The notes beneath the pieces were generated by a model. The model was not told where the DNA came from. It ran no database searches and worked only from the letters and a program-made list of their open reading frames with translations. Shown one piece after another: positions 1 to 29,648 of a stretch of DNA of 29,648 nucleotides (position 1 is the stretch's first letter; every line of letters begins with the position of its first letter). The DNA is from a virus. The DNA lies in IMG/VR virus record IMGVR_UViG_3300027900_000009, positions 1 through 29,648 of that record. The stretch is one strand, 5' to 3'. A program made the position numbers and the translations under genes.

Positions 1-390
1 GAGGATCTGCTGGCTCAGTTGGACAAGGCCGAAGCCGAGGTGGAGCGGCTGCGGGCAATCGAGGACGCTCACGTCAGTTGTGAGGATTGGCCGAGGGAGC
101 GGACGCTTAGGGCCGAGGCCGAGCGGGACGCGCTGCGGGAGCAGGTGCGCTACGAGGGGACATTGCAGCGTGCGCTGGCAGCCCGCGCCGAGCGTGCCGA
201 GGCGGCGCTGCGAAACTTGCTCAACAAGATGGATCGTGTCGAGGCCAGTCCCGCCTATCTGAGCGTGTGGACAATCGCGCAGCTTCACGTTGGCCCCTAT
301 CGCGGGGAGACTTGGACGGCCGAGTTTGAAGCTGCCCGCGCTGCTCTGCGCGCCCCCGTGCTCGAGGTTATTCACGAGGTCCTCCCCTAG
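1..390 (+). CDS. Coiled-coil phage protein, 3' part only
   Basis: The frame is open from the first base of the window to the TAG at 388-390, so the gene starts upstream. The first in-window start-like codon is a TTG at 19, which has no convincing ribosome site. The first ~70 visible residues are Glu/Arg/Ala-rich with heptad-like spacing (AEAERDALREQ) and should form a coiled coil. A short, less charged C-terminal part follows (around LSVWTIAQLHVGPY). Such proteins are common in phage accessory regions and carry no enzymatic motif. The reading frame is markedly GC-rich, with many GCC/GAG/CGG codons, unlike the AGG/CTA/AAG-rich genes that follow. I do not recognise a function. Confidence 0.6.
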   Translation, partial: EDLLAQLDKAEAEVERLRAIEDAHVSCEDWPRERTLRAEAERDALREQVRYEGTLQRALAARAERAEAALRNLLNKMDRVEASPAYLSVWTIAQLHVGPYRGETWTAEFEAARAALRAPVLEVIHEVLP

Positions 391-398
391 CGACCTAA

Positions 399-426
399 CC
401 CCAGCGCACCCTAAAGGGTGCTGGGG
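399..426 (+). terminator. Hairpin after the first gene, possible terminator
   Basis: CCCCAGC and ACCC (separated by a 2-base bulge) pair with GGGT and GCTGGGG around a TAAA loop, 8 bases after the stop codon. No run of T follows, so this would be a weak or Rho-assisted terminator, or an RNA-stabilising hairpin. Confidence 0.4.
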
Positions 427-443
427 GGAGCGTCCTCTAAGAA

Positions 444-571
444 ACCAAGGAGTTTTCATCATTTCAATACCTTTACTATATAAGGGACGTTGAAAACCCC
501 CAACTTGGTCCTGCAAGGCCTTGAAAGTAGGAGCTTTGCAGTTTTCACGAGCCTCACACCTTTTAGGTGTG
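444..571 (+). other. Structured noncoding region, three successive stem-loops
   Basis: No gene covers 391-586. It holds three inverted repeats in a row. SL1 pairs ACCAAG (444-449) with CTTGGT (504-509) and GTTTTCA (452-458) with TGAAAAC (491-497): 13 base pairs with an asymmetric internal loop. SL2 pairs CTGCAA (511-516) with TTGCAG (536-541), with AAGGCCTT inside its 5' side. SL3 is a perfect 7-bp stem CACACCT/AGGTGTG with a TTT loop (555-571), just ahead of the ribosome site of the 587 ORF. It could be a structured leader, a small RNA or an origin-like element next to the RepA-like gene. The sequence does not decide between these. Confidence 0.4.
453..482 (+). promoter_or_regulatory. Possible sigma70-type promoter inside the structured region
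   Basis: TTTTCA (453-458) and TATATA (477-482) are separated by 18 bases. The -35 matches consensus at 4 of 6 positions. It lies in the loop of the large inverted repeat and would drive the 28-residue ORF at 587. Moderate to weak support. Confidence 0.4.
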
Positions 572-586
572 GTGGCGGGAGGCAAA

Positions 587-673
587 ATGCAGCGGAGTAC
601 CTGGAGAGAAGCCGTGGAAGTTTGGCTCATCTTGATCGTTCTAATGATCCTGATCACCATGGCTAGGAGGTAA
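587..673 (+). CDS. 28-residue single-pass membrane peptide
   Basis: ATG at 587 follows the purine-rich ribosome site GCGGGAGG with about 4 bases spacing, and TAA is at 671-673. The peptide begins MQRSTWREAVEV, continues with an uninterrupted hydrophobic stretch WLILIVLMILITMA (about residues 13-26) and ends in RR. This is a typical single transmembrane helix with a positive tail. It sits between a structured leader and the convergent 3' end of the RepA-like gene, so it is a self-contained unit. Phage peptides of this size act as holin modulators, lysis inhibitors or membrane-targeting toxins, but nothing here chooses between these. It was too short for standard length cut-offs. The ribosome site and hydrophobicity support it. 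Confidence 0.5.
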   Translation: MQRSTWREAVEVWLILIVLMILITMARR

Positions 674-692
674 GGGGTTGGAGGGGAGGGGG

Positions 693-1628
693 TCATACTT
701 GGCTCCCTCCCTTCCTTCCCAGCCAGCCTACGCCAGGAAAGAAGCCATCTTCCACCATTTGCCTCCTCCGCCACGCGGTGGCACTAGACATCCCCAGCGC
801 TTTCGCAATGAAAGCATCAAGGGCAGTTCCCCTCAAGCTGGAGGAGTTCACAATATCGTAGACCTTCAGGAGTTCTTCAAACTTAGGGCACTTTAGGGAA
901 GCCCCATCCACCGGGTCTAGAAGTAGCCCTAAAGGCCCGTAAAGCTCCGACACCTGGCTTTTCTCATGACATAGACGAATATTGATTCCTTCTTTCTCCG
1001 AGTCATAAGGCATTAGGTGTAGGCCCACTTGGGCATCATTGAGCCAGTTCATGGCTCCGGAGAAGCTTTCCTTAGCCCTTCCTGTGGAGCCATCGGCGTT
1101 CACCTGGGTCTTTTTCGTATGATGCACAAAGATCAGGGCCGTCCCAGGGAAGAGGTGCTGGAAAAAGGAGTAGACCAACTTCGGGGTCTGCGCCTCCTTG
1201 TCATTTAGGTCATGAACCTTCCTTAAAGTATTCACTATGACTAAATCGTAGTCGTTTCGCGCTGCCCTTTCTAGCATAGCCATGTCCGCAGGGTTGGGCT
1301 GGGGGACAGAGAGCGGTGGGAGAAACAGGAAGTCCACATTCGGTGCCACGGGAAGCGTCTTTAGCCTCTTGTGCACAAGCCGTTGTGGGGTATCTACTTC
1401 AAGATACAAAACTTTGCCTGCCATTGCCGGGAGACCAAAAAAGTTATCCCCCCTTCCCACAGAGGCGGCAATATGCCAGCCCAGGGGGCTCTTCCCGGTT
1501 GAAGTCTCTCCCCACAAAAACACAATTCCATCTCTAGGAACATACGGCTCAATCAGCCAAGGTGCCTCTGTATACACCTTTTTGTTAAAGTCTTCCCAGG
1601 AGATCAAAGTTCTAGTGTCTCTGCTCAT
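693..1628 (-). CDS. RepA-like hexameric AAA/RecA-fold ATPase (helicase)
   Basis: This 311-residue protein has the layout of the AAA_25/RepA (RSF1010-type) replicative helicase family. Walker A is GETSTGKS at residues 40-47. The Walker B-type strand YDLVIVNTL is at 127-135, and a sensor-like strand IFVHHTKKT is at 166-174. The last ~35 residues (TALDAFIAKALGMSS then TAWRRRQMVEDG) look like a helix-turn-helix or winged-helix tail. The usual Walker B Asp appears to be Asn133, which is odd. The family forms hexamers that unwind DNA at phage and plasmid origins. The ATG at 1628 overlaps the stop of the upstream zinc-ribbon gene (ATGA), so translation is probably coupled. It is the only replication gene on the minus strand here and has its own promoter near 1812-1840. 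Family call is good; exact substrate is inferred. Confidence 0.85.
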   Translation of the reverse strand: MSRDTRTLISWEDFNKKVYTEAPWLIEPYVPRDGIVFLWGETSTGKSPLGWHIAASVGRGDNFFGLPAMAGKVLYLEVDTPQRLVHKRLKTLPVAPNVDFLFLPPLSVPQPNPADMAMLERAARNDYDLVIVNTLRKVHDLNDKEAQTPKLVYSFFQHLFPGTALIFVHHTKKTQVNADGSTGRAKESFSGAMNWLNDAQVGLHLMPYDSEKEGINIRLCHEKSQVSELYGPLGLLLDPVDGASLKCPKFEELLKVYDIVNSSSLRGTALDAFIAKALGMSSATAWRRRQMVEDGFFPGVGWLGRKGGSQV

Positions 1629-1789
1629 GGCCTGTCAGAGTTAACGTATTCTATTAGCCTCTTACACTTAGGGCATACCTTTGGAACCTTCCCCTCTTGA
1701 GGGTACCACCCGTGCTGGCACCTCTCGCAGAGCAGGTGAAGGACCCTAAACTTTTTCTGCTTAACTGTGGTTTTTGTTGTAGTTGGCAG
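1625..1789 (-). CDS. Small zinc-ribbon protein, probable CTG start
   Basis: The frame ending in the TGA that overlaps the RepA-like start (ATGA, 1625-1628) encodes two Cys pairs, CERC and CPKC, separated by a HGWYPQEGK loop. That is a classic four-Cys zinc ribbon. The predicted protein is 54 residues. No ATG, GTG or TTG lies in frame downstream of the previous stop. A CTG at 1789-1787 sits 6 bases after a perfect AGGAGG (1801-1796), which makes it the best start. The C-W-P...CPKC pattern resembles short zinc-ribbon proteins widespread in phages and archaea, some DNA-binding. Given the operon it may be a partner or regulator of the RepA-like ATPase, which is inference. The start codon is the main uncertainty. 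Confidence 0.6.
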   Translation of the reverse strand: MPTTTKTTVKQKKFRVLHLLCERCQHGWYPQEGKVPKVCPKCKRLIEYVNSDRP

Positions 1790-1790
1790 G

Positions 1791-1840
1791 TTGCTCCTCC
1801 TTGAAGGATGGAGTATACTCTACCTCCAAGGTGGTAACAA
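1791..1840. promoter_or_regulatory. Symmetric divergent promoter pair sharing one palindromic -10
   Basis: GAGTATACTC (1811-1820) is a perfect 10-base palindrome, so both strands read TATACT (5 of 6 match to TATAAT). On the plus strand TTGCTC (1791-1796) lies exactly 17 bases upstream of TATACT (1814-1819). On the minus strand TTGTTA (1840-1835) lies exactly 17 bases upstream of TATACT (1817-1812). Both -35 elements match TTGACA at 4 of 6 positions. The plus promoter serves the operon starting at 1858, the minus promoter the zinc-ribbon/RepA-like pair. Because the -10 elements overlap, the two polymerases should exclude each other. Confidence 0.65.
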
Positions 1841-1857
1841 GTTCAAAGGGAGGAAAT

Positions 1858-2064
1858 GTGAAAAAGTCCAAGAAGTACCAAGTACGAATCGACTTCACCG
1901 TGACCCTTCCGGAGGAAGTCTCCTCAGGCAGCATCCCCAGACAGATCAAGGAAAATCTATACCTCTACCCAGGGAGGGATAACTTCTTCTTCCCTGCCAA
2001 GGGAGGGTCATATGTCGAAGCCGTCTACGGAAAATTCACAGTCTCCGCAAAGGAGGTGAAATAA
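1858..2064 (+). CDS. Hypothetical protein, first gene of the long plus operon
   Basis: The frame is open further upstream to a TTG at 1783. The best start is GTG 1858, which follows GGGAGG with 4 bases spacing and lies downstream of the promoter, giving 68 residues. The product starts MKKSKKYQVRIDFTVTLPEE and has alternating hydrophobic and charged residues. It then has an aromatic segment (ENLYLYPGRDNFFFP), which suggests a small beta-rich fold, perhaps OB- or Ig-like. No catalytic motif is visible. Its stop overlaps the start of the next gene (TAATG). As the first product of the operon facing RepA it could be a regulator, but I see no DNA-binding motif. Confidence 0.7.
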   Translation: MKKSKKYQVRIDFTVTLPEEVSSGSIPRQIKENLYLYPGRDNFFFPAKGGSYVEAVYGKFTVSAKEVK

Positions 2065-2186
2065 TGAAGAAGGTGTTTTGCCCGGTTAGTGGAAAGGTCG
2101 AATGGGCGAATGTTAGTGGGAAGGACCCACTTAAACTCGACCCGAAATGCTGCAAGTGCGGGAATAGACATCCGGGGGTCAAGTGA
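2064..2186 (+). CDS. 40-residue zinc-binding protein
   Basis: ATG 2064 follows AGGAGGTGAA with 4-5 bases spacing, a near-perfect ribosome site, and shares the A of the preceding TAA. The product has an N-terminal FCPVSGKVEW motif and a C-terminal CCKCGNRHPGVK. The Cys residues (C6 and the CCxC group) plus His could bind one zinc. Its TGA (2184-2186) overlaps the GTG of the ParB-like gene. The junctions on both sides and the ribosome site make it a confident gene despite its size. The function is unknown; it probably acts as an adaptor or nucleic-acid binder. Confidence 0.75.
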   Translation: MKKVFCPVSGKVEWANVSGKDPLKLDPKCCKCGNRHPGVK

Positions 2187-3283
2187 GTGAACTTCGGGAG
2201 GTAAAGCTCTCTCAGCTGAGGCCTAACCCTTTTAGAGACATAGAGAACTACCCCTTCTGGCGGGACAAGCTGGACCGCCTCAAGGAAAGCATCAAGTCCA
2301 CCGGAGCCTGGCCTAACATCATAGTGCGGCCGATGGCCGACACTGGATTCTTCGAGCTAGCCTACGGTCATCACAGGGTGGAAGCCATCAGGGAGCTGGG
2401 GGTGCCCTCCTTGATGGTGATAGAAACCGACCTTCCTGATGACGCCATGCTGAAGATGATGGCGGATGAGAACGCGGAAGAGTTCGGCACCAACTTCATG
2501 CTAGGTACCATGAATGCGGTAAGCGCGGTGGTAAAGGCCTTTAGCGAAGGTAAGATCTCCCTGGGTGCGGAGGAAAAGGCTCCTGAAAGCCATGTGCGCT
2601 TCGCCCCCTCTTACCTTAGAGCTTCTTTTCCCGACGTCGTGAAGACACCTATGCGCTACACCGCGCAAAGCCTAGCCACCTACCTTGGCTGGCTGAGGGA
2701 AGATGGCATGGCGGAAGCTAGGGTTCACACCGCTCTAGCAAGCCTGGAGCTGATCGAGCTGGGGGTATGCAAACCTCAAGCCTTCCAAGGCTTAAGCCAC
2801 GAGCAAGCAAAGGCCGTGGTCCAGCAAGCCCAACTCGTCTACAAGACCCGGATGCGCGAACTTGAAAAGGATGCAGAGGAAAAGGAAGCCAAGAAAGCCA
2901 GGGAGGAGGCTAAGAAGCAGGCCTCAGCCAGCGTAGCCAAGGTGGTAGGAGCCTTCAGAGACGGAGCGGGGGTGAGGGAAGTCGCCCAGGAGACCCGCTC
3001 TCTCAGGGAGCGTGTAGAGGCTGTCCCTACCCAGAAGAAGGTAGACCCAACCGGCACCGACATTTCAAGGATGCTAGACAGGGCCGCGGGAGAACTCGAA
3101 GACCTGGCAGTGAAGGTGGATATCCTCGCTGACAGAAGTGAGAACCTGCTCAAGCTCTTCGGGGCTGGGGCCATCTGCGACAAGGGAGTGGAGAAAAAGG
3201 TAGGGAAAAGTTTCCTAAGCCTCCTAAAGGCTGGCCATGCCTTCCACAACCACTTCCTTAAATCCCAAGAAAAGAGGGGTTAA
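2183..3283 (+). CDS. ParB-like nuclease-fold (ParB/Srx) protein
   Basis: The N-terminal ~100 residues match the ParB/sulfiredoxin fold: LSQLRPNPFRDI near residue 9, LKESIKSTGAWPNIIVRP at 33-50, and the signature GHHRVEAIRELGVPSLMVI at 62-80 (family GxxR motif). The middle contains a predicted helical region. Residues ~215-260 are a strongly charged coiled coil (ELEKDAEEKEAKKAREEAKK). The C-terminal third is helical (LEDLAVKVDILADRSENLL). ParB-fold proteins bind CTP or DNA in segregation; phage versions also act as regulators or nucleases. No parS-like site or ParA gene is seen here, so plasmid-like partition is not supported. Start GTG 2183 overlaps the previous stop (GTGA). Length 366 residues. 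Confidence 0.85.
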   Translation: MSELREVKLSQLRPNPFRDIENYPFWRDKLDRLKESIKSTGAWPNIIVRPMADTGFFELAYGHHRVEAIRELGVPSLMVIETDLPDDAMLKMMADENAEEFGTNFMLGTMNAVSAVVKAFSEGKISLGAEEKAPESHVRFAPSYLRASFPDVVKTPMRYTAQSLATYLGWLREDGMAEARVHTALASLELIELGVCKPQAFQGLSHEQAKAVVQQAQLVYKTRMRELEKDAEEKEAKKAREEAKKQASASVAKVVGAFRDGAGVREVAQETRSLRERVEAVPTQKKVDPTGTDISRMLDRAAGELEDLAVKVDILADRSENLLKLFGAGAICDKGVEKKVGKSFLSLLKAGHAFHNHFLKSQEKRG

Positions 3284-3287
3284 GCTA

Positions 3288-3527
3288 ATGGGCTGCTACG
3301 AGACTATCGAAGTGCCTTGCCCGAAATGCGGGTCGCTCTACTTAGCACAGTCGAAATCCGGCCCATGTGAAATGGGCTACTACTCCCTGGAGGATGCACC
3401 AAACGATGTGATAGCCGATGTCAACCGCCATGCCCCCTTTGAGTGTGAACGCTGTGGCACCCTTTTTGAAGTCGAGCTGGAGATTCCTAGGACTAGAAGA
3501 AGCGTCAAGGAGTTGAGAAATGGTTAG
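3288..3527 (+). CDS. Zinc-ribbon protein
   Basis: The in-frame region extends upstream, but ATG 3288 lies just after the ParB-like stop (3281-3283) and behind an AGAGGGG element, giving 79 residues. Two Cys pairs, VPCPKCGSLY near the N-terminus and FECERCGTLFEVE near residue 55, form a zinc ribbon enclosing a ~40-residue acidic insert (EDAPNDVIADVNR). A basic tail (RTRRSVKEL) follows. Function unknown; possibly nucleic-acid binding. The last codons overlap the next gene by 8 bases. Confidence 0.85.
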   Translation: MGCYETIEVPCPKCGSLYLAQSKSGPCEMGYYSLEDAPNDVIADVNRHAPFECERCGTLFEVELEIPRTRRSVKELRNG

Positions 3528-3801
3528 AGAACTTTACGTAGAAACCCCTGAGCCTACCCCCTCTTGGGAAGAGCAGGTAGAGCTATTCTACGACTTCAGC
3601 GTGGAGGGAATCCCCCTCCCGGAGAAGCTCCAGACCTACCTCTCGGATGAGTACCTTCACCTTATCCCGGTGGAAGCGCGGCTGCCCGAGAATGCCAGAG
3701 CCTGGACAGCGTACAAGTCCTGGGTGGGAGACATAGTGGAAGACCCTAGGACTCCTAGGGAAAGGCTGGAAACCTACTTCTTGGAGCAGGAGAGAGTCTG
3801 A
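3520..3801 (+). CDS. Acidic hypothetical protein
   Basis: ATG 3520 follows AAGGAG with 7 bases spacing. The 93-residue product is acidic and rich in Glu, Pro and aromatic residues (TPEPTPSWEEQVELFYDF at residues 9-26, ARAWTAYKSWVGDIVEDP in the second half), and looks helical. No Cys pairs, membrane segments or catalytic motif are visible. It sits between two zinc-ribbon genes and overlaps the next start by one base (TGATG). I do not recognise the family. Confidence 0.8.
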   Translation: MVRELYVETPEPTPSWEEQVELFYDFSVEGIPLPEKLQTYLSDEYLHLIPVEARLPENARAWTAYKSWVGDIVEDPRTPRERLETYFLEQERV

Positions 3802-4013
3802 TGGAATTCGGAGGTAGCTGCCCTCATTGTCAAGCTGACTTGACATACGAGGTAGATGGGAAAAAGTACTCCAGCCTGATAGGCCTTGAGATCCAGGGGG
3901 GCTACGACGGTATCTCTTACTGGGCCTGCCCGAAGTGCAAGGTAGTCTGGGATCGTTTCACCGGGAAGAAGGAAGATCCCAAGGATTGGGAGAAGTTCTT
4001 TGGGGGGAAATAA
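3801..4013 (+). CDS. Zinc-ribbon protein
   Basis: This 70-residue protein has CPHC at residues 7-10 and CPKC at about 43-46, a four-Cys zinc ribbon. A hydrophobic/aromatic loop (LEIQGGYDGISYWA) lies between the pairs and an acidic-basic tail (KKEDPKDWEKFFGGK) follows. The arrangement resembles short zinc-ribbon domains in transcription and translation factors, but it stands alone here. It is the fourth small Cys-pair protein within 2.4 kb. The gene begins one base inside the preceding stop (TGATG) and ends one base before the holin-candidate start. Confidence 0.85.
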   Translation: MEFGGSCPHCQADLTYEVDGKKYSSLIGLEIQGGYDGISYWACPKCKVVWDRFTGKKEDPKDWEKFFGGK

Positions 4014-4014
4014 C

Positions 4015-4173
4015 GTGAGCCAAACCTTCTGGGCCGGGTCCACCACCCTCCTCTTGATAATCACCCTCTTGGCGACCCACACGAAAAATCTAGAAGCTTC
4101 AGTAGCATGGGGCGTGGCCTCCTTTCTTTCCCTACTTATCTATCTCAAGGTAGTTAGCGAGGAAAACAAATGA
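4015..4173 (+). CDS. Small two-helix membrane protein, holin candidate
   Basis: GTG 4015 follows a GGGGGG purine run and reads 52 residues to TGA 4171-4173, overlapping the lysozyme start as ATGA. There are two hydrophobic stretches: roughly residues 8-20 (GSTTLLLIITLLA) and 30-45 (VAWGVASFLSLLIYLK). A short polar loop (THTKNLEA) connects them and the tail is charged (VVSEENK). A small two-span protein directly upstream of, and coupled to, an endolysin is the classic holin position. Holins form membrane lesions that release the endolysin to the cell wall. There is no sequence signature beyond topology and position. Confidence 0.7.
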   Translation: MSQTFWAGSTTLLLIITLLATHTKNLEASVAWGVASFLSLLIYLKVVSEENK

Positions 4174-4646
4174 AGAGATCCCCGATATGTGCGGAGATGG
4201 TGAAGATGTTTGAGGGCCTAAAGCTTTGTCCCTACCGGGACTCAGTGGGGGTCCTTACTATAGGGTATGGGCACACTAGAAACCCTGGGGAAGGCTACAT
4301 CACGAAAGAGGAAGCAGAGAAGCTTCTAGAGGATGATCTCCGCTACTTCGAGGGACATGTAGTCTTCCTCCTACAAGATATGGGAGGGGATGTCCCTAGC
4401 TTTATGTATGACGCCTTGATTAGTTTCGCGTTCAACCTGGGGGCCTCAGCCCTGGAGCACAGCACCCTTCTAAAGAAGTTCAAAGAAGGTGACAACCGAG
4501 GGGCAGCTGCAGAGTTCTCCCGGTGGGTCTACGCTGGGGGGAAACCCCTGCCTGGTCTGATAAAGCGTAGGCGCGCAGAGGCTGTGAGATTCCTGGGTGG
4601 AGACTTCCCACTAGTAGCGTCTTGCTATCATGGAGAAGTAAGATGA
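4170..4646 (+). CDS. GH24 lysozyme (endolysin)
   Basis: The protein carries the full T4-lysozyme-type catalytic set with exact family spacing: Glu15 in MFEGLKLCPYRDSVG, Asp24, and Thr30 in LTIGYGHT. The fold continues with TKEEAEKLLEDDL, FAFNLGASALEHSTLL, FSRWVYAGGKPLPGLIKRRRAEAVRFL. These are all hallmark segments of the GH24 family (phage P22 gp19/lambdoid R-type). It cleaves the beta-1,4 bond between MurNAc and GlcNAc in peptidoglycan. Length 158 is normal. No N-terminal signal or SAR helix is visible, so export should depend on a holin, which fits the upstream membrane gene. The final residues overlap the next gene as ATGA. Confidence 0.95.
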   Translation: MKRSPICAEMVKMFEGLKLCPYRDSVGVLTIGYGHTRNPGEGYITKEEAEKLLEDDLRYFEGHVVFLLQDMGGDVPSFMYDALISFAFNLGASALEHSTLLKKFKEGDNRGAAAEFSRWVYAGGKPLPGLIKRRRAEAVRFLGGDFPLVASCYHGEVR

Positions 4647-5398
4647 AGCTTTACCTAAACGTCTACGACTACCCTCTACCTACGGAGCTACTTGTTAGCC
4701 TCCAAGGGCTAGGCTGGGGAGGCCTGCGGCGAGACGTAGAGATCCCCGAAGAGATTCCTGGAATCCTGGAGGAAGGGGAAATATTTGGCTTCTCGACTAT
4801 CCTCTTGCTTAACAAGCCTCCCGGGGAGTGTGAGAGTTTCTTGCGCGCTTGTCACTCCTTCAGAGATGCCATGGTGGAAGTGGGCAACGAGTGGGATACC
4901 ACAGCCAGCCCCTTAGAGGCCAAGGCTGCCTGGACTGCTTGTCTTCCCCTACTGGGCGAAAAGATGATCACAGGGGGGATCACCTCCCTTTCTAGCCAAG
5001 CCCTAGCCTGGCTCGGGAAGGCCTTGAGCCCTATTTTCCCCAATGTGGGCTTCCACCCCTACCGCACCACGGAGCCCCCTACCCCCACGATTCGAGAAGA
5101 CATCCGGAAGCTCAAGGCTCTAGCCCCCGCGTCCAGGCTCTGGAACACCGAGTGCGGCTGGCACACAGCTAAGAGTAAGGTCTCTTGTTTCAAGAGCGTG
5201 CAGTTTGACGACTTTCAGGTGGCTAACTTCTTGGAGAAAGACGTAGCCTACCACCAGGAGGAAGATGTGGAGTCCTACACTGTGTACCAGCTCAATGACG
5301 GACCAAATCCCAAGAATTACGAGGACTGCTTTGGGATCAGGAGAGTAGATGGCACCTGGAAGCCTTCTGCTTCCCTTCCTGCTAGGAGGTTGATGTGA
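4643..5398 (+). CDS. Putative clan GH-A (TIM-barrel) glycosidase-like protein
   Basis: The 251-residue product has the two Glu motifs expected of clan-A retaining glycosidases: VEVGNEWDT with Asn82-Glu83 (acid/base) and LWNTECGWHT with Glu170 (nucleophile). Between them lies VGFHPYRTTEPP, typical of the barrel. The N-terminus starts directly with a beta strand (MKLYLNVYDYPL) and has no signal peptide. It is translationally coupled to the lysozyme (ATGA), so it may assist in degrading a cell-surface polysaccharide. It may equally be a cytoplasmic or virion enzyme. It is on the short side for a barrel (~250-300), so a degraded or non-catalytic member is possible. An in-frame start 21 bases upstream exists, but ATG 4643 fits the coupling. 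Confidence 0.75.
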   Translation: MKLYLNVYDYPLPTELLVSLQGLGWGGLRRDVEIPEEIPGILEEGEIFGFSTILLLNKPPGECESFLRACHSFRDAMVEVGNEWDTTASPLEAKAAWTACLPLLGEKMITGGITSLSSQALAWLGKALSPIFPNVGFHPYRTTEPPTPTIREDIRKLKALAPASRLWNTECGWHTAKSKVSCFKSVQFDDFQVANFLEKDVAYHQEEDVESYTVYQLNDGPNPKNYEDCFGIRRVDGTWKPSASLPARRLM

Positions 5399-5616
5399 AG
5401 ATTTCCGAGTACACCCTTTTGGAGGACGCCTTTCACAACTCCTTTGGCTTCATGTTGAACAGGATCAGCGAATCCGAAATCAACATGAAGGACCCTCACG
5501 CGAGTACTGAGGCTGAAAAAGAGTATGTCGAGGAGAGGTGTTTCAACGAATTCGTCATCGCCATCGAAGAGATGGGCGTGGAGCTGGAGGACGCCAGGGT
5601 AACCAAGGATGTCTAA
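5395..5616 (+). CDS. Acidic hypothetical protein
   Basis: GTG 5395 follows AGGAGG with 6 bases spacing and overlaps the preceding TGA (GTGA). The 73-residue product is helical and acidic (TLLEDAFHNSFGFMLNRI, then EKEYVEERCFNEFVIAIEEM). It has a single Cys, no membrane segment and no known motif. Unrecognised. Its neighbours are the glycosidase-like gene and a small membrane protein. Confidence 0.75.
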   Translation: MKISEYTLLEDAFHNSFGFMLNRISESEINMKDPHASTEAEKEYVEERCFNEFVIAIEEMGVELEDARVTKDV

Positions 5617-5627
5617 AAGGGAGCTAT

Positions 5628-5759
5628 ATGGTTTTTCTTCTTGAGGGCTTCTGGTGGGGCCTGTGTATTGGCGTGGCAGGCTCGGTCCTTTTCTGTCGGG
5701 TGGTTAGAAAGAGATGGCTTGCTGGAAAAGGTAAGCTAAGGGAAAAGCTTTACAAGTAA
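5628..5759 (+). CDS. 43-residue membrane protein
   Basis: The best start is ATG 5628, 6 bases behind AAGGGAG; the open frame further upstream is only a shadow of the previous gene. The product has one hydrophobic segment (MVFLLEGFWWGLCIGVAGSVLF, about residues 1-22, here written in two parts MVFLLEGFWW and GLCIGVAGSVLF). A strongly basic tail (RVVRKRWLAGKGKLREKLYK) follows. This predicts a single-pass inner-membrane protein with a cytoplasmic positive tail. It could be an accessory lysis protein, since the holin/lysozyme pair is 1.4 kb upstream, but it has no spanin signature. TAA overlaps the next ATG (TAATG). Confidence 0.65.
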   Translation: MVFLLEGFWWGLCIGVAGSVLFCRVVRKRWLAGKGKLREKLYK

Positions 5760-6325
5760 TGGCTACTTACTTCTGGGCGGACACGCACTTCAACCATAAG
5801 GGGATTCTTAAATACACCTCCAGACCCTACAAGAACACCCTTGAGATGAATGCTGAGCTGATCGCTAGATGGAACTCCGTAGTTCTCCAGGAGAGTGACG
5901 AGGTTTACTTTCTAGGGGACTTTGGCTTTCATCACTCCGAGGGAAGGGATCTAGGAGAGATCTTCTGGAAGCTTCGAGGGAGGAAGAGCCTGGTGGTGGG
6001 GAATCATGACGAGAAGAATCCCAAGACTCTAAAGCTCCCATGGGAGAGGGTAGAAAATCTCTATACCTTCAAATCTGGAGGCTTTCGAGCCGAGCTGTGT
6101 CACTACCCCCTGGAGACCTGGAAGGCCTGCTGGCGAGGCTCCTTGATGCTTCACGGGCACTGCCATGGAACTCTTAAAAGGAAGCTTCCCAAGCGCTTCG
6201 ACGTGGGGTGTGACGTAGAGCATCTTCCAGTGCTTTGGGAAGATCTTGTTGCCCGTGCGGCGAAGGAAAACTTCCAGCCTGGCGAGGTGGACGGACATGG
6301 TCTAGAGATACCGGGGGATGCATGA
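5759..6325 (+). CDS. Calcineurin-like metallophosphoesterase
   Basis: All metal-site motifs of the family are present in order: ADTHF (Asp8, His10), LGDFGFH (Asp54), GNHDE (Asn82-His83-Asp84), CHYP (His115), LHGHCHG (His132, His134) and DVGCD. These bind a di-metal centre that hydrolyses phosphomonoesters or diesters. Phage relatives act on nucleotides, RNA 2',3'-cyclic ends or DNA ends; the substrate here cannot be told. At 188 residues it is a compact single-domain member. It begins on the TAATG of the preceding gene and ends ATGA into the PD-(D/E)XK nuclease, so the two may be a functional pair in DNA end processing. Confidence 0.9.
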   Translation: MATYFWADTHFNHKGILKYTSRPYKNTLEMNAELIARWNSVVLQESDEVYFLGDFGFHHSEGRDLGEIFWKLRGRKSLVVGNHDEKNPKTLKLPWERVENLYTFKSGGFRAELCHYPLETWKACWRGSLMLHGHCHGTLKRKLPKRFDVGCDVEHLPVLWEDLVARAAKENFQPGEVDGHGLEIPGDA

Positions 6326-7371
6326 GATACATAAGCAGGTCTAGCTTCGACACCTTCAGGGAGTGCCCTAGGAAAGGCTACTGGCGTTACCTCTCGGGGC
6401 CCTTTGAAGGGGGGGAGGTTCTAGGCCTGGAAGAAGATCGAACCTCCTGGCACCTTGACCTGGGTATAGCGTGGCACACCGGCGCAGAGAAGCTCCTTCA
6501 AGGTGAGGGCGGCTCCGCTGCGTTCGATGCTGCCATGGCCTTGAATCTCCCTCTAGGAGCTGACTTGCGGGAATGGCTTCTAGCAGCCTTCCTAGCATGG
6601 GAGCGTGCGAAAGCTGATGACTTCTTCGAGAAGTGGGAGGTTCTAAGCATTGAGGACGAATTTGAGATACCTATATCACCTAACGTGGTTCTCTACACAA
6701 GGGCTGATTCTGTGGTGCGGGATAGGGCTGATGGATCTTGTTGGGTTCTCAACTGGAAAACTGCTTCAGATGTTAAGGACTGGAACAAGAAATGGTTCTT
6801 TGACCCGCAAGGCTGGACAGAGGCCCTCGCGGCGGAAGCCAAGCTAGGCGTAGAGGTGAAAGGATGCATTTACCTAGGCGTCTGGAAAGGACCGATATAC
6901 CAGGGGAAGACATCTTCCAGGTTGATCTACGGGTACAAGCACTCCGGGAGGGGAGGGCTCACCTACGGAACCGAGAACGGTGGTGGCGGGGTTCGCTTCG
7001 AGGCGTGGAAGGAAGAGTTCCCCTTTGGGCTGGGAACTGCGGCCTGGATCTCCTGGCTCCCTCAGGACTTCCTAAAGAAGCACTTTGTAGAGTCTGCCCC
7101 CCAGATGCGTCAGGATCTCCTAGTGGAGAAATGGCTCCGCCAGGTGGTAAGGTATGAGGCAGATGTGGACCACATGCTCTCAGGAAGCGAGGAGGACAAG
7201 GAGACCTTCTTCTGGCAGAACTGGAGCGAGATAACCTGCGGGAGATGTGCTTTCAAGGACCTTTGCATGCTGAGGTCTTCCCCAGAGGAGATGATCAAGG
7301 AAGGCCTCCTTAGGCCTAGAAAGAAGAGTCCTAGAGATGAAGCAGAAGCTAAAGCAGGGGAGGTAACATGA
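6322..7371 (+). CDS. PD-(D/E)XK nuclease with four-Cys Fe-S signature (Cas4/AddB-like)
   Basis: ATG 6322 overlaps the previous stop (ATGA) and is preferred over an upstream in-frame GTG, giving 349 residues. One Cys near the N-terminus (FRECPRKGYWRY, Cys15) and three near the C-terminus (TCGRCAFKDLC, Cys306, Cys309, Cys315) form the usual iron-sulfur staple of Cas4/AddB/RecB-type nucleases. The core shows IAWHTGAEKLL (His52), TRADSVVRD (Asp129), WVLNWKTASD (Lys146) and an aromatic QGW motif. The second metal ligand, normally Asp/Glu two residues before the Lys, reads Asn144, so activity may be altered. It probably trims DNA ends for recombination with the Sak4-like ATPase encoded downstream. 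Confidence 0.88.
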   Translation: MRYISRSSFDTFRECPRKGYWRYLSGPFEGGEVLGLEEDRTSWHLDLGIAWHTGAEKLLQGEGGSAAFDAAMALNLPLGADLREWLLAAFLAWERAKADDFFEKWEVLSIEDEFEIPISPNVVLYTRADSVVRDRADGSCWVLNWKTASDVKDWNKKWFFDPQGWTEALAAEAKLGVEVKGCIYLGVWKGPIYQGKTSSRLIYGYKHSGRGGLTYGTENGGGGVRFEAWKEEFPFGLGTAAWISWLPQDFLKKHFVESAPQMRQDLLVEKWLRQVVRYEADVDHMLSGSEEDKETFFWQNWSEITCGRCAFKDLCMLRSSPEEMIKEGLLRPRKKSPRDEAEAKAGEVT

Positions 7372-7553
7372 AGTTCCAAGTAGATATCGAGGCTGATTAC
7401 TCGGTGGAGGATATCGAGGATGATGATGCGGCTGCCCTGGAGTACCAGGACCTACTCTACGAACTCCGCCGTGCCTTCCCTTCCAATGTTAAGCTCAAGG
7501 TCACCCTTAAGTTTCGTGACAAGAAAGGCGTGTGGAATGTCTGGAGAACCTAA
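7368..7553 (+). CDS. Small acidic hypothetical protein
   Basis: ATG 7368 overlaps the nuclease stop (ATGA) and follows AGGGGAGG. The 61-residue product has an acidic centre (SVEDIEDDDAAALEYQDLLY) and a basic beta-like end (NVKLKVTLKFRDKKGVW). No known motif. Strong acidic segments in phage replication operons sometimes mimic DNA or bind SSB, but nothing here proves it. It ends inside the next gene, a 17-base overlap. Confidence 0.78.
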   Translation: MKFQVDIEADYSVEDIEDDDAAALEYQDLLYELRRAFPSNVKLKVTLKFRDKKGVWNVWRT

Positions 7554-7722
7554 GACCATCGACCCCCTAAAGGTGGCGTACCACAGAACCCTCACCTCCC
7601 TGATGAACATGGCGGCGGAGAATGAGCGCCTCAGGGGACTCCTCTTCTGGAGTATAGGAGCCAATATAGGCCTGGTAAGTCTGGTGATTTTTACGCTCTG
7701 CAAGGCTTATGGGGTTTTCTAA
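7537..7722 (+). CDS. Small tail-anchored-type membrane protein
   Basis: ATG 7537 gives 61 residues. An N-terminal polar/helical part (EPKTIDPLKVAYHRTLTSL) leads to NMAAENERLRG and then one hydrophobic span (LLFWSIGANIGLVSLVIFTL) ending a few residues before the stop. A single C-terminal transmembrane helix suggests a membrane-anchored cytosolic protein. Similar small proteins occur between replication genes in many phages, without known roles. The GGAATG context has a weak ribosome site, and the 17-base overlap with the preceding gene suggests reinitiation. Confidence 0.75.
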   Translation: MSGEPKTIDPLKVAYHRTLTSLMNMAAENERLRGLLFWSIGANIGLVSLVIFTLCKAYGVF

Positions 7723-8773
7723 TATGCCTATAGTTACTCCGGGAAACGTGATGCTGATTTACGGCCAAGGCGGCATGGGGAAGAGCACGCTGGGGGCCCA
7801 GCTGGCAGCCTACACCTACAAAACTAGCGGGAAGAAAACCCGAGTAGTAAACATGGATGGCGGCGGCACAGCCAACGCCTACTCTGTGCTGCTTGAGAAA
7901 GGAATCGCTGAGATATGGAACGTGGATCAGTGGGACGAAAGAAGCCTCTTCCTGACTCTGGACCAGGGGAGCAAGGGCTTCTGGCCGGAGGACACGAAGG
8001 AGCCGAACTCCCCCCTGATGCCTCCCTTCCAGAAGTGGAAGGAGTGTCCTTCTTGTTCAAAAGATGTGGGTGCGAAGGGCTACGCTCTCCCGCCGAAATG
8101 CGCATCTTGTGGGACGACCCTAGCTGCGGGGACGTTTTGCCGAACGCGAACCACCTATGCAAACGGGTTCGATGCAGTGGGTGCGGTCGTCTTCGAGGGG
8201 TTCACATCATTTGGGGAAGCGTTGCTGAGGCGCTTGCGCACCATCAACCCCGAGGGGGGGAGAACCATAGATGACAAGGCGGGAGATGGAACAACTTTTA
8301 AGATCTCTGCTCCCGGGCAGCAGCACTACGGAGACGCCCAAGCCTACCTTGGGCAGTTCGTCGCCAACTCCAAGACCATCCCCACAGGAAGAGTCCTTTG
8401 GACAGCTCTGGAGAATCGTGGGGAAGAAGACGGAAAGGCAGTATATGGTCCAAAGGGCCCAGGGCAAGCACTCACTGCAACTTGTATCCCCTGGTTCACG
8501 GACGTGATACACCTTGATGGGATTCCTAAGACCGAAAAGGGCCTGGTTGTGAAGGATTCCAATGGCATGGAGGTGGTAGAGAGGAAGCTCTTCCTCTCCC
8601 CGCATTACCCTGCAGACAACAAGCTCTTCCTCTTTAGAGCGAAGACTTCTGCCCCGCTCACTGGAGGGATGCCTACCCTCTTGGATTTTCCTCCCACAGG
8701 TAACACGGTAGAGAAACTTTTCCAGCACATTGAAGACGCCAAGAAGAAGGCGGGAGAGGAAGCCTTGAAGTGA
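7709..8773 (+). CDS. Sak4-like RecA-fold recombination ATPase with zinc insert
   Basis: Walker A GQGGMGKST (residues 19-27) follows a beta strand (NVMLIYG). RVVNMDGGGTANAY, AVVFEGFTSFGEALL (Walker B region, with Glu163 where Asp is usual) and TIPTGRVLWTALENRGEED match the RecA-like AAA_24/Sak4 phage ATPases. These anneal or exchange single strands together with an SSB. Unusually, residues 113-134 hold CPSC and CASC, a zinc-ribbon inserted between the P-loop and Walker B. Length is 354. ATG 7709 overlaps the preceding gene by 14 bases. ATG 7724 (MPIVTPGNV), just after that stop, is an equally possible start. Family call is solid; annealing activity is inferred from the family. Confidence 0.9.
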   Translation: MGFSNMPIVTPGNVMLIYGQGGMGKSTLGAQLAAYTYKTSGKKTRVVNMDGGGTANAYSVLLEKGIAEIWNVDQWDERSLFLTLDQGSKGFWPEDTKEPNSPLMPPFQKWKECPSCSKDVGAKGYALPPKCASCGTTLAAGTFCRTRTTYANGFDAVGAVVFEGFTSFGEALLRRLRTINPEGGRTIDDKAGDGTTFKISAPGQQHYGDAQAYLGQFVANSKTIPTGRVLWTALENRGEEDGKAVYGPKGPGQALTATCIPWFTDVIHLDGIPKTEKGLVVKDSNGMEVVERKLFLSPHYPADNKLFLFRAKTSAPLTGGMPTLLDFPPTGNTVEKLFQHIEDAKKKAGEEALK

Positions 8774-9351
8774 GCGAAATCCTCTCTTGGGTGGATGACG
8801 AAGCAATCCCGGGCATGTTCGACTTCGCGGAGGTCTACGACCTTGCTGTGAAGGAGGCTCCATGGGGGAGCTACCTGGTAGAGGTGGGGGTTTTTCATGG
8901 CAGGTCTCTGGTTTATCTTGCCAGGGCCGCTGCTAAGGCTAATAACTTTCTCCAGGTGGTAGGCGTAGATTGGGGCCGAGGTATAGGCTACGGCCTCAAC
9001 GCGGATGGCGTCCTTAGGAATCTTCTCCTCAGGAAGCTGGATGTACCCTTGATTTTCTGTGACTCGGCGAAGGCTGCCAACTTCTTCAAGGATAATGGCT
9101 GCTTTTTCGTCTTCCTAGATGCGGATCACGAGGAGGAAAGTGTAAGAAGGGATATTAACGCTTGGTTGCCAAAGATCGCTCCTGGAGGTATCCTAGCTGG
9201 GCATGACTACGAACACCCCAAGGCAGTGAAGCTGCACCCGGGGGTCAAAGTAGCGGTGGACGACATCTTAGGTCCAGAGGTTGGGCACAAGCCAATAGAG
9301 GGCTGTTGGATGATGAGAAAACACGGAGATAGGCTGAGGCACCTTAGGTGA
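8770..9351 (+). CDS. Class I SAM-dependent methyltransferase
   Basis: Motif I is present as YLVEVGVFHGRSLVYLA (residues ~35-51), the acidic strand II as VVGVDWGRG, and motif IV/V as FFVFLDADHEEESVRRDINAWLPKIAPGGILAGHDY. This layout matches the Methyltransf_24 family, whose members act on sugars, small molecules or nucleoside derivatives. It shows no DNA-methylase catalytic motif (NPPY or PCQ). GTG 8770 overlaps the Sak4-like stop (GTGA). Two more methyltransferase/glycosyltransferase clusters lie downstream, so it may take part in modifying nucleotides or surface glycans. The substrate is not readable. 193 residues is a normal size. Confidence 0.87.
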   Translation: MSEILSWVDDEAIPGMFDFAEVYDLAVKEAPWGSYLVEVGVFHGRSLVYLARAAAKANNFLQVVGVDWGRGIGYGLNADGVLRNLLLRKLDVPLIFCDSAKAANFFKDNGCFFVFLDADHEEESVRRDINAWLPKIAPGGILAGHDYEHPKAVKLHPGVKVAVDDILGPEVGHKPIEGCWMMRKHGDRLRHLR

Positions 9352-9422
9352 AACGTCTAGCTTTTCGCGCCTTTCTGGTCTTCTACCTCTACATCCTTGT
9401 GGCTGTCTTCTCTACTTTGTGA
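9348..9422 (+). CDS. 24-residue hydrophobic peptide
   Basis: GTG 9348 overlaps the methyltransferase stop (GTGA) and the frame stops at TGA 9420-9422. The peptide starts MKRLAFR and continues AFLVFYLYILVAVFSTL, a single hydrophobic helix behind a basic N-terminus. The stop-start overlap and fill of the otherwise empty interval support translation. It is, however, very short and its ribosome site (CCTTAGGTG) is weak. Function unknown. Confidence 0.5.
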   Translation: MKRLAFRAFLVFYLYILVAVFSTL

Positions 9423-9426
9423 AGAC

Positions 9427-9741
9427 ATGGGCGACGAGAAGATTACCCCCGAGGGGCACCTGGTAGTAGACTTGGAGACCAAGGAAACTCGTATCCCCCT
9501 AGGCCTCTTGGAGGACCCCGCAAGGTTTGACGTGGGGGTTTCTCCTTCCTTGGGGGACATGATCGTGATAAACTTCGTTGACCAGCAGGGGCAAACTAAT
9601 CAAGCTCTTGGGTTCAGGGGCAAAGCTGCTGAAAAGCTTCTACAAAGTTTCTACACCCTGCTGGTTATGATGCATGGTGCGTGGCCTGGGGACGGGGAGG
9701 ACCAGACCAAGTCACCCAAGAAAAAGATAACTCTCCACTAG
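9427..9741 (+). CDS. Hypothetical protein
   Basis: The frame opens at a GTG at 9397, but ATG 9427 starts just after the small peptide's stop and gives 104 residues, beginning MGDEKITPEGHLVVDLETKE. The body mixes beta-like segments (GDMIVINFVDQQ) with a helical end (AEKLLQSFYTLLVMMHGAW) and a Lys-rich tail (SPKKKITLH). No known motif. Position between Sak4/methyltransferase and a probable abundant DNA-metabolism protein suggests a role in the replication/recombination module, without direct evidence. Confidence 0.8.
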   Translation: MGDEKITPEGHLVVDLETKETRIPLGLLEDPARFDVGVSPSLGDMIVINFVDQQGQTNQALGFRGKAAEKLLQSFYTLLVMMHGAWPGDGEDQTKSPKKKITLH

Positions 9742-9748
9742 CTAAAAA

Positions 9749-9760
9749 GCCCGAAAGGGC
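9749..9760 (+). promoter_or_regulatory. GCCC-GAAA-GGGC hairpin in the leader of the next gene
   Basis: A perfect 4-bp stem with a GAAA (GNRA) tetraloop stands 18 bases before ATG 9778, followed by A-rich sequence rather than T. It may stabilise or expose the leader of a highly expressed gene rather than terminate. Confidence 0.3.
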
Positions 9761-9777
9761 AGAAAAGAGAAACCTTA

Positions 9778-10380
9778 ATGGCTGCTACGCTTCCGATCGA
9801 CGTTGCTGGAAACCCCCCCTTTGAGGGCGAGATCATGGCGGAGTCTCCTGACTTCACCAACTACGAGCTGCTGAACCCTGGGGTCTACACCTCACCTCAC
9901 CGAGAGGTCAAGGCTGGCCAGGCGGTGGACAAGAATGGCAAGGCCTACATCTTCGCTGCCATCGAGTGCGCTGAGCTGCAGGATGAGGCGGGAGCTACTA
10001 TCACGCTGGCCCGGCCCCTCAAGACCTGGATCGCCACCTTTGCCAAGACGCGGAAGAACCAGCAGGGTTCCACCTCCGCGGTGGCTGAGTACCTCAAGGC
10101 TGTGGGCTTTGAGCCTCACCAGCTCAAGGGCGAGGAGATCAAGCAGGCCCTTAGCGAGAGTGCCTCCTACCCTGTGAACATCATGGTTGGCTGGACCAAC
10201 CGCACCAAGCCCACGGGGTCCAAGCTGGCTAACGGCAAGGATGAGTACACCGAGGAGTGGGCCAAGACGGCTGACTTCAATGCGGGCACGCCGGAGACGC
10301 CGCACCTGGTTCCCACCTTTGAAAAGGACGGGGCCCTGGTGCAGGCCAAGCATAGGATTTCCTACTTCAAGAAGGTCTAG
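9778..10380 (+). CDS. Possible single-strand DNA-binding or annealing-associated protein
   Basis: This gene stands out by codon use (GAC, ACC, AAG, CTG, GCC) compared with its AGG/CTA-rich neighbours, typical of a highly expressed phage gene. It is closed by the only strong intrinsic terminator in the region. The 200-residue product has beta-rich segments (GKAYIFAAIECAEL, YPVNIMVGWTNRTKPTG, AKHRISYFKKV) and a helical insert (TSAVAEYLKAVGFEP). No catalytic motif is present. An abundant beta-rich protein beside a Sak4-like ATPase and an exonuclease-type enzyme is a good SSB candidate, but this rests on context only. ATG 9835, behind GAGGGCGAG, is an alternative start (MAESPDFTNYELL). ATG 9778 lacks a clear ribosome site. 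Confidence 0.8.
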   Translation: MAATLPIDVAGNPPFEGEIMAESPDFTNYELLNPGVYTSPHREVKAGQAVDKNGKAYIFAAIECAELQDEAGATITLARPLKTWIATFAKTRKNQQGSTSAVAEYLKAVGFEPHQLKGEEIKQALSESASYPVNIMVGWTNRTKPTGSKLANGKDEYTEEWAKTADFNAGTPETPHLVPTFEKDGALVQAKHRISYFKKV

Positions 10381-10391
10381 ACCTTCCCCTC

Positions 10392-10418
10392 GGGGGCGGG
10401 GTTAAGCCCCCCTTTTTT
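10392..10418 (+). terminator. Intrinsic terminator of the 1858-10380 operon
   Basis: GGGGGC (10392-10397) pairs with GCCCCC (10406-10411), loop GGGGTTAA, followed by CTTTTTT. It is 11 bases after the stop codon of the preceding gene. A clean Rho-independent terminator. Confidence 0.87.
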
Positions 10419-10489
10419 GCGGGGACTCTCGGAGAGGGCTAGGACTCATAATCCTCTGCAAGGTGGTTCAACTCCACCCTCCGCTACCA
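10418..10489 (+). tRNA. tRNA-Met-like gene (anticodon CAU) with reduced D-arm
   Basis: The 3' half is canonical: T-stem GGTGG/CCACC around TTCAACT (10462-10478), acceptor strand CTCCGCT, discriminator A, and an encoded CCA (10487-10489). The 5' acceptor TGCGGGG pairs with it at six positions (one G-U) and has a U-U mismatch at the first pair. The anticodon loop CTCATAA reads CAU (10447-10449), with a 4-bp stem plus one mismatch. Only 12 bases are available for the D-arm. The best fold, CTCT/AGAG, has a 3-base CGG loop instead of the usual 8-base loop. So it is either a minimal tRNA or a degenerate one. It could decode Met, or Ile if the C34 is modified. Confidence 0.55.
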
Positions 10490-10516
10490 GGCACTTTTTC
10501 CCACAGGTTTAAGTGG

Positions 10517-10536
10517 CCTTCACACTAGGGTGAAGG
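10517..10536 (+). other. 7-bp hairpin between tRNA-like gene and promoter
   Basis: CCTTCAC (10517-10523) and GTGAAGG (10530-10536) form a perfect stem with a 6-base loop (ACTAGG). No T-tract follows. It could be an operator or an RNA processing signal. Nothing else except the promoter is seen in 10490-10674. Confidence 0.35.
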
Positions 10537-10622
10537 AAATGTTTCTGAGGTGGCTAACCTAGCGCGATTTGCCAAGATGCGGTTGTGGGAGGGGGCCTGT
10601 GACTGGGTCTCCTCCCTTTTTC

Positions 10623-10651
10623 TTGTCAAGCTACCACCTCTGAGGTATACT
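10623..10651 (+). promoter_or_regulatory. Strong sigma70-type promoter for the lipoprotein cassette
   Basis: TTGTCA (10623-10628, 5 of 6) and TATACT (10646-10651, 5 of 6) are separated by exactly 17 bases. It follows a terminator and precedes a near-perfect ribosome site (GGAGGTGAT, 10661-10669) of the ATG at 10675. Its -10 hexamer is the same TATACT as in the divergent promoter at 1811-1820. Confidence 0.77.
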
Positions 10652-10674
10652 AGCTTCCTTGGAGGTGATAGGAA

Positions 10675-12162
10675 ATGATTGAGTTTCTCCGTAAGTTCTT
10701 GATGGGGGTGAGTTTGGCCTGCCTGGGGGGTGGCTTCACTGCCTGTGAGTATAGGCCTAAGCCCCCTGCCCCTACAGTTACCCCCACCCCTGTTCCAACC
10801 CCCACCCCCACTCCTACGCCTGTAGTGAGTTTGGGTAGACCCATGCACGCTATCTTCCTTGAGCTGCTTCTCCGGTCGGAGGGGGGTAAGTGGGTTCGAG
10901 ACAACAAGCCCTTTAGCTACGTGGGCGCGATCCCGTGCTGGCCACCTGACAACGCGGATGGCACCCCTGGACCACTGATTGTGGATGGTAAAAAGATCGA
11001 GTACATGTGGCCTCTCGCTTCCGAGCAGTGGATTGATCACATCGCCTCGAAGGGAGCTAATGGGATTCATCTGCGTCCTGGCCCTATTGGTGCGGCTGAT
11101 ACCATCGCTGAGCTGCAGGCCATCGGAGGTCCGTACCTACCTGATGGCTCTGACTGGAACCCGAAGTTCTGGGAGCGCTTCCACACGATCATCCGGTATG
11201 CCGGTTCTAAGGGGGTGAACGTAGAAATTGATGGTCTCGATGGGTGGGTGGTGAAAAACTCCATCGCCGGAAGTTGGCACATGCCCTTCCCTGAGGAGGA
11301 CGTCTTCACCGCACTCCAGCTTCCCATCAATCCCTCGGTGCGTAAGTGGATCAAGAAGTTGACCTACGAGACCTGCCTCTACGGGCACAAGACATACCAG
11401 ATCGGGAATGAGACTGGTGTCTCTGGCCATGGCTGGACTCCCGAGTGGGAACGGGCTATGTACGGCCTCATTCGTGAGGGCGAGCAGCAGCCTGGTTGCG
11501 ATGGCGAGGTTATTGCCATGATCGGCTCGAATAGCCGGGACTACGATGGGCCTTATGATTTCTTCGTCTCGCACCAGGCGGAGGCACTTACCGCACCGAT
11601 TAGCAACAGGCCCACGGAGGTTAATGAGTACAACCCCGCGCTTGCTCCGGCTCAGTTCAAGAGCCTGATGTGCTCCTCCCGGCGTGCTGGCCAGAGCTTC
11701 TGGTACTGGCGTAGCGATGGCTCCGACGCTTGGCAGGATGCTAGCCTGAACCTCTTGAAAGGGGGGTGTGGCGCAGCTTCTACCTGCCCCGACCCCAAGC
11801 CTGATAGGGCTAAGCTGGATTTCACTATGCTTGTTTACCCGAATGGTATCGTAGATGCCACTCCTATAGTCACCAAGGATTGTGAGTACTGTTCTGCCAT
11901 AGGCATGGGGGAGATTAACGGAACCCCCAGATGTGCTTGCCCCATCAGGAACGAGTGCCCTGGCTTCGACTGCGAGAACCGCCTGACCTGTGAGCAGTAC
12001 GTCCTATCGGTTCCTGGGGTTTGTAGTGCAACGGCGCCAACCTGGCACACGGATGGAACGCTCCTGCTCGTGGACCAGTATGGCTTCCGCGCGCGGACGG
12101 ATGGGACGTGGTTGGAGGCTTGCAACTGCGATTCCTCCATCTGTAGGAGGGTAGAGTTGTGA
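10675..12162 (+). CDS. Exported lipoprotein with Pro/Thr linker and glycosidase-like domain
   Basis: Residues 1-24 form a lipoprotein signal: basic start (MIEFLRKF), hydrophobic core, lipobox FTAC with Cys24. A Pro-Thr repeat linker spans about residues 28-50 (VTPTPVPTPTPTPTP). The next ~300 residues look like a clan GH-A TIM barrel: YQIGNETGVSG with Asn245-Glu246 as acid/base candidate and RPTEVNEYNP (Glu315 or Glu318) as nucleophile candidate. The last ~130 residues are Cys-rich (DCEYCSAIG, RCACPIRNECPG, CNCDSSICRR) and probably disulfide-bonded or lectin-like. It should be anchored in the envelope of the infected cell and act on a glycan or mask a receptor. Strong own promoter. No enzymatic substrate can be named. 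Confidence 0.87.
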   Translation: MIEFLRKFLMGVSLACLGGGFTACEYRPKPPAPTVTPTPVPTPTPTPTPVVSLGRPMHAIFLELLLRSEGGKWVRDNKPFSYVGAIPCWPPDNADGTPGPLIVDGKKIEYMWPLASEQWIDHIASKGANGIHLRPGPIGAADTIAELQAIGGPYLPDGSDWNPKFWERFHTIIRYAGSKGVNVEIDGLDGWVVKNSIAGSWHMPFPEEDVFTALQLPINPSVRKWIKKLTYETCLYGHKTYQIGNETGVSGHGWTPEWERAMYGLIREGEQQPGCDGEVIAMIGSNSRDYDGPYDFFVSHQAEALTAPISNRPTEVNEYNPALAPAQFKSLMCSSRRAGQSFWYWRSDGSDAWQDASLNLLKGGCGAASTCPDPKPDRAKLDFTMLVYPNGIVDATPIVTKDCEYCSAIGMGEINGTPRCACPIRNECPGFDCENRLTCEQYVLSVPGVCSATAPTWHTDGTLLLVDQYGFRARTDGTWLEACNCDSSICRRVEL

Positions 12163-12605
12163 GCAGATACCTTACAGCGTTCTTGCTTCTAGCAGTGCTT
12201 GGGTGTACCCCACCTAAGCCCACCCCCTCTCCTGAGCCTACGCCTACACCTACGGCCACTCCTACCCCCACACCCACACCCCTCCCTACCCCTGGGCCAG
12301 TGGCTTGCACCATCTTTGGTGAGGAAGCCAACTTTAAGATCTCCCTCTTGAATGACAACCAGCTCAAGGATGTGGTAAGGGCAGCTCAGGCCAATGTGGG
12401 GGATGTTTGTGGACAGCCTCCGAGTGTGAGCCTGTGTAGGCTAGCTGTCCAGTTGGACAAGATGGGCTATCCAGCAGGCGTAGCCGGGGACTCGGTGATG
12501 GTGATGCGTAGGGATGTTCTCTACGAGGAGCATCATGCGGTATACTATGGTAATGGCTGCTGGCTTTCCAATACTTTCCGTAATGTCTGGGAAAGGCTAG
12601 ACTAA
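12159..12605 (+). CDS. Small lipoprotein with Pro/Thr linker
   Basis: GTG 12159 overlaps the preceding TGA (GTGA). A lipoprotein signal (MSRYLTAFLLLAVLGC, lipobox VLGC, Cys16) is followed by a Pro/Thr linker (residues ~18-47, repeats of PTPTP). The mature domain is about 100 residues with several Cys (VACTIFGEE, GDVCGQPPSVSLCRL, YGNGCWLS). It also has a His/Tyr-rich segment (VLYEEHHAVYYGNG), which could be a small Cys-stabilised fold. It shares the signal-plus-linker plan with the upstream lipoprotein, suggesting domain shuffling onto a common anchor. Phage lipoproteins of this size often block superinfection by binding outer-membrane receptors. That is inference from the class, not from residues. 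Confidence 0.87.
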   Translation: MSRYLTAFLLLAVLGCTPPKPTPSPEPTPTPTATPTPTPTPLPTPGPVACTIFGEEANFKISLLNDNQLKDVVRAAQANVGDVCGQPPSVSLCRLAVQLDKMGYPAGVAGDSVMVMRRDVLYEEHHAVYYGNGCWLSNTFRNVWERLD

Positions 12606-12857
12606 GTGGCTGACCCATTTTCCCCTCCTGGATTCAAGTCCTTTAGCGACTACTCACTCCAGAAGGCCGTGGATAGGGCGGTGGCCAACCTTCCAGCTGA
12701 TCACACGATCGCTGCGGTAGCTCACGTAGACAACCAGGATGGGGCTAGTTTGAGCATGGTTGTTCGTATCGGTGGGGAATGGAAGCTTTCCGCCACTATC
12801 GCTAAGCAGTGGGATCAGCCCTTCAAGTACGGGGCGGAGGTTGTGTGGTCCCGCTAA
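12606..12857 (+). CDS. Small hypothetical protein of the lipoprotein cassette
   Basis: GTG 12606 directly follows the previous TAA, with GGAAAGG upstream. The 83-residue product starts MADPFSPPGFKSFSDYSLQK. It has a helical part (AVDRAVANLPADHTIAAVA) and a beta hairpin-like end (SLSMVVRIGGEWKLSATIA). No signal or membrane segment, so it is probably cytosolic. It overlaps the next gene by 13 bases. No family recognised. Confidence 0.75.
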   Translation: MADPFSPPGFKSFSDYSLQKAVDRAVANLPADHTIAAVAHVDNQDGASLSMVVRIGGEWKLSATIAKQWDQPFKYGAEVVWSR

Positions 12858-13252
12858 CTCCCCAGGAGTGGGAGGAGAAGTGGTGGGAAACTTACAGGAC
12901 CCTACGGAGGGCAAACCCCACTAAGTCCCTACAGTTAGTGCAAAAGTCTGCCACTAAGTGGATGTTGGAGACGTATGGTTCTAAACCTGATCCCGCCCTT
13001 CCCAAGCCGGGTTTGATCCAGGTAATTAAAATGGGCTTGGTAGTGAAGAGAGGTATCTCAATGTTCAAGTTTACCCCTGTAATGATCTCCGCGGCCCTGG
13101 TTGCGGGCGCCTCCGCGTTTGCTGCGGCGTACAACCTCGCCGTGGGTGACGGGGTTATCACCACCATGGAGTGGATCTCGGTTGTGTGGGCGGTTGCTAG
13201 CGCGGTGACTGGAACGCTTTTTCAGTCCACCCCGAAGCCTCCGGTCGTCTAA
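12845..13252 (+). CDS. Two-helix membrane protein, possible holin-like or envelope protein
   Basis: GTG 12845 lies 4 bases after GGAGG and gives 135 residues. The first ~70 residues are soluble and basic (EWEEKWWETYRTLRRANP). The rest has two hydrophobic segments, PVMISAALVAGASAFAAAYN and MEWISVVWAVASAVTGTLF. A short GDGVITT turn joins them, a pattern seen in small phage membrane proteins annotated as holin-like. An in-frame ATG at 13061, 7 bases after GAGAGG, would start MFKFTPVMISAAL just before the first helix. This could give a second, short product of 63 residues, as with dual-start holins. It closes the cassette. Confidence 0.8.
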   Translation: MVPLTPQEWEEKWWETYRTLRRANPTKSLQLVQKSATKWMLETYGSKPDPALPKPGLIQVIKMGLVVKRGISMFKFTPVMISAALVAGASAFAAAYNLAVGDGVITTMEWISVVWAVASAVTGTLFQSTPKPPVV

Positions 13253-13349
13253 ACGTATTTCGTCACGTATTTTGGAAGGGGGAGGGGATGGATGGTTTTA
13301 ACTTGGTGGGAAAGCTTCCTTCCCCTTCACCTATTTCTAGGAGATCTTA
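13253..13349 (+). other. Intergenic region with 8-base direct repeats
   Basis: ACGTATTT occurs at 13253-13260 and again at 13265-13272, 12 bases apart, about one helical turn, suggesting an operator or protein-binding site. A long-range inverted repeat GAAGGGG (13275-13281)/CCCCTTC (13322-13328) follows. I see no clear -35/-10 pair and no T-tract. Confidence 0.35.
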
Positions 13350-14330
13350 ATGGCAGTACCTAGGGTAATACCCTGCTTTCATTCTTACGGGCAGGCGCCC
13401 ACCCAGTTTGCTATAGACCTCTCCAAGGCTCTTAGGTTCTCTGGCACCTTTATACCTTATGTGATCCATGAGCAAGGGTGCTACGTGGAGTCTTCCAGAA
13501 ATAAGCTGGTGCGTGCCTTTTTGAAGTCTGATGGTACCCACATGATGATGATAGATGTGGACATCAGCTTTGAGTCTGATGCCTTCCTCAAGACCTTCAC
13601 CATTTTCGAGCAGACGCAGTCGGATGTGCTCTACGGAAACTATGTCCTAGGAAACTCCGCGAACTCCCTCTTTGGGGGGCCGAACAACAAGAGCCAGGAA
13701 TCTGCTGTTATGGTGAACCTCAAGCCTAACATGGTCTACGATGGCATCGCCACAGGGGGCACTGGGTGGGTGATGCTTAGGAGAAACCTCTTGGAGCGGA
13801 TGGAGAAGGAGTGCCCCGGGCCATGGCACTGGTTCGCCAGGGATCTTACCTCCGATGGGACTGACTATCGTGGGGAGGACATCTCCTTTGGCCTGAGAGT
13901 TTACAACATGGTTCCTAAGCCTAAGGTTCTAGGTACTACCGCGGTCTTCCTGAGGCATCTCAAGGTTCAGCCCTTTATCCCACAGTTCATGAATGGGGTA
14001 TCCAAGGATTTGGGCGTGCCGTCGGTCTCCTTCCCTAACCCTTACGAGGGGAATCCAAACTTCCTGATCAGCGGGAACCATGTAATCGAGAAGAAGAGCT
14101 TGACCCCTGATCAGCTAGCTCAGATAGAGATGCAAATTTTGGCCCAAAAGGTAGAGGAGGAGAAGAATGCCCAGCGTGAGCGAGAAGCAGCGAAGGTTCA
14201 TGGGAGCGGAGCTAGCGAGAAGGAGAAGGGGAAAGAAAACCAAGACTGGCATGTCGGAGAGCCAACTCAGGGACTTCGCCAAGAAGCCGGGGCTGACGGA
14301 CATGCTAAAGAAGAAGTCTTGAAGCCCTAG
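13350..14330 (+). CDS. GT-A fold glycosyltransferase with overprinted charged tail
   Basis: ATG 13350 follows AGGAGAT with 5-6 bases spacing. The segment ESSRNKLVRAFLKS (47-60) then THMMMIDVDISF (63-74, DxD motif Asp69/Asp71) is typical of phage GT2-like glycosyltransferases that bind nucleotide-sugars through a metal. DGIATGGTGWVMLRRNLLERM (written here as two parts, DGIATGGTGWVM and LRRNLLERM) and TDYRGEDISFGLRVY match the acceptor/catalytic half. The last ~55 residues are a low-complexity charged tail (EEEKNAQREREAAK, then KEKGKENQDWH). Another well-supported short gene is encoded there in a different frame. The tail may thus be a by-product of overprinting. The enzyme may glycosylate DNA bases, virion proteins or host glycans. 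Confidence 0.9.
   Translation: MAVPRVIPCFHSYGQAPTQFAIDLSKALRFSGTFIPYVIHEQGCYVESSRNKLVRAFLKSDGTHMMMIDVDISFESDAFLKTFTIFEQTQSDVLYGNYVLGNSANSLFGGPNNKSQESAVMVNLKPNMVYDGIATGGTGWVMLRRNLLERMEKECPGPWHWFARDLTSDGTDYRGEDISFGLRVYNMVPKPKVLGTTAVFLRHLKVQPFIPQFMNGVSKDLGVPSVSFPNPYEGNPNFLISGNHVIEKKSLTPDQLAQIEMQILAQKVEEEKNAQREREAAKVHGSGASEKEKGKENQDWHVGEPTQGLRQEAGADGHAKEEVLKP
14167..14322 (+). CDS. Short basic phage protein (DUF3008-like) overlapping the glycosyltransferase tail
   Basis: In the +1 frame relative to the glycosyltransferase, ATG 14167 follows a strong GAGGAGGAGAA ribosome site and encodes 51 residues, ending TGA 14320-14322. The sequence MPSVSEKQRRFMGAELARRR then RGKKTKTGMSESQLRDFAKK resembles the short, basic SKxQxRxMG...GMSExQLRDFA phage proteins I know as DUF3008-type hypotheticals. 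The attribution is from memory. Such resemblance would be unlikely in a random shadow frame. The whole gene lies inside the glycosyltransferase frame. Function unknown; it is Lys/Arg-rich and may bind nucleic acid. Confidence 0.65.
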   Translation: MPSVSEKQRRFMGAELARRRRGKKTKTGMSESQLRDFAKKPGLTDMLKKKS

Positions 14331-14337
14331 GGGGCTT
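14322..14337 (+). promoter_or_regulatory. Hairpin over the stop of the glycosyltransferase and ribosome site of the next gene
   Basis: AAGCCC (14322-14327) pairs with GGGCTT (14332-14337) around TAGG, enclosing the TAG stop and covering the AGGGGG ribosome site of GTG 14340. It may throttle initiation unless ribosomes arrive from upstream. Confidence 0.35.
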
Positions 14338-14339
14338 TC

Positions 14340-14645
14340 GTGAAGACCCGGCTTCCAGCTACGCAGCTAACTCTGCCTGGGGGCTTTAAGATTATCCTGC
14401 TCTACCGCACGCAAAAGCAGTGCAAGCGCTATTCAGGGGATGATGTTTGGGGCTACTGGGATCAGGGAGTAAACGGGGGGAAGATAGTCATCAACAAGGA
14501 TGCGCCTCTTTGGAGGCAGCACAGAACCTTCGGGCATGAGTTGGTCCACGCGGTTCATGACTACGCACATTGGCTGGACCGTAGGGCTGAAGACCTGAAG
14601 GAAGAGGGGGAAGCTACCCTAAGGGAGCTTAAAGAGGAGGACTAG
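14340..14645 (+). CDS. HExxH zinc metallopeptidase-like protein
   Basis: The 101-residue product contains TFGHELVHAVHDYAHWLD, with His66-Glu67-x-x-His70, the zinc/catalytic motif of gluzincin-type peptidases. Glu89/Glu91 in the downstream helix could be the third ligand. An upstream beta segment (FKIILLYRTQ, GGKIVINKD) precedes the active helix as in minimal metallopeptidase domains (ImmA/IrrE- or SprT-like). GTG 14340 lies 5-6 bases behind GGGGG. Small stand-alone HExxH proteins in phages act as anti-repressor proteases or cell-wall-associated enzymes. It precedes an M15 peptidase, which may hint at a cell-wall role. Confidence 0.82.
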   Translation: MKTRLPATQLTLPGGFKIILLYRTQKQCKRYSGDDVWGYWDQGVNGGKIVINKDAPLWRQHRTFGHELVHAVHDYAHWLDRRAEDLKEEGEATLRELKEED

Positions 14646-14647
14646 AA

Positions 14648-14974
14648 GTGCTACATTTCAAGGCCGGCGTAGGCTTAAAGAAGTTGCAGCCACAGCTCGT
14701 GCTAGGGATCATGTTGATGAAGGATATTCTAGCCAAGACTTGCGGCCCCACGGTAGACTGCGTGATTACTAGCTGCAACGATGGGGAGCACATGCAGGGG
14801 TCTTTTCACTATTCCGGGAAGGCAGCTGACTTCCGCACTCAACACACTGGAATGGCCAAGAGCTTTGCAGAAGAAGCACGAAAAGAGCTAGGTCCCCTGG
14901 GATTCGATGTTATCCTCGAAGACCTGGGCCAGCCTAACGAGCATCTCCACTTGGAGTACGACCCGAAAACCTAA
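14648..14974 (+). CDS. Peptidase M15-type D,D-carboxypeptidase/endopeptidase
   Basis: Signature residues are GSFHYSGKAADFRT (His54, Asp61) and NEHLHLEYD (Glu98, His99, His101), which together make the zinc site of the M15 family (VanY/VanX and phage L-alanyl-D-glutamate endopeptidases). Members hydrolyse peptidoglycan cross-bridges or stems. At 108 residues it is near the minimal catalytic domain, with no signal peptide or cell-wall-binding repeat. GTG 14648 follows GAGGAGG with 8 bases spacing and the gene lies 2 bases after the HExxH gene. It could be a second endolysin, a virion-associated lysin or a small accessory lytic enzyme. Confidence 0.9.
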   Translation: MLHFKAGVGLKKLQPQLVLGIMLMKDILAKTCGPTVDCVITSCNDGEHMQGSFHYSGKAADFRTQHTGMAKSFAEEARKELGPLGFDVILEDLGQPNEHLHLEYDPKT

Positions 14975-14985
14975 GGAGGGTAAGC

Positions 14986-15495
14986 ATGAGGGAGTTCCTT
15001 TCTGGGGCAACCCGGGATGAAGACACCACAAAGTTAGACTTCGAGGGCTTCTTAAGCCCTCTAGTTTTACGGCGTTTCGCGGAGTACATGCATGAGCATA
15101 GAGTCCAGGCGGATGGGACCTTAAGGGCCTCGGATAACTGGCAGCGGGGGATACCTAAGCTAGCTTACATGCAGTCCCTTTTTAGGCACTTCATGGATGT
15201 TTGGACGCTTTGGAGAGGGGACAAGGTTCTAGCGCCTGTGGGTAAGGCTTGGGAGGATGCTCTTTGTGCAATGCTGTTTAACGTCCAAGGCCTCCTCCAC
15301 GAGAGCCTTCTTAGCCAAGGTACAGTGCGATCAGAAATATATTATCCTGGCTCGATTCGTAACCAGGACGGTCTGGGCAGAATTCGCGATCTGGAGGGCA
15401 AGCTGCTCAGCCCTGAAGAAATGGAAGCTCGCGCCAAGGATGCTAGTGACGCCTCTTTTGGGCCTTGGCTGGGTTATAACAAGAGGAGAATCTAA
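14986..15495 (+). CDS. dATP/dGTP diphosphohydrolase-like (DUF5664/MazG-type) protein
   Basis: The segments KLDFEGFLSPLVLRRFAEYM, LRASDNWQRGIPKLAYMQSL, FRHFMDVWTLWRG and WEDALCAMLFNVQGLLHE are the hallmark of the phage family once called DUF5664. It is now named for the N-terminal dATP/dGTP diphosphohydrolase domain (MazZ relatives). The EGF-x-SP, DNW-x-G-I and EDALCA motifs carry the metal-binding acidic residues of an all-alpha NTP pyrophosphatase. It converts selected dNTPs to dNMPs and so shapes the nucleotide pool. ATG 14986 follows GGAGGG. In Z-genome phages this activity supports 2-aminoadenine synthesis, but no other gene of that pathway is in this window. 169 residues. Confidence 0.87.
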   Translation: MREFLSGATRDEDTTKLDFEGFLSPLVLRRFAEYMHEHRVQADGTLRASDNWQRGIPKLAYMQSLFRHFMDVWTLWRGDKVLAPVGKAWEDALCAMLFNVQGLLHESLLSQGTVRSEIYYPGSIRNQDGLGRIRDLEGKLLSPEEMEARAKDASDASFGPWLGYNKRRI

Positions 15496-15717
15496 GTGAC
15501 TGAAGAGACGCAAGAAGGGCCTGCTAGTCCTAGCATCGAGGAACTTTTCCAGGTGGTCCAGGCGCATCACTCTGCACTGCAAGGGATCTCTACGCACCTT
15601 ATGCAGGTAGCTGGTAGGCTAGGGGAAGTGGAAGCTCTCCTTACCTTTCTCACAGGGGAAGCTGAGCAGCCTAAGGAGGAGGAGGAGGGAAGTAGTCCTC
15701 AGGCTGATGGACACTGA
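15496..15717 (+). CDS. Small acidic coiled-coil-like protein
   Basis: GTG 15496 directly follows the previous stop. The 73-residue product has a helical centre (SIEELFQVVQAHHSALQGIS, then HLMQVAGRLGEVEALLTFL) with heptad-like hydrophobics and an acidic tail (EAEQPKEEEEGSSPQ). It is probably an oligomeric helical adaptor; no family recognised. It overlaps the start of the exonuclease by 11 bases. Confidence 0.75.
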   Translation: MTEETQEGPASPSIEELFQVVQAHHSALQGISTHLMQVAGRLGEVEALLTFLTGEAEQPKEEEEGSSPQADGH

Positions 15718-16405
15718 GAAGGCCAAGATCCTTTTCTGGGACATAGAAACCCGGGGCCTCCAGGCGGACTATGGCTCCATCTTTTGTATCGGCTACAAGT
15801 GGCAAGGGGAAGAGAAGACCCATGTGGTCTCGATTCACGACGTCCCTGGGAAGCACCCCTTGGACGACAAGGAGCTGATCAAGTGGTTCGTGAAGGAGGT
15901 TTGGAATGAAGCTGACGTGGCAGTGGGCTGGTACAGCTCCGGGCATGATGAGCCCTTCCTTAGAACACGCTCAGCCATTCACAAGCTGGCAGCACCTAAG
16001 ACTGTCACCACTCTCGACCTGTGGGGTAAAGTTTGGAAGAGATTTAAGTTCTCCAAGAACTCCTTGGATAACGTCTCCAGGCACTTAGGCCTCACCAACA
16101 AGTGGTACAACCCACCCCAGGACTTTGAAAGGGTCCTCTGGGGTGACAAGGCTGCGATGAAGCGGATCGTGAAGCACTGCAGGGTGGACGTGGAGATCAC
16201 CGAGCAAGCCTACAAGCGCCTGGCACCTTTCATCCTCGCGCACCCGAGGGTAACTCACGACTCCTGGCGCTGCCGCACCTGTGGTAGCGAGAGCATCCAG
16301 CGAAGGGGCTGGAAGTACACCGCCCTTAAGGGTAAGACTATTCAGGTGTGGTGTAGGGCTTGCGGGGGCTGGGATACCAAGAGCCCGAAGGAGTTAGGAA
16401 AGTGA
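15707..16405 (+). CDS. DnaQ/RNase H-like 3'-5' exonuclease with C-terminal zinc ribbon
   Basis: Exo I is ILFWDIETRG (Asp12, Glu14). Asp81 in YSSGHDEPFL fits exo II, and HCRVDVEITEQAY (His157, Asp161) fits exo III. Together they form a DEDD active site as in the RNase_H_2/YprB-like exonucleases. The intervening TTLDLWGKVWKRFKFSKNSLD (given here as TTLDLWGKVWKRF and KFSKNSLD) matches the family's helical linker. After residue 185 a zinc ribbon is appended: CRTC (189-192) and CRAC (216-219). It would degrade single-stranded DNA or RNA with two metal ions; the ribbon probably adds nucleic-acid binding. It is separate from the polymerase-linked exonuclease downstream, so the phage encodes two such nucleases. 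232 residues. Confidence 0.9.
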   Translation: MDTEKAKILFWDIETRGLQADYGSIFCIGYKWQGEEKTHVVSIHDVPGKHPLDDKELIKWFVKEVWNEADVAVGWYSSGHDEPFLRTRSAIHKLAAPKTVTTLDLWGKVWKRFKFSKNSLDNVSRHLGLTNKWYNPPQDFERVLWGDKAAMKRIVKHCRVDVEITEQAYKRLAPFILAHPRVTHDSWRCRTCGSESIQRRGWKYTALKGKTIQVWCRACGGWDTKSPKELGK

Positions 16406-17322
16406 GCTTCCCCTGCACCAAGTGCGGCGCGTGCTGCGCGAAGGTCCAGGGAGAGCCTTGGAGTTCCACCCTTCCACTTAACCCTGATGGCTCTTGCCAG
16501 CATTACGACCCTAAGAGTAAGGAATGCAAGATCTACTCCACCCGGCCTGACATGTGCAGGATGGACTACTTCTGCCCCCCGCACTGCTGGGAGTGGCAAG
16601 AGGGCTACTGTGACAGGATTCACCAAGCCCTTTATGGGGTTTCACGAGAAAGGGGAGAAAATTGTACTCATGTAGTCGGAGGAAAAATGTCTAAAAAGGG
16701 CTCGGTACTTATTCTAGGGGCGGGGCGCTCTTCTTTCCAAAGGGTTGGCGTGTACTCCCCTGGAGAAACTCCACCTAGCAACTCCTTTTTTCTCAACTTT
16801 GAAGACATCTGGACTATAGACATAGACCCAGAGGCTAAACCTAAGATCACCTGGGATCTGGAGACCTCGGAGACTTTTGCTGGAAGAAAGAATCTCATCT
16901 GGCCTGTGCCAAATGGCTTCTTTGATGAGGTTCATGCGTATGAGCTTTTGGAACATCTCGGTCGGATGGGGGACTACGAGTTCTTCTTCGCCCTCTGGAG
17001 GAAGATCTGGGAGGTTCTCAAACCTGGGGGCGTGGTGTGTGCTACTACCCCTTGGTGGGAAAGTTCCTGGGCCTGGGGTGACCCTGGGCATAGGGTGGTC
17101 TACTCCCCAGCCTTGCTGATCTACCTTGACCAAGACAACTATTTAGCGCAGGTTGGCCACACCGCGATGACAGACTACCGGAGGTTTTTTCCTCCTCCTT
17201 ACTCCTTCAAGGTTAGAAACTCCTTGATGACTAGCATCAACTCTACCGTACCAGATCCCAGAAGCGCAGGATTTACCTTTGTGCTACAAAAGGTGGACTG
17301 GAAAAATGAAAGTAAAAACTAA
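16402..17322 (+). CDS. YkgJ-type CxxCxxCC protein fused to SAM methyltransferase, with internal start
   Basis: GTG 16402 overlaps the exonuclease stop (GTGA), giving 306 residues. Residues 1-90 are the YkgJ-like metal-chelating domain: FPCTKCGACC (Cys5, 8, 11, 12) plus DGSCQHYDPK, ECKIYSTRPDMCRMDYFC. From residue 96 a class I methyltransferase follows: VLILGAGRSSFQR (short motif I region), DIWTIDIDPEAKP (acidic strand), VHAYELLEHLGRMGDYEFFF and WEVLKPGGVVCATTPWW (motif VI/VII of Methyltransf_11). ATG at residue 96 (16687) has its own strong GGAGG ribosome site, so a free methyltransferase is probably also made. The YkgJ-like domain is of unknown biochemical role. The substrate is unknown. Confidence 0.87.
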   Translation: MSFPCTKCGACCAKVQGEPWSSTLPLNPDGSCQHYDPKSKECKIYSTRPDMCRMDYFCPPHCWEWQEGYCDRIHQALYGVSRERGENCTHVVGGKMSKKGSVLILGAGRSSFQRVGVYSPGETPPSNSFFLNFEDIWTIDIDPEAKPKITWDLETSETFAGRKNLIWPVPNGFFDEVHAYELLEHLGRMGDYEFFFALWRKIWEVLKPGGVVCATTPWWESSWAWGDPGHRVVYSPALLIYLDQDNYLAQVGHTAMTDYRRFFPPPYSFKVRNSLMTSINSTVPDPRSAGFTFVLQKVDWKNESKN

Positions 17323-17671
17323 GTGCGGGGAGATAGAAACCCCAAACTTTTCAGACATAGGTCCTAGAACCAAGTACTGGGCTGAAGCTCTCCAAGACCT
17401 ACTCAAGGTGGAGGAGATCTACTGCGTCCTTGGCGCAGCTTTGGAAGAGGCCTATCGAGCTGGTGGGGCTATGGCTATGGCACGTATATTAAGGGGGTTC
17501 AATGCGCATGAGGAGGTTGTGGACGCTGATTTCAAAGTCATCCCAGAAGGGGGATCAGGACCCATCACTGCGGAGCCAGCTAGCCCTGGCGAAAGCAGCG
17601 GACCCACTGAACATCCCGTGGTTGACGGAAGCGTACCTGGAGGCCCTGAGGAAAGCCCCCCAAGCCAGTGA
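17306..17671 (+). CDS. Hypothetical protein with Pro/Gly-rich tail
   Basis: ATG 17306 lies inside the end of the preceding gene, behind a GGACTGGAAAA element, and gives 121 residues. The first ~75 residues look folded and helical (IGPRTKYWAEALQDLLKVEE, YCVLGAALEEAYRAGG). The last ~40 are Pro/Gly/Glu/Ser-rich (EGGSGPITAEPASPGESSG, then PGGPEESPPSQ). That tail coincides with another plausible gene in a second frame, so it may be produced by overprinting. Function unknown. Confidence 0.7.
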   Translation: MKVKTKCGEIETPNFSDIGPRTKYWAEALQDLLKVEEIYCVLGAALEEAYRAGGAMAMARILRGFNAHEEVVDADFKVIPEGGSGPITAEPASPGESSGPTEHPVVDGSVPGGPEESPPSQ

Positions 17672-17714
17672 AGCCACCAAGAAAGCTTGGAGAAAGGTGA
17701 TAGGCCTTGCCTAA
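17502..17714 (+). CDS. Possible short helical protein overlapping the previous gene's tail
   Basis: ATG 17502 stands 4 bases after AAGGGGG. The 70-residue product has a convincing helical C-terminal half (PSLRSQLALAKAADPLNIPW, LTEAYLEALRKAPQASEATK, KAWRKVIGLA) and a basic N-terminus. It overlaps the upstream hypothetical gene by 170 bases in another frame. Its stop (17712-17714) overlaps the next gene's TTG start by 8 bases, with GGTGAT as shared ribosome site. It competes with the Pro-rich tail frame for being the real coding sequence here. Protein-like composition favours it, but the start codon is uncertain. Confidence 0.48.
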   Translation: MRMRRLWTLISKSSQKGDQDPSLRSQLALAKAADPLNIPWLTEAYLEALRKAPQASEATKKAWRKVIGLA

Positions 17715-18417
17715 ACGCTTTAGCACCTTTACCATGACCAGTGATCCTCACCACCCCGGAGCTGAAAGGCTCCGGAAAAGTGCTCTCTACTGGGGCTGGG
17801 ACCTCACCTTTTTGCCTTGTGAGACTTGGGACCCCCTCTTTAGATGCCAGCAGATCTCCCAGCTAGAGTTCCTAAGGAGGGAGAAGCCTGAATTCTTCCT
17901 TTACCTAGATGCTTGGGACACGATATTTTGTGGGCCTCCACAGGAGATGATTTTTGAAAAGGGGGTCCTGACCTTTTGTGGCGATCCCCTCTTGGGAGAC
18001 TGGCAGAACAAGGCTCTGGTAGCTAGGTTTACCCCGGATGCCTTCCCGCCTGCCAAGATGGACGAGTTCCGCTTTGTGAATGACGGGGTGATATGGGGAG
18101 ACCCGGAGATCCTATTAGACCTGGGAGATGACTACCTCAAGAACTACCCCGCCAGCTTGAACCAGGACTACTTCAACTTGAGGTATGCCTTCGAGACCTC
18201 CCTCAGGAGGAATCGCCTGCGGGTGGACTCCGGGGTCAAGACTGTGATCAACGTAATGGGCATGCTGGCAAAGGCTGTAGATAGAAACTACAATGGTAGG
18301 CTTACTTACAAGCCTCTCAAGACTACTCCCGTGATCATGCACTCTCCGGGCACCAGACCTAGAGATCCCATTGCGCCTATTCCCCAGTGGATGGAGGAGG
18401 AGTATGCCTCAGGCTGA
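17707..18417 (+). CDS. Glycosyltransferase (PLOD/procollagen-type GT-A), first of a tandem pair
   Basis: TTG 17707, 5 bases after AAGGTGAT, starts MPKRFSTFTMTSDPHHPGAE. The donor-sugar motif is FFLYLDAWDTIFCGPP, a D-x-x-D metal site in a beta strand. It is followed by RFVNDGVIWGDPEILL (acceptor loop) and NQDYFNLRYAFE then LRVDSGVKTVINVMG, in the order of PLOD1-3/LH3-like glycosyltransferases known from giant viruses and phages. Its closest relative in the window is the next gene: both share CxxT/TFTMT-type starts, WGW[DK]L, [MD]xWDT and [ND]xGVIWG. They transfer sugars to hydroxyl groups of proteins, glycans or bases. 236 residues; the TTG start fits the paralogue alignment. Confidence 0.87.
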   Translation: MPKRFSTFTMTSDPHHPGAERLRKSALYWGWDLTFLPCETWDPLFRCQQISQLEFLRREKPEFFLYLDAWDTIFCGPPQEMIFEKGVLTFCGDPLLGDWQNKALVARFTPDAFPPAKMDEFRFVNDGVIWGDPEILLDLGDDYLKNYPASLNQDYFNLRYAFETSLRRNRLRVDSGVKTVINVMGMLAKAVDRNYNGRLTYKPLKTTPVIMHSPGTRPRDPIAPIPQWMEEEYASG

Positions 18418-19066
18418 GCCCTACATCTGCACTACCATGACCACCGAGGGGGGGAAGTACTTCGACCTTCTCAAGTCGGCTAGAAAGTGGGGTTGGAAGC
18501 TGCAAGCCCACTTTACCCCCGTGGAGGATGGGGATGAGGAACTCTTCTCCAAGGCCTACCATGCATACATAAAGAGGAAGCACCTGGAACTGAAGAAAAT
18601 ACTAGAAAAAGCCTACCTCCTTGAGGGGTTCAAACGCTTCTTCTACATGGATGGCTGGGATACTGTCCTTACTGGCCCTCCTGAGGAAATCCCTTGGCTC
18701 CACCCGCTCAACTTCTCCGCGGAAAAATTCTCCTACCCGGAAACGCGCTACATAGACCTCTTTCCCCCGGGGTCAATGCCTTCCCTGAATGCCGGAGTAA
18801 TCTGGGGCGAGATAGAAGCCTATCTTGCTCGGTGCCCAAGATACGAGATCTTCGATCAACTAGGCTGGATCAGGGAGTATATGAATAACCCTGAGGGGAT
18901 CTGGCTCGACACGGAGTCCCAGGTGGCAGTGAGTCTTTACGGCATAGCTGATCAAGACACCTGGGGCTACTCCGGTGGGCGCACTATTTATCGCCCTACA
19001 GGCACCAAGCCTCTAGTCCTACATGCTAATGGGAAGTGGTTTCTGCCTGCTTGGCTAACATGCTAA
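18404..19066 (+). CDS. Glycosyltransferase (PLOD/procollagen-type GT-A), second of a tandem pair
   Basis: ATG 18404 sits 4 bases after GGAGGAGG and overlaps the first paralogue by 14 bases, giving 220 residues. Shared blocks with the first copy are PYICTTMTTEGGKYFDLLKS, ARKWGWKLQAHF, RFFYMDGWDTVLTGPP (donor site), SLNAGVIWGEIEAYL and WLDTESQVAVSLYG. It has a longer Lys-rich linker (KRKHLELKKILEKAYLLEG) than its neighbour. Sequence divergence between the copies shows old duplication, so the two probably use different donors or act sequentially on one acceptor. No signal peptide. Ends inside the polymerase/UDG gene start by 7 bases. Confidence 0.87.
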   Translation: MPQAEPYICTTMTTEGGKYFDLLKSARKWGWKLQAHFTPVEDGDEELFSKAYHAYIKRKHLELKKILEKAYLLEGFKRFFYMDGWDTVLTGPPEEIPWLHPLNFSAEKFSYPETRYIDLFPPGSMPSLNAGVIWGEIEAYLARCPRYEIFDQLGWIREYMNNPEGIWLDTESQVAVSLYGIADQDTWGYSGGRTIYRPTGTKPLVLHANGKWFLPAWLTC

Positions 19067-20595
19067 GCAAGCCTAAGGCCTGCGAAGGATGTCCCTTGGA
19101 GAAGCTCGGGGCAGGCTTTGCTTTAACAGGAGGGAAAGGTGATACCACCTCAGTACTTGTTGTGGCAGAAGCACTTGGAGAAGAGGAGGCAAGGGCAGGA
19201 GAGCCCCTGGTTGGCCCAGCAGGGAGGACCTGGGACCGGCTGGTCAGCGGAACCCTTGACCCCTTACGCAACCACAACTTGTGTAGGGACGACTTCCTGC
19301 TGGCCAATGTTATCAGCTGCCAGCCTCCAGGGAATGTCATCACAGGAGCGCCCTATGAATCTGCAGCCATCGATCACTGCAGAGGATTCCTGGAAAAGAC
19401 AATACGAGAGTTCAGACCAAAATGCATCCTTACCCTGGGAAACACTCCCCTTAGGTGGTTCACCGGACAGTGGGGGATTGAAGGCCTTAGAGGTTACGTC
19501 TTTGAAACCCCTTGGGGACCTGTCGTACCTACCTATCATCCCTCCTACATCCAGCGAGGAAAGTGGAACTTGGCCAGGGTGGTTCAGCTGGATATTCTTA
19601 AAGCCCTTGAAGTGGCTAGGGGAGGTACTGCTTCTCTTCATGTGGAGAAAACCTATGAGTTATCTCCCGGAATCAGGGAGCTTGAGGTCTTCCACACGAG
19701 GTGGCTCAGGGCAGGATGCCCACCGCTAGCATTCGACATTGAAACCCCTCACTCCGAGGCCTCAGACAACGAGGACATGACCTTTGAGGAGGATGCCTCG
19801 TACCAGATCTTGATGATCTCCCTTTCCTTCGAGCCATTCAAGGCTATCAGCGTGCCTTGGATAGAACCCTTCAGCACTGTAGTGAAGGAGATCTTCAGGA
19901 CTCCTGGGGACTTCCTGGTGTGGAATGCCAAGTTCGACGTCCCCAGGCTTATGGCTTCCGGGGTCCACTTTAGGGGACAAGTAGTGGATGTTATGCTTGC
20001 CTGGCATTGGCTGGAGCCGGCTCTCCCCATGGGCTTGAAGTACGTGGCCACCTTTTTCTGCCCGGATATGGCTGCCTGGAAGCTAGAGATGCATAAGAAT
20101 TTCTCCTGGTACAACTGTGCAGACTCGGATGTGCTCCTAAGAACCTTCCTAGGCGTGAGAGAAAGATTAGAAGCCCAAGGTAGGTGGAATACCTTCATTA
20201 GGCACTTTGTAGAGTTCGGCAAGGTTCTTAACAAGATGTCCGAAAGGGGGGTGAGCGTAGACCATGACGCTAGAGCAGCAGCTAGAGAGCATTTCCAGGA
20301 GCGCTTCGTCGGGGTGGTTGAGAACAGCCAAAGGCTGGCTCCACCTGAGCTTGGGAATCTCAGTCCGAAGCGTGGGTATATCCGAACACCCACCGAGACT
20401 ACTGGTATGGTCCAGATCGAGGTCGAGCTTAACGAAAAGGAGCTGGCCAGAAGAAGAAAGGAGTCCGAGCGTGGGAGAGAAAAAGCTAAAAAAGAAGCCG
20501 AGAAGCAAGCGAGGAAAGCTCAGCGCGAAGAGGCTCGCAGAGTTAAGAAGCTGGGTAAGAAAGATGCAAAAAGGAAAAGAGTAGTCCATGAATAG
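19060..20595 (+). CDS. Family 4 uracil-DNA glycosylase fused to family A polymerase 3'-5' exonuclease (N-half of split PolA)
   Basis: ATG 19060 gives 511 residues; an in-frame GTG at 19036 is an alternative start. Residues 1-165 are a family 4 UDG: CEGCPL (Cys8, Cys11), AEALGEEEARAGEPLVGPAG (36-55), SCQPPGN (Cys87), Cys107 and PTYHPSYI. All four Fe-S cysteines and the active-site loops are kept. Residues 220-370 are the Pol I-type exonuclease: FDIETP (Asp226, Glu228), NAKFDVPRL (Asn289, Asp293), YNCADSD (Tyr351, Asp355), an intact DEDDy set. Residues ~385-420 are the start of the thumb (LNKMSERGVSVDHDARAAA). The chain then ends in a 50-residue Lys/Arg/Glu helix instead of the palm. UDG-PolA fusions are known in SPO1-like phages. 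Here the fusion is split. Confidence 0.93.
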   Translation: MLSKPKACEGCPLEKLGAGFALTGGKGDTTSVLVVAEALGEEEARAGEPLVGPAGRTWDRLVSGTLDPLRNHNLCRDDFLLANVISCQPPGNVITGAPYESAAIDHCRGFLEKTIREFRPKCILTLGNTPLRWFTGQWGIEGLRGYVFETPWGPVVPTYHPSYIQRGKWNLARVVQLDILKALEVARGGTASLHVEKTYELSPGIRELEVFHTRWLRAGCPPLAFDIETPHSEASDNEDMTFEEDASYQILMISLSFEPFKAISVPWIEPFSTVVKEIFRTPGDFLVWNAKFDVPRLMASGVHFRGQVVDVMLAWHWLEPALPMGLKYVATFFCPDMAAWKLEMHKNFSWYNCADSDVLLRTFLGVRERLEAQGRWNTFIRHFVEFGKVLNKMSERGVSVDHDARAAAREHFQERFVGVVENSQRLAPPELGNLSPKRGYIRTPTETTGMVQIEVELNEKELARRRKESERGREKAKKEAEKQARKAQREEARRVKKLGKKDAKRKRVVHE

Positions 20596-20767
20596 CATCT
20601 CTCACCCGCACCTTTGTGTTGAATGTGGAAAGGAGCACCTTTGTGACTACCCGGAATGCGATACCCTTCAAGGCTTCCAAAGGCTCTGCCAGAGGTGTAG
20701 CTATCTCTATGGCTGGAGGCAGAGCAAGGAGCGCAGGACCCAAGACGACTATAACGTCACGTTGTAA
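20588..20767 (+). CDS. Cys-rich small protein at the polymerase split
   Basis: ATG 20588 overlaps the UDG-exonuclease stop by 8 bases, 59 residues. CVEC (about residues 10-13), LCDYPECD and LCQRCSYLYGW (CQRC) give three or four Cys pairs, a double zinc-ribbon pattern. The tail (RRTQDDYNVTL) is polar. Position and Cys pattern suggest a zinc module that belongs to, or was cut out of, the polymerase thumb region. Alternatively it is an independent zinc-finger gene inserted there. The ribosome site (AAAAGGAAAAGAG, ~8 bases) is moderate. Confidence 0.7.
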   Translation: MNSISHPHLCVECGKEHLCDYPECDTLQGFQRLCQRCSYLYGWRQSKERRTQDDYNVTL

Positions 20768-20870
20768 GCACAGGCTAGACTCCACGTTCCCTAAGGAGAG
20801 TGTAGGCAGCTTCTTGGTAGGCAGGTGCTACTTCTGTGAGTGCATCGTGGCTGTAGAGCAGGTTGCGTGA
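20709..20870 (+). CDS. Second possible Cys-containing ORF coupled to the polymerase start
   Basis: The frame ending TGA 20868-20870 overlaps the polymerase GTG (GTGA), the same coupling used by real genes here. From ATG 20709 it encodes 53 residues including SRCKHRLD and GRCYFCECIVAVEQVA (Cys-His plus Cys-x2-Cys). Its first ~20 residues overlap the previous ORF in another frame. The ribosome site is weak. A +1 shift of ribosomes from the 20588 ORF would fuse the two into one Cys-rich protein. So it may be a separate protein, the tail of a frameshift product, or coincidental. Confidence 0.45.
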   Translation: MAGGRARSAGPKTTITSRCKHRLDSTFPKESVGSFLVGRCYFCECIVAVEQVA

Positions 20871-22024
20871 AGGAGCTAAGGTGGGCGAAGCGAGAGCCCT
20901 TCAATCCGGTCAGCTCCACCCAGGTGATGGCCTATCTCAAGCTGAAGGGATACAAGGTGCCTGTGGATCGGAAGACCCGGAAGCCCACATCCGGGGAGGA
21001 TGCGATAGTGGAGATCCTCAGGCACAATCAGGACCCGCTCCTAGAGCGAGTCCTGGAGGCCAGGCACCTAAAGAAGGCTTTAGGCTACCTTTTGGATACA
21101 GCTTTGGGCCAGGATGGAGCCTTTCATCCGATTTACACCTTCAGGCCGGAAACGGGCAGGCTCTCTTCTATCCGGCCAAACATGCAAAACGTCCCAAATG
21201 GCGGCGTAGACGAAGAGCTGGCTAGAGCCATAAGAAGTTGTATCGTACCCTCGCGCCCTGGGAGAGTCCTCCTAGAATGTGACTGGAAGGCCATGGAGGC
21301 AGTACTTACAGGTTTCTTCGCGGGGGACGACGAGTACATCGCGGCGAGCCAGAAGGACTCACACGCATGGTTTGCGGGCTACCTTCTCCTAGAGCAGGGA
21401 GTCATCAAGGAGGTACCAAGTCCTAAAAGTGAAGGCTTTATGGACTTCGCCTCTTGGGTCAAGAAGGACTTCAAGGAGGTAAGGAGCCTAGCTAAGAAGG
21501 TAAACCTGGCTACAGGCTACGGCATGAAGTGGCCCCTTCTGGCTGCCACCTTAAGGTGCAGTGCGGCAGAGGCAAAGCGCTACCTGGAAATCAAGGACAA
21601 GATGGCACCAAAGCTAAAGGCCTGGAAGGAGGCAACGTGGAGAGAGGCGCACGCAAAGGGATTCTTAGAAACTCCCTTTGGATATGTAAATTTCTTTTGG
21701 GATGTCTTGCGCGTGAAATCTGGAAAGGCTTCCCTAGGAAAGGAAGCCAACGCGGCTCTAGCCTTCAGGCCTCAAAGCTCCGGGGCAGCCATGCTAAGAG
21801 AGACAATGCTCCAACTAGACTCCCATGATGGAGAAGCTTTCGACTTCTTGGTGCCTATTCATGATGCGATTCTTGTGGAGACCTGGGAGCGGGATGTGGA
21901 GTATGCGAAGGGTGTGATCTGTAGTGCTATGGGTAGACCCTGGCCCGAGCTGGGGGGTTTGGCTATCCAGGCTGATGCCAAGGCTGGTTCAAGGTGGAGC
22001 GAAATGGAGGCTCTAGATGACTAA
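20867..22024 (+). CDS. polA: Family A DNA polymerase, palm/fingers part (C-half of split PolA)
   Basis: GTG 20867 gives 385 residues that begin right at the PFNPVSSTQ segment, where the palm follows the thumb in Pol I. Catalytic motifs are ETGRLSSIRPNMQNVP (95-110), motif A LLECDWKAME (Asp139), O-helix motif B RSLAKKVNLATGYGM (Arg206, Lys210, Leu214, Tyr218), FRPQSSGAAM and motif C VPIHDAIL (His332, Asp333). Both metal-binding Asp are kept. Leu214 replaces the Phe/Tyr found at E. coli position 762, and Ala334 replaces the Glu after the motif C Asp. Exonuclease, UDG and thumb start lie in the upstream gene. It replicates the phage genome, presumably as a complex with that partner. Confidence 0.95.
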   Translation: MKELRWAKREPFNPVSSTQVMAYLKLKGYKVPVDRKTRKPTSGEDAIVEILRHNQDPLLERVLEARHLKKALGYLLDTALGQDGAFHPIYTFRPETGRLSSIRPNMQNVPNGGVDEELARAIRSCIVPSRPGRVLLECDWKAMEAVLTGFFAGDDEYIAASQKDSHAWFAGYLLLEQGVIKEVPSPKSEGFMDFASWVKKDFKEVRSLAKKVNLATGYGMKWPLLAATLRCSAAEAKRYLEIKDKMAPKLKAWKEATWREAHAKGFLETPFGYVNFFWDVLRVKSGKASLGKEANAALAFRPQSSGAAMLRETMLQLDSHDGEAFDFLVPIHDAILVETWERDVEYAKGVICSAMGRPWPELGGLAIQADAKAGSRWSEMEALDD

Positions 22025-22244
22025 GGAAGGTGTGGGAAAGGCCGGGATGGCTTTAGCGGTCTTGCAAGTTAGGGCACAGCAGCTAAACGATCTGATCAGC
22101 GGGGTGAAAGATGCAGAGGATGCAGCTTCCCCCTCGGTTTTGGACGTAGTCAGGACTAGTGTTCACGCCCTGAACGAGGAATACTTCACCTACGCTCATG
22201 CCTGCTGGCTTGCCAGCTTGACTGAACCGGGGGAGGGGGAGTAG
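22017..22244 (+). CDS. Small helical hypothetical protein, last gene of the plus operon
   Basis: ATG 22017 overlaps the polymerase end by 8 bases, after a GGAGGCTCT element. The 75-residue product is helical (MALAVLQVRAQQLNDLISGV, LDVVRTSVHALNEEYF) with an acidic tail (TEPGEGE). No known motif. Being the last gene before the convergent hairpins it is transcribed with the polymerase. Confidence 0.77.
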   Translation: MTKEGVGKAGMALAVLQVRAQQLNDLISGVKDAEDAASPSVLDVVRTSVHALNEEYFTYAHACWLASLTEPGEGE

Positions 22245-22261
22245 ACTTTAGGTCTCGCCTC

Positions 22262-22311
22262 GGAGCTACGCTCCCCCGGTTTGCGGTTCCGGGAAACCAA
22301 AACCGCCTTTT
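22262..22311. terminator. Hairpins between convergent operons
   Basis: GGAGC-TAC-GCTCC (22262-22274) forms a compact stem. GCGGTT (22283-22288) pairs with AACCGC (22301-22306) followed by CTTTT on the plus strand. CGGTTT (22277-22282) with AAACCG (22300-22305) offers an alternative. This is a plausible terminator for the plus operon; the minus side lacks a clear T-tract. Confidence 0.6.
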
Positions 22312-22316
22312 ACCTT

Positions 22317-22769
22317 CTAAGCAGGGCTAGGTGCACTAACAGAAAAGCTCACCGCTACTGCTTCTCCCGCTACCACCTCGATGTCCAGGACGCCGATTAG
22401 GGACTTGACGCCAAGGCCCATGTCCGCGTCAACCTCGACCGTGGCCTGGAAATTTCCCAAAGGCCCCACAGCCGAGATATCACAGGCGAAGCCATCATCC
22501 GAGGGAAGGAAGGATAGCCCAGCGGGGTCGGAAACATTCCAAATAGGCGTCCCATCTACCTTGGCGGGATTGCCCTTTGCGTCGGTTACAATGATCTCTA
22601 CGGAGATCTTCTCCGTGTCTTTAATCGTGACAGCCATTTTTCCAACTCCTTTTACTTTGATATCTTTGGTCGAGATTGACCACCTCAGGTACATTAGCTT
22701 GGGGTCTGGAGGCTCACGCAGGCAGATCTGCCGCTTGTCCCAGTCTACAGTCAGGGCTAGTTGTAGCAC
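22317..22769 (-). CDS. Ig-like/beta-sandwich virion-associated protein
   Basis: The reading frame gives 150 residues from GTG 22769, two bases after the upstream stop. An internal ATG at 22637, 8 bases after AAAAGGAG, would give 106 residues beginning MAVTIKDTEKISVEIIV. That C-terminal part has the alternating beta pattern TDAKGNPAKVDGTPIWNVSD, GFACDISAVGPLGNFQ and VLDIEVVAGEAVAVSFSV, typical of Ig-like domains decorating phage virions. The 44 residues ahead of it (LQLALTVDWDKRQICLREPP, DPKLMYLRWSI) are a different small domain, perhaps a separate ancestral protein. It is the last gene of the minus-strand virion operon. Confidence 0.85.
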   Translation of the reverse strand: MLQLALTVDWDKRQICLREPPDPKLMYLRWSISTKDIKVKGVGKMAVTIKDTEKISVEIIVTDAKGNPAKVDGTPIWNVSDPAGLSFLPSDDGFACDISAVGPLGNFQATVEVDADMGLGVKSLIGVLDIEVVAGEAVAVSFSVSAPSPA

Positions 22770-22771
22770 GA

Positions 22772-23005
22772 CTACTTCTCCTTGGCCCCCGTGGCTGCCT
22801 CTCTAAGGGGCTTAGTTAGCATGTCCACCTTCTCATTCCTCTTCTTGAGGGCGTAGGCCTGAGCCATGGCGCCGGTAAAGGAGGGTTCTTTAGGCTTTGG
22901 CAGGGGCTTGGCCTTGAAAGCCTTTCTAACTTCTGCTTGTCTCTTCTTCTCCTCGTAGTACGGGCCTTTCAGGCTCTCGTCTTCCCAGGGCTTCTTCTCA
23001 TCCAT
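22772..23005 (-). CDS. Small basic hypothetical protein of the virion operon
   Basis: The 77-residue product starts MDEKKPWEDESLKGPYYEEK. It is Lys/Arg/Pro-rich and probably largely disordered or helical (VRKAFKAKPLPKPKEPSFTG, then YALKKRNEKVDMLTKPL). Start ATG 23005 directly abuts the stop of the upstream HExxH gene. Its ribosome site (AGGGATCGG... to GAGACCTTAA) is modest. Short basic proteins here may be head-tail connector or packaged-DNA-associated components; no motif proves it. Confidence 0.8.
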   Translation of the reverse strand: MDEKKPWEDESLKGPYYEEKKRQAEVRKAFKAKPLPKPKEPSFTGAMAQAYALKKRNEKVDMLTKPLREAATGAKEK

Positions 23006-23491
23006 TTAAGGTCTCCTTGAGGGATCTCCGATCCCTCCTGATGCCCGCGTGCTGGGCCTTACCTGTTGCCTTCTAGCCTTTAAGGCTTCCACCCTAGCTA
23101 GAAGTTCCTTGTACCTTAGGTCTGGGTCGCCTGCGGCTCGTCTAGCATCCAGCTCAGAGGGCTTCCCTGCGTAAGCTAGCCAGCCTGCATCTTCCTGGGG
23201 GAGACCATAGGAGGAATATAGGTTTGAAAGCTTCTCCTCGTTGTAGGCAGAGTCTAGGTTCTTTCCCTCGTAAAGCTGGCCCACATGACGAAGCTCGTGA
23301 GCTAGCTCGAAGGGTTTGGCCTTAGGACTTACTCGTACCAGGGGCCTACCCTCGCTTCTCTGCCCGTAAGTGCCTGGCTCGAACTCGCCCTCCTCCTGCA
23401 CATAAGGATAACCCTCTGGGGTTCTCTTGGCTTGAGCAAGCTGGTACCCTGGCATGAGTCTTGCAAAGATCTGCTCCGGGGTCTCGGGCAT
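23006..23491 (-). CDS. HExxH metallopeptidase-like protein, probably virion-associated
   Basis: Residues 61-72 read FELAHELRHVGQ, with His65-Glu66-x-x-His69, the zinc site of a gluzincin-type peptidase. SELDARRAAGD around residue 112 places Glu113 as the third ligand with the family's ExxAR pattern. The N-terminal 40 residues (PETPEQIFARLMPGYQL, KRTPEGYPYVQEEGEFEPG) and a C-terminal coiled coil (RYKELLARVEALKARRQQV) flank it. Located one base from the giant virion protein's end (stop and start overlap), it is likely a maturation or ejected protease. Three HExxH proteins exist in this window. The peptide target is unknown. Confidence 0.82.
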   Translation of the reverse strand: MPETPEQIFARLMPGYQLAQAKRTPEGYPYVQEEGEFEPGTYGQRSEGRPLVRVSPKAKPFELAHELRHVGQLYEGKNLDSAYNEEKLSNLYSSYGLPQEDAGWLAYAGKPSELDARRAAGDPDLRYKELLARVEALKARRQQVRPSTRASGGIGDPSRRP

Positions 23492-26400
23492 TAGAAGGCT
23501 TCTCCTTTACCCTTGGGCTTCACCACCTCATCCACGAACTCGGGGAGGTTGGCATTCGAGGGCTTGAGCTTACCCATCTTGTACTTGGAAGTATATTCCT
23601 TCTTGAGTCTCTTGGCCCCGCCATACTTCTCGTTGAGGGTATGCACCCGGGAGTAGAGGGCCTTGGGCTTCTTACTCTCGGGCAAGGCTTGGTAAGCAGG
23701 TGAGGTGACAAACTCATTCAATAGCTGCGTCACCAGGGGCATGTACTCGTTCTCGAACTTCGCCACTTCCCCAGGGGAGAGACGGTAGTAGAGGTTCCGC
23801 CCGAAGGGATCCTTCCCAGGAAGCGTGACCCGGTGAGAAAGCCTAGGGCCACTCATCTTGAACTTAGACAGCTCCTTTTGTAGGGCCCGGTCCTTTTCCC
23901 TTAGTCCTGCTTGGCTACCTAGCCACTTCCCCTTGGCACCTTCGTCTGCGCTAACCCCGTTCCCCAGGAGCATGAGGGGGATGAGCCAGGCAAGCCTGGG
24001 ATTAGACTCAATGATGTCATTAGTATCACTGATACTCATGGGCTCAAGGAGTTCCTTGACGGTGGTGGTGGCAAAGCCGGTGGGGTCTGCATTGTAGTCC
24101 AAGGCTTCCCCTGAGCCGGTACGCTTCTCCAGGAAGCTAACCAGGTAGCCCACTCCAGGGCCCGCCTTGCTTCTAGCAAACCTAGCCACTGTGGCTAGGG
24201 GACTTTGCTCGGAGATCCTGCCACTTCCAAGCTCCTTCCTCTTCCCATAGAGGACTTGCTTCCCCCTGACGATGAACTGCTGTAAGCCACCCCAGCCGTC
24301 AAAGACTGCCCCTCCCATCCTGACCTTACCGAAGTCCGTAGAGAGCGCATCCCTTTCAATCTTGGGGTCTTCTCCCTGGAGCTTGGCGATAGTGTAAGCC
24401 AGGCCGGTGAGAGCCACGCCTCCCGCCATGGATCTAAGGGTCTGCATCCTGGCATAGCTCCTAGCATCCTTAGTAGCGTAGCGGGAGAAGCCAGTGAGCG
24501 CGTGCCCCAGCATCCTAACCCTGGAGGCATTCATGTTAGCGGAATAAAGGCCATAGTTAAGAACTTTGTCGAGGTGTGGGCTCCCAGTAACCTTGCCCCT
24601 AGACGCAGCGTTATTGATATGCTTGACCAGGTCTGGGAGGAAAGCCTCGAACTCTGCAGTGCTCCTTCCCACCTCGCCAAAACCCTTGACTCCATACTTG
24701 AAGGCATCCAGCATGGCCTTGTTTTGGTAGAAGTTGTAGGCGCGGTTGGAGGCATCCACAGGGAGGGTGATGACCTTTGAAAGGGTCTCCCCTAGGACCT
24801 TCTTGCTCCAGGTTTCCAGTGCTCCCTTCCCTAGAAAGCCCTCTGCTACGTCCTTCCCCCTTACAAATCTAAGGCCCTTCTCCGAGGCAAGCTGGTAGTA
24901 AGGGTCAGCTTCAAACATCTGCCGGAAGTGTGCGTCCGCCTTTTCGGAGAAGGCAGCACTCACCATGTCCTTCATGTTCTTAGCGAGGCCCCCTTCCTTA
25001 GGGGCCTTGAGCTGCGCCAACTGCACTATGTCTTGGAAGAGCTGATCTGTGGAAAGCTGCCAGGTGTTCCTGAAGACATTAGAGAAGTCGATAGCAGTCT
25101 TGATAGGTCGAGTGATGTTGATTCCCTCACCCACCTTGTCAATCCAGCTTTGCACCTTCAGGTCTGAAGGAGAAGGCTTGAAAGGGCTAGTCCCCAGGGT
25201 GGGGAGCTTCTTCACCTCTTCAAAAGAGGCCTTGGAGGCCTTCCAGGGGAGAGACCTGATCCGCTCCCTTTCCGCCTCCCTTGGGGTCTTGGAGGAGCCA
25301 GCCATCTTTAAGCCAAAGGGTAGGCCACCTAGCCTAACCCCCGCGAGGATCTCCGGGTCTGCTAGGTCTTGCCTGAGCTTATCCGTGATCTTGAGGACCT
25401 CAGGGTTGTGCGTGAGGATAGTCCTGGCCAGCTCGAAGGAGAACTCCCTAGGGCTATACTGCGCCCTCTTGACTCCATGCTCCGTAGAGTGGAACTGCTT
25501 GGAACTTTCCTTCTCAGGCACTAGGGCAGTCACATCACCGTAGGTCTTCTTCCCAATCTTGATTCCTTCCCGCAAAGGAAGGTTGCCTGCGATCTGCGCA
25601 AATGCATGAGGTCGGTTGGTGGTCTTAGTCTCCGCGTGACCAAGCTCATGGAGAAGGGCGTCCACCACGATATCTGCAAACTTCTGGGGGTGCTTTGTAA
25701 GGCTGCCCAGCTGCGCCAGGTCAATGTAGGCAGCGAGCTTTTTAGGCTCCCACCTAGTCCCTGCCTTGCCAGTCCACCAGCCACCGAGGCCCACGTATGC
25801 TTCCTTCAAAGCCGGGGCATTGGTAAGGTTAGCTGCAAGCTTGGCTAGCTTGCCCCCGGCCTCTTCGATCAGGGGTCGGGCCTTAGAGTAGGCCTTCCTC
25901 TCAGCCTCGACACTTTCCTTGGGAGTTAGCTCCGAGCCAGCCAGCTTCAGCTTCTGCCCCGCGGCACCCGTAGCCTGGGCCCTCCTGGAGGTCTCAAGCT
26001 TTCCAATAACTGTAGTGGCTTCTCCTTCAGGGATGTGCCCGGCCTTGACCCACTTTTCCACCTGCCTCTCAAGATCCAGGCGGGTGGAGGCTTCTACTTC
26101 CTTACCCTTGAGGAACTCCTGGGTGGCAGGGGAAATCTCTGGGGCCCTTACCTTAAGGGCCTCAAGCCTCTCCACCGCGGTGGGAGCCTTCTTAGCCCAA
26201 GGAACAGGATACTTGTTGAGGTCCCCCACGAGGATATCAGCTGGGGGAGAGGGGGTATACTTAGCCTTCTTCGCTCCGGTATACTTACCCATCCCCACAG
26301 TCGAGGTGGCGATCTTGGGCCCCTTCTCCTCCCTGGCAGCCAAGGCGGCTTCTGTCATCCCTGCAGAGCCCTTCTTCTCCCTCTCAAGGATCTGCTGGTA

Positions 26401-29400
26401 GGCTTCTGCCTCGTTCTCGATCTGCCCTGCGGTCTTCCTCCTAGAGGTGCCTCTCCCAAAGGCAGGGGGCTTGGCGTTCGGGTCCACATTGTAGGAGATC
26501 CTAGTGCTCTCAGCCTTAGAGCCCTTGGTTTGGAGGAGGGGGTAAGCTCCCTTTTCTCCCGGCAAGGTGGTCATGCGGAACCTGGACTCTGGGACCATGC
26601 CCTCGTAGACCTTAAGCTCTTCCTTTACCTTAAGGGCATTATCCAAGGTTTCCTGGGCGTGCTCTGCAGCCTTGACAGCTTGGGGAGTGCCTGTCTTGTT
26701 TGCATACTCGAAGACCTTGGGCGCAGACTCCTCCACCTTCCTGATGTGCTCCTGAAGTAGCTCCACCTCAGAGTAGAGCTGTCTCTTCCCACTGGCTCCA
26801 AGGGGGGCGATCAAGCTCTTGGCATAATCCTCCGCGAAGGGCTTCCTACCTAGGCGCGCCGCAACGCTCTTGAGCATAGGCCCAAGGCTTTGGATGACCT
26901 CCACCGGCCCGGGAATCTCTTCCGAGATCTTCTCGGACTTGGAGGCTGCCTCTTCTGCGGCCCTTTCAGTAACCCACCGCCGCGTGCGCTTCTTCACCTC
27001 GCTCATGGAGGGGAGAGGAACCACCCTACTTATCCTGGGGGAAGGTGCGTTGTCTCCCTTGAGTAGCTCTGTCTTCGCAGTGAGTTTGGCCAAGCCCTCA
27101 GGGGACCTGGCGGCTAGCTTGGAGTGGGTTTCCGGGGTGGTGTACCTGGGGCCAGTGACTGCGCCTTCTTCCCGCCCCAGCTCCTTCCTAAATTCCTCCA
27201 GGGAGCCTAGGAACTTGGTAAGCCTCACCCTGGCGTCAGGCACAGGCTTCCCGTCAGGGCCTACTCCTGCAGCCTTGAAAGCCCTCTCTACTCTTCCCTT
27301 CAGGTCCCAGCCAAAGCCCGCCTGCTGAATGTCACTCCACTTGATCCCTACGTTCTTCCCGGTGGCTGCCCTTCTCTTGAAGACATCTAGGATCTTCTCA
27401 ATAGCGTCTGCGCTGGCTTGAGTCCTGGAGGCGCTGCGCTGGAAGGGCCCAGGCTCCATGAGGTGCTCCCCAGCCTTGGGGGCCACCTCCGACTTGGTAC
27501 CGAGCTTAAGAAGCTTTCCAGCCACCCTGACAAAGCCCTTAGGGATCTGGGCAGGCCGCGCAGGGTACTTCTTAGTGGCCTCCTTGGCAGGCTTCCACTT
27601 CTTCTCCTGAAGGGGACCCGTGACCTTGCCTGCCTCCTCGTGAAGCTTTTCCCTCACAGGGCGGGGGGTGAAAGGCTCCTGCGCGCCAGCCATCTCCCTA
27701 GGGAGCTTCCTCTCCCCTTCTGGGAGGGAGGAGAAGCGATTAGGGAGCTTGGGGATCGGCTTGACATAACGCCTGGAAAGGTAGGCTTCCCTAGAAGCTG
27801 CAGCCAGCTCAGCCTGGCTTTCTTCGCTAAGGCGGAAGCCGCCCTTGGCTCTTTCTCTAGCTCTAGCAGCTTCCCTCTCGGCCTGGCTAGGGGCAATAGA
27901 GCCCCTAGAGCCTACCGTGGGAGCCTTGCCTGGGAAGCCAACCCTGGTGATCTTTCCAGAGATCCCCTTGGGGATGGACTTTAAGGCACTAGGCTCAGGG
28001 GTAGGTTTGGCAAGGCCTAGCCTACGCTTGATCTGCTCCTTACGCATCTTGAATCTAGATGCCAGGGAGCTTTCCTTAGGAAGAGGAATCTCTTCCTTCC
28101 TTGGCTTACCCGCGATGTCCAAGGCATCTGCCAGCTGACGAACGGACTCCTCTGGCATAGCTTCAAGCTCGGCCAGAATCTTGGCCTCTCTGGCTACAGC
28201 TTGCTCAGTCTTGGGGGCTTTAGGTCCGGCTCTGTACCCAGGCTCCTCTTGCACGAGGGCCTTGAAGACCTTCTCCACCAGGGCCTGGTCTCTGCTCTTC
28301 TTCTCCCTTTCCCTGGGGGAAAGCTCCGAGCCGGCCAACTTGAGCTTCCCCTTCTCAGGTGCGTGAAGCAGGCCAATAAGGTCCCCGATGTTTTGGGACT
28401 CATTGATAGTAGCCCTACGGGTGCCAGGAGAGAGGTCGAGCAGATTTCCCTTGACATCTCCCCAAAGCTTGATAGCGTCATCCATGGCCCTGGCAGCTGC
28501 GCCTAGATTGGTGGTTCTAAGTGCTCTGGCCTGCTGCACCTTGGCTCGGTATTGCGAGGCGAGGTCCTCGGCGGTCCTGGCAGAATCTGCACTCTTTTGA
28601 AGGGTGACCCCCAGGCGCTCCTGGTTCCAGAGCTTCCTAGCTTCCTTAGCCGAGAGTTGCGGCTGAGTCGTTCTGAGCTTGGAGAGTTCGGGGGAAGTCT
28701 CCTGGGATCTAACTACAGTCTGAAGCGCCCTCTGATCTCCGGCTTCTGCCTTCTTCCATCTAAGAGAGGTGCCACTAAGTCTTGGAGCTGCCTTACGAAT
28801 GTAGGCAACAGCCTCAAGGAGTTCCTTCGCCCCTGTGGAAAGCTCCCCCTGGGCATTCCGCTCCCTAGCAAGGGTCTTTGCTACATTAGGGAAGTAGCTC
28901 CTGAGTTGGCCATAAGTAAAGCCTCTAGCTTCGAGAGCTTCCATTCTTCCAGGCTGGGCCCCACTCTTAAGCTCCGTAGCTAGCTGCTTGATCATCTTGG
29001 AGGTGGGAGAATTCAGGCCTATGACGAAGTTGTCTCCAGTCCACCTTCCAGAGGAAGGCCCCGACTTTACTGTCGAAATCCACTCATCAATTGGATTGAT
29101 GGCCTTGGGTACAGGTGGAGGCTTCAAGGCTTCAGGAAGAGGGGCTTCCACTCTCCGGTTAGTTATGGCTGCCATGGCAGGCCTGACAGAGGAAGTGAAC
29201 ATCCCCAGGAGCTTCTCCCCCATGCTCTGCTTAGGCCCGGCTGGAGGCGGTAGGCCTGCCATCTTCTGCTCTACCTGGGGAGCCGCGGCCTTCCTCTCAG
29301 CGATGAGGGCCTTTACGAAGTCCGGGTGGACCTGAGCCTTTGCGGCCTGTCTCCTAAGGGCATCAGCCTGCCTGGGGGTAAGAGGACCTCCAGCCGCGGT

Positions 29401-29648
29401 TAGCCTGTGCGGGGGAAGGTTCATCACCTCTGGCTGTGGAGCCATCTGATCCGGGGGGATGAAGTCTGCCTCAAAACCCTTTAGCTCTGTGGGGGTAGGT
29501 GGCTTCATGCCCAAGCCTTCTGCTAGCTCCATACTCTCAGGGGAGTAAGTCCCTGCAAGAATAGAAGCCCTAGTGGGGGCTTGGAGCGAAAGGGCCCCAG
29601 CTTCAACCGAGCCTTGGAGACTCCTGGCCTGGAGTGCATGCTCAGGGC
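23491..29648 (-). CDS. Giant polyvalent virion/ejection protein, N-terminus beyond the window
   Basis: The frame is open from the right edge to the stop at 23491-23493. The first visible ATG (29532) gives 2013 residues, but ~39 more codons upstream are also protein-like, so the gene starts outside. Composition is rich in Lys, Glu, Ala, Pro with long coiled-coil and disordered stretches, as in phage large polyvalent proteins. Those are packaged and ejected with DNA. Counting from that ATG, an HExxH domain is at 1295-1299 (DALLHELGHAETKTT). Residues 1520-1720 form a helical block ending in a membrane-like stretch (SMAGGVALTGLAYTIA). A second hydrophobic stretch (WLIPLMLLGNGV) lies near 1850. 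The C-terminal ~350 residues resemble LPD-type associated domains from memory. A KLKLAGSEL linker repeats three times. Confidence 0.95.
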   Translation of the reverse strand, partial: PEHALQARSLQGSVEAGALSLQAPTRASILAGTYSPESMELAEGLGMKPPTPTELKGFEADFIPPDQMAPQPEVMNLPPHRLTAAGGPLTPRQADALRRQAAKAQVHPDFVKALIAERKAAAPQVEQKMAGLPPPAGPKQSMGEKLLGMFTSSVRPAMAAITNRRVEAPLPEALKPPPVPKAINPIDEWISTVKSGPSSGRWTGDNFVIGLNSPTSKMIKQLATELKSGAQPGRMEALEARGFTYGQLRSYFPNVAKTLARERNAQGELSTGAKELLEAVAYIRKAAPRLSGTSLRWKKAEAGDQRALQTVVRSQETSPELSKLRTTQPQLSAKEARKLWNQERLGVTLQKSADSARTAEDLASQYRAKVQQARALRTTNLGAAARAMDDAIKLWGDVKGNLLDLSPGTRRATINESQNIGDLIGLLHAPEKGKLKLAGSELSPREREKKSRDQALVEKVFKALVQEEPGYRAGPKAPKTEQAVAREAKILAELEAMPEESVRQLADALDIAGKPRKEEIPLPKESSLASRFKMRKEQIKRRLGLAKPTPEPSALKSIPKGISGKITRVGFPGKAPTVGSRGSIAPSQAEREAARARERAKGGFRLSEESQAELAAASREAYLSRRYVKPIPKLPNRFSSLPEGERKLPREMAGAQEPFTPRPVREKLHEEAGKVTGPLQEKKWKPAKEATKKYPARPAQIPKGFVRVAGKLLKLGTKSEVAPKAGEHLMEPGPFQRSASRTQASADAIEKILDVFKRRAATGKNVGIKWSDIQQAGFGWDLKGRVERAFKAAGVGPDGKPVPDARVRLTKFLGSLEEFRKELGREEGAVTGPRYTTPETHSKLAARSPEGLAKLTAKTELLKGDNAPSPRISRVVPLPSMSEVKKRTRRWVTERAAEEAASKSEKISEEIPGPVEVIQSLGPMLKSVAARLGRKPFAEDYAKSLIAPLGASGKRQLYSEVELLQEHIRKVEESAPKVFEYANKTGTPQAVKAAEHAQETLDNALKVKEELKVYEGMVPESRFRMTTLPGEKGAYPLLQTKGSKAESTRISYNVDPNAKPPAFGRGTSRRKTAGQIENEAEAYQQILEREKKGSAGMTEAALAAREEKGPKIATSTVGMGKYTGAKKAKYTPSPPADILVGDLNKYPVPWAKKAPTAVERLEALKVRAPEISPATQEFLKGKEVEASTRLDLERQVEKWVKAGHIPEGEATTVIGKLETSRRAQATGAAGQKLKLAGSELTPKESVEAERKAYSKARPLIEEAGGKLAKLAANLTNAPALKEAYVGLGGWWTGKAGTRWEPKKLAAYIDLAQLGSLTKHPQKFADIVVDALLHELGHAETKTTNRPHAFAQIAGNLPLREGIKIGKKTYGDVTALVPEKESSKQFHSTEHGVKRAQYSPREFSFELARTILTHNPEVLKITDKLRQDLADPEILAGVRLGGLPFGLKMAGSSKTPREAERERIRSLPWKASKASFEEVKKLPTLGTSPFKPSPSDLKVQSWIDKVGEGINITRPIKTAIDFSNVFRNTWQLSTDQLFQDIVQLAQLKAPKEGGLAKNMKDMVSAAFSEKADAHFRQMFEADPYYQLASEKGLRFVRGKDVAEGFLGKGALETWSKKVLGETLSKVITLPVDASNRAYNFYQNKAMLDAFKYGVKGFGEVGRSTAEFEAFLPDLVKHINNAASRGKVTGSPHLDKVLNYGLYSANMNASRVRMLGHALTGFSRYATKDARSYARMQTLRSMAGGVALTGLAYTIAKLQGEDPKIERDALSTDFGKVRMGGAVFDGWGGLQQFIVRGKQVLYGKRKELGSGRISEQSPLATVARFARSKAGPGVGYLVSFLEKRTGSGEALDYNADPTGFATTTVKELLEPMSISDTNDIIESNPRLAWLIPLMLLGNGVSADEGAKGKWLGSQAGLREKDRALQKELSKFKMSGPRLSHRVTLPGKDPFGRNLYYRLSPGEVAKFENEYMPLVTQLLNEFVTSPAYQALPESKKPKALYSRVHTLNEKYGGAKRLKKEYTSKYKMGKLKPSNANLPEFVDEVVKPKGKGEAF
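25258..25314 (-). repeat. Linker repeat 3 (diverged) in the giant protein
   Basis: Encodes GLKMAGSSKTPREAERERI at residues 1407-1425. It is a diverged copy of the same linker, lying directly C-terminal of the HExxH domain. Confidence 0.7.
25915..25953 (-). repeat. Linker repeat 2 in the giant protein
   Basis: Encodes KLKLAGSELTPKE at residues 1194-1206, 11 of 13 positions identical with repeat 1. It lies directly N-terminal of the HExxH domain. Confidence 0.8.
28309..28347 (-). repeat. Linker repeat 1 in the giant protein
   Basis: Encodes KLKLAGSELSPRE at residues 396-408 (numbered from the first visible ATG). It is followed by charged residues REKKSRDQAL. Confidence 0.8.

Follow-up and report, generated by a model that had tools for sequence, protein, structure and literature searches.

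Two genes predicted to encode one polymerase

Do two neighbouring genes, separated by a short interval containing Cys-rich ORFs, encode a single DNA polymerase, and do the small ORFs belong to it? The locus that raises this question (Table 1) lies in the window, by which we mean the whole 29,648-nucleotide stretch of IMG/VR virus record IMGVR_UViG_3300027900_000009 that was analysed. The product of the first gene, subunit 1, joins a family-4-type UDG to a DEDDy exonuclease, followed by the first helix of the thumb and a tail rich in basic residues. It matches the Pfam UDG family (1.6e-18) and phrog_17 (5.1e-22), and its best NCBIfam match is TIGR00758 (1.4e-20), at 73.7 bits against a curated cut-off of 125.3 bits. 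The exonuclease residues D226, E228, D293, Y351 and D355 are invariant among eight relatives, as expected of the DEDDy type. The last 57 residues comprise 24 K+R and 12 D+E. AlphaFold models, built from two-sequence alignments, were unusable (pLDDT 33 and 43); the C-terminal tail is the sole stretch of the subunit 1 model with pLDDT >70.

Subunit 2 matches DNA_pol_A (PF00476, 3.1e-37) and phrog_17 (2.1e-49). Two GTG codons could start it, the likelier at 20867, sharing GTGA with the ORF2 stop, and an alternative at 20840; counted from the former, the segment PFNPVSSTQ starts at residue 11. D139, E144, K210, H332 and D333 are invariant, identifying a family A palm and fingers with motifs A, B and C. 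Thumb, palm and fingers do not, however, make up a single chain, the first thumb helix being encoded in the other gene. As judged from the sequence, the catalytic residues for all three activities (UDG, exonuclease and polymerase) are intact, and the pN/pS values of the two subunit genes are 0.30 and 0.27.

Table 1. Features of the polymerase locus (window coordinates)
Feature	Position	Strand	Details
Subunit 1 gene	19060..20595	+	511 aa from ATG 19060; GTG 19036 is a possible alternative start
UDG domain	19060..19614	+	Invariant: H160 and the Fe-S type ligands C8, C11, C87, C107
DEDDy 3'-5' exonuclease	19717..20193	+	D226, E228, D293, Y351, D355; Klenow exonuclease alignment
First thumb helix	20194..20355	+	Klenow alignment up to chain residue 247
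Thumb insert start (SPKRGYIRTPTETTGMVQIEVELNEK)	20356..20433	+	Also present in continuous relatives, where it precedes the zinc knuckle
K/R/E-rich C-terminal tail	20434..20592	+	Probably helical; sequence conserved only in L002
Zinc-type ORF	20588..20767	+	59 aa, six Cys (HxHxCxxCG..C....C...C..C); 8-nt overlap with subunit 1
ORF2, uncertain gene	20709..20870	+	53 aa from likely ATG 20709; overlaps zinc-type ORF in a different frame
Subunit 2 gene	20867..22024	+	385 aa; family A DNA polymerase thumb remainder, palm and fingers
Motif A catalytic Asp D139	21281..21283	+	Invariant
Motif B Lys K210	21494..21496	+	Invariant
Motif C His-Asp H332, D333	21860..21865	+	Invariant

The same domain order is found in phage UDG-PolA fusions (phrog_17), such as that of Caudoviricetes vir526 (BK063670), and the halves in the window match consecutive parts of phrog_17. 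The vir526 protein, however, is a single chain of 859 aa, whereas in the window two chains are encoded, the zinc-type ORF lying between their genes.

The break falls in a thumb insert

About 100 IMG/VR relatives form one UDG-exonuclease-PolA family, mostly single-chain; a scan of genome contigs, directed at the host, returned no relative. A profile of 12 continuous relatives (896 positions) spans both halves, subunit 1 covering positions 12-482 and subunit 2 positions 492-896, which bears out the preliminary description in placing the split inside the thumb. The refutation it named, that the halves are unrelated genes in homologues, fails, since they are one protein in most relatives.

When this profile was aligned with Klenow, the alignment broke between chain residues 247 and 252, where the family carries a 66-position insert running from the first thumb helix to EEFNLSS. 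The T7 gp5 columns matching the insert are about residues 262-333, where the literature places the thioredoxin-binding domain (PMC5984650); by alignment, the two inserts thus share a position. Like the family's insert, that of T7 gp5 lies between the first thumb helix and an FNP/S segment and has basic residues. The T7 insert binds host thioredoxin, a processivity factor, in a polymerase that is not split. To our knowledge, it has no zinc motif.

The preliminary description had proposed looking for unsplit homologues whose thumb carries a zinc insert, and dozens of relatives fit. A CxxC motif occurs in the thumb insert of 40 of 69 non-redundant continuous members (tree rows), usually as CCHC, versus 11 of 1890 control segments (0.6%) of equal length from other parts of these proteins. 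Where present, the predicted zinc knuckle would follow the pattern CxxC...H...C, behind the first thumb helix and ahead of FNP. Relative to the profile, it is this insert that the two window halves lack, and the Cys module encoded at that place is a separate ORF. No description of the zinc insert or of a thumb split was found in the open literature, outside which most subscription journals lie.

Five genomes share the split

One relative, L002, repeats the layout of the window, its three proteins being 62, 69 and 47% identical to those of the window. Three further relatives (L023, L024 and L129) share the window's split point in the alignment; they and L002 have about 0.2-0.5 kb of extra sequence there. 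The five genomes form one clade (SH-aLRT 100). The window being a single metagenome contig, a sequencing or assembly error might have broken a continuous gene; this is hardly credible and we reject it, because L002, at 62-69% identity, and the three other genomes, all from other samples, share the split point. For the same reason the other refutation named in the preliminary description, indels that restore one frame, fails as an explanation against five independent genomes.

The halves could alternatively work apart, subunit 1 as a stand-alone UDG/exonuclease for repair and subunit 2 as a polymerase whose thumb is reduced and which lacks proofreading. Phages do encode stand-alone exonuclease genes, and the window has one more, at 15707-16405 (phrog_403). 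We nevertheless consider separate functions improbable: the genes are neighbours with overlapping ends, both pN/pS values are low enough to be set against this reading, and, because the break lies inside the thumb, in all five genomes the halves keep complementary thumb parts that would be of little use alone.

That a single chain is restored, whether through a spliced intron, paired inteins or a programmed frameshift, appears more improbable still. Inteins are present in the family A polymerase genes of some relatives, and near a polypurine run the coding signal of L023 and L129 leaves the subunit 1 frame for the -1 frame, which contains the zinc module. However, neither the window nor any of 22 relatives had an Rfam match, group I and II introns included, the window proteins matched no intein family and no intein halves were found at the junction; an intron-split or split-intein polymerase is therefore rejected. 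Furthermore, the frame relation among subunit 1, the zinc ORF and subunit 2 varies between genomes, with none conserved, and the window zinc ORF has its own ATG, the same-frame upstream ORF ending just before it. A -1 frameshift into the zinc module of L023 and L129 is possible, although no convincing slippery site was seen at the frame switch; it would concern that module only and leave subunit 2 unjoined.

A zinc-type module at the junction

The preliminary description had noted one or two Cys-rich ORFs at the break, and the two fared differently. The first, the 59-aa zinc-type ORF, overlaps subunit 1 by the eight nucleotides ATGAATAG; we regard it as a real gene because it is conserved, with six of six Cys kept in L002 and a pN/pS of 0.50. 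No family match for it was found in Pfam, PHROG or NCBIfam. For the second, ORF2 (about 53 aa, 4 Cys), the coding score is close to zero and L002, the relative with which it was compared, does not keep the Cys, so that the proposed fourth subunit was rejected.

A Cys-pair module is encoded at the junction in all five members of the split clade: as a separate ORF in the window and L002, in another frame over the subunit 1 tail in L023 and L129, and in frame within the subunit 1 tail in L024. Homology among these modules is clear only between the window and L002 and weak for L023/L129 (E 0.002, nine-sequence set), and comparison of the window zinc ORF with the relatives' zinc knuckle gave an hhalign probability of 5% over 15 columns.

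The polymerase may well be two-chain and the zinc ORF and ORF2 still be unrelated passengers that landed in a new gene boundary, an alternative that we take seriously but hold to be the less probable. Splits are common in the UDG-exonuclease-PolA family, and gaps are often filled by plain passenger genes, namely a Dam methylase (L070), a D12 methylase (L113), an EndoVII homing endonuclease (L025) and DUF1937 genes (L044 and L046); even within the split clade the gap ORFs differ in number and kind. Against this, zinc-type modules stand at the junction in five of five members, while across the loci retrieved small ORFs with at least two CxxC motifs have a background of 0.033 per kb, and therefore about 0.01 would be expected in the window's 0.27-kb gap. 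Moreover, many of the continuous relatives bear a zinc-type motif at the same place.

Independent fissions

Fission at the thumb insert occurs in three separate clades. Two relatives, L080 and L185 (IMG/VR 3300043707_000036 and 3300050821_004792), split independently at the same insert as the window, but in these two, unlike the window, the cut passes through the zinc ribbon and leaves two Cys per protein: CPLC or CDC ends subunit 1 and CKKC or CRRC begins subunit 2. Their continuous sister, L072, has an undivided ribbon at that place. The earlier idea that zinc joins the pieces is thus partly supported: judging by their sequences it would suit L080 and L185, but it applies less directly to the window, whose zinc module has a small ORF of its own.

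UDG-exonuclease and polymerase also occupy adjacent genes in Manatee Spring phage ctLwi270 (MW202554) and Rhizobium phage RHph_TM39 (MN988559). The former has a zinc-ribbon ORF between the halves (NrdR-like, PF22811 1.8e-14) but is distant (about 30% in the UDG-exonuclease part), and its split lies before the thumb; that of RHph_TM39 lies apparently after it, whereas the window is split in the thumb insert.

A proposed two-chain thumb

Collectively, our results indicate one polymerase that is split within the thumb, with predicted catalytic residues intact, the split being recurrent. We put the probability of the whole two-chain explanation, including a zinc module at the junction, at roughly 0.55. 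The enzyme would be the replicative polymerase of an uncultivated tailed phage. Its ancestor would have been a single-chain UDG-exonuclease-PolA, and the split would have fallen inside a thumb surface insert, at the site of the T7 thioredoxin-binding domain. Subunit 1 would supply UDG and proofreading exonuclease together with the first helix of the thumb and the basic tail, and subunit 2 the remaining thumb, the palm and the fingers; made from neighbouring overlapping genes, the two would fold together, the thumb being complete only in the complex. That the two chains assemble is very probable. The 59-aa zinc-type protein would most likely be a detached or replaced zinc module, which together with the basic tail at the thumb tip might grip DNA, and so serve processivity, or might bind the partner subunit. 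We see an even chance that the zinc protein belongs to the polymerase complex, and a slightly smaller one that it acts in processivity. More tentative is a three-polypeptide replicase with its thumb across two chains and a thumb-tip zinc protein in trans, while in L080 and L185 one zinc ion would join the halves through four Cys from both chains.

As a precedent, Aeromonas phages 25 and 44RR encode a two-chain replicative polymerase in a split gene 43 (PolB), and gp43A and gp43B of phage 25 co-purify and are active, according to the passage describing them (PMC2988022). Unlike the window enzyme, which is of family A, the Aeromonas polymerase is of family B and without UDG, and that passage reports no zinc module (PMC2988022).

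The thumb insert is the site at which T7 recruits its processivity factor, and a large phage family uses zinc modules there. The repeated cuts at this spot are natural tests of two-chain thumb assembly and of the gain of processivity modules. If our explanation is true, the split zinc ribbons of L080 and L185 would make these enzymes natural zinc-dependent split polymerases, useful as switchable enzymes.

The polymerase gene is divided in two

The preliminary description claimed a split polymerase with a Cys-rich ORF at the break, and the same gene order, with conserved proteins, is found in L002 (IMG/VR 3300044712_000313; L-numbers are fetched loci of relatives, mostly from IMG/VR). Identity between the window (29,648 bases, virus) and L002 is 62% for the UDG-exo protein (subunit 1), 69% for the polymerase protein (subunit 2) and 47% for the zinc ORF, in which 6/6 Cys are conserved. 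The first core has a ratio of non-synonymous to synonymous difference (pN/pS) of 0.30, the polymerase one of 0.27 and the zinc ORF one of 0.50, with synonymous sites near saturation. Taken together, the L002 layout, the identities, the kept Cys and pN/pS indicate a genuine split and a genuine zinc ORF. The second Cys-rich ORF proposed at the break (ORF2) is unsupported in the window, its pN/pS of 0.67 coming from a poor alignment; the L002 ORF at this place has a good coding score.

Catalytic residues are intact in the window halves, which match phrog_17, a phage family, in consecutive parts. Subunit 1 contains a UDG domain (Pfam UDG, 1.6e-18; the best NCBIfam match is UDG family 4, scoring below the family cut-off), and its C-terminal tail holds 24 Lys/Arg and 12 Asp/Glu within 57 residues. 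Repeated IMG/VR scans with growing alignments gathered ~100 distinct IMG/VR relatives, the majority with UDG, exonuclease and polymerase in a single chain of 800–1100 aa. On a profile of 12 continuous members (896 positions), subunit 1 covers positions 12–482 and subunit 2 positions 492–896; the stretch ~458–491 is poorly covered, subunit 1 having there just its charged tail. This consecutive coverage of one profile indicates that the two genes are parts of one ancestral protein.

Features at the polymerase loci and elsewhere in the window
Feature	Position	Strand	Remarks
Subunit 1 gene	window 19060-20595	+	511 aa; UDG, DEDDy exonuclease, thumb beginning
Zinc ORF	window 20588-20767	+	59 aa, six Cys; 8-nt overlap with subunit 1 gene
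ORF2	window 20709-20870	+	doubtful gene
Subunit 2 gene	window, GTG start 20867 (alternative 20840)	+	385 aa; remaining thumb, palm, fingers; DNA_pol_A 3.1e-37
Second, stand-alone exonuclease	window 15707-16405		phrog_403, 1.1e-36
Protein following this exonuclease	window 16360-17322		CxxCxxCC domain and methyltransferase-like part
2013-aa ORF	window 23491-29532	-	no match in NCBIfam and PHROG searches
Frame change of codon-usage signal	L023:6560-6763, L129:1300-1489		UDG-exo frame to -1 zinc frame
Divided zinc ribbon	L080:6200-7200, L185:2500-3400		CPLC/CKKC and CDC/CRRC, each pair across two polymerase subunits
Adenine methylase genes	L070:6110-6990, L113:6161-6892		Dam (L070) and D12 class (L113), each flanked by the UDG-exo gene and the polymerase gene
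Endonuclease VII-type homing endonuclease ORF	L025:4201-4662		at split immediately before motif A; no intron there in Rfam search
NrdR-like zinc ribbon ORF	L011:2878-3138 (MW202554.1, deposited phage genome)		unannotated; PF22811 1.8e-14; overlaps UDG-exo gene end and polymerase gene start

The cut lies in a thumb insert that often carries a zinc motif

Against E. coli Klenow the profile aligns in two blocks, the first up to chain residue 247 and the second from 252 (EEFNLSS) onward, with 66 profile positions between them. The corresponding columns fall at ~residues 262–333 of T7 gp5 (a weak match, domain E 1.1e-5), where the T7 thioredoxin-binding domain is placed in the literature; transfer of this domain to E. 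coli Pol I or Taq is reported to give higher processivity (PMC5984650). Both alignments and the published domain position indicate that the insert of the family occupies the same place in the thumb as the T7 domain, and that the window gene is cut within it.

Continuous homologues with a zinc insert in the thumb, for which a search had been proposed, do exist: CxxC is present in 57 of 98 continuous linkers and, after thinning for the tree, in 40/69 continuous members (35/69 with the form C-x(1-2)-C...H...C), versus 11/1890 equal-length windows outside the insert in the same proteins. Inserts lacking CxxC are mostly just the preceding hairpin (GYKRxPKDTTGLV...), and gain or loss of CxxC requires six changes on the tree.

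Zinc modules at the junction

A Cys-pair module is encoded at the junction in 5/5 members of the split clade: as a coupled separate ORF in the window and L002, in frame within the subunit 1 tail in L024 (CFTCGDYEKGLVACVCAHTKARPKSFKCEC), and in the -1 frame over this tail in L023 and L129. In the latter two the codon-usage signal changes frame at a polypurine run right before the CxxC module, with no good start codon at the switch, which may be a programmed frameshift. The junction ORF could instead be present by chance and have no kept function: homology of the window/L002 ORF to the insert knuckle is not demonstrable by alignment (E-values are unreliable for Cys-rich stretches of 15–60 aa), and gaps of other split genes hold methylases, DUF1937 genes and homing endonucleases. 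However, since all five members have the module against a background of 0.033 small ORFs with two CxxC per kb, conserved function is likelier than chance.

The sequences show how the genes are laid out and conserved, where the fission lies and that the catalytic residues are intact; two-chain assembly, with the zinc protein as a subunit and a role in processivity, is what we infer from them. The overlapping genes would allow both chains to be made together; the first thumb helix (subunit 1) would pack onto the remaining thumb helices (subunit 2) to form a working thumb, the same packing also positioning the exonuclease, and the basic tail and zinc protein would be located where T7 has its processivity module. 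Aeromonas phage 25 offers a PolB precedent for a polymerase assembled from two chains: the halves of its split gp43 co-purify and have activity, according to PMC2988022.

Repeated fission of the gene

Splits at the thumb insert occur in nine members forming three separate groups, and well-supported branches of a quick maximum-likelihood tree force three such changes. The first group is the split clade (window, L002, L129, L023, L024); the second (L080, L185) is cut through the zinc ribbon; the third (L173, L186) is without zinc, its genes abutting or overlapping. The undivided ribbon of L072, the continuous sister of L080/L185, reads NVTCSCGSARGETSSGKCRKCKGTG. Subunit 1 of L185 ends ...VKCDCQSKEAVNEQA and subunit 2 starts MPKCRRCKDTG; in L080 these are ...VECPLCTKEVEV and (TTG)TCKKCGDTG. 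Because each chain has two cysteines, this arrangement suggests that one zinc ion would join the subunits. The L080/L185 gap holds several small ORFs, the first resembling its counterpart in the other genome.

Other splits lie at the exonuclease end (L070, L083, L113, L114, L146, L011), within the exonuclease domain, separating motifs II and III (L041, L042, L044, L046, L049), and before motif A (L025, L064, L066, L078, L164). The exonuclease split of L041 has a gap without a gene; in the other members split there it holds unrelated genes, e.g. DUF1937. Intein-like insertions, often near motif A, are seen in the polymerase of L027, L028 (weak Hint, LAGLIDADG and intein-splicing matches), L129, L185 and others. 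Judged by these sequences, the UDG-exo-PolA gene is fission-prone, the thumb insert being one of several tolerated places.
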